Shown here piece by piece: positions 1 to 64,000 of a stretch of DNA of 64,000 nucleotides. The translations under genes were made by a program, and so were the position numbers. Below the pieces are notes generated by a model. It did not search any database, was not told where the DNA came from, and was given only the letters and a program-made list of their open reading frames with translations. Location: the NCBI RefSeq assembly GCF_004153685.1, contig NZ_SDQD01000002.1, positions 806,001-870,000 of the forward strand. Direction: 5' to 3'. This stretch comes from Pollutimonas harenae (GTDB taxonomy: Bacteria > Pseudomonadota > Gammaproteobacteria > Burkholderiales > Burkholderiaceae_B). Every line of letters begins with the position of its first letter. Position 1 is the first letter of the stretch.

Positions 1-260
1 ACCACCTTGGGTGATTGTGCCAGTTCGCACAGCTGGTCTACCGTAGGCTCAGGCGTGTCTTCGTAATCGGGATGCACACCAACCGACGCGTATAAATGGT
101 CATGAGGAGCAACCAAATCCATCAGGCCTGGCCAGTCAGGCATATTGACGCTGACAACCAAAGCATGGCTGACCTGGTTTTGGGTCATGCGGCTCAGGAT
201 TTCCGGTAGGTTTTGAGCCAACTCCGGAAAATCCAAATGACAGTGTGAGTCTACAAACAT
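1..260 (-). CDS. tatD: TatD family metal-dependent deoxyribonuclease, N-terminal part (runs off window)
   Basis: The reverse strand opens with ATG at 258-260 and stays open to the window edge, giving the first 86 residues. It begins MFVDSHCHLDF, the metal-binding D-x-H-C-H-L-D start of the TatD amidohydrolase family, and carries SVGVHPDY further on, another family motif. TatD proteins are magnesium-dependent 3'-5' nucleases linked to DNA repair and degradation. It follows holB by 25 bases on the same strand, the usual mltG-tmk-holB-tatD order. The C-terminal two thirds lie outside the window. The family is confident; the exact TatD/YcfH/YjjV paralogue is not certain, although the position favours the YcfH type. 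Confidence 0.9.
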   Translation of the reverse strand, partial: MFVDSHCHLDFPELAQNLPEILSRMTQNQVSHALVVSVNMPDWPGLMDLVAPHDHLYASVGVHPDYEDTPEPTVDQLCELAQSPKV

Positions 261-285
261 AATATTCTTCAATAAAAACAAACGA

Positions 286-1338
286 TTATGCCGGCATGCA
301 GGCCAGTACGACACGTTGTAGGGTACTGTGTGCAAACAGCTTGGTATTCAACGGGTGGCCAGCAACTGCGCGCTGTTGAGCCAACCACTTTGCTGTCTCG
401 GCAAGCCGACTGGGTGAGGCACGGCCGGCCACAGCTGATATTTGTTGCCCCAGAGACGGGAAATAGCGCAGCGGTGCACCGCTGGATGCCAGCAACAAGT
501 CGAGAAACGTCCGCTGCAGGGCGTCTATCCATATTTCCGGCATCTGCGACTCAAGCTGATCGGCCAATGGACCAATATCAGGGGCTGGTGTGGCAATAAT
601 ACCGCTCAATAGTTGTATCAGCCATTCCGGATAGGGGCTGTGGCCGGACTGCGCTAGTTGCCTGGCAAGCAAGGGGGCGCCACCGGCAGCAGCCAACCAT
701 GGACCCGCGTCTTCGATACCCTCTTCTTTCAGCCACTGCAGGCTTGCTTCTTTATTTGGCACAGCCAAAGGCAGGCGGCGACACCGTGATACCAGCGTCG
801 GGAGCAGGCGGTCAGGCGCGTCGGCCACCAACAGGAAAACGGTATGCGCAGGCGGCTCTTCCAACACCTTCAGCAAGGCATTGGCAGTAATCGCGTTCAT
901 GGCTCGCGCAGGATATAAGACGGCCACACGCCAACCGCCCCTATGGGTAGCGGTATTGAACCACGTGTGCAGGACTCGCAGCTGCTCTACCTTGATCTCT
1001 TTAGAGGGTTGCTTCTTGGCGGTGGCAGAAGAAGAAGCCGTGTCGTCCGATGTGGCGGTAACTATGCCCTCTTCTTGTGCCAAGGCCTCGGGTCGGATAC
1101 GTCGTAAATCAGGATGGCTGCCGCTGCGCAGCCAGAGACAGGCTGCGCAATCGCCACAAGCGCGTCCGTTGACCGGTGCCTCACACAAAAGGCTGGCTGC
1201 TGCGGCCAGGGCAAACTGCCGTTTCCCTATGCCCGGCAGCCCATGTATCAACCAGGCGTGGGCAAAGCGTTCACGCTGCCCGAGCCAGCTTGTGGCCTGG
1301 TCCTGTTGCCAGGGCAGGAAAGATACAAAATCACTCAT
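286..1338 (-). CDS. holB: DNA polymerase III subunit delta'
   Basis: A 350-residue clamp-loader subunit of DNA polymerase III. Visible features are a P-loop-like GLPGIGKR near residues 33-40, a four-cysteine zinc site (C52, C61, C64, C67), the NALLKVLEEPP motif, and the SRC motif in TLVSRCRRL. A longer frame exists upstream, but the start at 1336-1338 (MSDFVSFLPW) matches the family and overlaps the tmk stop by 8 bases, suggesting translational coupling. An extra hydrophilic stretch rich in Ser/Thr/Ala/Lys sits at about residues 86-114, between the zinc module and the next helix. It lies between tmk and tatD in one operon with mltG. Confidence 0.93.
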   Translation of the reverse strand: MSDFVSFLPWQQDQATSWLGQRERFAHAWLIHGLPGIGKRQFALAAAASLLCEAPVNGRACGDCAACLWLRSGSHPDLRRIRPEALAQEEGIVTATSDDTASSSATAKKQPSKEIKVEQLRVLHTWFNTATHRGGWRVAVLYPARAMNAITANALLKVLEEPPAHTVFLLVADAPDRLLPTLVSRCRRLPLAVPNKEASLQWLKEEGIEDAGPWLAAAGGAPLLARQLAQSGHSPYPEWLIQLLSGIIATPAPDIGPLADQLESQMPEIWIDALQRTFLDLLLASSGAPLRYFPSLGQQISAVAGRASPSRLAETAKWLAQQRAVAGHPLNTKLFAHSTLQRVVLACMPA

Positions 1339-1981
1339 GGCTGACCTGTTTATGCCTGGAAATGACCTGCTCGACAAGTTGCAGGACCTCGTGACGAACC
1401 TGCTCGAATGATTGCGAGGCATCTACGGTAGCGAAATGCTGCGGATCAGCTTGCGCCTGATCAATATATCCTTGGCGTGCACGCTCCAGAAATGAAAGGT
1501 TTTCTTTTTCGAGACGATCAAAATCACTGCCTCGCGAGGCAACCCGTTGCAGGCCAAGCGCCGGATCAAGGTCCAGAATAATGGTGAAATCCGGCCTCAG
1601 GCCTGCCACTGCAATATCATTAAGCTGTTTGATCAAGTCCAGGTCCAGCCCCCGCGCGTAGTGCTGAAAGCTTACTGTTGCCGAGTCAAAGCGATCAGAC
1701 ACAACGACTTTACCGGCGTTGATGGCCGGGATGATTTTCTGGCGTACATGCTGCGCCCGTGCGGCGGCAAACAATAGCAACTCTGTTACGTCGCACATTT
1801 CTCCGGCAGACTTATCCAGCAGTATCTCACGGATTTTCTCGCCGATGGCGGTGCCGCCGGGCTCGCGGGTCATGACTACTTCTAGTTCGAGGTCGTTCAG
1901 GTAGGTCTCGATATCGCGCAAGCACGTGCCTTTTCCGGCGCCATTACCTCCGTCGACAACAATCATAAGGCCCTTGTTCAT
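1331..1981 (-). CDS. tmk: Thymidylate kinase, divergent form
   Basis: Predicted to phosphorylate dTMP to dTDP (216 residues). Supporting motifs are a P-loop DGGNGAGKGT, the TREPGGT motif, DRFDSATVSFQ in place of the usual DR-x-x-S-x-x-AYQ, an ARG corresponding to the family's GRG, and a LID segment with RLEKE. Several signature residues differ from the Escherichia coli type: DGGNGAGKGT instead of EG-x-(D/E)-GAGK-(S/T)-T, and FQHYARG instead of YQGGGRG. Position between mltG and holB is where tmk is normally found. The start MNKGLM was chosen over an upstream alternative because the P-loop should lie about 10 residues in. Function is likely; the subfamily is unusual. Confidence 0.85.
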   Translation of the reverse strand: MNKGLMIVVDGGNGAGKGTCLRDIETYLNDLELEVVMTREPGGTAIGEKIREILLDKSAGEMCDVTELLLFAAARAQHVRQKIIPAINAGKVVVSDRFDSATVSFQHYARGLDLDLIKQLNDIAVAGLRPDFTIILDLDPALGLQRVASRGSDFDRLEKENLSFLERARQGYIDQAQADPQHFATVDASQSFEQVRHEVLQLVEQVISRHKQVSHE

Positions 1982-2047
1982 GTCCGCTTTACCCTTGGGT
2001 CCGTCAATTGGCATTTTACTCTTGCAGCATAACGCATCAGGTTTGCG

Positions 2048-3058
2048 TCAATTGCCTCGTTTTAGTATGTATTTGGCAACGGCACGGTTATGGGCGGTCA
2101 GATTGGCGGAAAACTCGCTCGTGCCGTCTCCCCGTGACACAAAGTACAAAAATTTATGTGTTTCAGGATGGAGAGTAGCCAGGATCGAAGCACGTCCCGG
2201 ACTGGCAATCGGCGTTGGAGGCAGGCCGCTGCGCGTATAGGTATTCCAGGGGGTATCGGTCGTCAGATCCTTTTTCCTAATCCGGCCCTGATACGCATCG
2301 CCCATTCCATAAATGACGGTAGGGTCGGTTTGCAGCGGCATTCCCAGACGCAAGCGATTGATGAATACACCAGCTACACGTCCACGATCGGCACTATGCC
2401 CCGTTTCCTTTTCTACGATAGAGGCCAGGATCAATGCCTCGTAAGGCGTTTCCAGCGGCAGATTGGGGTCGCGTTCGGACCAGAGTTCTTCCAGCATTTT
2501 CTGTTGCGCATGATAAGCACGCCGCAGTATGTCGAAATCGGAAGTGCCGGGGGCAAAAACATAGGTATCAGGGTAGAACAGACCTTCGGTGCTGGAAGTT
2601 GTCGAACCCAGACGTTTCAGCAGCTCCTGGTCAGATACCCCTGCCAGTGTTTGTCCGACTTTGGGATCATCGCGCAGGGCCTGGCGTATGCGTTTGTAGC
2701 TCCAGCCTTCCAGCAGGGTCAGTCGGGTTTGCGTCATGTCGCCGTTGGCCATGCGTTCAAGCAAGACTCTGGGGGAGTCACCTTGAGCGGCCTCGTAGGC
2801 GCCCGCCTGCAATTGTTTGTCCAATCCGGTAAGACGCGCCAATATGACAAAAGCATCTTCATTCACATGGATGCCTGCCTTATTCATGGTTTGGGCAATG
2901 CTGCGTGGTCGGCTACCAGGTTCGATCAGGTAGTCTATGCGCTCGTTATCCAGCGCCACGGGCTGTCCGACCCAGTACCAGGCGACAGCGCTCACAACCG
3001 TGGCTAGCAGCGCCGCAGCCAACAGCAAATATAGAATGAATAGCTTGAGTTTTTTCAT
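2048..3058 (-). CDS. mltG: Endolytic murein transglycosylase MltG (YceG-like)
   Basis: A 336-residue inner-membrane lytic transglycosylase that cleaves nascent peptidoglycan strands. There is one N-terminal membrane segment (about residues 5-28, rich in L/A/V) followed by the YceG periplasmic domain. The catalytic glutamate region reads ASIVEKETG (Glu 216-218), followed by VAGVFINRL and MPLQTDPTVIYG, all conserved in the family. The ATG at 3056-3058 is preferred over a longer frame because it places the membrane segment at the N-terminus. It is the first gene of mltG-tmk-holB-tatD and is divergent from ygfZ. Confidence 0.94.
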   Translation of the reverse strand: MKKLKLFILYLLLAAALLATVVSAVAWYWVGQPVALDNERIDYLIEPGSRPRSIAQTMNKAGIHVNEDAFVILARLTGLDKQLQAGAYEAAQGDSPRVLLERMANGDMTQTRLTLLEGWSYKRIRQALRDDPKVGQTLAGVSDQELLKRLGSTTSSTEGLFYPDTYVFAPGTSDFDILRRAYHAQQKMLEELWSERDPNLPLETPYEALILASIVEKETGHSADRGRVAGVFINRLRLGMPLQTDPTVIYGMGDAYQGRIRKKDLTTDTPWNTYTRSGLPPTPIASPGRASILATLHPETHKFLYFVSRGDGTSEFSANLTAHNRAVAKYILKRGN

Positions 3059-3200
3059 GAGCACACGAGTGTAGCCTATGCAGCGGTATCGATAACGGTA
3101 TTTGCGCTCAGCAGCGCACCGGGAATGCGGCACAATTCATAAAAGCCCATTATCATGAACACTGATGTTCCTGTCTGGTTTAGCAAAGAGTCGTTTATCC

Positions 3201-4217
3201 ATGAGTACTTCATCTTTTTTCACCCCACTTTCCGATCTGGCCGTCATTGAAATCAGCGGCGCCGATGCCGCCTCCTTCCTGCACGGCCAGCTAAGCCACG
3301 ACATGAGCAGCCTGGCGCCCGGCCAAGCTCGCCTGGCGGGATACTGTACGGCCAAGGGTCGACTGCTGGGCAGCATGGTGGTTTGGTCTGTAATCAGCGC
3401 CGAAGTTCCCGTATTGCGTGCCCTGATTAAAGCCGACATTGCCGAATCGATAGTCAAGCGACTTTCCATGTTTGTCCTGAGGGCCAAGGCCAAACTTAGC
3501 GTGACCCCCATCCAGGTGCTGGGTCTGAGCCTAGATCACAGCCCCGGCGAGCCAGCCGAAGCCGCGCCAATACAAGCCGATACGATGCTGGCAGAGCAAG
3601 CGGCCAAGCTGCCCGGCAATCCATTGCCTTTTACGGTTGTGCATACCGATGCCGGCGATTGGATAGCAGCGCCCCGGGCCGATGGCGCAGCCGTGCGCTG
3701 GTGGCTGGCGGCTGCAAATACCCTCAACCCTGATGGTTGGCCGGATGCTGCCAACACCCGATGGCAGGCGGCCGATATAGCGGCGGGATTGCCCTGGGTG
3801 CAGACGGCTACACAAGAGGTTTTCATACCGCAAACGCTCAATCTGGATTTGATCGACGGCGTCAGCTTTACCAAAGGTTGTTATCCAGGCCAGGAAGTGG
3901 TTGCCCGCAGCCATTACCGGGGTACAGTCAAGCGCCGGATGGCTTATGGTCTGATCCAGAATGCCACAGATATCGATGCCATTGCCCTACCCGGTACCGA
4001 TACCTTCGATGACAGACACCCAGAGAATCCGGCGGGACGCGTTATTAATGCTGCACAAACGCCTGCCCAAGTCGGTACCAGCGTCGATATGGAGCTCATT
4101 CACATACTGATGGAAGTGCAGCTGACCGATCTGCCTGAAGCGCAGTTTCGCCTGGGGAGTGCCAGCGGCCCCGTAATTAAAATACAGCCTCTACCCTACT
4201 CTATCGAGGCATCCTAG
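3201..4217 (+). CDS. ygfZ: Folate-binding protein YgfZ
   Basis: A 338-residue GcvT-like folate-binding protein. The diagnostic motif KGCYPGQE is present at about residues 225-232, followed by VARSHYRGTVKRR. In Escherichia coli, YgfZ supports repair or assembly of certain Fe-S enzymes, using tetrahydrofolate and the motif cysteine. The start MSTSSFF (ATG 3201) is 12 codons inside the longest frame and agrees with typical N-termini. It is divergent from mltG with about 140 bases between them, and convergent with the valine-catabolism genes, from which a perfect 9-bp stem-loop separates it. Confidence 0.93.
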   Translation: MSTSSFFTPLSDLAVIEISGADAASFLHGQLSHDMSSLAPGQARLAGYCTAKGRLLGSMVVWSVISAEVPVLRALIKADIAESIVKRLSMFVLRAKAKLSVTPIQVLGLSLDHSPGEPAEAAPIQADTMLAEQAAKLPGNPLPFTVVHTDAGDWIAAPRADGAAVRWWLAAANTLNPDGWPDAANTRWQAADIAAGLPWVQTATQEVFIPQTLNLDLIDGVSFTKGCYPGQEVVARSHYRGTVKRRMAYGLIQNATDIDAIALPGTDTFDDRHPENPAGRVINAAQTPAQVGTSVDMELIHILMEVQLTDLPEAQFRLGSASGPVIKIQPLPYSIEAS

Positions 4218-4229
4218 TCGCCAGCCGCT

Positions 4230-4253
4230 CAAGCAAGGTGGATGCCTTGCTTG
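4230..4253. terminator. Stem-loop between convergent ygfZ and mmsB
   Basis: Arms CAAGCAAGG (4230-4238) and CCTTGCTTG (4245-4253) form a perfect 9-bp stem with a 6-base loop, centred in the 50-base gap between two convergent genes. Neither side has a strong T-tract, so it may be a weak bidirectional terminator or an mRNA 3'-end stabiliser. Confidence 0.5.
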
Positions 4254-4267
4254 ATGCATCACGGCCC

Positions 4268-5155
4268 CTACCGCTTCTTATACAAATTCAGAATACTGGA
4301 AAAATCGAGCCCGCCGTTGCCCTGTGCGCTGTGCAAGGAATATAGATTACGTGCCAGCTCGCCCAGTGGTACAGAGGCACGGGCATTCAGGGCGGACTCG
4401 GCCGCCAGACCCAAGTCCTTGAGCATCAAGTCTACGCCGAATCCGCCAGCATAGTTCTTAGAGGCCGGCGCGTGCTCCATGACATTGGGCCAGGGGTTGT
4501 AGAGTTCGGTTGCCCAGTTACGCCCCGAGCTTTTGGCAATGATGTCGGACAGCACTTTGGGATCGAGCCCGTTGGCCGCACCCAGCGCCAGCGCCTCGGA
4601 GGTGCCTGCCATCAGTATGCCCAGCAGCATGTTGTTGCAGATCTTGGCAACCTGGCCTGCGCCGGCGGCACCAGCATGAAAAATACTCTTGCCCATTTTT
4701 TCCAGGTATGGCCGGGCAGCCTCCAGATCATCGGTCTCTCCGCCCACAATGAAAGTCAGGGTGCCAGCTACCGCACCGCCCGTCCCGCCCGAGACCGGTG
4801 CGTCGATCATACGAACGCCCTTGGCACGGGCAGCTTCGGCCACTTTACGTGCCGACTCAGGCGCTATGGTGCTGCATTCCATGACCAGGGTGCCCGAAGC
4901 GATGTGGTCAAGCAGAGCCGGGTTGCCCAAATACAGGCCTTCAACGTGCCTGCTGGCTGGCAACATGGTGACCACTGCGTCTGCATCTTTAACTGCTTCT
5001 TGTGCCGATGCGGCAGCGGTGGCGCCGGCATCGCATGCGAGTTTGAGTGCCGAGGCCGCCAGATCGAACACGACGAGCTCGTGCCCGGCCTTAAGCAAGT
5101 TCAGTGCCATGGGGCCACCCATATTGCCTAGTCCAATAAATGCGATACGACTCAT
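4268..5155 (-). CDS. mmsB: 3-hydroxyisobutyrate dehydrogenase
   Basis: A 295-residue NAD-dependent beta-hydroxyacid dehydrogenase. The Rossmann motif GLGNMG lies at the N-terminus (MSRIAFIGLGNMGGPMA), the substrate-binding motif is DAPVSGGTGGA, and the catalytic lysine region is GQVAKICNNM. The start was set at 5153-5155 because AAGGAGACAAA lies directly upstream as a strong ribosome-binding site. It oxidises 3-hydroxyisobutyrate to methylmalonate semialdehyde in valine breakdown. It is last in a three-gene operon whose other members fit the two preceding steps, which supports this substrate over tartronate semialdehyde. Confidence 0.9.
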   Translation of the reverse strand: MSRIAFIGLGNMGGPMALNLLKAGHELVVFDLAASALKLACDAGATAAASAQEAVKDADAVVTMLPASRHVEGLYLGNPALLDHIASGTLVMECSTIAPESARKVAEAARAKGVRMIDAPVSGGTGGAVAGTLTFIVGGETDDLEAARPYLEKMGKSIFHAGAAGAGQVAKICNNMLLGILMAGTSEALALGAANGLDPKVLSDIIAKSSGRNWATELYNPWPNVMEHAPASKNYAGGFGVDLMLKDLGLAAESALNARASVPLGELARNLYSLHSAQGNGGLDFSSILNLYKKR

Positions 5156-5192
5156 TTTGTCTCCTTGTGTAGAAATATTCTTTATTTGAATG

Positions 5193-6338
5193 TCAGGCGC
5201 TCGCCTGGCGGCCAAGATCAGCCAGCGGATGAGCAAGATCAGCCGGCCAGGGCGAGACGAAAAACCGCTGTACCCAGGCATCGGTGGCCTCATCCAATAC
5301 AGCTGGAGACCATTTTGGTTGTTTGTCTTTATCGATAAGCAAAGCGCGTATGCCTTCTTGCAAATCACCTTGTACACCGCACTGCAAAGACACAATATAT
5401 TCCTGACGGAATACTTCGGCCAGCGACATCAGGTGCACACGGCGCAGCAGCGAAAAGCTGAGGCGGGCCGAGCCGGGCGAGCCTGCCAGGAACGTGCTGG
5501 CTGCCCGCTTCAGCCACGGGTCTTCACTTTGCTGCCAGGCGGCAATATTTGCACAGATTCCGTTAAAGTCGGCGCCATCACAGGCTTGTCGTATTGCCTG
5601 ATAATGGTTTTGCAAGGGGCCAGTTTGCCCAGACTCGTCAACCTGCAAACCAAGCAGCAAATTACGCAAGGCTACGTCATCTTGCTGGCGATCGCCGCGC
5701 CAGGATGAACCCTGGATAGCTGCAAGCAGCGCATCCCAGCCTTCTGCATCCAGCGTATAGTCGGCCAGGCCCAACAGCTTGCAATCGTTGGCACCCAGTT
5801 GGGCCCCTGTTAGTGCCAGGAACAAGCCTATGCCGCCGGGCAAGCGCGACAGCATCCAGGTGCCGCCCACATCGGGGAACAGGCCTATGGAAATTTCAGG
5901 CATCGCAAACCGCGTGCTTGTCGTGACCACGCGATGGCTCGCGCCCATCATCAGGCCTACTCCACCACCCATCACAATGCCGTTGCCCCAGCACAGCAAG
6001 GGCTTGGAGTATGTATGTATGTGGTAGTCGAGCCGGTACTCCACATCGAAGAACTCTCGTGCATAGACGTTATCCCAGGCTTGTCCGCTGCTGTTGTCTT
6101 GCATGCCCTTGTATATGCCGTGTAGATCGCCACCGGCACAGAACGCTCTGTCGCCAGCGCCTCGCAAGACCACCATCGCAATTTGCGCATTGTCTTCCCA
6201 CTGCCGCAGCCGGGCGGCCAGCAGCTTGCACATATCAAGCGACAGCCCATTCAGGGTTTGTGGACTATTCAGCGTAGCCAGGCCTACTTTGCGGCCATCG
6301 GCCGTATCCAGTTCTTCGAACAAGACCGGGGAATTCAT
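5193..6338 (-). CDS. 3-hydroxyisobutyryl-CoA hydrolase (enoyl-CoA hydratase/isomerase family)
   Basis: A 381-residue crotonase-fold protein of the longer HIBYL-CoA hydrolase type. The oxyanion-hole regions are RAFCAGGDL and NGIVMGGGVGL; MPEISIGLFPDVGGTWMLSR is typical of HIBCH, and the C-terminal extension exceeds that of simple enoyl-CoA hydratases. It should release 3-hydroxyisobutyrate from its CoA ester, the substrate of the downstream mmsB. Its ATG overlaps the stop of the acyl-CoA dehydrogenase by four bases (ATGA, 6335-6338), indicating coupled translation. An ordinary enoyl-CoA hydratase role is possible but less likely given length and neighbours. Confidence 0.85.
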   Translation of the reverse strand: MNSPVLFEELDTADGRKVGLATLNSPQTLNGLSLDMCKLLAARLRQWEDNAQIAMVVLRGAGDRAFCAGGDLHGIYKGMQDNSSGQAWDNVYAREFFDVEYRLDYHIHTYSKPLLCWGNGIVMGGGVGLMMGASHRVVTTSTRFAMPEISIGLFPDVGGTWMLSRLPGGIGLFLALTGAQLGANDCKLLGLADYTLDAEGWDALLAAIQGSSWRGDRQQDDVALRNLLLGLQVDESGQTGPLQNHYQAIRQACDGADFNGICANIAAWQQSEDPWLKRAASTFLAGSPGSARLSFSLLRRVHLMSLAEVFRQEYIVSLQCGVQGDLQEGIRALLIDKDKQPKWSPAVLDEATDAWVQRFFVSPWPADLAHPLADLGRQASA

Positions 6339-7489
6339 CGGATGTCAGCTCCTTTTTCGAGTAATTGCCGCGCGACAATGACGCGCATGATTTCATTCGT
6401 GCCTTCGAGTATCTGGTGCACACGTGTGTCGCGTACCAGACGTTCGAGCGGATAGTCTTTCAGATAGCCGTAGCCCCCGTGTATTTGCTGGGCATCAAGG
6501 CAGGCCTGGAAGCATAGATCGGTGGCAAGGCGCTTGGCCATCGCACAATACGAGGAGGCGTGCGGATCTTGCTGATCAAGCTTGGAAGCGGCCAGGCGCA
6601 CCATTTGCCGCGAAGCGACAATATGCGTGAGCATATCGACCAGCTTGAATTGCAGGGCCTGGAAGTCGGCCAGGGCGTGTCCGAACTGCTTGCGTTCACC
6701 CATGTAGCGACGGGCGGCATCGTAGGCACCTTGGGCCGCACCGACCGAGCAGGTGGCGATATTGATGCGCCCGCCATCCAGGCCCTTCATGGCAAATTTG
6801 AAACCCTCGCCTTCCCGGCCCAAGAGGTTTTCCGCAGGCACCTCTACGTTGTCGAACGTAATGGGGCGGGTCGACTGGCTGTTCCAGCCCATTTTGTCTT
6901 CTTTACGGCCGTAGGTAATTCCGGGCGTATTGGCCGGTACTGCGAAAGCGGAGATCCCCTTTGCGCCGGGCTCGCCAGTACGCGCCATGACCACCAGAAG
7001 ATCGGTGTCGCCGGCGCCGGAAATAAAGGCCTTGGCGCCATTCAGCACATAGGCGGCGCCTTTCTGCTCGGCGCGTGTGGATAGTGAAGCCGCATCGGAG
7101 CCGGCTCCGGGTTCCGTCAAGCAGTAAGAAGCCAGCTTCTCGCCGGCTGCCAGCTGAGGTCCCCAGGCATCGCGTACGGACTCGCTCGCCCAGGAGCCTA
7201 TCATCCATGTGGCCATATTGTGTATGGTCAGAAAAGCAGCCGTTGAAGGGTCGTAAGCAGCCATCTCTTCGAAGACCAGCGTGGCATCGAGACGCGGCAA
7301 ACCCAAACCGCCGATGTTTTCAGGTGCGTAGATGGCGCAAAAGCCTAGTTCGCCTGCTCGGGCGAAAGCTTCGCGAGGGAAAATGCTTTCAGCGTCCCAG
7401 CGTGCAGCGTGGGGCTCCAGCTCGCCTATGGCGAAGTCGCGTGCAGCCTGTGCAAAGGCTTCTTGTTCGTCGCTTAGACGGAATTCCAT
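6335..7489 (-). CDS. Acyl-CoA dehydrogenase, probably isobutyryl-CoA dehydrogenase
   Basis: A 384-residue FAD-dependent acyl-CoA dehydrogenase. Both family signatures are present: YCLTEPGAGSDA at about 122-133 and HGGYGYL with LEGTNEIMR near the C-terminus, the glutamate of EGTNEI (about 362) being the expected catalytic base. GGAGGAGATAAT precedes the start. It resembles the ACAD8 group. With the downstream 3-hydroxyisobutyryl-CoA hydrolase and 3-hydroxyisobutyrate dehydrogenase, the natural reading is the valine route from isobutyryl-CoA. No dedicated enoyl-CoA hydratase, methylmalonate-semialdehyde dehydrogenase or regulator is adjacent. Acyl-chain specificity cannot be fixed from sequence alone. 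Confidence 0.88.
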   Translation of the reverse strand: MEFRLSDEQEAFAQAARDFAIGELEPHAARWDAESIFPREAFARAGELGFCAIYAPENIGGLGLPRLDATLVFEEMAAYDPSTAAFLTIHNMATWMIGSWASESVRDAWGPQLAAGEKLASYCLTEPGAGSDAASLSTRAEQKGAAYVLNGAKAFISGAGDTDLLVVMARTGEPGAKGISAFAVPANTPGITYGRKEDKMGWNSQSTRPITFDNVEVPAENLLGREGEGFKFAMKGLDGGRINIATCSVGAAQGAYDAARRYMGERKQFGHALADFQALQFKLVDMLTHIVASRQMVRLAASKLDQQDPHASSYCAMAKRLATDLCFQACLDAQQIHGGYGYLKDYPLERLVRDTRVHQILEGTNEIMRVIVARQLLEKGADIR

Positions 7490-7583
7490 ATTATCTCCTC
7501 CTGCTATAGGGTACCGGTAATTTTCTTTACCGGCTTGGCCGGCATCCGCTAATAACCATAGCGCTTTGCCGCCTTTATTTTTG

Positions 7584-7898
7584 TCATGTACGTGACAATC
7601 GCTTCGTCATGAATGCTTTTCGGTGCGTGGCACGCCGCCGTCGGGACTCCATTGGGTCGAAAGTCAGAGGCCGGTATATTTCAATGCGATCGCCATCAGT
7701 CAGGACACGCGTTAGTGTGCATGACTGACCATATATGCCTACCGCCAGGGATTCTTGTGGATAATCGGGGAAATGCAGTGCAAACCGGGAGGCTGCCAGC
7801 GCCTCTTCAACAGTACTTCCGGCCGTCATCGTCACGTGCTTCCGCCAGGCAGATTCGGCCTGGGCATAAACGACTTCGATACTGATGTCATTGACCAT
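7584..7898 (-). CDS. rnfH: RnfH family ubiquitin-fold protein
   Basis: A 104-residue protein with the RnfH/YfjF pattern: N-terminal MVNDISIEVVYAQ, central GIYGQSC, then LTDGDRIEIYRPLTFDPMESRRRRA, which is a hallmark of the family. It has a beta-grasp (ubiquitin-like) fold; its biochemical role is not established. The start at 7896-7898 lies inside the last codons of ratA (11-base overlap), the normal ratA-rnfH arrangement. The older name RatB and its role as an antitoxin are doubtful. The C-terminus is basic and poorly conserved. Confidence 0.9.
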   Translation of the reverse strand: MVNDISIEVVYAQAESAWRKHVTMTAGSTVEEALAASRFALHFPDYPQESLAVGIYGQSCTLTRVLTDGDRIEIYRPLTFDPMESRRRRATHRKAFMTKRLSRT

Positions 7899-8322
7899 AG
7901 ATCGCCAAAGCACGTTGAGTGAACGAGTCGATGAAGCTGGTGGCAATACGATTGAATATGGGGCCCACAACGGCTTCGAGCGCCTTGCTTGAAAATGCGT
8001 ATTCCATGGTGTAGACCACTTTGCAGGCGTCTTCGGCAAGCGCCTGGAATTGCCAGGTGCCAGTCAACATGGAAAATGGGCCATCGACCAAATGAATGGT
8101 GATCAGCTCTGGGTAATGATGTTCGTTGCGGGTGGTGAAGGTTTGCCGTATGCCGGCAATTTGAATGGTCACCGACGCTTCCATTCCGTTTTCGTCGTGC
8201 TTGTGCACGGTTGTGCCGCCGCACCAGGGCATGAACTCGGGATATTTGGCGACGTCGGCAACGAGGTCGAACATCTGGGCGCAACTATGTGGAACTAAGA
8301 CAGATCGCTGTACTTTATGCAT
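7888..8322 (-). CDS. ratA: Ribosome association toxin RatA / START-like coenzyme Q-binding protein
   Basis: A 144-residue START/SRPBCC-fold protein. The start MHKVQRSVLVPHS, followed by MFDLVADVAKYPEFMPWC and the C-terminal NRIATSFIDSFTQRA, matches the RatA/Coq10-like family. In Escherichia coli it has been described as blocking 70S assembly; homologues are also linked to coenzyme Q. It is divergent from smpB across 57 bases, a synteny common in proteobacteria, and overlaps rnfH. Confidence 0.92.
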   Translation of the reverse strand: MHKVQRSVLVPHSCAQMFDLVADVAKYPEFMPWCGGTTVHKHDENGMEASVTIQIAGIRQTFTTRNEHHYPELITIHLVDGPFSMLTGTWQFQALAEDACKVVYTMEYAFSSKALEAVVGPIFNRIATSFIDSFTQRALAIYGQ

Positions 8323-8379
8323 CGAGAGTCGTTAATGGATAGAATGTATTGATTTTACAGTCTACAACCATATTGATTC

Positions 8380-8844
8380 ATGAGCATTGTCGATAACCGC
8401 AAAGCAACGCACGATTACTTCATCGAAGACCGCTACGAGGCGGGTCTTGTGCTGGAAGGATGGGAAGTAAAAGCAATACGTGCCGGGCATGTGCAGCTGA
8501 AGGAAAGCTACGTTATCGTACGCGATGGCGAGATCTGGATCATCAATATGCACATCAGCCCGCTACCCACCGCGTCCACGCATATTCATCCCAACTCGAC
8601 CCGTACACGCAAGCTGCTGCTCAAGGCAGAAGAAATCAGCAAGCTGATTGGCAAAGTGGAGCAGCGTGGCTATACCCTGGTACCGCTGAACTTGCACTAT
8701 AAAAACGGACGCATCAAGCTTGATTTCGGGCTTGGGCGCGGCAAGAAGCTGCACGATAAGCGCGATACCTCGCGCGAAAAAGACTGGCAGCGCGAAAAAG
8801 AACGCATCATGAAGCATGACACCCGTAATAAAAAAGGTGACTGA
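8380..8844 (+). CDS. smpB: SsrA-binding protein
   Basis: A 154-residue SmpB, the partner of tmRNA in trans-translation. Conserved blocks are [29 protein letters not shown], the [10 protein letters not shown] region, [12 protein letters not shown], and the basic C-terminal tail with [18 protein letters not shown] that enters the ribosome. Length and ends are normal for the family. It is divergent from ratA. The ssrA gene itself is not in this window. Confidence 0.97.
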
Positions 8845-8908
8845 GTCCGTCGGCCATAAGCCTGGCAGCTTTTGCCTCCAGACATCAGCTGCTTGCCGGT
8901 ATTTTGAG

Positions 8909-9640
8909 TCAGCTCAGGGTGAAACCTTCAAGTTCCAATAGGGCAAACTTGCGTTCAAGCCCACCGGTGTAGCCGTTCAAGCGTCCAGAGCTTGCCAGAA
9001 CACGATGGCAAGGCACGATGATGGTCAGAGGGTTGCGCCCTACTGCGGTTCCTACCGGACGCCCATGCTGTGCCGTAAGACCAGCCGCCAGCGCTACGTC
9101 TCCGTACGACACGTATTCGCCATAAGGAATGGTCAGAAGAGCCTGCCAGACTTTCTTTTGAAACTCGGTGCCGTCCAGGTGAATGGGCATCGTGAATACC
9201 TGACGGCTACCGTCGAAGTATTCTTTCAGTTCGCTCTGTGTTTGCTCAAACAAGTGAACGGTGCCATCGGGCGTGTCGGTCTGCATCAAAACCAGGTGCT
9301 GCGGTGTTTCGCCCGCCGTAGCAGTCGCTGCGCCGGATTGCAGGCGGTCGGGAGTCAGGCGCTTGCCTGCATCACTGGGCGCATTCAGGCCGGTAGGACG
9401 CAGGTCCTGGTCATTGAATAGATCGGGCTCAATTCTTGTTTTGTAGGCTTTGAAGTTTTTGATCGCCGCACCCGCCATCATGCCAGCGGTTGGATCAGCC
9501 TTGCCGGGCTTTACAGCAGGCAAACCGTCCACAATCGGACAATCGTTTTGGCCCGCAAAATACAGGCCCTCGAGGTGGGTGCCATTGGAGCTGAGCAACA
9601 TGGCGCCCAAAGGCGAATTTATTTGTGCGTAAAACTTCAT
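8909..9640 (-). CDS. ogt: Methylated-DNA--[protein]-cysteine S-methyltransferase with an internal insert
   Basis: A 243-residue O6-alkylguanine-DNA alkyltransferase. The active site is VPCHRVLASSGRLNGY with the acceptor cysteine at about 211, preceded by GRPVGTAVGRNPLTII and FQKKVWQALLTIPYGE, all diagnostic. It repairs O6-alkylguanine by irreversible self-alkylation. Usual length is about 160-190 residues; the excess is an insert of about 80 residues (roughly 41-122) between the N-terminal beta-sheet and the catalytic domain. The start MKFYAQINSP fits the family better than the longer frame. It lies downstream of ndh on the same strand. Confidence 0.92.
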   Translation of the reverse strand: MKFYAQINSPLGAMLLSSNGTHLEGLYFAGQNDCPIVDGLPAVKPGKADPTAGMMAGAAIKNFKAYKTRIEPDLFNDQDLRPTGLNAPSDAGKRLTPDRLQSGAATATAGETPQHLVLMQTDTPDGTVHLFEQTQSELKEYFDGSRQVFTMPIHLDGTEFQKKVWQALLTIPYGEYVSYGDVALAAGLTAQHGRPVGTAVGRNPLTIIVPCHRVLASSGRLNGYTGGLERKFALLELEGFTLS

Positions 9641-9697
9641 GCTTGCATTTCCTTGCCACACTGCATCTACTCATTGTAGTGCGATGCCGCTGGAGAC

Positions 9698-11005
9698 TTA
9701 ATGCAGTTTCACCCGAGGTGCGGCGCGCTTCATGAACAAACGCCCTATTGCCAGCGTACCGGTACGCACTGGGCCCAGCACGGCCCAGTGATGCATCAAA
9801 TGCAGGCTCATGTACATGAGCCGTGCCAGCAACCCTTCGACGAACCAGCTTTTACCCGACAGAACACCCATCAGGTTGCCTACCCCCTTGCTATGCCCTA
9901 CCGATACCAGTGAACCATAATCCCGGAAATGAAATGCTCGATCTTGAGGCTGCCGGCCATTGATTCGGTCACTCAGAGTGTCCATCAGGAAGTTGGCTTG
10001 CTGATGCGCCACCTGCGCACGGGCGGGCAAGGGACGATCCTCGCTCAGCCAGGACGCCTGGGCGCAATCGCCCAGCGCATAGATGGCTGGGTCAGAGCTG
10101 CGCAGATTGCTGTCCACGACCAACTGATTGATGCGATTGACCTCTAGCCCAAGCCGGGATAACCATGCGGGCGCTTCAATGCCCGCAGCCCATACGCAAA
10201 GATCGGCCGGATAGCGATTGCCTTCACCGTCAATCAGCGCATCCGTTTCCACGCTTGAAACACGCACCGACGTCTTGACGACGACGCCCCTGCTTTCCAG
10301 CAGCTTCTGGGCCGCTGCCGACATTTTTTCAGGTAAGGCGGACAAAATACGTGGGCTGCCTTCCAGCAAAGTAATACGTATGTCGCTGGCGGGATCCAGA
10401 TCGTTCAGCCCATAAAACGAGGCATCGGCGCACGCTTCCAGCAGCTCGGCAGCCAACTCAACCCCTGTGGCGCCACCACCCACAATACCGATATTCAGCT
10501 TGTAGCCAGGCTGTGCCGCTTTTCTTCGGCTTGCAAGCACCAGTTGGTGCAGCAGGCGCAAGCGGAAGCGTTCGGCCTCGTTGGTGGAGTCGAGCGCGAT
10601 GGCGAACTCGGCTGCGCCCGGGGTTCCGAAAAAATTGGACTTGCTGCCCACCGCCATCACCAACGTGTCGTAGGCGATGCTCCTGGCGGGGAATACTTCA
10701 TCCTGAGTGTCGGAGAACACGGGTTTGAGCGACAGTAGCCTGGCTTCGCGATCAATGGCTTGAACCTCGCCATAAATGAAAGTAAAACCACAATCCTTGG
10801 CCAGCATGAAATACGACAGGCTTTCGCGGTGAATATCCAGCGTGCCGGCCGCAACTTCATGCAAGGAAGGCTTCCAGATATGCCCACCATCTTTATCGAC
10901 CAGCAATACATGGGCAGGCCCGTGCTTGCGTCCCAATTTGGCAGCAAGTTCCAGGCCTCCGGCGCCGCCACCGACTATGACCACCTTGTGTGCTTGCTCG
11001 TTCAT
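9698..11005 (-). CDS. ndh: Type II NADH:quinone oxidoreductase
   Basis: A 435-residue flavoprotein with two Rossmann motifs: the FAD-binding VVIVGGGAGGLELA at the N-terminus and the NADH-binding GIVGGGATGVELAAEL near residue 180. YALGDCAQ, VAHQQANFL and the amphipathic C-terminus with FVEGLLARLMYMSLHLMHH are typical of NDH-2. It oxidises NADH and reduces quinone at the inner face of the membrane without pumping protons. Length is almost the same as Escherichia coli Ndh. The 144 bases upstream hold the ppsA terminator. Confidence 0.92.
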   Translation of the reverse strand: MNEQAHKVVIVGGGAGGLELAAKLGRKHGPAHVLLVDKDGGHIWKPSLHEVAAGTLDIHRESLSYFMLAKDCGFTFIYGEVQAIDREARLLSLKPVFSDTQDEVFPARSIAYDTLVMAVGSKSNFFGTPGAAEFAIALDSTNEAERFRLRLLHQLVLASRRKAAQPGYKLNIGIVGGGATGVELAAELLEACADASFYGLNDLDPASDIRITLLEGSPRILSALPEKMSAAAQKLLESRGVVVKTSVRVSSVETDALIDGEGNRYPADLCVWAAGIEAPAWLSRLGLEVNRINQLVVDSNLRSSDPAIYALGDCAQASWLSEDRPLPARAQVAHQQANFLMDTLSDRINGRQPQDRAFHFRDYGSLVSVGHSKGVGNLMGVLSGKSWFVEGLLARLMYMSLHLMHHWAVLGPVRTGTLAIGRLFMKRAAPRVKLH

Positions 11006-11101
11006 GTGTGCTCCTGCTCTGGTGTTTCACTGACTGTACAACACCTCTTACTCGCTTCTGACACAAAACTGCAAGGTTCTCAAACCTCAAATCAAGGATA
11101 C

Positions 11102-11137
11102 AAAAAAAGCTGGCTCAGTAACAAGCCAGCTTTTTTT
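11102..11137 (-). terminator. Strong bidirectional Rho-independent terminator after ppsA
   Basis: A perfect 14-bp stem: AAAAAAAGCTGGCT (11102-11115) pairs with AGCCAGCTTTTTTT (11124-11137) across an 8-base loop. It begins about a dozen bases after the ppsA stop codon. The T-run on either strand allows termination in both directions, but on the reverse strand it ends the ppsA transcript and separates it from ndh. Confidence 0.93.
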
Positions 11138-11149
11138 ACCAGGGATTTA

Positions 11150-13519
11150 TCAGGCTTTCTTTGCCAGACGCTGCCAGGTATCGACAACCGTATCCGGATT
11201 CAGCGACATGGAAAGAATGCCTTCGTCGCGTAGCCAGTTGGCCAGGTCCGGATGATCGCTGGGGCCTTGGCCGCAAATGCCTACATACTTGCCCGCCGAC
11301 AGGCAAGCCTGAATGGCACGGCGCAGCATGAACTGTACGGCTTCGTCGCGTTCATCGAAATCAGCCGCCAGCAATTCCATACCGGAATCACGATCCAGGC
11401 CCAGTGTAAGCTGGGTCATGTCGTTGGAGCCGATGGAGAAACCATCGAAATACTGCAGGAATTGTTCAGCAAGAATGGCGTTGGATGGTACTTCGCACAT
11501 CATGATCAGGCGCAGGCCGTTGTCGCCTCGTGTCAGGCCATGGCTGGCCAGCAGGTCGACGACCTTGGCTGCCTGCGGCAAGGTGCGTACAAAAGGCACC
11601 ATGATCTCGACGTTGGTCAGGCCCATATCGTCACGCACTTTCTTGAGCGCTTCGCACTCCATCTTGAAGCACTCTTCGAACTCTTTGGAAATGTAGCGCG
11701 ATGCACCACGGAAACCCAGCATCGGGTTCTCTTCTTCGGGTTCGTAACGCGATCCACCCACCAGCTTGCGATATTCATTCGACTTGAAGTCGGACAGGCG
11801 AACGATGACAGGCTTGGGATAAAAAGCAGCCGCCAAGGTGCTGATGCCTTCCGCCAGCTTTTCAACAAAGAAGGCACGCGGGCTGGCATAGCCACGTGCA
11901 GCCGATTCGACCGCCTGCTTGAGCTCGGCATCTACATTGGGATAATCGAGCACCGCCTTGGGGTGCACGTTGATGTTGTTGTTGATGATGAACTCAAGCC
12001 GGGCCAGGCCTACCCCCTCGTTGGGGATTTGCGAGAAATCGAAGGCCAGTTGCGGGTTGCCCACGTTCATCATGATCTTCAGGCCGATATTGGGCATTTC
12101 ACCCCAACGGACTTCTTCGATCTCGGTTTCGATAAGACCGTCGTAAATTCGGCCTTCGTCGCCCTCGGCGCACGACACCGTGACTTCCCGGCCATTATCC
12201 AGAACATCCGTCGCCTCGGCGCAGCCCACCACAGCCGGTATACCCAGCTCGCGGGCAATAATTGCTGCATGGCAAGTGCGGCCGCCGCGATTGGTCACGA
12301 TAGCCGAAGCCAGCTTCATGACGGGTTCCCAGTTGGGGTCGGTCATGTCGGTGACCAGGATGTCGCCGGCCTGAACCTGATCCATTTCGGATACATCGGC
12401 CACGATACGCACCCTGCCCGAACCGATCTTCTGACCGATGGCACGGCCGGTTACCAGCACTTCGCCCGTGGCTTTGAGGCGATAGCGCTCTTGAACGTCA
12501 TTGTGACCTTGCTGCGACTTGACCGTTTCAGGACGGGCCTGGAGGATGTAGATTTTTCCGTCGATGCCGTCGCGGCCCCATTCGATATCCATAGGGCGCT
12601 GGTAATGATTTTCGATGATGACCGCATAGCGGGCCAGTTCGATGACCTCTTCGTCGGTCAGCGAATAACGGTTGCGCTCGGATACGGGCACATCGACCGT
12701 ACGCACGGCATGACCCGATGTGCGCTCGGCATCGAATTCCATCTTGAGGAGCTTGGAACCAATGCGGCGGCTGATGATGGGATAGTGTCCCGAAGCCAGA
12801 GTGGGCTTGAATACATAGAATTCGTCTGGATTGACGGCGCCCTGCACCACGGTTTCGCCCAAGCCATAAGACGAAGTGATGAATACGACATCGGTAAATC
12901 CGGACTCTGTATCGAGCGTGAACATCACACCGGCACTGCCGCGATCGGAGCGCACCATACGCTGTATGCCTGCCGACAAGGCGACTTCGGCATGGGCGTA
13001 GCCTTTATGCACGCGATACGAAATGGCGCGATCGTTATAAAGCGATGCGAATACATGACGGATCTTTTCGAGCACGTCATCGATGCCCACCACATTCAGG
13101 AAGGTTTCCTGCTGTCCGGCAAAGGAAGCATCGGGAAGGTCTTCAGCTGTTGCGGACGAGCGCACGGCAAATGAGCCCTTACCGTCAGCATCCAGTTCGG
13201 CAAAGGCCGTGCGAATGGCTTGTTCGAACTCAGGCTGGAACGGCGTATCGATGATCCATTGACGGATCTCGGCGCCAGCCGAGGCGAGTTCGCGCACGTC
13301 GTCGGAATCGAGCGTTTGGAGACGATCGGCAATGCGTTGGTCGAGCTTGGTGGACTTGAGGAAATCACGGAATGCATCAGCCGTGGTCGCAAAGCCACCT
13401 GGGACCCTTACCCCGGCGCCGGCCAATTGACTGATCATTTCACCTAGTGAAGCGTTTTTTCCTCCGACCGAGTCGACATCCGTCATGCGGAGCTGCTCGA
13501 AAGACACTACATAAGACAT
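11150..13519 (-). CDS. ppsA: Phosphoenolpyruvate synthase
   Basis: A 789-residue PEP synthase converting pyruvate, ATP and water to PEP, AMP and phosphate. It has the N-terminal PPDK/ATP-grasp domain ([25 protein letters not shown]), the central phosphohistidine domain [14 protein letters not shown] with catalytic H417, and the C-terminal TIM barrel ([36 protein letters not shown]). Length matches the bacterial enzyme. It is divergent from ppsR, which regulates it by threonine phosphorylation next to the catalytic histidine, and ends at a strong terminator. Confidence 0.97.
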
Positions 13520-13550
13520 AAAGTCACCTTAACTATATAAAAGAAAGCTT

Positions 13551-13615
13551 GTTTGCTTAGTGCGCCTGGATATTTACGGGTCGATGACCCCATAAACCCG
13601 GTGTACTAAGCAAAC
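13551..13615 (-). promoter_or_regulatory. Long inverted repeat with inner hairpin in the ppsA leader
   Basis: Arms GTTTGCTTAGT (13551-13561) and ACTAAGCAAAC (13605-13615) are perfect 11-bp inverted copies separated by 43 bases. Inside lies GGGTC-gat-GACCC (13578-13590), a second dyad. The element is 32-96 bases upstream of the ppsA start, in the 175-base gap shared with ppsR. It could fold as a leader RNA structure or bind a regulator as DNA. I do not recognise a known riboswitch family in it. Confidence 0.55.
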
Positions 13616-13694
13616 CAGCCTTGCCTGCTGGTACGGTGACTGGTAATCTTTGCGATTGTACCGTTTCCTGCATCTTCTGCACTGACTTTATTCC

Positions 13695-14528
13695 ATGCCA
13701 GACTCTCTGATCGAACGTACCGTTTTTGTTGTCTCCGACAGCACGGGCATTACCGCTGAAACATTCAGCAACTCAGTGCTTTCGCAATTCGAGCAATTTT
13801 CCTTCGAAGCCATACGCATTCCGTTTATAGATAGCGTTGAAAAGGCCGAGGCCGCAGCCGTAAGAATCAACCGCTGTGCCCAAGAGCAAGACTCCCCGCC
13901 ACTGGTATTCAGCACCTTGGTCAATCCGGCCATATCCCAAAGCATACGCGAGGCCAACTGTACTTTCCTGGATCTGTTCAGCACTTTTGTGCAACACATA
14001 GAAACCGCATTGGGCGTCAAGTCCAGCCATTCGGTGGGCCGCTCGCATATGGGCGGCATGTCCAAGCAGTACAACAATCGCATCGAGGCCATCAATTTCA
14101 GCCTGGCTCACGATGACGGTCAGTTCATACATGGGCTGGAACAGGCCGATGTGATTCTGGTCGGTGTGTCCCGCTGCGGAAAGACTCCCACCAGTTTGTA
14201 TCTGGCCATGCAGTATGCGGTCAAGGCGGCCAATTTTCCACTCATCCCCGAAGACTTCGATCGCGGTTCGCTGCCCGCTACGCTGGCGCCCTATCGCAAG
14301 AAACTGTTTGGCTTGTCGATACAGCCAGATCGTCTGGCCGAAGTACGCAACGAGCGGCGTCCCAATAGCCAGTATGCCTCCATCAAGCAGTGCCGTCATG
14401 AAGTCGCCGAGGCCGAGCGCCTGATGCGTATGGAAAACATTCCCTGGCTGTCGACCACGACCCGCTCGATCGAAGAAATTTCGACCAAAGTGCTCGATGA
14501 GGTAGGGTTGGATCGCCGAATATACTGA
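13695..14528 (+). CDS. ppsR: PEP synthase regulatory protein (bifunctional kinase/pyrophosphorylase)
   Basis: A 277-residue DUF299 protein. The N-terminus FVVSDSTGITAET and the P-loop-like GVSRCGKTPTS (about 157-167) followed by NFPLIPEDFDRGSLP are diagnostic of the family. It inactivates PEP synthase by ADP-dependent phosphorylation and reactivates it by phosphate-dependent pyrophosphorylysis. Placement divergent from ppsA makes the PEP synthase branch, rather than the PPDK branch, the clear assignment. It converges with the RNA methyltransferase gene. Confidence 0.95.
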   Translation: MPDSLIERTVFVVSDSTGITAETFSNSVLSQFEQFSFEAIRIPFIDSVEKAEAAAVRINRCAQEQDSPPLVFSTLVNPAISQSIREANCTFLDLFSTFVQHIETALGVKSSHSVGRSHMGGMSKQYNNRIEAINFSLAHDDGQFIHGLEQADVILVGVSRCGKTPTSLYLAMQYAVKAANFPLIPEDFDRGSLPATLAPYRKKLFGLSIQPDRLAEVRNERRPNSQYASIKQCRHEVAEAERLMRMENIPWLSTTTRSIEEISTKVLDEVGLDRRIY

Positions 14529-14560
14529 CAAGCCAGAGGCTATTGGCAGCTCAGAGGCCA

Positions 14561-15361
14561 TCACAGCTCCTGACTATGCTCCCGCCGCTGCTCAAACAGA
14601 CACACACCGGCAGCCACAGCCACGTTCAGCGACTCCACTTCTGCCACTTGCGGAATGAACACCCGCATGTCCGCCTGTTCGAGTAATGACGGGTCCACCC
14701 CCTGCCCCTCGTTGCCAAATACCCAGGCACATTTTGCGGGCAAGGGGGCATCGTACAAAGGTTGAGCATCATCCAAAGCGGTCGCGACGAGCGGTATGGC
14801 CAAACGCCTGCGTAAAGCCATCAAATCGACATGCTCGTGTATTGTCATCACAAAATGCGCACCCTGGGCACTACGCAGCACCTTGGCCGACCATACCGAA
14901 GCGCAAGCCGTAGACAGATAAGCATGCTCTATGCCCGCTGCTGCGGCCGTGCGTAGCAAAGTACCCACATTGCCTGGATCTTGCAGCCGATCCAACCATA
15001 AACAGTTATGGGCAATGCGTTCAGGTAGGACAGGCGTGGGCGCTGTCGCCAGAAAATACACACCCTGCCCATGCTCGACCTGAGACAAGCCGGCCGCCAA
15101 GCCAGGTTCACAGCTATGGCACAAGCCTGCAGGTAAACGGTTAGCCAAAGACTGAAGCTCCGCCTGCGTTTCAAGTTTCCGCAAATCAAACAAGGCCAGT
15201 TCCGGCGCGCCGGCATGCTGCAGCCAGGCCTGGCATAGATGTACGCCTTCCAGCAGCACATGCTGAACAGCATGTGCATCAGCACCCTTCTCTCGCTTGC
15301 CACGCGCCAGGCGCATGAGTCGCTTGTACAAGGGGTTGTCACGCGATGAGATATGCTTCAT
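14561..15361 (-). CDS. SpoU/TrmH family RNA 2'-O-methyltransferase
   Basis: A 266-residue SPOUT methyltransferase. The N-terminal substrate-binding region (KHISSRDNPLYKRLMRLARG) resembles L30e-like modules; the catalytic knot carries LDRLQDPGNVGTLLRTA, VFGNEGQGV and the final VESLNVAVAAGVCLFE, which are the three family motifs. It should methylate a ribose 2'-OH in rRNA or tRNA using S-adenosylmethionine; the target nucleotide cannot be told from sequence. The ATG at 15359-15361 was preferred over the long upstream extension. It follows rnhB by 17 bases. Confidence 0.9.
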   Translation of the reverse strand: MKHISSRDNPLYKRLMRLARGKREKGADAHAVQHVLLEGVHLCQAWLQHAGAPELALFDLRKLETQAELQSLANRLPAGLCHSCEPGLAAGLSQVEHGQGVYFLATAPTPVLPERIAHNCLWLDRLQDPGNVGTLLRTAAAAGIEHAYLSTACASVWSAKVLRSAQGAHFVMTIHEHVDLMALRRRLAIPLVATALDDAQPLYDAPLPAKCAWVFGNEGQGVDPSLLEQADMRVFIPQVAEVESLNVAVAAGVCLFEQRREHSQEL

Positions 15362-15378
15362 GGAAACGATCCCCTTGC

Positions 15379-16041
15379 CTACTGAGCTGGTGTACTTGTG
15401 CCCGCAGCTGCGCTTGTGGCATTCAATTGCAACAGTTTCCTGACTGGCGCAAAGCTGCGCCGATGTGCCGGGCACGGGCCATGAGTATGTAAACGAGCCA
15501 GATGCAGCGCTGTCCCATATCCCTTGTGTTGGTCAAAACAATAGTCTGGATAGGCTTGGTGCAACAGCAAGCAATCGGCATCGCGAGCTGTCTTGGCCAG
15601 GATGGAAGCCGCCGAGATAGCGGCCACGCTGGCGTCACCACCCACAATAGCCTGTGCTGTGCATGACAAGCCTTGCGGCACCCGATTGCCGTCGATGAGG
15701 GCCTGGCTTGGCTGCAAGGTCAAACCCTCGCAGGCACGGCGCATGGCCAGCATAGTAGCTTGCAAGATATTCAGCGTATCGATTTCTTCCACGGAAGCGC
15801 TGGCAATACACCAGGCCAGGGCATGCTCGCGCACCGCCAGCGCCAGCGCCTCCCGCCGTGCGGCGCTTAGCTTCTTGGAGTCGTCCAGTCCTTTGATCGG
15901 ACGAGCGGGATCAAGGATAACTGCTGCTGCAAATACAGGTCCCGCCAAAGGGCCACGCCCAGCCTCATCTATGCCCGCGACATTCAGGACCACCGGGCCG
16001 GCGTCAAACAAATCAAACTGACCATCCACCTGAGGATTCAT
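15379..16041 (-). CDS. rnhB: Ribonuclease HII
   Basis: A 220-residue RNase HII, which removes ribonucleotides from RNA-DNA hybrids. The motif [24 protein letters not shown] gives the first two acidic catalytic residues, ALIDGNRVP the next, and [13 protein letters not shown] the conserved block near the fourth; [10 protein letters not shown] and [16 protein letters not shown] are C-terminal signatures. It sits at the end of lpxD-fabZ-lpxA-lpxB-rnhB, the common proteobacterial order. Confidence 0.96.
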
Positions 16042-16068
16042 GCAAGGTCTCTTTGGGTGTTGAGAGGC

Positions 16069-17325
16069 TTAGCGCGCCTGCTGAACAATAGCTTGAGCAG
16101 CCAATTCCGGCGTATTGCGCCAGAGCGACTCGTGTATTTGCGTGAAGCGTTCGGACACTTGCCGGGCATACGATGCATCGGTCAGCGCCTTCCAGCTGGC
16201 TTCGGCCAAGGCTTGCGGCGTGGCGTCATCCTGCAAGAGCTCAGGTACCACGAAATCGCGTGCCAGCACATTAGGCAGTCCTACCCACGGTACGTAAGGC
16301 CGCGCCTGTCCCGACTTCCATTCCATCATACGTTTCATCATGGGCGAAAGCACATAAGAAATCACCATGGGCCGTTTGAACAGGGCAGCCTCCAGAGTAG
16401 CGGTACCACTGGCAACCAGCACCGCGTCGGCGGCCTCCATCACATTCCAGGCAGCGGGCCGTTCTTTGAAGTCGATGGAGGCTGCGGCATTCTCCTGAGC
16501 TTGCCCCTGGAAACTTCCAGTCTGGAGCGGCGCCGGAGTGACCAGAGGCGATTGCTCGCCCGTTTGTTCGATAATGCGGCAACTCGGTATTGGATACTGA
16601 TCCAGCAAAACCTGGAACTCCTTCCGACGCGCCGGGTTGACCATGGGAACCAGCACCTGCAAGTCGGGATCTTGCTTCAGCAGGATTTGAGCCGCTTGCA
16701 AAAACCGCGGCCCCAACAACTTGATCTCGGAAGCACGGCTACCAGGCATAAGCGCCAGCACCCGTGCATTCGGGTCGACACCCAAATAACGTCTTGCTGC
16801 GGTCTTGTCTGGTTGCATGGGTATGATTTCGGCCAGCGGATGGCCAACATACGTGACCGGCACCCCTTCTTTTTGGTAGATTTCTACCTCAAACGGAAAC
16901 AGCACCAGCATGTGCGATACGGCCTGGCGTATTTTGTTGATACGTTCATAGCGCCACGCCCAAATCGACGGCCCGACAAAATGCACGGTGGGCACACCTG
17001 CCTGCTTGAGCTGAAGTTCAAGGCGCAGATTGAAGTCGGGTGCGTCGATGCCCACAAACACATCAGGTTTATCGGATAGCCAGCGCTTTTTTACATTGAA
17101 GTAAGTGCTTAGCAGGTTGGGCATGCGCTTAAGGGCATCGACATAGCCAAATACGGTCAAGGCGTCCATGGGCTTCCAGGCCTCGAAGCCCTGCTTTGCC
17201 ATGGCTGGACCACCGATGCCCTGGCAGAGGCTTTGCGTATCGTGACGGCTGATCCCTCGTATGATGCGTGCCGCCAGCAGGTCGCCAGAGGGCTCGCCGG
17301 CCACCATGCCGACACGCAAGCTCAT
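16069..17325 (-). CDS. lpxB: Lipid-A-disaccharide synthase
   Basis: A 418-residue GT-B glycosyltransferase (family GT19) joining UDP-2,3-diacylglucosamine and lipid X to form the lipid A disaccharide. Recognisable blocks are VGMVAGEPSGDLLAARII, GIGGPAM, GIDAPDFNL, VGPSIWAWR, YVGHPLAE, LMPGSRASEI and VASGTATLEAAL. It is about 35 residues longer than usual because of a hydrophilic Gln/Ala/Ser-rich insert at roughly 254-289. The start overlaps the lpxA stop by four bases (ATGA at 17322-17325). Confidence 0.95.
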   Translation of the reverse strand: MSLRVGMVAGEPSGDLLAARIIRGISRHDTQSLCQGIGGPAMAKQGFEAWKPMDALTVFGYVDALKRMPNLLSTYFNVKKRWLSDKPDVFVGIDAPDFNLRLELQLKQAGVPTVHFVGPSIWAWRYERINKIRQAVSHMLVLFPFEVEIYQKEGVPVTYVGHPLAEIIPMQPDKTAARRYLGVDPNARVLALMPGSRASEIKLLGPRFLQAAQILLKQDPDLQVLVPMVNPARRKEFQVLLDQYPIPSCRIIEQTGEQSPLVTPAPLQTGSFQGQAQENAAASIDFKERPAAWNVMEAADAVLVASGTATLEAALFKRPMVISYVLSPMMKRMMEWKSGQARPYVPWVGLPNVLARDFVVPELLQDDATPQALAEASWKALTDASYARQVSERFTQIHESLWRNTPELAAQAIVQQAR

Positions 17326-18116
17326 GAGCGGGCTATGCCCCGCGTGGAGCTGCTCAGGAAGTCGACCATGAGCTGGATGGCGTCATTGGCCAGTGGGCGT
17401 TCCTGTTGCAGTGCGCGCATTTGCTCGCACGCCTGTTCAATATTCAGATTGCGCCTGTACAGCAGTTTGTATGCCTCTTTGAGCGCCGCAATGGATTCCG
17501 GCGTGTATCCGCGCCGGCTCAAACCTTCGGAGTTGATTCCTACTGGCCGAAAGGGATCGCCCGCCCCGATCAGGTAAGGAGGAATGTCCTGACGGATGGA
17601 GCTGGTGCCACCTATCATGGTATGTGCACCAACACGCACAAACTGGTGTATGGCTGTCAGGCCGCCCAATATGGCCCAGTCGCCAATATGAATATGGCCC
17701 GCGAGTTGCACGCCATTGGCAATGACTGTGTGATGGCCAATCTGGCAATCGTGCGCTATATGCGCGTAGGCCATGATCCAGTTATCGTCACCCAGCCGGG
17801 TTATGCCTACGTCCTGAGCCGTACCGGTATTGATGGTGACGTATTCACGCACCATATTGCCGTCGCCGATCTCCAGGCGAGTAGCTTCGCCGGCGTATTT
17901 CTTGTCTTGCGGCATGCCCCCTATGGAACAAAACCGGTAAAAATTGTTGTTGGCGCCCACAGTAGTGTGGCCGTCAATGACGCAATGAGGGCCGACTATC
18001 GTGCCCGCGCCAATAACCACATTCTCGCCAATGATGCTGTAAGGACCAATCTGTACGTCGTCCGCGATGCGTGCACCAGGAGAGACAATCGCAGTGGGGT
18101 GTATCAGGGTGGACAT
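17322..18116 (-). CDS. lpxA: UDP-N-acetylglucosamine acyltransferase
   Basis: A 264-residue left-handed beta-helix acyltransferase performing the first step of lipid A synthesis. Hexapeptide repeats run through the first two thirds; the AHIAHDC segment contains the expected catalytic histidine (about H122), and the C-terminal helical domain has NSEGLSRRGYTPE and IRSLKEAYK-like features (IAALKEAYKLLYR). The start at 18114-18116 (MSTLIHPTAIVSPGA) is two bases after the fabZ stop; the longer frame is rejected. Confidence 0.97.
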   Translation of the reverse strand: MSTLIHPTAIVSPGARIADDVQIGPYSIIGENVVIGAGTIVGPHCVIDGHTTVGANNNFYRFCSIGGMPQDKKYAGEATRLEIGDGNMVREYVTINTGTAQDVGITRLGDDNWIMAYAHIAHDCQIGHHTVIANGVQLAGHIHIGDWAILGGLTAIHQFVRVGAHTMIGGTSSIRQDIPPYLIGAGDPFRPVGINSEGLSRRGYTPESIAALKEAYKLLYRRNLNIEQACEQMRALQQERPLANDAIQLMVDFLSSSTRGIARS

Positions 18117-18118
18117 GA

Positions 18119-18571
18119 CTATTCTTCCAGTACCCGTATCGCGCACATGATTTTGGCTTCGGCAGCGACTTGTCCGTCGACGGTAGCGCAAGCCGTATAT
18201 TTGCAGATTGAACGGCTGATGCGATCAGCCGTTACTTCGAGCCGCAGTTGATCACCAGGAACAACAGGCCGGCGAAAACGCGCGCCATCGACACCTACCA
18301 GGTAGTAAGCAATCTTCTTGTCGGATGGATTGACGCCGCTGTCGTCCTCGAAAGAAAAAAGCGCTGCAGCCTGGGCCAGAGCTTCGATGATGAGCACGCC
18401 TGGCATGACTGGGTGATGTGGAAAATGGCCGGTAAAAAAAGGTTCGTTCATCGACACGTTTTTAATGGCCACGATGCTTTTACCAGGAACCATTTCCAGT
18501 ACGCGATCGACCAGGAGCATCGGGTGGCGATGCGGCAGCCTATCCATGATCTGTTTGATGTCGAGTTCCAT
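18119..18571 (-). CDS. fabZ: 3-hydroxyacyl-[acyl-carrier-protein] dehydratase
   Basis: A 150-residue hot-dog-fold dehydratase of fatty-acid elongation. [16 protein letters not shown] and the catalytic segment [20 protein letters not shown] (His 49 and Glu 63) are diagnostic. It draws on the same 3-hydroxyacyl-ACP pool as LpxA and LpxD, and its place between lpxD and lpxA reflects that balance. Confidence 0.97.
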
Positions 18572-18614
18572 CTTCTTAAATCCTGCAAATAAATTCGTAC
18601 GATACGATTTTGGG

Positions 18615-19709
18615 TTACGATTCTTGCTTTTCGAGCGCCCTGATGCGGCGGCGCAAAGTAGCTAGCTGCGGCAGGACGGCCGCATTGCGTTGCCACTGAA
18701 TGTGTTCGGCATAAGGATAGACGCCGGTGTAGCGCCCCGGATGTGAAATGCTGGACGTGATGGCCGTACCGCCAGAAACATTGACGTCGTCGGCCAGATT
18801 CAGGTGCCCCGACAGCATTGCCGCTCCGCCTATGCTGCAGCGCTTTCCGATAATCGTCGAGCCGGCCACGCCTACGCAGGCCGCCATAGCGGTATGGTCA
18901 CCGATCTGACAGTTGTGGCCAATCATGATCTGGTTGTCGAGCTTGACGCCATTCCCTATGATTGTATTGTCGATGGCACCGCGATCCACGGTGGTGTTGG
19001 CTCCGATTTCAACGTCATTACCCAGAACCACGCCGCCGATCTGGGCGATTTTCGCCCAGGCACCGCTTTCCTGGCGTGGGTCTGGAGCGAAGCCAAAGCC
19101 GTCTGCACCCAGTACACAGCCTGAATGCAAAATGGCACGATCACCGACCACGACATGATGGTACAAGGTGACACGCCCATGCAGCAGGCAGTCGGCGCCT
19201 AGTATTGAATTGGCGCCAATAATACAGCCAGGCCCGAGGCGGGTACCCCGCCCTATTCGCACACCGTCTTCAATGACGCAATGCGGGCCTATGGCTACAC
19301 CTGGTTCGATCTGGGCTGTTGGCGCAATGACGGCGCTTTCATGTATGCCTGCGGGCAGGCTATTGATGCGGTGCCGGTCGAACCACTGCGCCAGCAAGGC
19401 GTACATCAGGTAGGGCTCGCTGCAAAGCACCGGCAAAAAAGTGTAGCTTTCTGCCTTCAGTGTTTCAAAGGCGGTCGGGGTCAGAATGACAACGGCTGCA
19501 CCTGACTGCGGTAACTGCGCTTGCATCCGCGGATTGGAAAGAAAGCTGATTTCGTCAGGGCCAGCGGAAAGCAAGGAACCCAGGCCCCGAATACGGGGCT
19601 GGACCTTATCCTTGGTTTCGACCGGTATGCAATCCAGGCCTGCGACATTCGCTTCAGCCAGCAGTGTTTGCAAGGTAGGCGCCTGTTCGGGCGCTAGCAA
19701 TACCGGCAT
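18615..19709 (-). CDS. lpxD: UDP-3-O-(3-hydroxyacyl)glucosamine N-acyltransferase
   Basis: A 364-residue left-handed beta-helix enzyme, the third step of lipid A synthesis. The N-terminal uridine-binding domain (about 1-110) is followed by hexapeptide repeats; [15 protein letters not shown] contains the catalytic histidine (about H265). [20 protein letters not shown] and [16 protein letters not shown] are conserved. It lies between skp (6 bases upstream) and fabZ. Confidence 0.97.
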
Positions 19710-19715
19710 TTTGTA

Positions 19716-20279
19716 TTAGCCGCCGAGTGCTTTCATGACCTGGTCGGTGATGTCGATTCGTGGACTGACGGTAACGGCATCTTGAATGATCAGATCGTAG
19801 TTTTGTTGCTCGGCAATTTGTTTGATGGCCGCATCGGCCTTTTCGACAATACCCGAGAACTCTTCGTTACGGCGACGATTGAAGTCTTCCTGGAACTCGC
19901 GGCGCTTGCGCTGCAAGTCGGAATCGAGGTCGGCCAGACTGCGCTGGCGCTTGATACGCTCGGATTCGGACAATACGGGAGCGTCTTTGTCGAATTTTTG
20001 AGCTTCACTGCGCAAACGGTTGGCCAGGCTTTGCAGCTCGGTGTCGCGTTTCTTGAATTCGGCCTCGATCTTGGCCTGCGCTGCCTTGGCAGGCTTGGAG
20101 TCACGCAGAATGCGTTCGGTGCTCACGAAGCCTATTTTGGTTGCCTGAGCCTGGGCCGCTACGGGAACGGCCATCATGGCCCCACCCATGCCCAGTACAG
20201 CAGCAAATGCTAAAGCGCGATTAGCCTGGCCGATGCCACGGCTTAGAGCGGAAAGTTTTAATGCGAATTGAGACTTCAT
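19716..20279 (-). CDS. skp: Periplasmic chaperone Skp/OmpH
   Basis: A 187-residue secreted protein. The signal peptide is long: a basic start, then a hydrophobic stretch near residues 23-40 ending in VAAQAQA. The mature part begins KIGFVSTERILRDSKPAKAAQ, typical of Skp, followed by a long charged coiled coil (about 70-150) forming the tentacles. It holds unfolded outer-membrane proteins in the periplasm for BamA, whose gene is directly upstream. Confidence 0.93.
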   Translation of the reverse strand: MKSQFALKLSALSRGIGQANRALAFAAVLGMGGAMMAVPVAAQAQATKIGFVSTERILRDSKPAKAAQAKIEAEFKKRDTELQSLANRLRSEAQKFDKDAPVLSESERIKRQRSLADLDSDLQRKRREFQEDFNRRRNEEFSGIVEKADAAIKQIAEQQNYDLIIQDAVTVSPRIDITDQVMKALGG

Positions 20280-20341
20280 GAAGAATCTACCTTGCGAAAG
20301 AGCAGAGATAAAAGAGTTATTGTGCCATTAAATGGCGTGTA

Positions 20342-22678
20342 TCAAAAACCGGTACCGATCTGGAACTGGAATGATTGCTTGTCGTCGCCTGGTTTGGCGT
20401 TCAGGGCCCGGCCGTAAGACAGCTGCAATGGGCCCAGCGGCGATTGCCATGACAAGCCGATACCAGCCGAGTATTTCCAGCCGCAAGGATCTTCGACTTC
20501 GTTGTCGATACCTTGAGCACAACCGCCATCGGTATTGGCCACTTGCCCTGCATCGGCAAACAGGAACCAGCGCAGAGTGCGGTCGCGGGTAGCACCCGGG
20601 AACGGGAGATAGAGCTGAACATTGGCTGCAAGGCGTCGCGAGCCGCCCAGGTAGTCGTTGGTGAGCGAATCGCGCGGGCCCAGCGATGCGCCTTCGTAGC
20701 CACGCACCGAGCCTATGCCACCACCGTAGACATTCTTGATGACCGGGAAGGCCTTGTCACTGTAACTCTTGCCCCAATCGACCAGACCATTGAATGCCAG
20801 CGTGTAGGCGCGGCCTAAAGGCAGGTAATACTGCTGTTGGGCGCTAAGCATGTAATAGCGCAAATCCATGGTGGACACATCACCCGACAGGCGTGTATAG
20901 CTGCCTTTGGTTGGTGCGATAGCGCTGTCGCGGGTGTCTTTGGACCAGCCTATGTTGAAAATGACGGAATTGGTTTTTTCGCCGTATTCGTCGACAAAAT
21001 CACGATAAGCTTGCGGTGCACTTTCCCGAAAATCGCTGATCTCGTTATGTTCGAAGCTGACGCCCGCGAAAACGCGGTCGTACTCGGAGATGGGCACACC
21101 AAAATTAAGGCCTGCGCCCAACGCCGTGACACGGTAGTCGCCGGTAGCATTGCTGTTTTCGTAAGGTGTCGTCCGGCGATAGTACAAGGATGTGGTCTTA
21201 CTGATGCCGTCTTGCGTCCAGTACGGATTTGTATGCGAAATGACTGCTGCCCGGTTCGTCTTGCTGGTATTTACCTGCAAGGACAAGGTATTGCCGCTAC
21301 CGAAGATGTTGTCCTGACTGATGCCTGCCGACAGGATCACTTTGTCGGTCGAGCCGTAGCCCACACCCAGGTTGATCAGGCCGGTGGGTTTTTCCTTGAC
21401 GTCGACATTGACGTCGATTTGATCGGGCGAACCAGCCACTGGCGTGGTGTGTACATCGACCTCGTTGAAGTAGCCCAGGCGGTCGATGCGGTCGCGTGAG
21501 GATTTGATGCTGTTGGAGTCGTACCAGGCCGCTTCCTGCTGCCGCATTTCGCGCCGAATGACTTCGTCACGGGTGCGGGTGTTACCGCCAATCTGGATGC
21601 GGCGTACATAAACACGGCGACCTGGATCGACATAAAAGGTCAGGTCGGTTTCTTGCGCTTCGCGGTCAAGCACAGGATTGGGGTTGACGTTGGCAAATGC
21701 ATAACCCAGGCTGCCTAGGTAGTCAGTGATTGCCTTGGCCGTTGCGTTGGTTTTGGCTGCCGAGAACGTTTCGCCTTCTTCGATTTGAACCAAAGGTTGT
21801 ATTTGCTCGTCGAGCCCGATCAGGTCGCCGGCCAGCTTTACGCTGCGCACGGTATAAGGCTGCCCTTCGTGTACGGTAAGGTTGATGAAAATGCTTTCAC
21901 GGTCAGGCGAAATGGAGACTTGCGGCGGTTCGGCTGAATATTCGAGATAGCCGCGGTCGAGGTAGTAGGAGCGTATCCGCTCGACATCGCCTTCGAGCTT
22001 TTCACGCGAATATTTGTCAGTGCCGGTATACCAGGTCATCATGCCCGATGTGGTGAGTTCCATTTCGTCGAGCAGCGTACCTTCTGAAAAAGCCTCGTTG
22101 CCGACAATATGGATTTCACTGATCTTGGCCAGGTCGCCTTCGAAGACATCGAAGCTGATACCTACGCGGTTGCGCGGCAGCGGCGTAATGATGGGGTTGA
22201 TCTCTACCCCATATTTGCCTTTGGACAGATACTGCTGCTTCAGTTCGAACTCGGCACGCTCGAGCATGGAACGGTCGAATACACGCCCTTGCCCAAAGCC
22301 TACCTGCGCCAAAGACTTGGTAATAGACGGAGCATCGAATTCGCGCATGCCATTAAAGGAAACCGATGCAATAGTTGGCCGCTCGTCGACTGTGACCACC
22401 AACACGTCGTTGGTGGTATCGATTTTTACGTCGCTGAAAAAGCCCGTGGAATAAAGCCGCTGTATGGCTTCCGATGCCTGTTCTTCGGTGAATTCTTCAC
22501 CCACTTTGACCGGCAGGTAGCTGAATACCGTACCAGCATCGACCCTTTGTATGCCATTGACCTGAATATCACGCACCACAAAGGGCGTAAATGCACTGGC
22601 AATACTCGGAACAAGCAAAGCAGCCAGCAAGGCAGGCAATGCGCGTTTGGAAAAGAAAGATTTCCGGCTAAACGACAT
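20342..22678 (-). CDS. bamA: Outer-membrane protein assembly factor BamA
   Basis: A 778-residue Omp85 protein. After a signal peptide (to about residue 28, ASAFTPF) come five POTRA domains; the first begins VVRDIQVNGIQRVDAGTVFSYL. The C-terminal half is the 16-strand barrel, with VRGYEGASLGPRD matching the conserved VRGF motif of loop 6, and the last residues QFQIGTGF end in the required phenylalanine. It inserts beta-barrel proteins into the outer membrane. Neighbours rseP and skp are its usual partners. Confidence 0.97.
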   Translation of the reverse strand: MSFSRKSFFSKRALPALLAALLVPSIASAFTPFVVRDIQVNGIQRVDAGTVFSYLPVKVGEEFTEEQASEAIQRLYSTGFFSDVKIDTTNDVLVVTVDERPTIASVSFNGMREFDAPSITKSLAQVGFGQGRVFDRSMLERAEFELKQQYLSKGKYGVEINPIITPLPRNRVGISFDVFEGDLAKISEIHIVGNEAFSEGTLLDEMELTTSGMMTWYTGTDKYSREKLEGDVERIRSYYLDRGYLEYSAEPPQVSISPDRESIFINLTVHEGQPYTVRSVKLAGDLIGLDEQIQPLVQIEEGETFSAAKTNATAKAITDYLGSLGYAFANVNPNPVLDREAQETDLTFYVDPGRRVYVRRIQIGGNTRTRDEVIRREMRQQEAAWYDSNSIKSSRDRIDRLGYFNEVDVHTTPVAGSPDQIDVNVDVKEKPTGLINLGVGYGSTDKVILSAGISQDNIFGSGNTLSLQVNTSKTNRAAVISHTNPYWTQDGISKTTSLYYRRTTPYENSNATGDYRVTALGAGLNFGVPISEYDRVFAGVSFEHNEISDFRESAPQAYRDFVDEYGEKTNSVIFNIGWSKDTRDSAIAPTKGSYTRLSGDVSTMDLRYYMLSAQQQYYLPLGRAYTLAFNGLVDWGKSYSDKAFPVIKNVYGGGIGSVRGYEGASLGPRDSLTNDYLGGSRRLAANVQLYLPFPGATRDRTLRWFLFADAGQVANTDGGCAQGIDNEVEDPCGWKYSAGIGLSWQSPLGPLQLSYGRALNAKPGDDKQSFQFQIGTGF

Positions 22679-22731
22679 CCTGGTACATCCTTGGACGAAT
22701 AAGTGGTGGAAGATTGTAAGGCAGAAAGCCG

Positions 22732-24066
22732 CTAACTGAAAAGGCGAGCAAAATCATTGAAAAAAGCCAGACTCATTAAGGCGGCCAATAAACCCAAACC
22801 TATACGTTGGCCATTTTCATGCCATTTTTCGGGTATTGGACGACCGCGGACAGCCTCAAGCACGTAATACATTAAATGCCCGCCATCAAGCATGGGTATA
22901 GGCAGCAAATTTAACACGCCGATACTAACACTTATAAGTGCAAGAAACCCTATGTAGGCGGCAAAGCCGATACGCGCCGTTTGTCCGGCGTAATCTGCAA
23001 TTGTGACAGGACCGCTGATATTGCGCAGGGAAACGTCGCCCACTACCATGCGGCCCATCATTTTCAGAGAGAACCAGACGGTATCAATGGTACGTGACAC
23101 ACCACGGCTCAGGCTGTCAAACAAGCCGTAGCGCACCAGGACCATGGGAAAGTCGGCGCCCAGCATGACGCCTATGCGGCCTATGGTCTGGCCATCAGGT
23201 CCGGCCTGGCCTCGAGGCACCACAGTCAGTGTCGTCGTCGCGCCGTTACGCAACACCGTAATGGGCAAAGGTTGGTCAGGATGCTTCTTGACCTCTTCCA
23301 CCATCGCACTGGCCGTAGGCTGGTCAAGCTCACCTACCCTCGTAACGATGTCTCCGGGCGCCAATCCGGCCTGCTCACCGGGTTCGCCTGAGTTGACTGC
23401 AGTTACCTTCGGCTGGGGAATCGCCAATGTCAAGCCCGCCTCGGCCATCAAGTCAACGCCGTCGGCCCCTACCTCGCCCGGTACGAACTGAAGCAAGCGC
23501 TCGCGCTGCGAGCCATTGGCCGTATCAACCTGCAACTGAGCCTGTCCTCCGCTGGTCATCACATCAAGCAGTTGCCAGCGGGCTTCGTTCCAGGACTGTA
23601 CGGGCTGCTGATTGACCGCGGTAATACGATCCCCTTCTTGAATTCCGGCTTGTGCGGCCAGGCTGCTGGTTGGCGGAGCGGCCAGGATGGCAGCCGGCTC
23701 GCTGGTCCCGGCAAGATTCAGTGCGGTGTACAGCAGTGCCGCCAACACCAGATTGGCTACCGGACCCGCCAGCACGATGGCACTGCGCTGCTTCAAGCTT
23801 TTGTGATTGAAGGCTTGCCCGGCGATCGCCGGGTCATCGCCTGGCTCCGGATCATCGAGCATCTTCACGTAACCGCCCAGAGGTATGGCTGACAAGGCCC
23901 ATTCGGTGCCATGACGATCCGTACGGCGCACCAGCACCTTGCCAAAACCAACTGAGAACCGCAGAATGCGTACGCCGCAAAGCCGCGCAACCCAGTAATG
24001 CCCCAACTCGTGAAACGTAATCAGTACGCCCAGCGCAACGGCAAAGGCAAGCAAAGTGAAAAGCAT
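22732..24066 (-). CDS. rseP: Site-2 zinc metalloprotease RseP
   Basis: A 444-residue intramembrane protease. The zinc motif HELGH lies in the first membrane segment (H19, E20, H23) and the third ligand region is NLLPIPMLDGGHL near residue 395. Two PDZ domains lie between, and four membrane segments are visible. RseP performs the second cut of anti-sigma factor RseA and also clears signal peptides. It lies between dxr and bamA as in most proteobacteria. Confidence 0.96.
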   Translation of the reverse strand: MLFTLLAFAVALGVLITFHELGHYWVARLCGVRILRFSVGFGKVLVRRTDRHGTEWALSAIPLGGYVKMLDDPEPGDDPAIAGQAFNHKSLKQRSAIVLAGPVANLVLAALLYTALNLAGTSEPAAILAAPPTSSLAAQAGIQEGDRITAVNQQPVQSWNEARWQLLDVMTSGGQAQLQVDTANGSQRERLLQFVPGEVGADGVDLMAEAGLTLAIPQPKVTAVNSGEPGEQAGLAPGDIVTRVGELDQPTASAMVEEVKKHPDQPLPITVLRNGATTTLTVVPRGQAGPDGQTIGRIGVMLGADFPMVLVRYGLFDSLSRGVSRTIDTVWFSLKMMGRMVVGDVSLRNISGPVTIADYAGQTARIGFAAYIGFLALISVSIGVLNLLPIPMLDGGHLMYYVLEAVRGRPIPEKWHENGQRIGLGLLAALMSLAFFNDFARLFS

Positions 24067-24111
24067 GGAATTCCTGGTGAAACTGGCGTGGCAGCCCTGT
24101 AAGTAGTAGCG

Positions 24112-25314
24112 TCAGGTCTTGAGCAGGCAAAGCTCGTTGGCAATGTCCCGCGTGCGTGCATCCAGCGCCAAAACATCGTCGAGAGAGTCCAGGGCCGTAT
24201 AGGGAAGACCGGTAATCCGCTCTAGACAGGTTTCGATGACTGGGGCGATTTCAGTATAGCGAATTTGCTGTTTCAGAAAACGATCTACGGCGATCTCGTT
24301 TGCAGCATTCAATGCAACACAAGCCGCCTGCCCCGTCTTGAGGGCATCGAACGAGAGCCGCAGACAAGGAAAACGTTCGAAATTGGGCTCCTCGAAGTCC
24401 AGCCGGCCCAGGGTGGTCAATTCCAACAAACCCACTCCACTGGATATGCGCTCGGGAAAGCCCAATCCGTAGGCAATGGGAGTGCGCATGTCGGGTTGTC
24501 CGAGCTGAGCCAATATTGAACCGTCTTCGTACTCGACCATGGAATGCACCATGCTTTGAGGATGAATCACGACTTGTATGCGCTGAACCGGCATCGCAAA
24601 CAGCCAGTGGGCCTCGATGACCTCCAGGCCTTTATTGAGCATGGTGGCGGAATCAACAGAAATCTTGCGGCCCATGCTCCAGTTGGGGTGCGCACAGGCC
24701 TGATCGGGCGTAACACCCGCCAGCTTATCCAGGGCGGTCGTACGGAAAGGCCCACCGGATGCCGTCAACAGCAAGCGCCTGACTCCCGCCGCCGGCTGGG
24801 TGGGGGCTGTTGCCCTGCCCGTTTGCGGCATGCATTGAAAAATAGCATTGTGCTCGCTGTCGATAGGAAGCAGTTCGGCCCCATTTTCCCGCACCGTACG
24901 CATGAACAGGCCACCCGCCGCCACCAACGCCTCTTTATTGGCCAGCAACACCCGCTTGCCGGCCTGGGCGGCAGCCAAAGCTGAAGGCAGGCCGGCTGCA
25001 CCTACGATGGCTGCCATCACAGTGGTGACTTCGGCGTCGAGTACTGTATCGACCAGCGCCTGGGCACCGATCCGGATTTCGGGACCTGCGCCACCACCGG
25101 CCCAGGCCTGCCGAAAGCGTGTGCGTGCCTGTTCGGTAGGCACCACAACAACTTTGGCTTTGGTTACCAGGGCTTGCTCGGCAAGCTCTTCTATGCGGCT
25201 GTACGCACTCAATGCGTACACTGCCATGGTCTCCGGATGGCGCAGCACCACGTCCAGCGTGCTTTCGCCGATTGAGCCCGTAGACCCCAGCACGCATAGC
25301 TGTTGAAATTTCAT
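24112..25314 (-). CDS. dxr: 1-deoxy-D-xylulose 5-phosphate reductoisomerase
   Basis: A 400-residue NADPH-dependent enzyme of the non-mevalonate isoprenoid pathway. The N-terminus [17 protein letters not shown] is the NADPH motif; [29 protein letters not shown] and [21 protein letters not shown] are the conserved active-site blocks. The ATG overlaps the cdsA stop by four bases (25311-25314). A short Pro/Thr/Gln-rich stretch precedes the LLLTASGG motif. Confidence 0.97.
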
Positions 25315-26174
25315 GGGTTCCAGACTCCGGTGATGAGCAAGGCTATTGGTGCGACAGGCAGCAAGGCGTCAATGCGATCATATACCCCACCATGGCCAGG
25401 TAGAAGCTGGCTGGAATCCTTGACGCCCGCCCGGCGCTTGAGCAAGGATTCGAACAAGTCACCAATAATTGATAGCGCCGCAAGAAAAATGGCAATGAGC
25501 GCGACGATCCACCAGGGCCACCGCTGCACCAGGACATCGCCAAAACTGCCTGGCCAGTATGCACTAAGCAGGACCCAGGCCGTAGCGGCCAACACTCCGC
25601 CCATCGCGCCTTCCCAGGTTTTGCCGGGACTGACGCGAGGTGCCAGCTTGTGCCGGCCAAATGCCTTGCCGGTAAAGTAGGCAGCAATATCGGCGAACCA
25701 GATAAGAGCCATCAAAGACACCAGAAACCAGGCGCCGCGCTGAACAAACATCTGAGTCAGGGACAGCCATACCGCCAATATGGCGGCAATGCCGAACAGA
25801 CTGAGCCACCATGCGCCTGTGCGCCGTTGCGCCTGCCCCTGAAACACCAGCACCGTGGCAAACACCACCCACATCAGCGCCACAATCGGCAATAACTGCT
25901 GATTCAGGACAGCCTGCATTTGCATGGCCCAGTCAGCGGGCGACGAGGCCAGCCATTGCGAAGCCAGCACCAGCATGCCGGCGCCGCTCAGTACTGCAAG
26001 AATGAGTGGCCAGGCGCTGTTTTGATGTGGCCAGGTCAGACGCAACCATTCCCACAGACCACAGACGGCTGCCAATGTAAGAAGCAGGATTAAAGGCCAG
26101 GGGCTAGGCACCAGCAAAGCGCCGAGCAATACTGCGAGCAGTACCACTGCTGTCACGACACGCTGCTTCAACAT
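25311..26174 (-). CDS. cdsA: Phosphatidate cytidylyltransferase
   Basis: A 287-residue multi-pass membrane enzyme making CDP-diacylglycerol from phosphatidate and CTP. About eight hydrophobic segments are visible. The family signature is near the C-terminus: [20 protein letters not shown] with [11 protein letters not shown]. It is translationally coupled to dxr by an ATGA overlap and follows uppS by 24 bases. Confidence 0.96.
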
Positions 26175-26198
26175 ATAAGGACGCCCTCCTGTTCTGGC

Positions 26199-26951
26199 TC
26201 AGTTGGAAAGCTGGGCGCTAGTGCGTCCGAAACGTCTTTCCCTGGACCGGTACCATGCAAACGCGGCATCGATCTCTTGGGCACCGAAGTCGGGCCAATA
26301 GTCATCGGAAAAATATAGTTCAGTATAGGCCAGCTGCCAGATCAGGAAATTGGAAATGCGCTGCTCGCCACCCGTGCGTATGAATAAGTCGGGCTCGGGC
26401 GCATAAGCCATGGATAAGTATTGCGTGAGCTGGCTTTCGTCTATGGGCTGAGTGCTATTGGCAAGCTCGGGCTGTGCCGCCAGTAATTTGCGCAAGGCTT
26501 GCAGTATGTCCCAACGGCCACCGTAATTGGCAGCAATCGTCAGGTGCAAGGCATCGTTTGCTGCGGTGCGTGCCTGGGCTTCGTGGATCATTTCCTGCAA
26601 ACGGGGTTCGAAAGCCGACAGATCGCCGACAATGTGCAACCTGACTCCTTGCTTTTCAAGTTTGCCCACCTGCTTTTCGAGCGTCTGCATGAAAAGCCGC
26701 ATCAGGACGGACACTTCTTCTTTGGGCCGACGCCAGTTTTCGGAGCTGAAGGCGAAAAGCGTCAGGTACTTGACCCCGCGATCCCCGCAGGCTTCGACGA
26801 CCCTGCGCACCGCCTGCACGCCACGCATGTGACCGGCGGTACGAGGGAGAAAGCGCTTGGTAGCCCAACGCCCGTTGCCATCCATGATAATGGCCACATG
26901 CCGCGGGATGTCAGTGCTGTCCGGAATGGACAGGGTTGAGCTGCTTAGCAT
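26199..26951 (-). CDS. uppS: Undecaprenyl pyrophosphate synthase (cis-prenyltransferase)
   Basis: A 250-residue enzyme that condenses isopentenyl diphosphates to the C55 lipid carrier for peptidoglycan and O-antigen. The catalytic motif is [10 protein letters not shown] with Asp at about 24, followed by [21 protein letters not shown] and the C-terminal [20 protein letters not shown]. The ATG at 26949-26951 gives a normal N-terminus; a GTG eight codons upstream is an alternative, and neither has a clear ribosome-binding site. Confidence 0.95.
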
Positions 26952-26983
26952 GTAAAGAGTATCCGAAGCGCGCACACTGACGG

Positions 26984-27544
26984 TTAAACCGTCATGATCT
27001 CGGCTTCTTTCTGTGTAACAAGCTTATCAATTTCGGCAACATGCTTGTCGGTGAGCTTTTGCACCTCGTCTTGCATGCGGCGCTCATCGTCTTCAGAGAT
27101 TTCTTTATCTTTAACCAGTTTCTTCAACGTATCGTTCGCATCGCGACGCAAGTTACGCACCGCGATTTTTGCATCTTCGCCTTCTGTACGCACTACTTTG
27201 GTTAGGTCGCGGCGGCGTTCTTCGGTCAGAGCCGGCATAGGAACGCGTATGCTATCACCCATGGCAATGGGGTTCAGGCCAAGGTCAGAATCGCGTATGG
27301 CTTTTTCAACAGGGCCAGCCATGTTTTTTTCCCATACCTGAACACTGATGGTGCGTGCATCGACCAGGTTGATATTGGCGACCTGGCTGACCGGCACGGG
27401 TGAACCGTAGTATTCGACCTGAACGTGATCCAGGATCCCGGCATGAGCACGGCCTGTGCGAATCTTCGACAAGCCGACTTTGAGCGTTTCGATGGATTTG
27501 CCCATGCGCGACTCTGCCGACTGTTTGACCTCTGAAAGACTCAT
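26984..27544 (-). CDS. frr: Ribosome recycling factor
   Basis: A 186-residue RRF that, with EF-G, splits the post-termination ribosome. [20 protein letters not shown], then [35 protein letters not shown] and [10 protein letters not shown] are conserved in order across the family. Length is exactly typical. It lies between pyrH and uppS. A short dyad, GACGG-...-CCGTC (26979-26993), spans its stop codon. Confidence 0.97.
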
Positions 27545-27557
27545 TACTATTCCTTTA

Positions 27558-28274
27558 TCAAACGTGCACTAGCGTGCCTTCGTCTTCGCCCAATACGGCC
27601 CGCTTCAGGGCCCCGGACTTATTGATGGAGAATACCTTGATGGGCAGCTTTTGGTCACGGCATAAGGCAAAAGCCGTTGCATCCATGACTTCGAGGCGAC
27701 GCACAATTGCTTCGTCAAAGCTGATGCGCGCATAGCGGGTGGCATCAGGGTCCTTGTTGGGATCGGCACTATAAATGCCATCCACCTTTGTGGCTTTCAG
27801 GACGATTTCTGCGCCAATTTCCGCGCCACGCAAGGCAGCTGCCGTATCAGTGGTAAAGAAGGGGTTGCCGGTACCCGCTGCAAATATAACCACCTTGCCT
27901 TCTTCGAGATAACGCAAGGCTTTGGGACGGATATAGGGTTCGACGACCTGATCGAGATTCAGAGCCGATTGTACTCGCGCATCGACCCCGCGGTTCTTGA
28001 GGGCGTCTTGTAGCGCCAGCGCGTTCATGACGGTGGCCATCATGCCCATATAGTCGGCGGTGGCACGATCCATGCCTTGCGCACCAGGCGCCACACCGCG
28101 GAAAATATTGCCGCCACCAATCACTATGGCCAACTCGACCCCCAGTGCTGCGACTTCGGCAATTTCTTCAGTCATGCGCTGTATGGTGGCGCGATTGATC
28201 CCAAAAGCGTCTTCTCCCATCAGCGCTTCGCCGGACAGTTTGAGAAGAACACGCTTGTACGATCGGGTGGTCAT
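27558..28274 (-). CDS. pyrH: UMP kinase
   Basis: A 238-residue bacterial hexameric UMP kinase of the amino-acid kinase fold. Conserved blocks are [15 protein letters not shown] at the N-terminus, [27 protein letters not shown], and [15 protein letters not shown]. The start MTTRSYKR was preferred over an upstream in-frame codon. It phosphorylates UMP to UDP and lies between tsf and frr as usual, separated from tsf by a 93-base gap with a terminator-like hairpin. Confidence 0.97.
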
Positions 28275-28319
28275 AGGTAGTTTCCCAAGTAAACAATCCA
28301 ACGAAAGTGTAAGCCAGAG

Positions 28320-28353
28320 TCGGGCCTTCGTGACAACGAAAGCCCGATTTTTT
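28320..28353 (+). terminator. Hairpin with T-tract facing against the tsf-pyrH operon
   Basis: TCGGGC-c-TTCGT (28320-28331) pairs with ACGAA-a-GCCCGA (28336-28347), leaving a 4-base loop, followed by six T on the + strand (28348-28353). The genes here run on the other strand, so as an intrinsic terminator it would act on antisense transcripts. In the tsf-pyrH mRNA it would be a stable hairpin preceded by A residues. Confidence 0.6.
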
Positions 28354-28367
28354 CGCTTGATGCGATA

Positions 28368-29246
28368 CTAAGCGTTACCAGCTGCAGCTGCGGCAACTTC
28401 CGCAGCGAAGTCTTCAGACTTCTTCTCGATGCCTTCGCCTACGACATACAAGGCGTAGCGGGAAATGCTTGCGCCCTTTTCCTTAAGCATTTGCTCAACC
28501 GTTTGCTTGTCATTCTTGACAAAAGGCTGGGACAGCAAAGTTACTTCTTTCAGGAATTTCTGCACAGAGCCTTCGACCATTTTGGTCACGATCTCGGCGG
28601 GCTTGCCCGACTCAGCTGCCTTTTGCTCTGCAACAGAGCGTTCGGCGGCGATGGCTTCAGCGGAAACGCCGTTGGCATCGAGAGCCTTGGGTTTGGTAGC
28701 CGCGATGTGCATGGCCACGTCTTTGCCAGTTTCTTCGGGGCCCGAGAAGTCGACCAACACGCCAATTTTGCCGCCATGGATATAGCTGGCCAGCTGATTG
28801 GCGGTCTCGTAGCGTTCGAAACGGCGCACGCTCATGTTTTCACCGATCTTGCCGATCAGTGCCGCACGTGTGCTTTCTACCGTGCCATCACCCATGGGCA
28901 GCTCGCCCAGAGCGGCCACGTCGGCAGGATTCTTTTCAGTAACCAGCTCGGCCAATTGGCTGATGAAACCGATGAAGTCATCATTTTTGGCCACGAAGTC
29001 GGTTTCGCAGTTGACTTCAATGACGGCACCACGCTTGCCATCGGCAGCGATGTGCAGGCCAATGAGGCCTTCGGCGGTAACGCGCGCAGCGGCTTTGCTG
29101 GCCTTGCTACCTAGTTTTATGCGGAGAATTTCTTCGGCACGAGCCAGGTCGCCCTCGGCTTCTGTCAGCGCCTTTTTGCACTCCATCATGGGGGCGTCGG
29201 TTTTCTCGCGCAATTCTTTAACCATGGATGCGGTAATTTGAGCCAC
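28368..29246 (-). CDS. tsf: Translation elongation factor Ts
   Basis: A 292-residue EF-Ts, the nucleotide exchange factor of EF-Tu. The N-terminal module [27 protein letters not shown] and the following [15 protein letters not shown] are characteristic; [11 protein letters not shown] and [10 protein letters not shown] mark the core domain. It follows rpsB, as in almost all bacteria, after a 118-base gap with three stem-loops. Confidence 0.97.
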
Positions 29247-29261
29247 TATTTTCTCCAGTTA

Positions 29262-29290
29262 ACTAAAACACGCCCCGGTTGAACCGGGGC
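29262..29290 (-). terminator. Terminator-like hairpin between rpsB and tsf
   Basis: GCCCCGGTT (29272-29280) and AACCGGGGC (29282-29290) are a near-perfect palindrome. On the reverse strand it is followed by GTGTTTTAG, a short T-rich tract, immediately before the tsf ribosome-binding region. It could act as a partial terminator that tunes the EF-Ts to S2 ratio. Confidence 0.55.
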
Positions 29291-29310
29291 AGATGCGAAA
29301 CATGCGACAA

Positions 29311-29335
29311 GGCTACCGGCATGGGAGCGGTAGCC
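29311..29335 (-). repeat. Second stem-loop of the rpsB-tsf gap
   Basis: Arms GGCTACCG (29311-29318) and CGGTAGCC (29328-29335) give a perfect 8-bp stem with a 9-base loop, between the other two hairpins of this gap. Confidence 0.55.
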
Positions 29336-29338
29336 TCG

Positions 29339-29356
29339 GCCCGGAGCACGCCGGGC
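29339..29356 (-). repeat. Third stem-loop, just after the rpsB stop codon
   Basis: Arms GCCCGG (29339-29344) and CCGGGC (29351-29356) form a 6-bp GC-only stem with a 6-base loop, eight bases downstream of the rpsB stop codon in mRNA order. Confidence 0.5.
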
Positions 29357-29364
29357 GTCTACGC

Positions 29365-30114
29365 TTATTCGCGCTCTTCTTCGACCTCGACGAACTCTTC
29401 TTCGCCTTCGGCAATCTCTTCGACCAAGCCGTTCAGGTTCTGTTCACGGCCTTCCAGCACAGCGTCGGCCATGCCGCGCGCATACAGTGCAATGGCTTTG
29501 GCGGAGTCATCGTTACCGGGGATGATGTAGTCGACGCCGTCGGGAGAGTGGTTGGTGTCAACGACGGCAACCACTGGGATACCCAGCGTACGGGCTTCTG
29601 CAACAGCAATTTTGTGATAACCCACATCGATGACGAACAAAGCGTCGGGCAGCGTGTTCATGTCCTTGATGCCGCCGATAGCCTTGTTCAGTTTCTCGAG
29701 TTCGCGATCAAACATCAGCGCTTCTTTCTTGCTCATGCGCTCAGTGGCGCCTTCAGCCAGTTGCGCTTCCATTTCTTTCAGACGCTTGACCGAAGTTTTT
29801 ACGGTCTTGAAGTTGGTCATCATGCCACCCAGCCAACGGCTGTCGACATAAGGCATGCCGCAACGGGCAGCTTCAGCAGCAACCAGTTCGCGTGCAGCGC
29901 GCTTGGTGCCAACGAACAGGATGTTGCCGCCACGCGCAGCCAATTGGCGCACGAACTTGGCTGCTTCCTGGTATTTGACAACCGTCTGCTCGAGGTTGAC
30001 GATGTGAATCTTGTTACGATGACCAAAGATGAACGGAGCCATCTTGGGGTTCCAGTAACGGGTCTGGTGGCCAAAGTGCACACCAGCTTCAAGCATTTCA
30101 CGCATTAAAGACAT
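29365..30114 (-). CDS. rpsB: 30S ribosomal protein S2
   Basis: A 249-residue uS2. [65 protein letters not shown] and [14 protein letters not shown] are conserved. The acidic C-terminal tail ([16 protein letters not shown]) is seen in many proteobacteria. It is first in the rpsB-tsf-pyrH-frr chain and divergent from map across 185 bases. Confidence 0.98.
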
Positions 30115-30231
30115 TTAATTCTCCAAGGGTTTGGTCTTGTGCCCGGCGTGTATCCGATATACTTCTTAGTACCGAACACCCTTTTGTCGCCTGACACGCG
30201 ATTTACAAAAACCGGCTGATTTCGCCGTAGT

Positions 30232-30264
30232 GCTTTCTTGCAAAATTTCAAGAAAGCCTATAAT
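30232..30264 (+). promoter_or_regulatory. map promoter with an embedded inverted repeat
   Basis: A consensus -10 box TATAAT lies at 30259-30264, 36 bases before the map ATG. A candidate -35, TTGCAA (30238-30243), has a short 15-base spacer. A perfect 9-bp inverted repeat, GCTTTCTTG (30232-30240) and CAAGAAAGC (30249-30257) around an 8-base centre, covers the -35 and spacer, as an operator would. Confidence 0.6.
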
Positions 30265-30299
30265 TCTACTATTTTTCCACTACTAAATTCAAGCCTTCC

Positions 30300-31106
30300 A
30301 TGAGCAGTCTCGTTACCGACCCATCCGACCTGAACAAAATGCGTGCCGCCTGCCAGGCAGCTGCGGCTACTCTCGACTTCCTGGCACCTCATGTGCAGGC
30401 AGGCATCACCACGGGCGAACTCGACAAACTCTGCATGGATTTCATCACCAACGAGCTTAAGGTCGAGTCTGCCACAGTCGGCTACGCCCCTCCTGGTTAC
30501 ACGCCTTTCCCCGCTTCTATTTGCACCTCGGTAAACCACGTTATCTGCCATGGCATTCCTGGCGACAAGGTTCTGAAGAACGGCGACATCATGAATATCG
30601 ATGTTACCGTCATCAAGGATGGCTGGTTCGGCGATACCAGCCGCATGTATTATGTGGGCGAGCCTTCCATCCTGGCCCGTCGCCTTGCTGAAACCACCTA
30701 CGATTGCATGTGGCTGGGCATTGAGCAGGTTCGCCCCGGCGCTACGCTGGGCGACATCGGGCAAGCCATCCAGAAGCATGCCGAAAAACAAGGCTTTTCC
30801 GTTGTGCGCGAATACTGCGGACATGGCGTTGGTCGTAAATTCCATCAAGACCCTCAAGTTCTGCATTATGGAAAAGCCGGTACGGGCGAAAAACTAGAAG
30901 CGGGCATGATCTTCACCATCGAGCCCATGATCAACGCCGGCCGCAAAGAAATCCGTACGCTGGCAGATGGCTGGACCGTCGTCACCCGTGACCATAGTCT
31001 GTCGGCACAATGGGAGCACAGCATTCTTGTAACCGATACAGGTTACGAGGTCCTTACGATTTCCGATGCCATGCCCCAGCCACCCGTATTCATCAAAAGC
31101 GTTTGA
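30300..31106 (+). CDS. map: Methionine aminopeptidase, type I
   Basis: A 268-residue metalloenzyme removing the initiator methionine. The metal ligands are visible in NGDIMNIDVTV and WFGDTSRMYYVG (two Asp), CGHGVGRKFHQDP (His), FTIEPMINAG (Glu) and QWEHSILVT (Glu). It is divergent from rpsB, a common proteobacterial pairing, and its stop codon overlaps the likely TTG start of glnD. Confidence 0.97.
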   Translation: MSSLVTDPSDLNKMRAACQAAAATLDFLAPHVQAGITTGELDKLCMDFITNELKVESATVGYAPPGYTPFPASICTSVNHVICHGIPGDKVLKNGDIMNIDVTVIKDGWFGDTSRMYYVGEPSILARRLAETTYDCMWLGIEQVRPGATLGDIGQAIQKHAEKQGFSVVREYCGHGVGRKFHQDPQVLHYGKAGTGEKLEAGMIFTIEPMINAGRKEIRTLADGWTVVTRDHSLSAQWEHSILVTDTGYEVLTISDAMPQPPVFIKSV

Positions 31107-33709
31107 TTAAAAAGTCCCACAACATCGCCTCTCCGCTGCCTGTGGGCAGCGTGCGCGACAAACTGACTGCCAGCAAGACCGAGGCCATCAGCGCATTTCG
31201 CAAGCACCTCCGCCCGGATACCTTGCTGACCGCCCTGCGCCGGGCCACCGATCAGGCTCTGCGCGAACTTGCCCGAATTTATCCGCTGCCCCATGGCTCC
31301 ACGCTGGTTGCCGTGGGCGGCTACGGGCGTGGTGAACTCTACCCCTACTCCGATGTCGATGTGCTGATCCTGCTGAGCGAGCAGCCCAGTAGCCAGAACA
31401 CCTGCATGATCGAGGCCTTTGTGGCGGCGATGTGGGACCTGGGCATAGAACCCGGACATAGCGTGCGAACCATAGCAGACTGCCGACGCGAAGCCGCCAA
31501 CGACATTACAGTGGAAACATCGCTGATGGAGGCGCGCTGGTTGATGGGCAGCAAAAGCCTGCTTGCTCAATTACGTGCGGCCATGCACGAACAGCTTGAT
31601 GCACAGACCTTCTTTCAGGCCAAACGCTCCGAAATGCAACAGCGCCATGCCCGCCATCAAGATACACCCTATGCACTGGAGCCCAACTGCAAGGAAGCGC
31701 CCGGAGGCTTGCGTGACCTGCAGGTTGTGCAGTGGCTGGCCCAGGCTGCCGGTCAGGGTGGAACATGGCGTGAAATAGCCAAATCAGATCTTCTGACGGC
31801 AACGGAGTTCCGTGCACTGCGCCGTGCGGATCAGGCCTTCAAGCGCCTGCGCATAGAACTGCATCTGCTTGCGGGTCGACGCGAAGATCGCGTTCTGTTC
31901 GATCTTCAGCCCAGGTTGGCCGCCATTTATGGCTTCGAAGCAACAAGAACAAGGCGATCCAGTGAAATACTGATGCAGCGTTACTACTGGGCAGCACGAG
32001 TCGTCAGCCAGCTCAACACCATGCTGATGCAAAGCATAGAAGAGCTGCTCTTCCCTCTACCCGACGAACAGGTACGAGTGATAGACGACGATTTCTGCAT
32101 TATTCGCAGTCGGCTGCACATACGACGCGACGACGGTTTTGCCCGTAATCCGGCACTGCTGTTCCGTGCCTTCCTCGTCATGCAGGAGAGGCCCGAGTTG
32201 CTTGGTATGTCGGCGCAGACGTTAAGGGCAATGTGGCATGCGCGCCGGCGCATTGACGCGCAATTCCGGCGCAACCCGGTCAATCGTCGCCAGTTCATCC
32301 AGATCTTGCAACAGCCACGCGGAATCGTTCATGCGCTAAGGCGCATGACCATGATGAATATTCTGCCCCGCTACCTGCCTGTATTCCGGCGTATTGTTGG
32401 CCAGATGCAGCACGATTTGTTTCATGCCTATACGGTGGATCAGCACATCCTGATGGTAGTGCGCAATTTGCGCCGTTTCACCATGCCCGAACATGCGCAG
32501 GAATACCCCTTGGCCAGCCAGCTCATGGCCAATTTCGACCGTCATTGGCTGCTGTATGTTGCCGCTTTGTTCCACGATATCGCCAAGGGTCGCGGCGGTG
32601 ACCACTCCGAGCTGGGCGCCGTAGATGTGCGCCGCTTCTGCAATGATCACGGCATAGACGGGCCCGACCGGGACCTGGTGGTCTTTCTGGTGAGCCAGCA
32701 CCTGACCATGTCCATGGTGGCCCAGAAGCGCGACCTCAGCGACCCGGATGTGGTCCATGAGTTTGCCCGCCGCGTAGGCAACGAACGCCAACTGACTGCC
32801 TTGTATCTGCTGACGGTAGCCGACATACGTGGAACCAGCCCCAAGGTATGGAACTCCTGGAAAGGCAAGCTGCTCGAAGACCTGTACCAGCAAACCATTA
32901 CCGCACTGGGCGGTGCGCAACCCGATACCGGCACAGTGCTGGCCCAACGCAAGGCCGTAGCTGCCACTGAAATACGTCTGATGGGTTTGCGTGACGAAAG
33001 CCGCGATGAATTCTGGAACCAGCTTGATGTGGCTTATTTCCTGCGGCATGAGTCCAGTGAAATTGCCTGGCATACGCGCCATCTCTATTACCGTGTCAAT
33101 TCTCCCGACCCGGTCGTCAAAGTGCGTCTGCTGGGGCAAAATGAAGCGCTGCAGGTCATGGTCTACATGAAAGACCGCAAAGATCTGTTTGTTTCACTGT
33201 GCCGTTACTTCGACCACCGGGCCCTGAGCGTGCAGGACGCACGAATACATACAACACGGCATGGATGGGCACTGGACAGCTTTATCGTATTGCTGCCTGC
33301 GCACGACAAAGACTACCGCTCCAACGCCAGCCTCATAGAACATGAACTCAACGAGGAGCTGAAACACGAATCGCGTTGCGCAGATCCTCAGCCCAATCAG
33401 GAAAAGTGGCGTCCCGGATCGCGTCGCGCACGCTTTTTTCCCATTGTGCCCAACGTCGAGCTTCAACCAGATGAACGCAGCGCCTCGTGGCGCCTGTCTG
33501 TAACGGCAGCCGACAGGCCGGGCTTGCTGTACAACCTGGCCCAAGTATTCGCCCAACACGGCATTACCATTAAAATGGCCAAAATCCTGACACTGGGTGA
33601 TCGGGTCGAGGATATTTTCATCATTGAAGGCGACACCCTGAGTCATCCTCGCGTCCAGTTACTGTTCGAACGCAAACTGCTTGCCGCCCTTGACAGCACT
33701 CTTCGCTGA
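31103..33709 (+). CDS. glnD: PII uridylyltransferase / uridylyl-removing enzyme
   Basis: The bifunctional nitrogen sensor that modifies PII proteins according to glutamine level. Domains in order: nucleotidyltransferase with GGYGRGELYPYSDVDV (about 72-87), the UR/HD domain with LFHDIAKGRGGDHSELGA (about 490), and two C-terminal ACT domains (about 685-760 and 795-868). The start is uncertain: TTG 31103 overlaps the map stop (TTGA) and gives 868 residues, near the family norm; GTG codons at 31142 and 31151 are alternatives, and none has a good ribosome-binding site. The long upstream frame inside map is rejected. Confidence 0.93.
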   Translation: MIKKSHNIASPLPVGSVRDKLTASKTEAISAFRKHLRPDTLLTALRRATDQALRELARIYPLPHGSTLVAVGGYGRGELYPYSDVDVLILLSEQPSSQNTCMIEAFVAAMWDLGIEPGHSVRTIADCRREAANDITVETSLMEARWLMGSKSLLAQLRAAMHEQLDAQTFFQAKRSEMQQRHARHQDTPYALEPNCKEAPGGLRDLQVVQWLAQAAGQGGTWREIAKSDLLTATEFRALRRADQAFKRLRIELHLLAGRREDRVLFDLQPRLAAIYGFEATRTRRSSEILMQRYYWAARVVSQLNTMLMQSIEELLFPLPDEQVRVIDDDFCIIRSRLHIRRDDGFARNPALLFRAFLVMQERPELLGMSAQTLRAMWHARRRIDAQFRRNPVNRRQFIQILQQPRGIVHALRRMTMMNILPRYLPVFRRIVGQMQHDLFHAYTVDQHILMVVRNLRRFTMPEHAQEYPLASQLMANFDRHWLLYVAALFHDIAKGRGGDHSELGAVDVRRFCNDHGIDGPDRDLVVFLVSQHLTMSMVAQKRDLSDPDVVHEFARRVGNERQLTALYLLTVADIRGTSPKVWNSWKGKLLEDLYQQTITALGGAQPDTGTVLAQRKAVAATEIRLMGLRDESRDEFWNQLDVAYFLRHESSEIAWHTRHLYYRVNSPDPVVKVRLLGQNEALQVMVYMKDRKDLFVSLCRYFDHRALSVQDARIHTTRHGWALDSFIVLLPAHDKDYRSNASLIEHELNEELKHESRCADPQPNQEKWRPGSRRARFFPIVPNVELQPDERSASWRLSVTAADRPGLLYNLAQVFAQHGITIKMAKILTLGDRVEDIFIIEGDTLSHPRVQLLFERKLLAALDSTLR

Positions 33710-33745
33710 ATCTCCAGCTTTTGCATCAACCGATATCGACTCACT

Positions 33746-34240
33746 ATGTCAACTGACTTGTCTTCCAGAATCTTGCACCTGACAGCCCTGCTCTGCGTGG
33801 CTGCACTGACCATCGCCCTGGTTTCCCAGCACGTGTTCGGCATGCAGCCGTGCGCCTGGTGTGTACTCCAAAGATTGATATTCGCAACGATCGCACTGGT
33901 TTGCTGGGCTGGCGTGCTGGCTGGCCGTCTTGCCGCAGGTTTACGGCGCGCCGTGGGATTGATCGTAGCGGGCTTGGCCATTGCGGGCGTGACGGCCGCC
34001 TGGTATCAATATACTGTTGCGGCCAAGATGTTCTCTTGCGACATGACATTCGCCGACCGTTTCATGGTTCAAAGCGGTCTGGACGCGAACGTACCGTGGA
34101 TATTCGGTATTTTCGCGTCGTGCATGGACGCTCGCGTCGACCTGCTGGGCGTTGAATATGCTTTGTGGAGCCTGGGGCTTTTCCTTGTGATTGCGGTGCT
34201 GGGCCTGGCCACCTTGCTGCTGCGGACCCGCCAGGCCTGA
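33746..34240 (+). CDS. dsbB: Disulfide bond formation protein B
   Basis: A 164-residue inner-membrane protein with four hydrophobic segments (about 9-28, 44-62, 68-86, 139-158). The first periplasmic cysteine pair is C36-A-W-C39 in GMQPCAWCVLQR, the second pair C98 and C126 in the long loop between membrane segments 3 and 4. It re-oxidises DsbA and passes electrons to quinone. It follows glnD by 36 bases and converges with purF. Confidence 0.93.
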   Translation: MSTDLSSRILHLTALLCVAALTIALVSQHVFGMQPCAWCVLQRLIFATIALVCWAGVLAGRLAAGLRRAVGLIVAGLAIAGVTAAWYQYTVAAKMFSCDMTFADRFMVQSGLDANVPWIFGIFASCMDARVDLLGVEYALWSLGLFLVIAVLGLATLLLRTRQA

Positions 34241-34246
34241 TACGAG

Positions 34247-35746
34247 TTATTCCTCGTCTTCGCTTGTGGACATCTCGCCAGCCTGCGGCTTGACGCCGCG
34301 ACTGGCGCTAAGCCGCTCAAGATAGGCGGCATCAATATCGCCCGTGATGTATTGTCCGTTGAAGCAAGAGGACTCAAACTGCGACATGGCAGGATTCAGG
34401 TCACGTATGGACTGCTCCAGATCATGCAACGCCTGGTAGACCAGACCGTCCGCGCCAATTTCCCTGGCAACGTCATTGGTATCGCGGCCCGTCGCGATCA
34501 ACTCTGTTTGCGTGGGCATGTCTATGCCGTACACATTAGGGAAACGCACTGCGGGTGCGGCGGATGCAAAATATACTTTGTTGGCGCCCGCCGCCCTTGC
34601 CATATCGACAATTTCACGGCTGGTTGTACCGCGCACGATGGAATCATCGACCAGCAGCACGTTTTTCCCACGAAACTCCATATCGATGGCACTAAGTTTC
34701 TGGCGTACTGACTTCTTGCGTACCGCCTGACCCGGCATGATGAAAGTACGTCCTATATAGCGATTCTTGATAAAGCCTTCCCGGTAGCTCAGGTTCAGTC
34801 TGGCCGCCAATTGCATGGCCGACGGACGCGATGAGTCGGGTATCGGCATGACCACATCGATATCACCCAGGCGCAAGGACTTGGCTACGTTGTCGCCCAG
34901 ATATTCGCCCATGTTCAAGCGGGCATCATATATAGACACGCCATCCATCAATGAATCAGGGCGTGCAAAATAAACATATTCAAATACGCAAGGGGTGTGG
35001 ACCGGAGCGGGGGCACATTGGCGACTGCTGACCTTGCCATCCAGGTCTATGAATACGGCTTCACCCGGTGCAATATCACGCTCCAGGGTAAAACCGCAAC
35101 CTGTCAGGGCAACCGACTCGGAAGCTACCATCCACTCCACGCCCTGCCCTGAATCGTTCGAACCCATGCACAGTGGTCGAATTCCGTGAGGGTCACGAAA
35201 AGCAACCATACCGTAATTGGCGATCTGGGCGATGACGGCGTAAGCACCTTTGGCTCGCCGGTGGACGGAGGCTACTGCCTTGAAGATGGCGTCTTCGTCC
35301 AGCGATCCGCCGCTGGCTGCCAGGTGTAGCTCATGCGCAAAAACGTTCAACAAGACTTCGGAGTCGGAGTTGGTATTGATATGACGGCGATCGATACGGA
35401 ACAACTCTTCACGCAGCTCACGCCAGTTGGTCAGATTGCCATTATGGACAAAGGTAATTCCGAATGGCGCATTCACGTAGAAGGGTTGCGCTTCATCGAC
35501 ACTGTCGCTGGACCCCGCCGTGGGATAGCGCACTTGCCCCAGACCACTGCAACCGGGCAGCGCGCGCATGTTTCGAGTACGGAACACGTCGCGCACCAAG
35601 CCGTGGGCCTTGTACATATTGAAAAACTGCTCATGCGACGTGGCAATGCCCGCTGCATCTTGCCCGCGGTGTTGCAACAAGAGCAAGCTATCGTAAATCA
35701 GCTGATTTACAGGGGTTTGGGCAGCAACCCCAACTATTCCACACAT
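34247..35746 (-). CDS. purF: Amidophosphoribosyltransferase
   Basis: A 499-residue enzyme making phosphoribosylamine, the first committed step of purine synthesis. The mature N-terminal catalytic cysteine is C2 in MCGIVGVA, followed by LLLQHRGQDAAGI and TVHNGNL-like FVHNGNLTNW. The PRPP loop is VLLVDDSIVRGTTSREIV. It lies downstream of cvpA in the conserved folC-dedD-cvpA-purF order shared with Escherichia coli. Confidence 0.97.
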   Translation of the reverse strand: MCGIVGVAAQTPVNQLIYDSLLLLQHRGQDAAGIATSHEQFFNMYKAHGLVRDVFRTRNMRALPGCSGLGQVRYPTAGSSDSVDEAQPFYVNAPFGITFVHNGNLTNWRELREELFRIDRRHINTNSDSEVLLNVFAHELHLAASGGSLDEDAIFKAVASVHRRAKGAYAVIAQIANYGMVAFRDPHGIRPLCMGSNDSGQGVEWMVASESVALTGCGFTLERDIAPGEAVFIDLDGKVSSRQCAPAPVHTPCVFEYVYFARPDSLMDGVSIYDARLNMGEYLGDNVAKSLRLGDIDVVMPIPDSSRPSAMQLAARLNLSYREGFIKNRYIGRTFIMPGQAVRKKSVRQKLSAIDMEFRGKNVLLVDDSIVRGTTSREIVDMARAAGANKVYFASAAPAVRFPNVYGIDMPTQTELIATGRDTNDVAREIGADGLVYQALHDLEQSIRDLNPAMSQFESSCFNGQYITGDIDAAYLERLSASRGVKPQAGEMSTSEDEE

Positions 35747-35767
35747 TTTATATTCCTGTGAAGGCGA

Positions 35768-36256
35768 TCAATACGGTAACCAAGACGATAAGGACGGGGG
35801 CAGCATGAGTTTGATTTGCTGTATGCCTTGGACGATCGTGCCAGACAATTTGGCCTCTTGCCACCAAGGCTCTGCGGGCAATTCGGTATAACCGGCCAAG
35901 GCAACCAGCACCAGCACAATCAATGCCCCCCGCAGCAGACCAAACAAAGCACCCAGGCCATGATCCGCCTGGCCCAGGCCTGTTTTATCAATAAGCGTAG
36001 CCAAGGTGAGGTTGATTAGCCCGACCAGTAGCAACATGACGATGAACACCACGCCATAGGCTACGGCCGTACGCAACAATGTGTTTTCGATCAGGTTGGT
36101 CAACCAGACCGACACCACAGGCCCCCACCAGATAGCCGCCAGAAAGGCGACGACACAAGCGAGCAACGACAATACTTCTTTAACCAGCCCCCGCAGGAGC
36201 CCCAGCACTGCTGACGCAGACAAAATGGCCAGCACCAGGTAGTCGAAGCTGGTCAC
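35768..36256 (-). CDS. cvpA: CvpA family membrane protein
   Basis: A 162-residue inner-membrane protein with four hydrophobic segments. FDYLVLAILSASAVLGLLRG at the start and the GALFGLLRGALIVLVLV block later are typical of CvpA. In Escherichia coli it is needed for colicin V export and envelope homeostasis; the molecular role is unknown. Its ATG overlaps the stop of the upstream SPOR gene by four bases (36253-36256) and purF follows 21 bases downstream. Confidence 0.93.
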   Translation of the reverse strand: MTSFDYLVLAILSASAVLGLLRGLVKEVLSLLACVVAFLAAIWWGPVVSVWLTNLIENTLLRTAVAYGVVFIVMLLLVGLINLTLATLIDKTGLGQADHGLGALFGLLRGALIVLVLVALAGYTELPAEPWWQEAKLSGTIVQGIQQIKLMLPPSLSSWLPY

Positions 36257-37077
36257 TTAGTGGAAATGAAACCGTTGTCATACCCGAGTGCCCTCAGGCG
36301 TGCTTGCGCGGCCTGCGCTGCATCACGAGTGGGGAATGGGCCTACACGCAGGCGATAAGTAGGTTTGCCGCCCGGGCTGGCCTTTTCGACATAAGCATTG
36401 GTTACGCCGGCGGACACCAGGCGATCGCGCCGGATATTGGCATCTTGCTCGGTGGTATAGGCCGCAATCTGCAGTATGAAGTTGCCCTTATCGGACGTGG
36501 CAGTGCTTGCCGGCGCGGGGCTGCGGCCCTCGAGCAAGGCAATGGCAACTGATCCGTCATCTGTACGCTCTGTACTTGGCTTGGGTTCAGGCTTGGGCGC
36601 AGGCTTAGGTTCGGGCTCAGGTTCAGGTTCGGGTTTTTCGACGGGTTTGGGCTGAACCGGCTCAGCGGGTTCGGGGGTTGGCTCTGCTTCGACAGATTCA
36701 GGCTGAGGATCTGCCGGAACTGGCTGCTGAGCAGTACCGCTGGAGGAATCTTGCGCTGCCGCATCTGGTTCGGGCGTCTGAGTACCGTTTGTGGCGGGAT
36801 CGGGCGCGACGGGCGCCAGTGCCACGTTGCTGTCGGTAGAGGGTGGAACAATGGCTGGAACCACGACTGGCGTGCTGATTTCGTCTTCGGGTACCGATGA
36901 ATCGAACAGCATGGGCACAACAATGACGGCTGCCAGAACCAATGCCAGAGCGCCGATCAGGCGGCGTCTTGCACGGCCCCGCAGCTCGTTGGCCTGGGCT
37001 TCACTGGACAAGGAGCTGCGCGACGTTGAGCGGCGTCCCGAATCAGAGGTGGACTCATTACGAGAGAACAATCCCAT
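36253..37077 (-). CDS. dedD: SPOR-domain cell-division protein, DedD-like
   Basis: A 274-residue membrane protein. After a short cytoplasmic region there is one membrane segment (about 40-60, LIGALALVLAAVIVVPMLF), then a long linker of Pro/Glu/Lys repeats (about 95-190), then a C-terminal SPOR domain starting FILQIAAYTTEQDANIRRDRL and ending PFPTRDAAQAAQARLRALG. SPOR domains bind denuded glycan strands at the septum. The start MGLFSRNES was chosen over the longer frame because it fits DedD-type N-termini. Position next to cvpA and folC supports DedD over FtsN. Confidence 0.87.
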   Translation of the reverse strand: MGLFSRNESTSDSGRRSTSRSSLSSEAQANELRGRARRRLIGALALVLAAVIVVPMLFDSSVPEDEISTPVVVPAIVPPSTDSNVALAPVAPDPATNGTQTPEPDAAAQDSSSGTAQQPVPADPQPESVEAEPTPEPAEPVQPKPVEKPEPEPEPEPKPAPKPEPKPSTERTDDGSVAIALLEGRSPAPASTATSDKGNFILQIAAYTTEQDANIRRDRLVSAGVTNAYVEKASPGGKPTYRLRVGPFPTRDAAQAAQARLRALGYDNGFISTK

Positions 37078-37161
37078 GGAGCAAAAACCTATTGTAAAAG
37101 CTGACGGCCACAATGCCCGCCCGGATCACGCAAACTTGCGCATACCGAACGGGGCAGAAGA

Positions 37162-38571
37162 TCAGGCCCTTCCCAATTCCTGGAGCACTGGACCCACAGT
37201 GGAAAAAGAGCCGAACACAAGAATTCTATCATTGTCGGTGGCTTGTTTCCGAGCCGCGGTAAAGGCTTGTACCGGATCATCAAAACTGGAAACACTCACC
37301 GAGCTCGCCTCGACCGGCGCCACAGGCTGTGCCCGTACGCCAGGCCGATTTGACGCTTCGTGCTCGCCGGGTTCTGCGCGCCGTACTTCACGGCTCTTTT
37401 CTTGCATGGAAAGCTGTGGCGCTGTGCCAGCCACAACCTTGTTCACAGCATTTGCGAGCTCCTGACCAGACATGCCGCGTGGGCCTGGCAAGCTTGCGCA
37501 ATACCAGCGATCGACTCGGTGCGCCAGCTTGCCCACTACGCTGGCAATATCTTTGTCGTTCAGCATGCCGACTACCGCATGCGTATGGGGAAAATACCCC
37601 ATGGCATCAAGATTCTGGCCCAGTGCAGCCGCTGCATGAGGATTATGCGCCACATCCAGGATGATAGTGGGCGTACCGGCTAATATTTGCAGGCGTCCAG
37701 GTAATTGCACCTGCGACAGGCCGATACGTACCGCTTGCTGCGGCACCACCAGTTTGGGACGCAGCGCCTCCAGCGCGGCCAGCGCCGCGGAGGCATTGAG
37801 CAATTGATTGGCTCCACGCAGACTGGGGTACGCCATGCTGCTGCGGCGCTGGCCGCGGCCACCGTACGCCCATTGCTGTCTGTCGCCCGAATAATTGAAA
37901 TCTTTGCCGAATAGCCATAAATCAGCCTTGATTTGGGCTGCATAATCAATAATGCTTTGCGGTGGCACCGGGTCGGCACAAATTGCTGGCTGCCCGGGCC
38001 GAAAGATATGGGCCTTCTCGAGGCCAATTTTTTCCCGGGTATCGCCCAGATACTCTGTATGGTCGATATCAACACTGGTAATGATGGCGCAATCGGCATC
38101 GACCAGGTTGACCGCATCCAGGCGCCCACCCAGCCCGACTTCGAGCACGGCGACATCCATTTTCTCTTGCTCAAACAGCATCAGGGCGGCAAGCGTGGTG
38201 TACTCGAAATAGCTCAGTGTGGTTTCGCCACGCGCCTGCTCTATCCGGTGAAACTGTTCAATGATTTGCGCATCACTCGCAAACTCTCCGTTGACACGTA
38301 TGCGCTCATTGAAATCCACCAGATGGGGTGAAGTATAGGTGCCGGTTTTATAGCCCGAAGCCAGCAAGATGGCTTCAAGCATGGCGCAGGTCGAGCCTTT
38401 TCCGTTCGTCCCCCCTACCGTGATCTTTACATAGGGCAATGCCAGATTCAGCTTGGCGGCCACTACACGTATGCGTTCAAGGCCAAGATCTATCGATGTG
38501 CGATGCAGGGACTCAAGATAACTCAGCCACGTTTGTAAAGTAGCAGTGTTGTCGGGGGTTGGAATTGACAT
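37162..38571 (-). CDS. folC: Bifunctional folylpolyglutamate synthase / dihydrofolate synthase
   Basis: A 469-residue Mur-ligase-fold enzyme adding glutamate to folates. The ATP loop is TVGGTNGKGSTCAMLEAIL (about 51-70), followed by TYTSPHLVDFNERIRV, EVGLGGRLDAVN, ITSVDIDHTEYLGDT and LDVAHNPHAA. The C-terminal domain carries an extra hydrophilic stretch (about 384-428, rich in Glu/Arg/Pro/Val/Ser) before the final NDRILVFGSFSTVGPVL, making it longer than the Escherichia coli enzyme. It heads the folC-dedD-cvpA-purF run; the usual upstream accD is not here. Confidence 0.95.
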   Translation of the reverse strand: MSIPTPDNTATLQTWLSYLESLHRTSIDLGLERIRVVAAKLNLALPYVKITVGGTNGKGSTCAMLEAILLASGYKTGTYTSPHLVDFNERIRVNGEFASDAQIIEQFHRIEQARGETTLSYFEYTTLAALMLFEQEKMDVAVLEVGLGGRLDAVNLVDADCAIITSVDIDHTEYLGDTREKIGLEKAHIFRPGQPAICADPVPPQSIIDYAAQIKADLWLFGKDFNYSGDRQQWAYGGRGQRRSSMAYPSLRGANQLLNASAALAALEALRPKLVVPQQAVRIGLSQVQLPGRLQILAGTPTIILDVAHNPHAAAALGQNLDAMGYFPHTHAVVGMLNDKDIASVVGKLAHRVDRWYCASLPGPRGMSGQELANAVNKVVAGTAPQLSMQEKSREVRRAEPGEHEASNRPGVRAQPVAPVEASSVSVSSFDDPVQAFTAARKQATDNDRILVFGSFSTVGPVLQELGRA

Positions 38572-38584
38572 GTTCGAGGCTTAA

Positions 38585-38622
38585 AGAAAAACAAACGGCA
38601 GGCGCTAATATTAGCACCTGCC
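38585..38622 (-). terminator. Rho-independent terminator after lpdA
   Basis: On the reverse strand, GGCAGG-tg-CTAATATTAG-cg-CCTGCC (38598-38622) forms a stem closed by an inner palindrome and is followed by GTTTGTTTTTCTTT. It lies about 60 bases after the lpdA stop and ahead of folC. A second stem, GGCAaGCC / GGCcTGCC with TTTT (38636-38667), lies just before it on the forward strand. Confidence 0.72.
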
Positions 38623-38683
38623 ATTCAAATCATGAGGCAAGCCCATACTGAAAGGCCTGCCTTTTCGCTTGCAAACCAGTGGT

Positions 38684-40495
38684 TTACTTACGCCGTACCG
38701 GTGGCAGATCGGTGCAACTGCCTTCGGCGACTTCGGCAGCCATACCTATGGATTCGCCCAGGGTTGGATGTGGATGGATGGTTTTGCCAATATCGACCGC
38801 ATCGGCACCCATTTCGACAGCCAGCGCAACTTCGCCGATCAGGTCGCCCGCGTGGGTGCCCACGATACCGCCACCCAGTATTCGATGCGTTTCGGCGTCG
38901 AACAGGAGTTTGGTAAAGCCCTCATCGCGCCCATTGGCAATGGCTCGTCCGGATGCCGCCCACGGAAACACCCCTTTCTTGACTACGATGCCGTCTTTTT
39001 TTGCCTCATCTTCGGTCAGGCCAACCCAGGCTACCTCGGGGTCGGTGTAGGCGACCGAAGGAATCACCCGCGCATCGAAGAAACTCTTTTCACCGGCAAT
39101 GACTTCGGCTGCAACGTGGCCCTCGTGCACGGCCTTATGAGCCAGCATGGGTTGGCCGACGATATCGCCAATTGCAAAGATATGTGGCACATTGCTGCGC
39201 ATTTGCTTGTCGACTTCGATAAAGCCACGGTCGGTAACGGCCACACCCGCCTTGTCGGCGGCAATCTTCTTGCCATTGGGCGTACGGCCCACTGCCTGCA
39301 GCACCAGGTCGTAGCGCTGGGCTTCCTTGGGCGCATTCTTGCCTTCGAACGACACCCAGATTCCATCCTCGCGTGCCTCGGCACCGATTGTCTTGGTGTC
39401 GAGCATGATGTGATCGAAACGGCCAGCATTTTTCTTTTCCCAGACCTTGACCATGTCGCGGTCAGCGCCCTGCATCAGGCCGCTTTGCATTTCCACGACA
39501 TCCAGGCGAGCACCCAACGCCGAATAGACTGTGCCCATTTCTAGTCCGATAATGCCGCCGCCCACGAGCAGCATCTTTTTAGGAATGCCAGACAGCTGCA
39601 AGGCCCCGGTCGAATCGACGATACGGCTATCGTCAGGAAGGAATGGCAGTTTTACCGACTCGCTGCCGGCGGCGATAATGGCCGAACCGAACTTGACAGT
39701 CTGGGTCTTGCCATCGGGCGTAGTCACGGTCAGATGATGAGGGTCGGCAAACTCACCCTTGCCCGTCAACACAGCAACCTTGCGGGCCTTTGCCATGCCG
39801 GCTAGGCCGCCCGTCAGTTTGGATACGACTCCGTCTTTATAGGCGCGCAGGGCATCAAGGTCGACCTTGGGCTGCCCAAAAGAGATGCCATGGGCGGACA
39901 GGGACTGAGCCTCTTCCAGCACAGATGCCATGTGCAGCAAAGCCTTGGATGGTATGCAGCCCACGTTCAGGCAGACCCCGCCCAAGGTAGCATAGCGTTC
40001 GACCAAGACTACGGAAAGACCCAGATCGGCTGCCCGGAAAGCAGCTGAGTAACCGCCTGGGCCGGCGCCCAGTACGAGTACGTCGTAGCTGGAATCGGCC
40101 GAGCCGGAAAAACTTGCCGGCGCTGATGCGGCTGCGGAGCCAGATGCCTTGGCTGCACTCTTGCTTGCCGCAGCCTCGTCAGCAGAGGAAACAGATGCGG
40201 CAGCCGGGGCGGAAGATTGGGAATCGACAGCAGACTGAGGCTTTTCTGCTGGCGCCTTATTTTCCTCAATCTGGATAATGGCTGAACCTTCTGCCACCTT
40301 GTCACCCACTTTGACCATGATCGTCTTGACGACCCCCGCCTTGGCGGCAGGAATTTCCATGGAGGCTTTGTCAGACTCGACGGTTATCAGGCCTTGTTCT
40401 GCCTGGACGGTGTCGCCGACGGCAACCAGGACCTCGATAACCTCGACCTCGGCGAAGTCACCGATATCGGGCACATTCAGTTCAGTTGTGCTCAT
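38684..40495 (-). CDS. lpdA: Dihydrolipoyl dehydrogenase (E3) with N-terminal lipoyl domain
   Basis: A 603-residue E3 of the pyruvate dehydrogenase complex. Residues 1-80 are a lipoyl domain with the modified lysine K43 in ESDKASMEIPAA; an Ala/Ser-rich linker (80-135) joins it to the flavoprotein. There the FAD motif is VLGAGPGGYSAAFRAADLG and the redox disulfide is C175/C180 in GGVCLNVGCIPSK; HPHPTLGE near the C-terminus supplies the His-Glu base. It accepts electrons from lipoyl groups and reduces NAD. It ends the aceE-aceF-lpdA operon, 8 bases after aceF. Lipoyl-E3 fusions are known in betaproteobacteria. Confidence 0.96.
   Translation of the reverse strand: MSTTELNVPDIGDFAEVEVIEVLVAVGDTVQAEQGLITVESDKASMEIPAAKAGVVKTIMVKVGDKVAEGSAIIQIEENKAPAEKPQSAVDSQSSAPAAASVSSADEAAASKSAAKASGSAAASAPASFSGSADSSYDVLVLGAGPGGYSAAFRAADLGLSVVLVERYATLGGVCLNVGCIPSKALLHMASVLEEAQSLSAHGISFGQPKVDLDALRAYKDGVVSKLTGGLAGMAKARKVAVLTGKGEFADPHHLTVTTPDGKTQTVKFGSAIIAAGSESVKLPFLPDDSRIVDSTGALQLSGIPKKMLLVGGGIIGLEMGTVYSALGARLDVVEMQSGLMQGADRDMVKVWEKKNAGRFDHIMLDTKTIGAEAREDGIWVSFEGKNAPKEAQRYDLVLQAVGRTPNGKKIAADKAGVAVTDRGFIEVDKQMRSNVPHIFAIGDIVGQPMLAHKAVHEGHVAAEVIAGEKSFFDARVIPSVAYTDPEVAWVGLTEDEAKKDGIVVKKGVFPWAASGRAIANGRDEGFTKLLFDAETHRILGGGIVGTHAGDLIGEVALAVEMGADAVDIGKTIHPHPTLGESIGMAAEVAEGSCTDLPPVRRK
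40355..40417. repeat. Lipoyl-domain DNA repeat, copy in lpdA
   Basis: A 63-base unit beginning TTCCATGGAGGCTTTGTC and ending GTGTCGCC on the + strand encodes the lysine hairpin of the lipoyl domain. It resembles the two copies in aceF (41710-41772, 42067-42129) and is the most divergent of the three. Confidence 0.7.
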
Positions 40496-40503
40496 GTGGT
40501 CTC

Positions 40504-42210
40504 CTATAGCACGATGCGGCGGAAGTCGGCCAGCAGGCTGCCCAGATAGGCGTTGAAGCGGGCTGCAGCAGCGCCGTCGATAACCCGATGATCGTACGAC
40601 AGCGACAGCGGCAGCATGAGTCGAGGCTCAAACTCCTTCCCATTCCAGACCGGAGCATGCGCGGAACGCGACACACCAAGAATGGCGACTTCTGGCGCAT
40701 TGATGATGGGCGTGAACGACGTTCCTCCTATACCGCCCAGCGAGGAAATCGAGAAGCATCCACCTTGCATCTGACTGGGTGAAAGCTTGCCGTCGCGTGC
40801 CAAGCCGGCAAGTTCTGCGGTCTCGGAGGCCAATTCAACAATGCCTTTTTTGTCGGCATCGCGAATGACTGGTACGACCAGCCCGTTAGGCGTATCAGCA
40901 GCAAAACCGATGTGATAGTACTGCTTCAGGACCAGATTATCACCGTCGATGGATGCATTGAACTCAGGAAATTTCTTGAGCCCTGCAACCACCGCCTTGA
41001 TAAGGAAGGCCAGCATGGTGACCTTGACGCCCGACTTCTGGTTTTCTTTGTTCAGTGTCTGGCGCAAGTCTTCGAGTTCGGTAATGTCAGCCACATCGTT
41101 ATTGGTAACGTGAGGAATCATCACCCAGTTCCGATGCAGATTGGCACCGGAAATCTTTTTGATGCGTGACAGCGGTTTGGTTTCGATGGAGCCGAACTTG
41201 CCAAAGTCGACCTTGGGCCACCCCAACACACTCAAGCCGCCCTCGCCGCCCGCAGCAGCAACGGGTATGCCGCCACCTACCGCCAGGGTGCTCTTGACGT
41301 ATTGCTGGACGTCTTCCTTGGTAATGCGGTTCTTGGCGCCCGAACCGGTTACAGCGCCCAGATTCACACCCAGTTCGCGCGCGAATTTCCGTACCGAAGG
41401 CGAAGCGTGTGGCAAATTGCGCAGCGGCACATCGGCTTCCGCATAGGCTTCGGTGGGCGAGTGACGTTGGGGTGGAACCGATGCCATGCCACTGCTTGTC
41501 ACGGATGCTGGGGACGTGCTGGAAGGCGCCTGTACGGGCTTGGACGCAGGTGCTTCCTGCGGCACTTGAGCAGCAGGTTCCTTATCGGGGGCGGGCGTCT
41601 GGGCCTGGCCTTCGCTGGCCTGAACCTCGATGATTTCCGACCCCTGATTGACTTTGTCACCCAGCTTCACTTTGACTGCAGTTACCACGCCCGCATGCGA
41701 AGCAGGAACTTCCATGGACGCTTTGTCGGACTCGACAGTAATCAGGCTTTGCTCGGCGGCAATCGTATCGCCCACTGCAACCATGATTTCTATTACTTCG
41801 ACGTCGGTTGCGTCGCCGATATCAGGCACGACAATCGTGACTCGCTCGCCATCCTGGCGCGCTGGAGGTGTTTCCTTGGCGGGTGCTTCTTGCTGACTGT
41901 CTGGGGTGGGAGCAGATTGTTCCTTGGCCGGAGCCGGCTTGCTGTCTGTTGCGCTCTCGGCGCCGGCTCCTTGGGTTTCTACCTGCAGAATGACGGAGCC
42001 TTCTTTGATCTTGTCGCCGACTTTGACGGCAACCGACTTGACCACCCCGGCCTGAGGCGAGGGAATTTCCATGGAGGCTTTGTCGGACTCGACCGTGATC
42101 AGGCTTTGCTCTGCGGCAATTGTATCGCCTTCGGAAACCAGGACCTCAATAATTTCAACTTCGCTGAAATCGCCGATATCCGGGACTTTCACTTCGATGG
42201 TGTTGCTCAT
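40504..42210 (-). CDS. aceF: Pyruvate dehydrogenase E2, dihydrolipoyl acetyltransferase
   Basis: A 568-residue E2 core subunit. Two N-terminal lipoyl domains carry modified lysines K44 and K163, each in ESDKASME; Pro/Ala/Gln/Glu-rich linkers follow. The peripheral subunit-binding domain is at about 268-305 (ASPSVRKFARELGVNLGAV). The catalytic acyltransferase domain ends with SYDHRVIDGAAAARF, whose His (about 541) and Asp are catalytic. It transfers acetyl groups to CoA. It lies 15 bases after aceE. Confidence 0.97.
   Translation of the reverse strand: MSNTIEVKVPDIGDFSEVEIIEVLVSEGDTIAAEQSLITVESDKASMEIPSPQAGVVKSVAVKVGDKIKEGSVILQVETQGAGAESATDSKPAPAKEQSAPTPDSQQEAPAKETPPARQDGERVTIVVPDIGDATDVEVIEIMVAVGDTIAAEQSLITVESDKASMEVPASHAGVVTAVKVKLGDKVNQGSEIIEVQASEGQAQTPAPDKEPAAQVPQEAPASKPVQAPSSTSPASVTSSGMASVPPQRHSPTEAYAEADVPLRNLPHASPSVRKFARELGVNLGAVTGSGAKNRITKEDVQQYVKSTLAVGGGIPVAAAGGEGGLSVLGWPKVDFGKFGSIETKPLSRIKKISGANLHRNWVMIPHVTNNDVADITELEDLRQTLNKENQKSGVKVTMLAFLIKAVVAGLKKFPEFNASIDGDNLVLKQYYHIGFAADTPNGLVVPVIRDADKKGIVELASETAELAGLARDGKLSPSQMQGGCFSISSLGGIGGTSFTPIINAPEVAILGVSRSAHAPVWNGKEFEPRLMLPLSLSYDHRVIDGAAAARFNAYLGSLLADFRRIVL
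41710..41772. repeat. Lipoyl-domain DNA repeat, second copy in aceF
   Basis: A 63-base segment encoding the lysine hairpin of the second lipoyl domain. It matches 42067-42129 at most positions, including the stretch from CTTTGTCGGACTCGAC through ATCAGGCTTTGCTC. Confidence 0.75.
42067..42129. repeat. Lipoyl-domain DNA repeat, first copy in aceF
   Basis: Direct partner of 41710-41772, about 357 bases away. DNA-level identity beyond what the protein needs suggests a recent duplication or gene conversion between lipoyl domains. Confidence 0.75.
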
Positions 42211-42225
42211 GTTCGTGTCCCCCTT

Positions 42226-44937
42226 TTAAGCGTGATGCGGGTTGGCTTTTTCAGGATTGATGCCATACTTTTTGATGGCTTCTGCGACTTTGGCCATGGG
42301 CAACTTGCCTTCATCGGCCAATCCGCGCAAGGCAGCCAGCACCACAAAGTGACGGTCGACCTCGAAGTGTTCGCGCAGCTTGTAGCGGAAGTCGGAACGG
42401 CCGAAACCATCGGTACCCAATACCCTGAACGTGCGATCTTTAGGAATATAGGGGCGAATCTGGTCGCCATACGACTTCACATAGTCGGTCGAAACAATAA
42501 TGGGGCCGGTAGTATCCTGCAGCTTCTGGCTGACGTACGACACCGGGGCCTTGCTGTCTTCGGGATGAAGCAGGCTGTGACGTTCGCAATCGAGGCCATC
42601 GCGACGCAATTCGGTAAAGCTGGTCACGCTCCAGACGTCGGAGGCCACGCCCCAATCGCTGTCCAGCAATTCCTGGGCGGCAAGGACTTCACGCAGTATG
42701 GTGCCCGAGCCCATGAGCTGGACACGCAGTTTCTTGCTGTCACCATGCGATTTGAACTTGTACATCCCGCGGATAATGCCCTCTTCGTCACCTGCCTTCA
42801 AGCCCGGTTGAGCGTAGTTCTCATTCATCACGGTGATGTAGTAGTACACATTTTCCTGGTTCTCGACCATGCGTTTCAGGCCGTCCTGAATAATGACAGC
42901 CAGTTCGTGTCCGAAGGTCGGATCGTAGGAAACACAATTAGGAATGAGGGCCGACATAATGTGGCTGTGACCGTCTTCGTGTTGCAATCCTTCGCCGTTC
43001 AGGGTCGTGCGTCCGGCCGTACCGCCCAGCAGGAAACCGCGCGCCTGCATATCGCCCGCTGCCCAGGCCAGATCGCCAACGCGCTGAAAACCGAACATCG
43101 AGTAATAGATAAAGAACGGAATCATGATTCGGTTATTGGTCGAGTATGACGTCGCGGCGGATATCCAGGAGCTGAAGGCGCCCGCCTCGTTGATCCCTTC
43201 TTGCAGTAACTGGCCGTTTTCCGTTTCACGGTAATACATGACCTGGTCTTTATCGACAGGCGTGTATTTTTGACCTTCTGGCGCATAGATGCCGATCTGG
43301 CGGAACAAACCTTCCATACCGAACGTACGGGATTCGTCAGCCAGTATGGGTACCACACGCGGGCTGAGCTCCTTGTCGCGCAGAATTTGATTCAGGATGC
43401 GTACAAAAGCTTGCGTAGTGGAAATCTCACGGCCTTCGGCAGTGGGTTCCAGTACAGCCTTGAAGGCTTCAAGTTTGGGTGCAGAGAGTTGTTCATCTGC
43501 CTTTACACGGCGATGGGGCAAGTAGCCGCCAAGACTATTGCGGCGTTCGTGCAGGTATTTCATTTCGGGCGAGTCGTCGGCCGGCTTGAAATACGGCAAT
43601 TGTTCGAGCTTGTCGTCGGGTACGGGAATGTTGAAGCGGTCACGGAATTCGCGCACGGCTTCCATGTCGAGCTTCTTTTGCTGGTGCGTGGGATTCTTGG
43701 CCTGGCCCACGTGCCCCATGCCGTAACCCTTGATGGTCTTGGCAAGAATGACTGTAGGCTGACCGGAATGCTCGGTGGCTGCCTTGAATGCAGCATAAAC
43801 CTTGTAAGGATCGTGACCGCCGCGATTGAGGCGCCAGACGTCTTCGTCGCTCATGCGGCTGACCATTTCGAGCAGCTTGGGATGTTTGCCGAAGAAGTGC
43901 TCGCGCACAAACTTACCGTCGTGTGCCTTATAGGCCTGGTACTCGCCGTCGACCGACTCCTGCATGACCCGGCGCAAAATACCTTCTTTGTCACGTGCGA
44001 GAAGAGGATCCCAGTACCCGCCCCATATCAGCTTAATGACATTCCAGCCGCTGCCGCGGAAGTCGCCCTCGAGTTCCTGAATGATTTTGCCATTGCCGCG
44101 CACCGGGCCATCTAGGCGCTGCAGGTTGCAGTTAATGACAAAAATGAGGTTGTCGAGTTTCTCGCGCGAGGCGAGGCTGATGGCGCCCAGGGATTCGGGC
44201 TCGTCCATTTCACCATCGCCGCAAAACACCCAGACTTTACGCTTGCTGGTGTCGGCAATGCCACGTGCATGCAGATATTTGAGGAAACGAGCCTGATAAA
44301 TGGCCATCAGAGGGCCCAGGCCCATGGACACTGTGGGGAATTGCCAGAAGTCGGGCATCAGCTTGGGATGCGGATAGGATGGCAAGCCCTTGCCATCGAC
44401 TTCCTGGCGGAAATTGTTCAGCTGCTCTTCGGTCAGGCGGCCCTCAAGATAAGCGCGACCATAAATACCGGGCGATGAATGCCCCTGAAAATAGACCAGA
44501 TCACCGCCGTGATCTTCGGTTTCAGCATGCCAGAAATGGTTTTGTCCGCAACCTATCATGGTGGCCAAGGACGCGAATGAGGCAATGTGGCCACCCAGGT
44601 CGCCGCCATCGGGTGGGTTGTGACTGTTGGCCTTGACCACCATGGCCATGGCATTCCAGCGCACATATGAGCGGATACGCTCTTCCAGTATCAGATTGCC
44701 CGGATGCGCAGGCTCCAGGCCCGGCGGTATCGTATTGACGTAAGAAGTATTGGGTGAAAAAGGAATATAGGCACCTGAGCGTCGTGCCAGGTCGATCAGC
44801 CGTTCCAGCAGGAAATGAGCGCGTTCTGGTCCTTCCCGATCAAGTACGGCTTCGAGCGCTTCGAGCCATTCTTGTGTTTCAAGAGCGTCGTCATCGACGT
44901 CTGTTGCTTTAGTGTTTGCTTGATCAAGAGAGGACAT
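42226..44937 (-). CDS. aceE: Pyruvate dehydrogenase E1 component, homodimeric
   Basis: A 903-residue thiamine-diphosphate enzyme decarboxylating pyruvate and acetylating E2. The ThDP motif is GDGEMDEPES followed by NLIFVINCNLQRLDG; SFASLATMIGCGQNHFWHAE, GRTTLNGEGLQHEDGHS and MNENYAQPG are conserved in the AceE type. AACAGGAGACAGCAG precedes the ATG as the ribosome-binding site. It heads the aceE-aceF-lpdA operon and is divergent from a two-component system; a good sigma-70-like promoter lies about 125 bases upstream. Confidence 0.98.
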   Translation of the reverse strand: MSSLDQANTKATDVDDDALETQEWLEALEAVLDREGPERAHFLLERLIDLARRSGAYIPFSPNTSYVNTIPPGLEPAHPGNLILEERIRSYVRWNAMAMVVKANSHNPPDGGDLGGHIASFASLATMIGCGQNHFWHAETEDHGGDLVYFQGHSSPGIYGRAYLEGRLTEEQLNNFRQEVDGKGLPSYPHPKLMPDFWQFPTVSMGLGPLMAIYQARFLKYLHARGIADTSKRKVWVFCGDGEMDEPESLGAISLASREKLDNLIFVINCNLQRLDGPVRGNGKIIQELEGDFRGSGWNVIKLIWGGYWDPLLARDKEGILRRVMQESVDGEYQAYKAHDGKFVREHFFGKHPKLLEMVSRMSDEDVWRLNRGGHDPYKVYAAFKAATEHSGQPTVILAKTIKGYGMGHVGQAKNPTHQQKKLDMEAVREFRDRFNIPVPDDKLEQLPYFKPADDSPEMKYLHERRNSLGGYLPHRRVKADEQLSAPKLEAFKAVLEPTAEGREISTTQAFVRILNQILRDKELSPRVVPILADESRTFGMEGLFRQIGIYAPEGQKYTPVDKDQVMYYRETENGQLLQEGINEAGAFSSWISAATSYSTNNRIMIPFFIYYSMFGFQRVGDLAWAAGDMQARGFLLGGTAGRTTLNGEGLQHEDGHSHIMSALIPNCVSYDPTFGHELAVIIQDGLKRMVENQENVYYYITVMNENYAQPGLKAGDEEGIIRGMYKFKSHGDSKKLRVQLMGSGTILREVLAAQELLDSDWGVASDVWSVTSFTELRRDGLDCERHSLLHPEDSKAPVSYVSQKLQDTTGPIIVSTDYVKSYGDQIRPYIPKDRTFRVLGTDGFGRSDFRYKLREHFEVDRHFVVLAALRGLADEGKLPMAKVAEAIKKYGINPEKANPHHA

Positions 44938-45061
44938 CTGCTGTCTCCTGTTTAAATGGTGGAATCGGATACGAAAACTTGCACCAATGTGTCACGTTAT
45001 ACATGAATACCCGACTGTTGCGAATCTTGACTTTCGGCTGGCTCGTATTCCTAGCTGCCTT

Positions 45062-45090
45062 ATTCTAGGAAAGACCCAGTAGATGTTCAA
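45062..45090 (-). promoter_or_regulatory. Probable sigma-70 promoter of aceE-aceF-lpdA
   Basis: On the reverse strand, TTGAAC (45085-45090) and TAGAAT (45062-45067) are separated by exactly 17 bases. The transcript would have a leader of about 120 bases. No comparable pair lies closer to aceE. Confidence 0.65.
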
Positions 45091-45119
45091 GCAAAATTTC
45101 ATTTTATGATATTAATTTT

Positions 45120-45162
45120 TATAATGTGAAATGCGGTAAATGTGGATACCGTCTAAAATGCA
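45120..45162 (+). promoter_or_regulatory. Possible promoter and dyads ahead of the histidine kinase
   Basis: TATAAT at 45120-45125 sits in AT-rich DNA but has no good -35 box. Just downstream are CGGTA (45134-45138) and TACCG (45147-45151), a 5-bp dyad with 8-base spacing. These could serve the kinase operon, or act as sites near the aceE promoter on the opposite strand. Confidence 0.4.
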
Positions 45163-45192
45163 CACAGCATTTGCATCGCGCTTACAGTTCGT

Positions 45193-46971
45193 ATGGCGCT
45201 TGAACATAAAAACATGGCGACTCCTTCCAAGAAATCCCTGATACCCACCACGTTCTATGATCAGGCCAATCATCCCCGCCGCGGGTTCTATTGGCTGACC
45301 CCGGTCATCGTGTTGATTCTGTATCTGTGCGTCATGGGAGTGTTTGTCTGGCTGCAGCAATTGCACAACGACAGTGTCATGTTCGTCACCATAGACCAGG
45401 AAACACGTCAGCAGCGCCTGCTCATGGTCGTCGCCGCCCTCTCACTGGTCATCGTATTAAGCTTGCTGGCCCTCTGGCGCTATACACGTTTTCGCACTCG
45501 GGCCGAAGCCGCCCTGATCGCCGAAACAGGCTTTCGGCGTGCCATGGAAAACTCCATGTCCACAGGCATGCGGGTATTCGACATGCATGGCCGTATCGCC
45601 TATGTCAATCCGGCGTTCTGCCGCATGATAGGCTGGAATGAAGCCGACCTGATCGGCCGAACCACACCTTTTCCCTATTGGCTTCCGGGCCGGCACGCCC
45701 AGCACCAGGAAACACTCGACGTCCTGCTGTCGGGCCGTACCCCCAGCAGCGGCCTCGAGGTCGAGGCACAACGACGCGACGGATCGCGCTTTACTGCGCG
45801 CATGTACGTATCGCCGCTGCGAGACCCCAACGGCGAACAAATTGGCTGGATGACCTCGATGACCGACATCACCGAGCCCAAACGCATACGCGAAGCACTG
45901 ACTGCCGCCCATGAACGCTTCATGACCGTGCTCGAAGGCCTGGACGACGCTATTTCGGTGGTCGCCGATACAGCCGACGGCCTTGAGCTCCTGTTTGCCA
46001 ACCGTACTTATCGACGCTTTTTTGGCGCCCAGTCCAATGGTCACGCCGAGTTGCTGGGCGGTCGCCTGGGCCGCTTCACCGACGAAACCGTAGAGACTTT
46101 TTCAAGTTCGGCACAACGCTGGTTCGAAGTGCATCACCGTATCCTGGCCTGGACCGACGGGCGCCGAGTACGTTTGCAGGTAGCACGCGATATCACCGAA
46201 AGGCGCACGCATGAAGAAGCATCACGTGTCCAGCAAGAAAAAATTCAACTCACCAGCCGCCTGACTACCATGGGCGAAATGGCTTCGTCGCTGGCACATG
46301 AACTGAACCAGCCTCTGACGGCCATCAGCAACTACAATATGGCTGCTGTGGCCATGCTCAAGTCCGGTCATGCCGATCCTGATCGCTTGGTCGAAGCACT
46401 TGAAAAGGCCGCCAGCCAGGCCGAACGGGCAGGCAAGATCATCAGCCGCATACGTGAATTCGTCAAACGCAGCGAACCGCGCCGACAACAAGTATCGGTC
46501 ATGCGCATAGTCGAAAACGCGGTGGGCTTTGCCGACATCGACGCCCGCAAGCGTCAGGTGGAAATACAGCTGGACCTGCCCGAATACATTCCAGACGTCC
46601 TGGCCGACCCCATACTGATCGAGCAGGTATTATTGAACCTGCTCAAAAATGGCGTCGAAGCCATGGAAAGTAGTGACTATCGTACCTTGCATCTGGTCAT
46701 CACCCATCAGCTCCCGCTGATCGAAATCGCCGTTATTGATCGCGGCCACGGACTACGTGACCCCGAGCGTCTGTTTGAGCCTTTTTACAGCACCAAATCC
46801 GAGGGCCTGGGCATGGGGCTTAATATCTGCCGTACTATTATTGAATCGCACCATGGCCGCCTATGGGCCAGTGCCAACCCGGAAGGCGGTACTATTTTCC
46901 GTTTCACCCTGCCCTGTGCCCAGCCACAAGCCACCAGCACAACAGAAAAACCCCAGGAGTTGAATGCATGA
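45193..46971 (+). CDS. Membrane sensor histidine kinase with PAS domains (FixL-like)
   Basis: A 592-residue kinase. Two membrane segments (about 33-57 and 76-95) enclose a very short periplasmic loop of about 18 residues, so sensing is probably internal. Two PAS domains follow (about 115-235 and 240-345; the first contains NPAFCRMIGW). HisKA has the phospho-acceptor H369 in SSLAHELNQPLTAISNYNM; the ATPase domain has NLLKNGVEAM, IDRGHGL and GLGMGLNICRTIIE. The stop overlaps the regulator ATG (46968-46971). ATG 45214 is an alternative start. No heme pocket can be affirmed. It is divergent from aceE. Confidence 0.9.
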   Translation: MALEHKNMATPSKKSLIPTTFYDQANHPRRGFYWLTPVIVLILYLCVMGVFVWLQQLHNDSVMFVTIDQETRQQRLLMVVAALSLVIVLSLLALWRYTRFRTRAEAALIAETGFRRAMENSMSTGMRVFDMHGRIAYVNPAFCRMIGWNEADLIGRTTPFPYWLPGRHAQHQETLDVLLSGRTPSSGLEVEAQRRDGSRFTARMYVSPLRDPNGEQIGWMTSMTDITEPKRIREALTAAHERFMTVLEGLDDAISVVADTADGLELLFANRTYRRFFGAQSNGHAELLGGRLGRFTDETVETFSSSAQRWFEVHHRILAWTDGRRVRLQVARDITERRTHEEASRVQQEKIQLTSRLTTMGEMASSLAHELNQPLTAISNYNMAAVAMLKSGHADPDRLVEALEKAASQAERAGKIISRIREFVKRSEPRRQQVSVMRIVENAVGFADIDARKRQVEIQLDLPEYIPDVLADPILIEQVLLNLLKNGVEAMESSDYRTLHLVITHQLPLIEIAVIDRGHGLRDPERLFEPFYSTKSEGLGMGLNICRTIIESHHGRLWASANPEGGTIFRFTLPCAQPQATSTTEKPQELNA

Positions 46972-47594
46972 CTACACCCCAAGCACCGAGCACAATATAT
47001 ATCGTCGATGACGACGAAGCGGTACGCGACTCATTGCGCTGGCTGCTGGAAGCCAATGGCTATCGCGTCCGTAGCTTCAGCGGTGCCGAAGAATTCCTTC
47101 ATGCCTATGAACCCGACCAGGTGGGTGTCCTGATTGCCGACGTACGCATGCCCGGCATGAGCGGCCTGGAGCTGCAAGAGGAACTTCTCCGGCGTGAAGC
47201 GCCCTTGCCTATTGTGTTCATCACCGGACACGGAGACGTGCCAATGGCCGTCTCGACCATGAAAAAAGGCGCTGTCGATTTTCTTGAAAAGCCTTTCAAC
47301 GAAACCGACCTGCGCAACATTGTTGCACGCATGCTCGAACAGGCCTCCGAGCGGGTCAGCCAGGCACAGGCGCAAAAGAACCATCAAGCTGTGCTCAGCC
47401 GCCTGACCGCGCGTGAACAGCAGGTACTCGAACGCATCGTGGCTGGTCGCCTGAACAAGCAGATTGCCGGCGACTTGAACATCAGTATCAAAACTGTCGA
47501 AGCACACCGTGCCAACATCATGGAAAAACTCGAAGTCACCACCGTGGCCGACCTCATGAAAATCGCCCTGACCAAAGCTGAGGGCGTCGCATGA
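46968..47594 (+). CDS. FixJ-family response regulator (receiver plus LuxR-type HTH)
   Basis: A 208-residue regulator. The receiver domain has the acidic pocket [17 protein letters not shown], phospho-acceptor D58 in [11 protein letters not shown], and the lysine in FLEKPF. The C-terminal LuxR/GerE helix-turn-helix spans about 143-200 ([35 protein letters not shown]). This arrangement is typical of FixJ. It is coupled by 4-base overlaps to the kinase before it and folD after it. Targets are unknown; the divergent aceE operon and folD are the obvious candidates. Confidence 0.92.
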
Positions 47595-48442
47595 CCGCGC
47601 GTATTCTCGACGGAAAACTGCTTTCTGACTCTGTCAAGGCTGAAGTAGCCACTCGTGTTGAAGCGCTGAAAACGCGCGGAATCACCCCTGGCCTGGCCGT
47701 TGTCCTGGTTGGCTCGGACCCCGCCTCGCAAGTCTATGTCCGCAACAAGGCGGCGGCTTGCGAAAAAGCCGGGCTACATTCGCGCGTCATACGCCTGGAC
47801 GGTGACATCACAGAAGAAGCCTTGCTCGATGTCGTACGCGAGCTGAATGGCGACGATGCCGTGCATGGCATACTGGTGCAACTGCCGCTGCCGCGTCACA
47901 TGAATGCGGCCAAGGTCATCGAAACCATCGCCGCCGACAAAGACGTGGACGGCTTCCATATCAGCAATGCAGGCCTGCTCATGACGGGCCAGCCTTTGTT
48001 CCGGCCATGCACGCCATACGGCATCATGAAAATGCTTGAATCCGAACAGATTTCGCTGTGGGGCGCCGAGGCTGTTGTAGTGGGTGCCAGCAACATCGTG
48101 GGCAAGCCCATGGCCATGCTGATGCTGGCTGCAGGCGCTACGGTCACCCTGTGCAATTCCAAAACTCGTGACCTGGCGGCACAAACACGCCGGGCCGATG
48201 TGCTGGTAGTAGCCACCGGCAAGCCGGGCATGGTGACCGGCGACATGATCAAGCCCGGCGCCACGGTCATCGATGTGGGCATCAACCGCAACGATCAGGG
48301 CAAGCTCGTTGGTGATGTCGATTTCGACTCGGCACGCGAAGTGGCCGGTCTTATTACTCCCGTTCCAGGTGGTGTCGGCCCCATGACCATCGCAATGCTG
48401 CTGGTCAATACACTGGAAGCCGCTGAACGCCGCGCCACGTAA
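47591..48442 (+). CDS. folD: Methylenetetrahydrofolate dehydrogenase / methenyltetrahydrofolate cyclohydrolase
   Basis: A 283-residue bifunctional one-carbon enzyme. Conserved features are [20 protein letters not shown] with the active-site YVRNK lysine, [36 protein letters not shown] and the C-terminal [15 protein letters not shown]. It interconverts methylene- and formyl-tetrahydrofolate with NADP. Its ATG is inside the last codons of the response regulator (ATGA, 47591-47594), an uncommon coupling. Confidence 0.97.
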
Positions 48443-48452
48443 CATGAACACC

Positions 48453-48495
48453 TGCGAAGTCTCATCGGGCAAAGCTTGTGCCACCCGGCTTCGCA
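48453..48495 (+). repeat. Stem-loop between folD and prlC
   Basis: TGCGAAG (48453-48459) pairs with CTTCGCA (48489-48495). Inside, CGGG (48466-48469) pairs with CCCG (48484-48487). No T-tract follows, so it is not a classical terminator; it may be an mRNA-stability element or a weak Rho-dependent site. Confidence 0.45.
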
Positions 48496-48511
48496 CTCAC
48501 GAAAAGTAGCA

Positions 48512-50584
48512 ATGATTTCAAATCCTCTTCTTGCGCCCGTCTCCGTTCTTGTTGATTACGCCGCAATCAAACCCGAACACATCGAACCTGCCATCACTAC
48601 GCTCATCAATGAGAGCCGGCAGGCCGTCGAGGCCAGTGCGCAACCCGCACTGGCCGCAAGCTGGGAAGCGATTGTCGAGCCGCTCGAAGACGCTACAGAA
48701 AAACTCTGGCGCGCGTGGTCTGTGGCGGGCCATTTGAACGCCGTGGTCAATACGCCTGAATTACGGGCCGCCTACAACCAGTGCCTGCAACAAGTCACGG
48801 AGTTTTCCACCTGGGTGGGATTGCATACGGGGCTGTACGAACAATACAAGCGCTTGAAGCACGTACCAGAATTTGCCCGGCTGCCAGCGGTGCGTCAACG
48901 CATCATAGATCTGGCCTTGCGTGATTTCCGCCTTGGTGGCGTCGAGCTGCAAGGCGAGCAACGCAAGCGTTACGCCGATATTTCCGAGAAACAGGCCCAG
49001 GCATCGCAGAAATTCTCGGAAAACGTCCTTGATGCCATTGATCAGTGGTCGCTATTCGTCAACGATGCAACACGCCTTGCCGGTTTGCCTGACGATGTCG
49101 TACAGGCTGCCCAGGCGGCTGCGCAGACCGATGGCAAACAAGGCTGGAAACTGGTCTTGAAGATGCCCTGCTATATACCCGTCATGCAATACGCACAAGA
49201 CCGGGAGTTGCGCTATGAGATGTATCGGGCCTACACCACGATCGCATCCGAGCAGGGTGCTCCCGAGCTGGATAACTCCGCGCTCATAGAGCAGTTGCTG
49301 GCACTGCGCGCCGAAGAAGCGACATTGCTGGGCTACGACAGCTATGCCGACCTGCGCCTGGAAACACGCATGGCTGACAATGCCGAACAGGTCCTGGATT
49401 TTCTGCGCGAACTTGCCGCCAAGGCCAAGCCTTATGCCATCCAGGATCTCGCACAGTTACGTCAATTCGCTGCCGACCAACTAAACCTGACCGATCTGCA
49501 GCCCTGGGATATTGCCTTTGCTTCGGAACGCCTGCGCGAAACGCGCTACGCCTACTCCGAGGAAGAGGTCAAACAGTATTTCACTGAACCTCAGGTCCTT
49601 GCCGGCCTGTTCCAGGTAATTCAAACCTTGTTCAGCGTCAGCCTGCGCGCCAGCAATGCCAGTACTTGGCATGACGATGCCCAGGCCTACGAAGTGGTAT
49701 CGGCCCAGGGCGAAGTACTAGGCACGCTTTATATTGATTTGTACGCACGTCAAGGTAAGCAAAGTGGCGCCTGGGTCGACAGTGAACGTAATCGCCGCCG
49801 TCACGACGGGTTTGTGCAAACCCCTGTGGTCTACCTGACCTGCAACTTTTCGCGCGCCCAGAACGGCAAGCCCGCCCTCCTGACGCACGATGACGTCATT
49901 ACGCTGTTTCACGAAAGTGGGCACGCCTTGCACGCTTTGCTGTCGCAGGTCGATGATCCTGGCGCGGCGGCATTTGCCAGTGTCGAGTGGGATGCCATAG
50001 AACTGCCGTCACAGTTCATGGAGAACTTCTGCTGGGAGTATAAAGTGGTTCACGCCCTGTCTGCCCACGTAGATACTGGCGAGGCTCTGCCCCGCATGCT
50101 CTACGATAAGCTGCTGGCCGCCCGCAACTTCCAAAGCGGGATGCAAATGCTGCGGCAAATTGAATTCTCTTTGTTCGACATGGGTATTCATCATCAGTCG
50201 CACGGCTTGTCCATTAACGCCGTACTTGCGCTGCTCGAACAGGTGCGCCAGGAAGTCGCGGTATTATTCCCTCCAGCCTGGAACCGCTTTCCCCATAACT
50301 TCTCGCACTTGTTCGCCGGTGGCTATGGCGCTGGCTACTATAGTTATAAATGGGCCGAAGTCCTATCAGCCGATGCCTATGCGGCGTTCGAAGAAAACTG
50401 CGTGTCGACCGATGGACAATCCACCGATACATTGAATCCCGTCACCGGCAAACGCTTCCTGGATGAAATTCTTGCGGTGGGCGGATCACGTCCGGCCGCC
50501 GAGTCATTCAAGGCCTTCCGGGGCCGCGAGCCATCCATCGACGCCCTGTTGCGCCATAGTGGCATGGCAGCAGAGGTTCAGTAG
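48512..50584 (+). CDS. prlC: Oligopeptidase A (M3 family metallopeptidase)
   Basis: A 690-residue cytosolic zinc peptidase that degrades short peptides such as cleaved signal peptides. The zinc motif is HESGH (about 467-471) within TLFHESGHALHALLS; downstream are DAIELPSQFMENFCWE with the third ligand Glu and the YYSYKWAEVLSADAY block near the C-terminus. The start MISNPLLAP is 12 codons inside the longest frame and fits OpdA N-termini. It follows folD by 69 bases. Confidence 0.94.
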   Translation: MISNPLLAPVSVLVDYAAIKPEHIEPAITTLINESRQAVEASAQPALAASWEAIVEPLEDATEKLWRAWSVAGHLNAVVNTPELRAAYNQCLQQVTEFSTWVGLHTGLYEQYKRLKHVPEFARLPAVRQRIIDLALRDFRLGGVELQGEQRKRYADISEKQAQASQKFSENVLDAIDQWSLFVNDATRLAGLPDDVVQAAQAAAQTDGKQGWKLVLKMPCYIPVMQYAQDRELRYEMYRAYTTIASEQGAPELDNSALIEQLLALRAEEATLLGYDSYADLRLETRMADNAEQVLDFLRELAAKAKPYAIQDLAQLRQFAADQLNLTDLQPWDIAFASERLRETRYAYSEEEVKQYFTEPQVLAGLFQVIQTLFSVSLRASNASTWHDDAQAYEVVSAQGEVLGTLYIDLYARQGKQSGAWVDSERNRRRHDGFVQTPVVYLTCNFSRAQNGKPALLTHDDVITLFHESGHALHALLSQVDDPGAAAFASVEWDAIELPSQFMENFCWEYKVVHALSAHVDTGEALPRMLYDKLLAARNFQSGMQMLRQIEFSLFDMGIHHQSHGLSINAVLALLEQVRQEVAVLFPPAWNRFPHNFSHLFAGGYGAGYYSYKWAEVLSADAYAAFEENCVSTDGQSTDTLNPVTGKRFLDEILAVGGSRPAAESFKAFRGREPSIDALLRHSGMAAEVQ

Positions 50585-50690
50585 GCCCTTGGCGCCCAGC
50601 TCAGACAATAGCTCCTGTGAACCACAGTAAGCAGCATGCTGTCCTATAATCTTTAAGGGTGCTGTTGCCCTACTTTCTGTTTTGGTTGCC

Positions 50691-51290
50691 ATGCGTACGA
50701 TGTATCGTTTCTTCCTGGGTTTTCTGGCAAGCGCCGTACTTGCTTGGGCTGGCATTGCCCAGGCGGAAACCGCCCTGCACAACGTGAAGGGTTTTTTGCC
50801 TGACCTACGCTTCACGCTGCAGGCAGCCGGTGGCCAAACCATGACCGAAGACGATTTCAAGGGCAGTACGGTCATGCTGTTTTTTGGCTACGCCAGTTGT
50901 CCTGACGTCTGCCCTACGACAATGGCACAGCTGTCCCAAGTAATGCTCGAGCTGGGCGACGAGGCTGACAAGGTACAAATCGTATTCGTCAGCGTCGACC
51001 CTCATCGGGATACGCCGGATATCCTGCAGGCTTACGTCGAGGCTTTCGACAGCAATGCCATTGGCCTGACGGGTACCGAAAAACAGGTGGCCGACGTAGC
51101 ACGCCGCTATCGCGTGGCGTTCCAGATCGAGAAACCTTCAGGTGACAATCCCGACAACTATGAAGTCGCCCATAGCCGCGGCGTGTATATTTTCGATGCC
51201 TCGGGCAAGGCACGCTATCTGGCTGCTGACACTGAGTCGGTGGAGGTGTTGACGGCTGGGGTCAGGACGCTGCTGGAGCAGCAGGGGTAG
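50691..51290 (+). CDS. SCO1/SenC/PrrC family copper-binding protein
   Basis: A 199-residue secreted or membrane-anchored thioredoxin-fold protein. The N-terminal hydrophobic stretch ends in GIAQAE, a likely signal peptide. The copper site is C70-P-D-V-C74-P in GYASCPDVCPTTM together with H161 in YEVAHSRGVY. Sco proteins help assemble the CuA centre of cytochrome oxidase or protect against oxidative stress. The first ATG (50691) was used; an in-frame TTG lies three codons upstream. TATAAT at 50645-50650 may be a promoter element. No oxidase genes are nearby. Confidence 0.9.
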   Translation: MRTMYRFFLGFLASAVLAWAGIAQAETALHNVKGFLPDLRFTLQAAGGQTMTEDDFKGSTVMLFFGYASCPDVCPTTMAQLSQVMLELGDEADKVQIVFVSVDPHRDTPDILQAYVEAFDSNAIGLTGTEKQVADVARRYRVAFQIEKPSGDNPDNYEVAHSRGVYIFDASGKARYLAADTESVEVLTAGVRTLLEQQG

Positions 51291-51338
51291 CCTGCCGCAT
51301 TAATAGGGTACTTTTATACGCTGAATTGCTAAAGCGCA

Positions 51339-52778
51339 TCAGGCGCTATTCACCGCCTGATCCCCTTCGCACACATGCTCCAGCTCAGCCGCGGCCAGCT
51401 TCTTGGCACAGTCCCTCAGTGCTGTCCGCAAGCCCTCTTCCACCACCGGGTGATAAAACGGCATTTTCAGCATTTCAGCGACAGACAGCTCTTTTTGCAC
51501 CGCCCAGGCCAGCAAATGTGCAATATGCTCCATAGCCGGCCCTGCCATTTCGGCGCCTAAAAAACGGCCATCCCGCACGCAGCCATACACCCTCAGCTTG
51601 CCGCGGTTCTTCAGCATTACGCGCGAACGACCCTGATTCGAAAAATCCACTTCTCCTATCACCACGCCCTGGCTGGGCAAATCCTTGAACCGCATGCCCG
51701 CCTGCGCCAGCTGTGGATCAGAAAATACTACAGCCATGGGTGCGCGGCGCTGCGCAGGCTCTATTTCAGGATAGGCGGCGGCATTTTCACCGGCGAACTG
51801 GCCATCGTCGGCTGCCTCATGCAAAAGCGGCAATACCCCATTTACATCACCAGCAATGAAAATTGGACTACGACCTACCTGCAAAGTAGCAGAATCGTAT
51901 ACCGGCATGCCTTTGTCGTTGAGCACAGCTGAGGTGTTGTGCAAGTCCAGCTCCTTGACATTGGGTGTGCGCCCCGTTGCCACCAGCAGATAGTCCACAC
52001 TGACTGTGTGCTCGGCCCCATCCTCCGACTGATAGCTCACGACAACCTGATCACCGTCACGTCGCGTACTTTTGATGCTGGCATTCAAATGTAATGCCAG
52101 CTCAGCCTGAAAAGCCTTCACCGCGCTAGCGCGCACCTCAGGGTCGGTCAAACCACCTGCTCCCCCGCTACGGTTCACAATAGTAGTGTTGACCCCCAGG
52201 CGCGCTAGAGCCTGTCCTAGCTCGAGTCCGATCACACCCGACCCAAGCACCATCACACTGTCGGGCAAGTCGTCCCAGTAGAAGACATCGTCATTAACGA
52301 CGACCCGATCGCCCAATGCCCGGTAGGATTCTGGAATAAAAGGAGAGGACCCCGTTGCAATAACAATGCTGCCGGCAGTGATCTCGGTATGATCATCGAC
52401 CTGCAGCACCGTATCTGACAAAAAGCGTGCATAGCCCCTGATCTTGTCAGAAGCGGGTATGCCCTCTACGCTCTCGAGTACAAACCCCACAAAACGGTCA
52501 CGCTCTCGCTTGACTCTGTCCATGACCTGTTTGCCATCGATGCGCAAGCTGCCATCGATATGGACTCCGAACGGTGCTGCACTAGCAGCGGTATGGGCAG
52601 CCTCGGCTGCTGCAATCAGCAGCTTGGACGGCATGCAGCCAACACGGGCGCAGGTCGTCCCATAAGGCCCGCCCTCAATCAATATGGCTCGCTTGCCCGC
52701 AGCTTTGACCGCACGATAGGCCGACAGGCCTGCCGTGCCCGCACCAATAATGGCGACATCCGTATTCAATACTTTCAT
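51339..52778 (-). CDS. FAD-dependent pyridine nucleotide-disulfide oxidoreductase (dihydrolipoyl dehydrogenase-like)
   Basis: A 479-residue class I disulfide reductase. The FAD motif is VAIIGAGTAGLSAYRAVKAAG, the redox disulfide C43/C48 in GTTCARVGCMPSKLL, the NAD motif VMVLGSGVIGLELGQALARLG, and the second FAD motif FIAGDVNG. YHPVVEE near the C-terminus replaces the common HPT-x-x-E but keeps His and a downstream Glu. It lacks a lipoyl domain and is not beside E1/E2 genes, so its partner is unknown; dihydrolipoamide, glutathione or mercuric-like substrates are all possible. It converges with the Sco gene. Confidence 0.85.
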   Translation of the reverse strand: MKVLNTDVAIIGAGTAGLSAYRAVKAAGKRAILIEGGPYGTTCARVGCMPSKLLIAAAEAAHTAASAAPFGVHIDGSLRIDGKQVMDRVKRERDRFVGFVLESVEGIPASDKIRGYARFLSDTVLQVDDHTEITAGSIVIATGSSPFIPESYRALGDRVVVNDDVFYWDDLPDSVMVLGSGVIGLELGQALARLGVNTTIVNRSGGAGGLTDPEVRASAVKAFQAELALHLNASIKSTRRDGDQVVVSYQSEDGAEHTVSVDYLLVATGRTPNVKELDLHNTSAVLNDKGMPVYDSATLQVGRSPIFIAGDVNGVLPLLHEAADDGQFAGENAAAYPEIEPAQRRAPMAVVFSDPQLAQAGMRFKDLPSQGVVIGEVDFSNQGRSRVMLKNRGKLRVYGCVRDGRFLGAEMAGPAMEHIAHLLAWAVQKELSVAEMLKMPFYHPVVEEGLRTALRDCAKKLAAAELEHVCEGDQAVNSA

Positions 52779-52862
52779 GAGTCATGCTCCAGTCGGAAAC
52801 CTTCGGGCGTGCTGGCTGCAAATTGTTGGAGCGCCGTTACGCCCGGCGTGAATGATAAAGGC

Positions 52863-53438
52863 TCAGGCGCCCTGCCACTCGCTGACGAATTCGCGGTAGT
52901 CTGGCCTGGGCTGATCCTGTACGGCACTGATGGGGGTACCCACTGCTATATAGCCCATGAAACGATAGTCAAGGCTGTCGAAACCCAGGCCGCCGGCAAC
53001 TTCATCGACGTACGTACCCAGGCCAGTGCTCCAGAAGGCAGCATAGCCCATCATATGTGCCGCATTCAATATATTGCTTACGGCGGCACCTGTTGCAAGC
53101 ATACGCTCATGCTCGGGAATCTTGGTATTGGAGTGATCCAGCTTGCAAGCCACTGCAATCAGTAGCGGAACCTTTGCCAGCCAGCTGCGCGTATTGGCTT
53201 CCTTTTCGGGCGCCAGAGGTAAGCCTGCTGCCTTGATGCCGGAAATGGCCATATCGGCTAGACGTGGTATGGCATCACCACGTATCAATGTGAAACGCCA
53301 GGGCCTGAGTTTGCCATGGTCTGGCGCGGACATTGCAGTTTGCAGCATGCGTGCCAGTTCATTATCGTTGGGTCCGGGAGCCTGGACAAACTTTGCTGAA
53401 CGTCGAGACAAGAGATAATTAAGGGCGTCTTCAGACAT
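52863..53438 (-). CDS. Nitroreductase family protein (YdjA-like)
   Basis: A 191-residue FMN-dependent nitroreductase. The N-terminus NYLLSRRSAKFVQAPGP, then MSAPDHGKLRPWRFTLIRGD, and HMMGYAAFWSTGL resemble the minimal YdjA type. GGAAGG lies before the ATG at 53436-53438, which decides the start over a longer upstream frame. The physiological substrate is unknown. A plausible promoter, TTGCGC and TATAAG, lies upstream in the 79-base gap after pdxJ. Confidence 0.88.
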   Translation of the reverse strand: MSEDALNYLLSRRSAKFVQAPGPNDNELARMLQTAMSAPDHGKLRPWRFTLIRGDAIPRLADMAISGIKAAGLPLAPEKEANTRSWLAKVPLLIAVACKLDHSNTKIPEHERMLATGAAVSNILNAAHMMGYAAFWSTGLGTYVDEVAGGLGFDSLDYRFMGYIAVGTPISAVQDQPRPDYREFVSEWQGA

Positions 53439-53517
53439 TACTGACCTTCCTGTGTGAATAGCATAACCTACCCTTATACCAGAGCGGCCTGCTGCAGCGC
53501 AATAAGGGCTGTAAAGC

Positions 53518-54243
53518 CTATGCGTCGCGACGCACAAGCAGTGCTTTCATGTCGCGCACAGCCTGTTCCCAGCCATCGAAAACCGCACGCGCCACAATGG
53601 CATGCCCGATATTCAGTTCGGCAATACCTGGCATGGCGGCTATGGTCTGAACATTGTCGTAATGCAATCCGTGGCCGGCATTTACGCGCAGACCGTGCCT
53701 GACACCGAGTGCAATGCCGGTCCGTAGGCGTGCCAACTCGAAGTCGCAGGCGGCCTGGTCGGCAGCATCGGCATAGGCGCCCGTATGAAGCTCGATGACA
53801 GTGGCCCCTGCCCGCTGAGCAGCGTCTATCTGATCGGCTTCAGGATCAATAAACAGGGAAACCCGTATGCCCGCGTCGTGCAGCTGATTGATTGCCTGCC
53901 GGACATGCTGAAACTGGCCCAGCACATCGAGGCCGCCTTCGGTAGTAAGCTCGGCCCGCTTTTCCGGTACCAGGCAGACATCTTGCGGTCGGATCTGACA
54001 GGCTATGTCGAGCATTTCAGATGTGACAGCGCATTCGAGGTTCATGCGTGTGCGCAGCAATGGCCGTATGGCGGCCACGTCAGCATCCTGGATGTGGCGG
54101 CGATCTTCACGCAGATGAAGTGTGATAAGGTCTGCGCCTGCCTCTTCGGCTCGAAGGGCCGCCTGCACCGGATCCGGATAGCTTGTGTAGCGCTGTTGGC
54201 GCAGCGTGGCGACATGATCAATATTTACACCCAACTCAATCAT
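53518..54243 (-). CDS. pdxJ: Pyridoxine 5'-phosphate synthase
   Basis: A 241-residue TIM-barrel enzyme closing the pyridoxal-phosphate ring. The N-terminus [18 protein letters not shown] is diagnostic, and [53 protein letters not shown] and AGHGLHYDN follow in order. It lies upstream of the nitroreductase and downstream of the efflux operon start-to-end gap; it is often near recO or acpS, which are not in this window. Confidence 0.97.
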
Positions 54244-54299
54244 TTTGCCGCACGCTCCTTACTCGGTTGCAATCTATATTACACAAGCATTATGGCCTG

Positions 54300-55832
54300 T
54301 TATTGAATCTTTGTCCTGGCGGTGCCAACACCCTCGACGCTACCCGTCTCGGCACTCGCGTCAGTACTATCTGAACCCTGGGCGGAATCTTTCAGCCAAC
54401 CACCGCCCAGCGCCTTGTATAGCTCTACGCGGTTGAGCAAAGAATCCATGCCGGTTTGCAGAAAGCTTTGCTGCGTACTGTATAGATCAACCTCGGCATT
54501 TTGTACCTGCAAAAAACTATCTATGCCTGTTTCGTAACGCAGCGTGGCCAGACGCAGCGTTTCTTGAGCTGAGTGCTCAAGCGCGCGCAAGGCGTCCAGT
54601 TGCTCACTGTAGGTGGCCTCACCTGCCAGGGCATCAGCCACTTCACGAAAGGCAACCTGTATGGTCTTCTCGTATTCAGCCACCGCGATATTGTTGCGAG
54701 CCTTGGCAAGGTCAAGGTTGCCGCCAACACCACCGCCAAATATCGGCATTTGCAGCTGCGGAGCAAACTGCCAGAAATGCTGACCGGAGCCGAATAGGCC
54801 GCCCAGATCGGCGCTGGCAAAACCTAACAGCCCTGTAATCGAAATACTGGGGAAGAATGCGGCGCGAGCTGCACCAATATTGGCATTGGCCGCCAGCAGG
54901 GAGTTTTCGGCAGCCATGATATCGGGGCGACGCTCAAGCAGCTCGGACGGCAAACCTACCGGAATGGCCGCCAGCACCTGATCTCGTCCGAACACAGCTG
55001 GCTCGGGCAGATCATTGGCAACAGGTGAACCCAACAATAATTGCAGCGCGTTCCGGGCTTGCGCCTCGGCTCGCTCGATAGCCACCAGATCAGCTTTTAC
55101 GGTATCGAGCTGGGCGCGCGCCTGATTCAAGTCAAGTGCGGACGCAATACCCCCATCGTAGCGGGCCTGCACCAGGCTCAGGGTATTGCCGCGGGATTTC
55201 TGAGTGCTTTGCATCAGCGCTTTGAGCTGTAGCGTAGTGCGCAGCCGGAAATAAGCCTCGGCAACCTGGGCCACCAAATTAATGTGCACAGTGCGACGAG
55301 CCTGCGCCGTAGCCAGATACTGTTGAAAAGCTGCTTCCGACAGATTACGCACCCGTCCGAAGAAGTCGAGCTCGAACGCCATCATGCCAACGCCTGCCTG
55401 GTAATAGCGGGTAATGCTGTCTGCGTCAGCGCTGGTGCGCAAGTTCTCGGGGTTGCGCGTAATTTGCGCGTTACCGCCAATGCCCAGGGTGGGCAAGCGG
55501 TCGCTGGCGGCAATACCATACTGCGCCCGCGCCTCTTCTACGCGGCCCACTGCAATACGCATATCACGGTTATTAGCCAGCGCCTGGCTGATCAAAGCCT
55601 GCAGGTGCGGGTCAGTGAAAAACTCACTCCAGCCCAGATCGGAACTGCTGCCTACTTGTGGTGACACGGCATTGGCACTACGGGGGCCGCTATTATTGAC
55701 GGCATTGCTGTCTGGATACTGTTCCGGGACAGGCAAGGCCGGCCTTTCATATTTGGGTGCAAGTGAGCAACCCACCAGCGCCAGCGAAACCAGCACTGGC
55801 AAGGCTGCTAAACGAAATACTCCTGAACTCAT
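54300..55832 (-). CDS. RND efflux outer-membrane lipoprotein (OprM/NodT family)
   Basis: A 510-residue TolC-like channel. A lipobox with LVGC (C22) follows a hydrophobic leader, and the mature start is SLAPKYERPALPVPEQYP, as in OprM. Two repeats of the outer-membrane efflux domain fill the rest; VEEARAQYGIAASDRLPTL, PSELLERRPDIMAAENSL and AFFPSISITGLLGFAS are typical. It couples with the RND pump and the adaptor encoded upstream. Its start overlaps the pump stop by four bases (55829-55832). Confidence 0.95.
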   Translation of the reverse strand: MSSGVFRLAALPVLVSLALVGCSLAPKYERPALPVPEQYPDSNAVNNSGPRSANAVSPQVGSSSDLGWSEFFTDPHLQALISQALANNRDMRIAVGRVEEARAQYGIAASDRLPTLGIGGNAQITRNPENLRTSADADSITRYYQAGVGMMAFELDFFGRVRNLSEAAFQQYLATAQARRTVHINLVAQVAEAYFRLRTTLQLKALMQSTQKSRGNTLSLVQARYDGGIASALDLNQARAQLDTVKADLVAIERAEAQARNALQLLLGSPVANDLPEPAVFGRDQVLAAIPVGLPSELLERRPDIMAAENSLLAANANIGAARAAFFPSISITGLLGFASADLGGLFGSGQHFWQFAPQLQMPIFGGGVGGNLDLAKARNNIAVAEYEKTIQVAFREVADALAGEATYSEQLDALRALEHSAQETLRLATLRYETGIDSFLQVQNAEVDLYSTQQSFLQTGMDSLLNRVELYKALGGGWLKDSAQGSDSTDASAETGSVEGVGTARTKIQ

Positions 55833-58800
55833 GCTTTACCCCCATCATCCGAAGTATGGGGCTCCGATTGTGTTGATTCGTCGTGATGAACGCTGGTCAG
55901 GGGTGAGTGGTTGCCGTGTAGCTTGGGCTTGACTTTGAACAGGCTCATCACCACCACAAAGAACGTTGGCACGAACAGCATGGCCAGCGGTGTGGCGGCC
56001 AGCATGCCACCCACAACACCCCGACCTACCGCGTTCTGACTGGCCGAGCTGGCGCCTGTGGCAATGGCCAGCGGAACCACACCCAGAATAAAGGCGAATG
56101 AAGTCATCAGGATAGGGCGGAAACGCAAGCGTGCAGCCTCGACCGTGGATGTGATCAGGTCACCACCCTCAGCGTAGGTATCTTTGGCGAACTCTACGAT
56201 CAGAATGGCATTCTTGGCTGCCAAGCCAATCACCGTCACCATACCCACCGTGAAGTACACATCGTTGGACATACCCAATACGGTAACAATACCCACCGCA
56301 CCCAACATGCCCAGCGGCACCATCAGCATGACGGAAACCGGAATGGCCCAGCTTTCGTACAGGGCTGCCAGCACCATGAAAACCACCAGCATGGCCAGGC
56401 CCATCAGGTAAATGGATTGACCGCCGGCCTGCTTCTCTTGGTAGGACAGTCCGGTCCATTCGTAACCGAAACCCGCCGGGAGTTCAGCCACCAGTCTTTC
56501 CATTTCGTCCATGGCCTCCCCAGTGGAATAGCCTGACGCGGCCGATCCACCAATACGGATGGACTCATAGCTGTTGTAACGTACCACCTGCACCGGACCT
56601 TGCTCCCACTCTGCGGTCACAAAGGAAGCCAGTGGCACGGGATTGCCTTGATTGTTGATGGCACTGAGTTTCATGATGTCGTCAACGCTCATTCGGTGAT
56701 CCTGGTCAGCCTGAACCCATACGTTCTGTATCCATCCCATATTGGGATACTTGGCGACGAAAGACGAACCCAGAGCCGTGGAGATCAGGTTGGCCGCTTC
56801 ACTGAATTTAACGCCCAGTGCCCCTGCCTTTTCACGATCGATGGTGAGCCGCAGCTGAGGGCCACCGCCAAGTCCGGTGACGCGGGTGTTCTCGAGCACC
56901 GAACTTTTGCTGGCCTCTTGCAGCAATTGTTGAGTCGCTGCCATTAACGCATCGTGCCCTTGCGAACCGCGATCTTGCAAGCGCAGGTCGAATCCGGATG
57001 CGTTACCCAAAGAGGAAATAGCGGGGGGCATCACGGAAAACACCATGGAGTCAGGCAGGCCAAACAGCAAAGATTGCGTGGCTTTGGCGGAAATAGCTTG
57101 CGCTGAGTTCTCTTCGCCCTTACGTTCTGAAAAATCCTTAAGCGGGACAAACGCGATGGCTGAATTCAAACCGTTACCGTTAAAGCTGAAACCTTGAACC
57201 GTCACGATGTTTTGCATCTGTGGCTGGTCCATGAAATAGGCTTCAACCTTTTCAATGATGTCTATGGTTCGATTGGCTGTGGCACCGGAAGGCAGCTCGA
57301 TGTTGGCAATCACATAACCCTGGTCTTCGTCAGGCAAGAAGGAGGAAGGCAGCCGTATATACATCCAGACCATCGCAACCACCAGCACCAGATACACCAG
57401 CAACATGCGACCGCTGCGCTTGAGGATGCGTCCGACCCAGCCCTCGTAGCCCGTCGTCACCTTGTCGAAGGATTTATTGAACCAACCAAAAAAACCTTTC
57501 TTCTGTTCGTGGAAGCCTTTGGGAATAGGCTTAAGTATCGTTGCGCACAGGGCGGGAGTGAAACTCAGGGCCAGAAAGCCCGAGAATGCAATCGAGACCG
57601 CCATGGCCACCGAGAACTGCTGGTAAATCACCCCTACCGAGCCACTCATGAAGGCCAGCGGCAGAAACACGGTAGACAGCACCAGGGACATACCGACTAC
57701 AGCGCCACTGATTTGTGGCATGGCCTTCTTGGTGGCTTCTTTGGGCGATAACCCTTCTTCCACCATGATGCGCTCGACGTTCTCGACCACGACAATCGCG
57801 TCATCAACCAGAATCCCGATAGCCAGAACCATGGCGAACATGGAGAGTACATTGACCGAAAAACCCATGAGTTGCATCACACCGAAAGCACCCAGGATCG
57901 CAATGGGCACCACAAGTGCTGGTATGAGGGTGTATCGGACGTTCTGAAGAAAAATAAACATCACGACGAACACCAGCACCATGGCCTCGAACAAGGTATG
58001 TATCACCTGCTCGATGGAAATTTCCACGTAAGGCGTCGTATCGTAGGGTATGGAGTACTCGATATTGCCGGGGAAAAACTTGGCCAGCTCGTCCATCTGA
58101 GTTTTGATGCCCTCGGCTGTGGCCAGCGCATTGGCGTTGGTTGCCAGAGAAATAGCAAAAGCTGCCGTGGATTTTCCGTTGAGCCGCGCACCAAACTGGT
58201 AGCTGTCGGCACCCACTTCGACTCGAGCCACATCGCGTATGCGCACGCTGGAACCATCCTGATTGGATCTCAGGATGATGTTCTCGTACTCTTTAACGGT
58301 AGACAGTTCGCCATTGACCACGATGGGTGCGGAAACCCGTTGGCTGTCTGGGTTGGGAGGCGAACCCAGGATACCGGCGGAAACCAGAGCTGTCTGTGAA
58401 CCAACCGCCTCGTTGACCTCGGCCATGCTGATGTTGTAGCCGGTGAGCTTGTCGGGATCGACCCAGATACGCATGGCGCGCGGTGCGGCGAAAAGCTGGA
58501 AGGTACCCACCCCGGGAACGCGGGATATGCTGTTCTGGATATTACGTGTAATGTAATCGGCCAGAGCAAACTGGTCCATGGACCCATCTGTCGAAGAGAG
58601 CGCCACTACCATCAAAAAGTTGGAGTTACTCTTGCTGACCTTGAGGCCTTGCTGCATGACTGCGGCAGGCAGTTTTGACGTAATGTTCGAAATACGGTTC
58701 TGCACATCGACCTGCGCCATGTCAGGGTCAGTGCCCGGCGCAAAAGTGGCTGTGATTTCGGCCGAACCGTAAGAATCACTGACCGACTCGTAGTACAACA

Positions 58801-59023
58801 GGCCAGTGGCGCCGTTCAGCTCGTTTTCGATCACGCTGGCAACAGACTTGGATACGTCATCAGCCGATGCACCCGGGTACGTGGCCTGTATGGAGATAGT
58901 TGGCGGCGCCACCTCGGGATACTGCGAGACCGGCATGTTAACCAGCGCCAGGATACCGGCCAATGTAATTGCCAGGGCGATCACCCATGCAAATACGGGA
59001 CGTTCAATAAAAAACTGCGGCAT
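55829..59023 (-). CDS. RND multidrug efflux pump, HAE1 family (AcrB/MexB-like)
   Basis: A 1064-residue inner-membrane pump with 12 membrane segments and two large periplasmic loops. MPQFFIERPVFAWVIAL, the proton-relay AIGILVDDAIVVVENVERI in membrane segment 4, GAVVGMSLVLSTVFLPLAF, and GLAAKNAILIVEFAKD in the second half are diagnostic. The hydrophilic C-terminal tail is rich in His/Ser/Asp. It exports drugs, dyes or solvents in exchange for protons. The operon order is adaptor-pump-channel, as in mexAB-oprM; substrate range cannot be predicted. Confidence 0.96.
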   Translation of the reverse strand: MPQFFIERPVFAWVIALAITLAGILALVNMPVSQYPEVAPPTISIQATYPGASADDVSKSVASVIENELNGATGLLYYESVSDSYGSAEITATFAPGTDPDMAQVDVQNRISNITSKLPAAVMQQGLKVSKSNSNFLMVVALSSTDGSMDQFALADYITRNIQNSISRVPGVGTFQLFAAPRAMRIWVDPDKLTGYNISMAEVNEAVGSQTALVSAGILGSPPNPDSQRVSAPIVVNGELSTVKEYENIILRSNQDGSSVRIRDVARVEVGADSYQFGARLNGKSTAAFAISLATNANALATAEGIKTQMDELAKFFPGNIEYSIPYDTTPYVEISIEQVIHTLFEAMVLVFVVMFIFLQNVRYTLIPALVVPIAILGAFGVMQLMGFSVNVLSMFAMVLAIGILVDDAIVVVENVERIMVEEGLSPKEATKKAMPQISGAVVGMSLVLSTVFLPLAFMSGSVGVIYQQFSVAMAVSIAFSGFLALSFTPALCATILKPIPKGFHEQKKGFFGWFNKSFDKVTTGYEGWVGRILKRSGRMLLVYLVLVVAMVWMYIRLPSSFLPDEDQGYVIANIELPSGATANRTIDIIEKVEAYFMDQPQMQNIVTVQGFSFNGNGLNSAIAFVPLKDFSERKGEENSAQAISAKATQSLLFGLPDSMVFSVMPPAISSLGNASGFDLRLQDRGSQGHDALMAATQQLLQEASKSSVLENTRVTGLGGGPQLRLTIDREKAGALGVKFSEAANLISTALGSSFVAKYPNMGWIQNVWVQADQDHRMSVDDIMKLSAINNQGNPVPLASFVTAEWEQGPVQVVRYNSYESIRIGGSAASGYSTGEAMDEMERLVAELPAGFGYEWTGLSYQEKQAGGQSIYLMGLAMLVVFMVLAALYESWAIPVSVMLMVPLGMLGAVGIVTVLGMSNDVYFTVGMVTVIGLAAKNAILIVEFAKDTYAEGGDLITSTVEAARLRFRPILMTSFAFILGVVPLAIATGASSASQNAVGRGVVGGMLAATPLAMLFVPTFFVVVMSLFKVKPKLHGNHSPLTSVHHDESTQSEPHTSDDGGKA

Positions 59024-59106
59024 AAGAGCTCACTTTACTAGCATTGGCTTGTTGCGCAGCCCGGTTCTTCCAGGCTCTGCAACAGATTTGACGCGGAAAT
59101 TCAGCC

Positions 59107-60402
59107 TTAGTCGGCAGATTTGGCTGAGGACTCATCGGCAGGCTTGGCGGCCGATTCGGCTTCTGCAGGTTTAGTCTCTGCGCCATCTTTCGCGGGTGCT
59201 GCCTTCTGCTCGCCCTTCGGCGCCGCTGCAGCGCCCTGCCCGCCTGCAGCTTGCGCATTTTGTTTCCAGGGAGTTGGCTGCACAGGGGCTCCCGGACGGA
59301 TTTTCTGGAAGCCCTCAACCACTACTTGATCTCCCGCTTTCAGACCTTTGGTAATGAGGGTTTGGCCGTCAGCAATCATGCCCGTGGATACCGGTACAGT
59401 TTGCGCCTTGCCTTCACGAACCACTATCAGGCTGCTTCGACCATCTGCAGTACGTTGGACGGCTTGTTGTGGCACCTTCAGGGCTTTTTCGTCAACGCCT
59501 TGCGGCACACGAACCCGCACGTACATGCCTGGAAGCAGAATCTGATTAGGGTTGGGAAACTCTGCACGCATATTGACCTGGCCAGTACCCGGATCAACGG
59601 TCACACCCGAAAACAGCAATTTGCCCTGATTGGCATAAGGCGTGCCGTCTTCGAGCAAAGCCTGAACGACGGCATTGCCATCGCCCGACTGCGTCAAGAT
59701 ACCATCGGCCAGCGCACGACGCAGGGTTGCAAGCTCTGAGGTCGAACGATTGACGTCGACGTAAACGCGGTCGAGCTGCTGAACCAGCGCCATCTGCGTG
59801 GCCTCGGCTGCGCTGACCAGAGCGCCTTCAGTCACCAGGGATCGACCAATACGGCCGTCTATGGGCGAGACCACCTTGGTATAGCCCAGATTGATATCAG
59901 CGACTTGCAATGCGGCCTTAGCCGCTGCAACGGCCGCCTCGGCCTGGCCGGACTGCGCTACAGCGTTATCATATTCCTGGCGGCTGACCGCATTTGCCTT
60001 GATGAGTTTTGAATAGCGTTCAGCCAGCAAGCGCGCGCTGCGGACTTCGGCCTCGGCATTCTTGAGCTGGGCATACGCTTGTGCACGCTCCGCTGCGTAC
60101 GGAGCGGGATCTATCGTGAAAAGCAGTTGCCCGTCTTTGACGTCGCTGCCCTGTTCGAAATTGATTGCCGTGACAATGCCGGTAACACGTGCACGAATCT
60201 GCGCATCCTTGATGGCCTGCACCCGGCCAGGAAGTTCGACAAATATTTCGGTACGCGAAGGCTGGACCGTAACCACACTGACTGGTACCTTCATGTCTCC
60301 CGCGCCTTGCTGCGGCTTTTCGCCGCAAGCAGCCAGCAACAGCATGCTGGATAATGCAACAATGTATCCTTGCCGCCGGGATGGCAGTAAAAGGTTTGGC
60401 AT
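59107..60402 (-). CDS. RND efflux periplasmic adaptor (membrane fusion lipoprotein)
   Basis: A 431-residue AcrA/MexA-type adaptor. The lipobox is LLAACGEK with C26. The body shows the lipoyl half-motifs and coiled-coil hairpin (AQLKNAEAEVRSARLLAERYS, YTKVVSPIDGRIGRS) and the beta-barrel region FPNPNQILLPGMYVRV. The last 50-55 residues form a low-complexity Ala/Lys/Glu/Pro tail (from about 378), longer than in MexA. It is first in the efflux operon; no TetR or LysR regulator is adjacent. Confidence 0.94.
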   Translation of the reverse strand: MPNLLLPSRRQGYIVALSSMLLLAACGEKPQQGAGDMKVPVSVVTVQPSRTEIFVELPGRVQAIKDAQIRARVTGIVTAINFEQGSDVKDGQLLFTIDPAPYAAERAQAYAQLKNAEAEVRSARLLAERYSKLIKANAVSRQEYDNAVAQSGQAEAAVAAAKAALQVADINLGYTKVVSPIDGRIGRSLVTEGALVSAAEATQMALVQQLDRVYVDVNRSTSELATLRRALADGILTQSGDGNAVVQALLEDGTPYANQGKLLFSGVTVDPGTGQVNMRAEFPNPNQILLPGMYVRVRVPQGVDEKALKVPQQAVQRTADGRSSLIVVREGKAQTVPVSTGMIADGQTLITKGLKAGDQVVVEGFQKIRPGAPVQPTPWKQNAQAAGGQGAAAAPKGEQKAAPAKDGAETKPAEAESAAKPADESSAKSAD

Positions 60403-60453
60403 TCAGTGGCTCCTGTACTGCGCTGTGCGGTACTTCGTGAGTCCGCCTGCGCC

Positions 60454-60509
60454 TTGTGGCTAGTTTGTAAAGCGTGAGTATAAAGGGAAAATGTTGCAGA
60501 TAGCCACAA
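60454..60509 (-). promoter_or_regulatory. 9-bp inverted repeat flanking the efflux-operon promoter region
   Basis: TTGTGGCTA (60454-60462) and TAGCCACAA (60501-60509) are perfect inverted copies 38 bases apart. Between them, on the reverse strand, TATACT (60477-60482) is a good -10 box. Such flanking half-sites could bind a dimeric repressor or form a hairpin in the leader. Confidence 0.5.
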
Positions 60510-60665
60510 AACTGGCGTTTAACCTGCATTAAAGTCGATACTTATGTGTTCGGCGGCGCACGACATTTCCACCCATCAGCGCTTGTGTGGCATGACTGCG
60601 GCATGAAAATTGCTGCACGCACAACATGCCTTCAAACGTAAAATTCCTCATCAACTGGAGTTCTC

Positions 60666-60983
60666 ATGACGCATTTCAGGCTCTCTCGTACACTGATCAG
60701 CATCGTGGCGGCGCTCACCCTCAGTGCCTGTGCGGCTGATTACTCGCAACGCGACACGGCACAATACACTGACGACGCGGTCATCAACACCAATGTGCAG
60801 GCAGCGGTCATAGGCGTTCCGGGTGTGCAGGCCAACACCATGCACGTCAGTACCTACGAAGGTGTCGTCAACCTACGCGGGACGGTCGACACTCAGTTGG
60901 CCGCACAAAACGCCATACAGGCGGCGCGCCAAGTGACCGGAGTCAAGAAGGTAGACTACGATATAAAGGTCGGCAGGCAGTAA
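60666..60983 (+). CDS. BON-domain lipoprotein
   Basis: A 105-residue periplasmic lipoprotein. Signal peptide with lipobox LSAC (C22), followed by a single BON domain (about 36-104) with DDAVINTNVQAAVIGVPGVQ, NTMHVSTYEGVVNLRGTVDT and VKKVDYDIKV. BON domains bind phospholipid membranes and occur in osmotic-stress proteins such as OsmY and DolP. ACTGGAG precedes the ATG. It is divergent from the efflux operon and converges with the ABC importer genes. A direct functional link to either is not evident. Confidence 0.9.
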   Translation: MTHFRLSRTLISIVAALTLSACAADYSQRDTAQYTDDAVINTNVQAAVIGVPGVQANTMHVSTYEGVVNLRGTVDTQLAAQNAIQAARQVTGVKKVDYDIKVGRQ

Positions 60984-61004
60984 ACAGTACTGTCTGCAGA
61001 TCTG

Positions 61005-61799
61005 TCAGCCCAAGAGCAGCCCATCGTCTGCCAAAGCTTCACCCCTGACGCGTTCGAACATATGCAACAGATCGGGCACATCAAGGCCCTGGCGCTCGGA
61101 ACCTGATACATCCAGCACCACATTGCCCTGGTGCAGCATGACGGTGCGCTCACCAACGTCCAGTGCCTGCCGCATGCTGTGAGTGACCATCATGGTCGTG
61201 AGCTTGCTATCGTTCACAATGCGCGTAGTCAGTTCCAGCACGAATTGGGCTGTGCGAGGGTCAAGGGCGGCCGTGTGCTCGTCGAGCAACAGGATCCGCG
61301 AGGGACGCAAGGTGGCCATCAACAAACTGACAGCCTGGCGCTGCCCGCCCGACAGCAGGCCTATGCGGTCGGTAAGCCGATTTTCCAGGCCCAGCCCCAG
61401 TACAGAAAGTCGTTCACGAAATTCCTCGCGCATTGATTTTTGCACTGCTTTTCCGAGGCCGCGACGCTCGCCGCGGCTATAAGCCAAGGCCAGGTTCTCT
61501 TCAATCGTGAGATCTTCGCAAGTGCCTGCCATGGGGTCCTGGAACACGCGTGCGACTCGTTCGGCACGCGTCCACACAGCCTGCCGTGTTACATCCTGAC
61601 CATCGATGACGATGCTGCCGCTATCGATAGGCAGATCACCGGAAACCGCATTCAGGAAGGTTGATTTACCCGCCCCATTCGAACCGATGACGGTCACAAA
61701 CTGGCCAGCCGGAATTTCAAGCGACAGTCCGCGCAGCGCTCGGGTTTCTATGGGCGTGCCAGGATTGAAGGTGATATGAAGATTCTTGGCGCTCAACAT
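61005..61799 (-). CDS. ABC importer ATP-binding protein
   Basis: A 264-residue ATPase. Walker A is GSNGAGKST (about 39-47), the signature LLSGGQRQAVSLLMA (about 147), and Walker B RILLLDEHTAALDP. It is closest in style to the ATPases paired with BPD_transp_2 permeases and ABC_sub_bind proteins. AGGGAGG lies eight bases ahead of the ATG at 61797-61799, which decides the start over a longer frame overlapping the permease. It is the last gene of the operon and converges with the BON lipoprotein. Confidence 0.92.
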   Translation of the reverse strand: MLSAKNLHITFNPGTPIETRALRGLSLEIPAGQFVTVIGSNGAGKSTFLNAVSGDLPIDSGSIVIDGQDVTRQAVWTRAERVARVFQDPMAGTCEDLTIEENLALAYSRGERRGLGKAVQKSMREEFRERLSVLGLGLENRLTDRIGLLSGGQRQAVSLLMATLRPSRILLLDEHTAALDPRTAQFVLELTTRIVNDSKLTTMMVTHSMRQALDVGERTVMLHQGNVVLDVSGSERQGLDVPDLLHMFERVRGEALADDGLLLG

Positions 61800-61800
61800 G

Positions 61801-62694
61801 TTAACGGCCTCCCTTTTTTCCACGCAGCCGTTGCTTGAGCAATGGGATGACCAGCGCGATAGTGACCAGCACAGCAGTGACCAGATTCAAGTCCTGAGCC
61901 TTCAGACCAATGAAATCGGCATTCAGAGCCAGTGCGATAAAGAAGCGATACAGTACAGCCCCTACGATGACCGCAAGCGTGAGCACAACCATGCGGCGCG
62001 AAGGCATGATGCTCTCGCCCACAATGACCGCCGCCAGACCAATCACTATGGTGCCTATGCCCATTGAGATATCGGCGCCGCCCTGTGATTGAGCGAACAA
62101 GGCTCCAGCCAGTGCACACAATGCATTGGAAATAGCCATGCCTGCCAGCACCCTGTTTCCGGTGGCAACGCCCTGCGAGCGAGCCATACGCGGATTCGAA
62201 CCAGTAGCCCGCATCGCCAGACCGGCTTTGGTGGAAAAATACCAGTCGAGTGCAAACTTGATAATGATGACCAACACCAGCAGAAGCAGAGGACGAACGA
62301 TGTAGTCGCTGATGCCCTCCGGCTGCAAGATGGTAAATACCGTAGGTTCGGTTATAAGCGGTACATTGGGGCGCCCCATGATGCGCAGATTGATGGAATA
62401 CAACGCAATCATCATCAGAATGCTGGCCAGCAAATCCATGATCTTTAGCCTGACATTCAGCCATCCTGTGATCATGCCGGCAATTGCGCCGGCAAGGGCT
62501 GCAACCAAGGTGGACGTAAACGGGTCCATGCCCATACTGATCAGCGTGGCGGCCACCGCCCCACCCAGAGGAAAGCTGCCGTCAACCGTCAGGTCGGGAA
62601 AGCGCAGCACCCGGAAAGAAATAAATACCCCGAGCGCAACCAAGCCGAAGACCAGGCCAATTTCAAGCGCACCCCATAAAGAATAAATAGACAT
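61801..62694 (-). CDS. ABC importer permease (BPD_transp_2 family)
   Basis: A 297-residue membrane protein with about eight to nine hydrophobic segments. LEIGLVFGLVALGVFISF, FRVLRFPDLTVDGSFPLG and AGMAISNALCALAGALFAQSQ are characteristic of the permeases that partner ABC_sub_bind proteins, related to the branched-chain amino-acid and TrpXYZ systems. It ends in a basic tail. It lies one base before the ATPase ATG and 103 bases after the binding protein, that gap holding a strong stem-loop. Confidence 0.92.
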   Translation of the reverse strand: MSIYSLWGALEIGLVFGLVALGVFISFRVLRFPDLTVDGSFPLGGAVAATLISMGMDPFTSTLVAALAGAIAGMITGWLNVRLKIMDLLASILMMIALYSINLRIMGRPNVPLITEPTVFTILQPEGISDYIVRPLLLLVLVIIIKFALDWYFSTKAGLAMRATGSNPRMARSQGVATGNRVLAGMAISNALCALAGALFAQSQGGADISMGIGTIVIGLAAVIVGESIMPSRRMVVLTLAVIVGAVLYRFFIALALNADFIGLKAQDLNLVTAVLVTIALVIPLLKQRLRGKKGGR

Positions 62695-62721
62695 TGTTCT
62701 GATTCAGTGTAGCTAAAATAG

Positions 62722-62758
62722 AAGCAGGCGGGCTGTGTAGGCAACAACCCGCCTGCTT
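62722..62758 (-). repeat. Strong intra-operon stem-loop between binding protein and permease
   Basis: AAGCAGGCGGG (62722-62732) and CCCGCCTGCTT (62748-62758) form a perfect 11-bp stem with a 15-base loop. On the reverse strand it is followed by CTATTTTAG, only weakly T-rich. Its likely effect is partial termination or 3' protection, giving more binding protein than permease. Confidence 0.65.
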
Positions 62759-62797
62759 TAATCTGTGCGGCGATTTTAATCGGCAAGCACTAAGATT

Positions 62798-63766
62798 TTA
62801 CTCGACAACCTGCGTGGCCGACTTGACGAAGTCTTCAGACAGCGAAATGCCCTGTTTTTCAGCAGCGCCCGGATTCACGTAGAGCTCAAGCTTGTCGCTG
62901 GTTTCGGAAGGCAGGTCGCCCGGCTTTGCGCCTTTGAGAATCTTGATAACCATTTTGCCGGTCTGCAGGCCCAGGTCTTTGTAGTTGACACCCAGGGCGG
63001 CAATGGCTCCGCGCTTGACGCTATCAGTGTCGGAGGCAATCAAGGGAATATCAGCATCGTTGCCGACTTTAACCAGGGCCTCGTAGGCCGACACCACGTT
63101 GTTGTCGGTGTTTGTGTAGATGACGTCGACTTTGCCAACCAGGCTGCGTGCGGCCGCGCCCACATCTACTGTGCGTGCAGCAGTTGCTTCGACCAGCGTC
63201 ATGCCAGCCTCGGGCAGGAGCTTGCGCATCTGCTCGACGACAACAACCGAATTGGCTTCGCCAGGGTTGTACACCATACCCACGCGTTTACCTTCAGGTA
63301 CGACCTTCTTGATGAGATCGACTTGTTTTTCAAGGGCCAGGCTGTCGGAAACACCAGTGACATTGGTGCCCGAGGCCTCCATGGACGGCACCAACTGCGC
63401 CGCTACGGGATCAGTGACCGCCGAATAAACTACAGGTATGGTTTTGGTGGCGGCAACCACGGCCTGGGCCGATGGTGTGGCGATGGCGACAATGACGTCG
63501 GGATTGTCACCGACAAACTTGCGTGCTATTTGCCCCGCTATGGCGGTGTTGCCCTGCGCCGTCTGGAATTCCCAATCAAGCCCTTTGGCTTCGGTGTAAC
63601 CAGCTTCGGTGAGTGCCTGCAGGACACCATCGCGGATGGAGTCCAGGGCCGGATGCTCGACGATGGACGTGACTGCCACCGATTGCGCCATGACCGGCGT
63701 ATGAGCCAAGGCGCCCAGAATCGCCGCAGTGCCTAGAGCCAACTTGGCAGAGTTGCTAAACCTCAT
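62798..63766 (-). CDS. ABC importer substrate-binding protein (ABC_sub_bind family)
   Basis: A 322-residue secreted protein. A signal peptide ends near THTPVMAQS, followed by VAVTSIVEHPALDSIRDGVLQAL, GNTAIAGQIARKFVGDNPDVIVAIATPSAQAV and VYSAVTDPVAAQLVP, all typical of the ABC_sub_bind (COG2984) family. Some relatives bind tryptophan or other aromatic compounds, but many have no known ligand. AAGGAGCATTCC lies before the ATG. It is the first gene of the importer operon, and three palindromes lie in its leader. Confidence 0.92.
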   Translation of the reverse strand: MRFSNSAKLALGTAAILGALAHTPVMAQSVAVTSIVEHPALDSIRDGVLQALTEAGYTEAKGLDWEFQTAQGNTAIAGQIARKFVGDNPDVIVAIATPSAQAVVAATKTIPVVYSAVTDPVAAQLVPSMEASGTNVTGVSDSLALEKQVDLIKKVVPEGKRVGMVYNPGEANSVVVVEQMRKLLPEAGMTLVEATAARTVDVGAAARSLVGKVDVIYTNTDNNVVSAYEALVKVGNDADIPLIASDTDSVKRGAIAALGVNYKDLGLQTGKMVIKILKGAKPGDLPSETSDKLELYVNPGAAEKQGISLSEDFVKSATQVVE

Positions 63767-63792
63767 GGAATGCTCCTTAACGAATGACGGAA

Positions 63793-63809
63793 GGCACGAA
63801 GTTCGTGCC
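63793..63809 (-). repeat. Palindrome GGCACGAA-g-TTCGTGCC upstream of the ABC operon
   Basis: A perfect 8-bp inverted repeat with one central base, 27-43 bases before the binding-protein start codon. Its position suits a leader hairpin or an operator. Confidence 0.55.
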
Positions 63810-63819
63810 AGAGATGGGC

Positions 63820-63830
63820 GTTAGTCTAAC
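63820..63830 (-). repeat. Short palindrome GTTAG-t-CTAAC in the ABC operon leader
   Basis: Five-base arms around a single central base, lying between two longer palindromes. Alone it is weak evidence; it is listed because of the cluster. Confidence 0.35.
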
Positions 63831-63850
63831 TCGTTAAAGACCCAAATGCC

Positions 63851-63868
63851 TAAAGGGATATCCCTTTA
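63851..63868 (-). promoter_or_regulatory. 18-bp perfect palindrome upstream of the ABC operon, possible operator
   Basis: TAAAGGGATATCCCTTTA reads identically on both strands. It is 85-102 bases before the binding-protein start. A continuous 18-bp palindrome is rare by chance and is the usual form of a dimeric repressor site. The cognate regulator is not in the window. Confidence 0.55.
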
Positions 63869-64000
63869 TTCGATACAAGCACATGGGGGCATGCTCAGTC
63901 GGTGTCTGCAGCTATACCGTCATTGATCGACCTGGTCTCTGGGATAACAACTCCCTCGCCCAGCGACGTCCCGGCAAACCGTATTTGGATTCCACATCTT
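63869..64000. other. Window edge, content undecided
   Basis: About 130 bases up to the edge. On the reverse strand one frame is open from the edge to a TGA at 63895-63897, and another to a TAG further in; on the forward strand a frame opens from an ATG near 63882 to the edge. None is long enough or similar enough to a known family for me to choose. It could hold the end or start of an adjacent gene. Confidence 0.2.

Follow-up and report, generated by a model that had tools for sequence, protein, structure and literature searches.

Homology and gene order support assignment of the sensor kinase and response regulator encoded divergently from aceE in Pollutimonas harenae to the AccSR/BphPQ two-component system, which senses metabolic state, as a version specific to their family. 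Taking this assignment together with the distribution of a conserved dyad in the divergent region, we consider it fairly probable that the pair acts mainly elsewhere and that aceE and aceA are controlled through the dyad by an IclR-family regulator. Features of the locus are listed in Table 1, where positions are those of the window, i.e., the whole stretch of 64,000 nucleotides that was analysed.

Table 1. Genes and predicted regulatory elements at the aceE/kinase/regulator/folD locus.
Feature	Position	Strand	Basis or detail
aceE, pyruvate dehydrogenase E1 (homodimeric type)	42226..44937	-	TIGR00759 1442 bits, cut-off 860
Probable aceE ribosome-binding site	44943..44950	-	conserved block in 99 aligned intergenic regions
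Probable aceE promoter	45062..45090	-	-10 TAGAAT 45067-45062, -35 TTGAAC 45090-45085; sigma-70-like site
Tandem dyad, two 15-base sites 20 bases apart; probable (predicted) IclR-family operator	45097..45131	.	
Probable kinase-operon -10 TAAAAT	45154..45159	+	conserved block
Sensor histidine kinase, AccS/BphP type; 2 TM stretches, PAS-1, PAS-2, HisKA, HATPase_c	45214..46971	+	
Response regulator, AccR/BphQ/FixJ-like; receiver and LuxR-type HTH	46968..47594	+	from ATG 46968
folD, methylenetetrahydrofolate dehydrogenase/cyclohydrolase	47591..48442	+	NF010786 478 bits, cut-off 421

The 4-base ATGA overlaps proposed in a sequence-only reading were read directly at both the kinase/regulator and the regulator/folD joints, with aceE divergent, but the description of these genes as translationally fused was wrong wording, since they overlap (coupling) without protein fusion. 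The longer kinase open reading frame extends from 45193 to 46971 (+) and leaves 255 bases between the start at 45193 and aceE. The ATG at 45214 (residue 8) was kept in at least 90% of the 99-region intergenic alignment and, in a strict-position count, was present in 72 of 106 relatives as opposed to 8 of 106 for 45193. The true start is probably 45214 rather than 45193, which would give a kinase of 585 amino acids and an intergenic gap of 276 bases.

Kinase matches were noted in 115 of 121 family genomes and 110 loci were used, five having been left out either as split over contigs or partial (G012, G037 and G051) or as weak matches only (G093 and G113). The regulator gene followed the kinase gene by no more than 60 bases at all 110 loci, aceE was divergent and within 800 bases of the kinase gene at 106, and folD was within 100 bases of the regulator gene at 100 of the 105 loci where folD was found. 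Given this conservation, the arrangement is no chance product. An overlap of exactly 4 bases is not as widespread as the gene order itself, occurring at 79 of 110 kinase/regulator joints, at 59 of 105 regulator/folD joints and at both in 53 of 105 loci.

Two traits of AccSR/BphPQ systems, a kinase gene directly 5' of the regulator gene and ace genes nearby, were seen at 110 and 106, respectively, of the 110 family loci. Both are described for AccS/AccR of Azoarcus sp. CIB (PMC6456745), where the regulator is FixJ-like and AccS, like the window kinase, is a multi-PAS protein with HisKA and HATPase_c domains; the occurrence of accSR-like genes near ace genes, with a suggestion of redox coupling, is already in print (PMC6456745). 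Two other traits, the full set of three redox cysteines in the kinase domain and a large periplasmic region, were absent from the 110 family kinases and from the window kinase, respectively. AccS is described with a periplasmic region at residues 38-254, three PAS domains and three redox cysteines (PMC6456745), whereas the window kinase has no such region, two PAS domains and the third cysteine only. The BphP-type kinases, exemplified by BphP/BphQ of Acidovorax sp. KKS102, are reported to lack the first AccS PAS domain and to occur near ace genes in Burkholderiales (PMC6456745), as does the window pair, although the window kinase, unlike BphP, which was compared by description only, has no periplasmic domain.

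The two hydrophobic stretches of the window kinase (approximately residues 36-54 and 76-94) enclose a loop only some 21 residues long, which leaves no large periplasmic domain. PAS-1 occupies residues 114-231 and the second PAS domain is weaker (PAS_8, 25.5 bits, cut-off 21.8), so the proposal of two PAS domains without a sizeable periplasmic sensor was borne out. A long N-terminus was noted in eight family kinases (g34 and g43), and one more open-frame extension in L094. In a tree of 66 kinases (52 of the 110 from the family and 14 others, without L094, which has a 160-codon upstream open frame), in which a long N-terminus was scored as a stop-to-stop open frame, the periplasmic domain was lost once within the main family clade. 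Cysteine was found at the three AccS redox positions in 0, 1 and 109 of the 110 family kinases, and alanine occupied the position of AccS C697 in 94 of them; in AccS, C697A by itself removed quinone inhibition (PMC6456745). A kinase lacking both the periplasmic domain and two of the three quinone-reactive cysteines probably responds to an internal signal, which probably reaches it via PAS-1.

The pair had also been called FixLJ-like, which holds as homology, but both NCBIfam cut-offs were missed (FixL NF041777, 253 bits against 850 with the match confined to kinase residues 322-577; FixJ NF006900, 230.6 bits against 255). That the pair is a true FixLJ-type oxygen sensor with heme in PAS-1, and that aceE and folD are part of a low-oxygen response, is very unlikely. 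This reading draws on the requirement of B. dolosa fixLJ for induction of a fixK reporter at low oxygen (PMC5234846), on a weak match of PAS-1 to FixL heme-PAS chains (e.g., 2cmn, E 6.8e-5) and on His171 of PAS-1, a candidate heme position aligned by eye, which 100 of the 110 family kinases have; outside the family, however, His occupied this position in 0 of 33 kinases of family f31 and in 1 of 14 syntenic kinases.

The system known as FixLJ in the Burkholderia cepacia complex is very probably the same system as this pair. When B. dolosa FixL was compared by projecting published residue numbers on f31 kinases, G345, R347 and W439 recurred with identical spacing in all 30 aceE-adjoining f31 kinases, a spacing common to the window kinase, where the counterparts are G125, R127 and W219, and to FixLJ as described for B. 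dolosa and B. multivorans (PMC5234846, PMC8406202). T353 of B. multivorans, read at B. dolosa numbering, fitted 0 of 30 f31 kinases and was rejected. Residue 1 of the B. dolosa numbering was Met in 1 of 5 readable f31 loci, which does not reproduce the published start. The f31 kinases differ from the window kinase in their long N-terminus and in Cys at the first AccS position (31 of 33).

The divergent region contains the aceE promoter, as had been predicted, on the evidence of a sigma-70-like site and conservation. The sigma-70 scan returned three sites against 0.9 expected and was relied on only together with conservation in the intergenic alignment, which comprised 99 of 106 regions owing to length limits; here, the aceE -10 was strongly conserved and the -35 partly. 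On the kinase side, a -10-like word was present in 83 of 102 regions, with no conserved -35. Just 5' of the aceE -35 box lies a tandem dyad of the type TTTCA-N5-TGAAA, the only such tandem found by pattern search in the organism's own genome, and shuffling the window region 200 times gave no score as high. A matrix trained only on upstream regions of aceA (isocitrate lyase), the best 30 of 78 genomes with a match, detected this tandem in 102 of the 106 relatives as opposed to 0.2% of shuffles, the four regions without it being L119, L122, L123 and L124. Spacing between the two sites was 20 in 102 of 102 regions. The dyad is phased to the aceE promoter because its distance from the aceE -10 is fixed (35-36 bases in 90 of 92) whereas that from the kinase -10 varies (22 in 25 of 83).

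Divergently encoded regulators often act on the intergenic region that they share. Location of the dyad in such a region, and the placement of window dyad 2 like a class II activator site of the kinase promoter, would suit binding by the pair's own response regulator, with control of aceE and its own operon and with aceA as another target. The growth defect of a B. dolosa kinase mutant and the wide regulon reported for the system (PMC5234846) are also in keeping with this explanation, which we nevertheless regard as unlikely. Three f7 genomes carried a strong dyad at aceE but no AccS orthologue, the top kinase hits in them (E 5e-41 to 6e-19) lying in the kinase core, and none of the three kinase loci situated away from aceE had the dyad. 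Kinase autoregulation via the dyad was unsupported by these distant loci and by the variable distance to the kinase -10. Against control by an IclR-family regulator, the dyad is also absent from much of the order: of 23 sampled genomes without the kinase, 20 lacked a tandem scoring about 20 or more, as did 14 of the 17 in which a kinase match lay elsewhere, and in G014, which has its kinase away from aceE, the dyad was found at neither place. The AccR site is reportedly ATGCA-N6-TGCAT; no such conserved block appeared in the 99 aligned intergenic regions, and the literature text searched held no match.

The dyad recurs 5' of an IclR-family gene (1542-2354 of L325), where a site of this type was present in 79 of 80 named relatives as opposed to 1 of 400 control stretches. 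Being locked to aceE and present at aceA, at the iclR-like gene and in kinase-free genomes, the dyad argues against the pair's regulator as its ligand; kept without the kinase and common to aceA and the IclR-family gene, it points to an IclR-type regulator as most likely governing aceE. The candidate exceeded the domain cut-offs for HTH_IclR (54.1 bits, cut-off 22) and IclR_C (140.2 bits, cut-off 24). The same family includes the glyoxylate bypass repressor IclR of E. coli as well as Paracoccus BhcR (PMC11323563), but the candidate reached the cut-off of neither (PRK11569, 135.8 bits against 380; BhcR, the best curated model, 173 bits against 350) and so represents an unnamed IclR subfamily. 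BhcR is reported to activate transcription, and a potential site for it lies 5' of a -35 (PMC11323563). Other IclR paralogues may share the dyad site. A wide single-site regulon was unsupported, single dyad-type sites not being enriched in the organism's own genome (34 matches as opposed to 37 with a reversed control pattern); one site inside cysS scored above that of the iclR-like gene, and two sites inside cysS (L331) were set aside. RccR of Pseudomonas likewise serves both aceE and aceA but is of the RpiR family, with TGTAGT/ACTACA as its site rather than the TTTCA/TGAAA of the window dyad (PMC5489143, PMC10810197), and was excluded on this basis as the binding factor. One RpiR-type HTH match (L317) was found in the organism's own genome.

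A signal linking pyruvate oxidation to folate metabolism had also been suggested, of which the pyruvate half is reasonable and has been proposed for relatives (PMC6456745) while the folate half fared less well. If the folD overlap were functional, the pair would coordinate one-carbon metabolism with pyruvate oxidation, a reading to which we give little credence. The proximity of folD to the regulator gene at 100 of 105 loci does indicate an old, kept arrangement. On the other hand, 6 of 20 loci from other families have folD and aceE as divergent neighbours, the pair being absent from between them, which leaves the folate signal unsupported. All 7 loci of f17 and f9 that carry the pair beside aceE lacked folD in the DNA examined, so that each of the two associations can exist without the other. 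The overlap would give joint expression with folD, from which a folate signal need not follow.

In the mechanism that we favour, an autoregulated IclR-family regulator most likely controls aceE via the tandem dyad, the sites being recognised by conservation and the binding, sign and ligand being presumed, and the same regulator at matching aceA sites would tie pyruvate oxidation to the glyoxylate shunt. As in relatives, the main targets of the pair's regulator are most likely other genes, and it most likely does not act on aceE via a conserved site in this intergenic region. We tentatively propose, at somewhat short of even confidence, that in Alcaligenaceae an unnamed autoregulated IclR switch of the pyruvate/acetyl-CoA/glyoxylate node, with a tandem operator of fixed geometry at aceE and several copies at aceA, operates beside an AccS-type kinase in which both the thiol switch and the outer sensor are gone and PAS-1 perceives a signal from the cytoplasm.

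These findings correct the natural guess that a regulator divergent from aceE controls aceE, because a conserved operator-like element follows the aceE promoter and can occur without the kinase. They offer a small candidate regulon for the control of central carbon metabolism, consisting of the iclR-like gene, aceA and aceE, in a group that counts Achromobacter, Alcaligenes and Bordetella among its named members. The quinone switch of AccS is not to be assumed in this family, and caution also applies to the Burkholderia 'oxygen sensor' system, since the f31 kinases examined have no His at the corresponding residue of PAS-1. If the joint IclR/PAS-1 reading is true, the signal-reading domain, PAS-1, would be the one in which conserved residues acquire mutations during chronic Burkholderia infection.

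The kinase gene was matched in 115 of 121 genomes of the window's own family (f1), and 110 f1 kinase loci were usable. For a different gene of the window's genome, the closest named relatives were Pusillimonas and Pollutimonas. The response regulator gene directly followed the kinase gene at all 110 loci and divergent aceE began less than 800 bases from the kinase gene at 106, the loci lacking aceE in the examined DNA being L060 (only 365 bases upstream covered), L108, L109 and L125. In the window itself, the ATGA overlaps between kinase and regulator genes and between regulator gene and folD were present with aceE divergent, as noted in the sequence-only reading, which rightly described the genes as joined but called them fused where overlapping is the correct term. 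The start codon entered for the kinase gene in the table is the one preserved among relatives in alignments of intergenic regions from family loci. Among the 105 f1 loci in which folD was found, it lay less than 100 bases from the regulator gene at 100, and both 4-base overlaps occurred jointly at 53.

Two PAS regions and the lack of a sizeable periplasmic sensor were confirmed for the kinase, in which a loop of about 21 residues separates two hydrophobic stretches. Domain searches also identified HisKA and HATPase_c in the kinase, and a receiver and LuxR-type HTH in the response regulator. AccSR (Azoarcus) and BphPQ (Acidovorax) are the best characterized relatives of the pair. The earlier label "FixLJ-like" holds as homology but not by the NCBIfam cut-offs for FixL and FixJ, which were unreached. 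The Burkholderia dolosa "FixLJ" proteins very probably represent the same system as the pair, because G345, R347 and W439, residues published for B. dolosa, have equally spaced counterparts in kinases of another family, f31 (30/30, all of them next to an aceE encoded on the other strand); this comparison was of published residue numbers with f31 kinases. The equivalent residues of the window kinase, G125, R127 and W219, were invariant in 110/110 f1 and 33/33 f31 kinases. T353 of B. multivorans fitted none of 30 f31 kinases under B. dolosa numbering.

Unlike the window kinase, AccS has a periplasmic region. On a midpoint-rooted tree of 66 kinases, which contained several long branches, the long and short forms required two changes, one of these in f17. 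Long kinases of f1 group g43 formed the sister group of 44 short f1 kinases (support 99/96 and 99/97), and those of g34, though also from f1, clustered with kinases from other families; given these placements, a single loss would be enough to account for the short kinases of f1. Short N-termini were also noted beyond f1 in the kinases of f17 loci L133 and L136, which on this tree lost the periplasmic domain independently.

Residues of AccS were matched to those of f1 kinases by alignment and by spacing from the catalytic His. Cysteine occurred at the positions of AccS Cys694 (position 382), Cys697 (385) and Cys863 (546) in 0, 1 and 109 of 110 f1 kinases, respectively, and in 31, 7 and 33 of 33 f31 kinases; Ala occupied the Cys697 position in 94 of the f1 kinases. 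C697A alone is reported to abolish quinone inhibition of AccS. With cysteines nearly absent at two of the three AccS positions, the AccS thiol switch is thus not expected in the window's kinase family, where a different redox route may operate. His171 of PAS-1, a possible heme ligand, was present in 100/110 f1 kinases, and an aligned His was seen in 0/33 f31 kinases (L188-L217, L174, L176 and L178) and 1/14 other syntenic kinases. A predicted heme pocket in Burkholderia FixL is mentioned in two papers; by the measure of His171, which is scarce in f31 and other syntenic kinases, heme would not be a common trait of the system.

The signal previously suggested to link pyruvate oxidation and folate metabolism fared differently in its two halves. 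A redox link has been proposed in print for accSR-like genes, most of which lie near ace genes (PMC6456745), but the folate half is unneeded. At 6 of 20 loci of other families, folD and aceE were immediate divergent neighbours without the pair separating them, and folD was found in none of the seven pair-plus-aceE loci of f17 and f9 within the examined DNA. The folD and pair associations are separable, and a folate signal is therefore unnecessary to explain the place of folD.

Positions of features in the window, in compared loci (L) and in compared genomes (G)
Feature	Where	Position or members
Tandem dyad	Window	45097-45131
Kinase start codon	Window	45214
Lone single-site match TTCTGCATTATGGAA, no tandem partner	Window	30859-30873
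Conserved GTCTTATATAAGAC-type palindrome, between dyads and aceA	L227; aligned relatives L228-L256	~97-84 bases upstream of aceA
TGCTGCGNNGCA-like element after dyad	L325, iclR-like gene	1516-1528
TGCTGCGNNGCA-like element after dyad	aceA, L227-L256	
TGCTGCGNNGCA-like element after dyad	f31 aceE upstream, e.g. L212	
folD/aceE divergent without pair	Family f7	G218, G257, G174
folD/aceE divergent without pair	Family f10	G259, G177, G220

In 99 aligned intergenic regions, conserved blocks comprised the aceE ribosome-binding site, -10 and part of the -35, in agreement with the earlier placement of the aceE promoter in the divergent region, together with the tandem dyad and the -10 and start codon of the kinase gene; no further conserved blocks of at least 4 bases were seen. 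The tandem pattern occurred once in the window's genome, between aceE and the kinase gene, and a single-site search allowing up to two mismatches gave six places, the top two being this intergenic region and one roughly 200 bases ahead of the isocitrate lyase gene, aceA. A matrix trained solely on 109 sites from 30 aceA upstream regions recovered the tandem in 102 of 106 aceE/kinase intergenics (all but L119, L122, L123 and L124) as opposed to 0.2% of shuffles, with a spacing of 20 in 102/102. In 90 of the 92 regions whose aceE -10 could be located, 35 or 36 bases separated it from the start of the tandem. The distance of the tandem from aceE (sd 32) correlated with intergenic length at 0.58 and that from the kinase gene (sd 63) at 0.91; the distance to the kinase -10 was variable (22 bases in 25/83, interquartile range 22-74). 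Single sites were not enriched across the window's genome (34 matches versus 37 for a control pattern), and the lone match in the table belongs to a class no commoner than that control. The palindrome upstream of aceA is a putative site of a second regulator, and the element that follows the dyads resembles a PhaR-type site.

The tandem did not strictly accompany the kinase. Strong tandems at aceE (scores 26.9-36.2, 0/100 shuffles) were noted in three f7 genomes, G126, G218 and G257, whose best kinase matches were weak and fell in the kinase core, with E values from 5e-41 to 6e-19. Outside f1 the tandem is patchy, since scores of about 20 or more at aceE were found in 3/23 sampled genomes that had no kinase match at 1e-60 and 3/17 whose match lies elsewhere. 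Within f1, the tandem was missing from 3/3 kinase loci without nearby aceE (800 bases examined each), and in G014, the one of these three genomes in which aceE was examined, aceE had no tandem either.

In the window's genome a site scoring 16.9 preceded the ATG of an IclR-family gene by 26 bases, and a higher-scoring site (17.4) lay inside cysS. Sites scoring at least 13 occurred upstream of the IclR-family gene in 79/80 named relatives versus 1/400 control stretches from the same loci. The encoded protein has IclR-family domains and fell under the NCBIfam cut-offs for BhcR, KdgR and IclR; a literature search covering few subscription journals found no paper describing control of aceE and aceA by an IclR regulator in this group. 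Counting against an IclR-family regulator as the candidate ligand of the dyad are the lack of single-site enrichment across the genome and the four f1 intergenics without the tandem, and IclR paralogues might share the dyad site. BhcR is described in PMC11323563 as an activator whose potential site precedes a -35, and by this analogy the position of the dyad upstream of the aceE -35 would allow activation of aceE.
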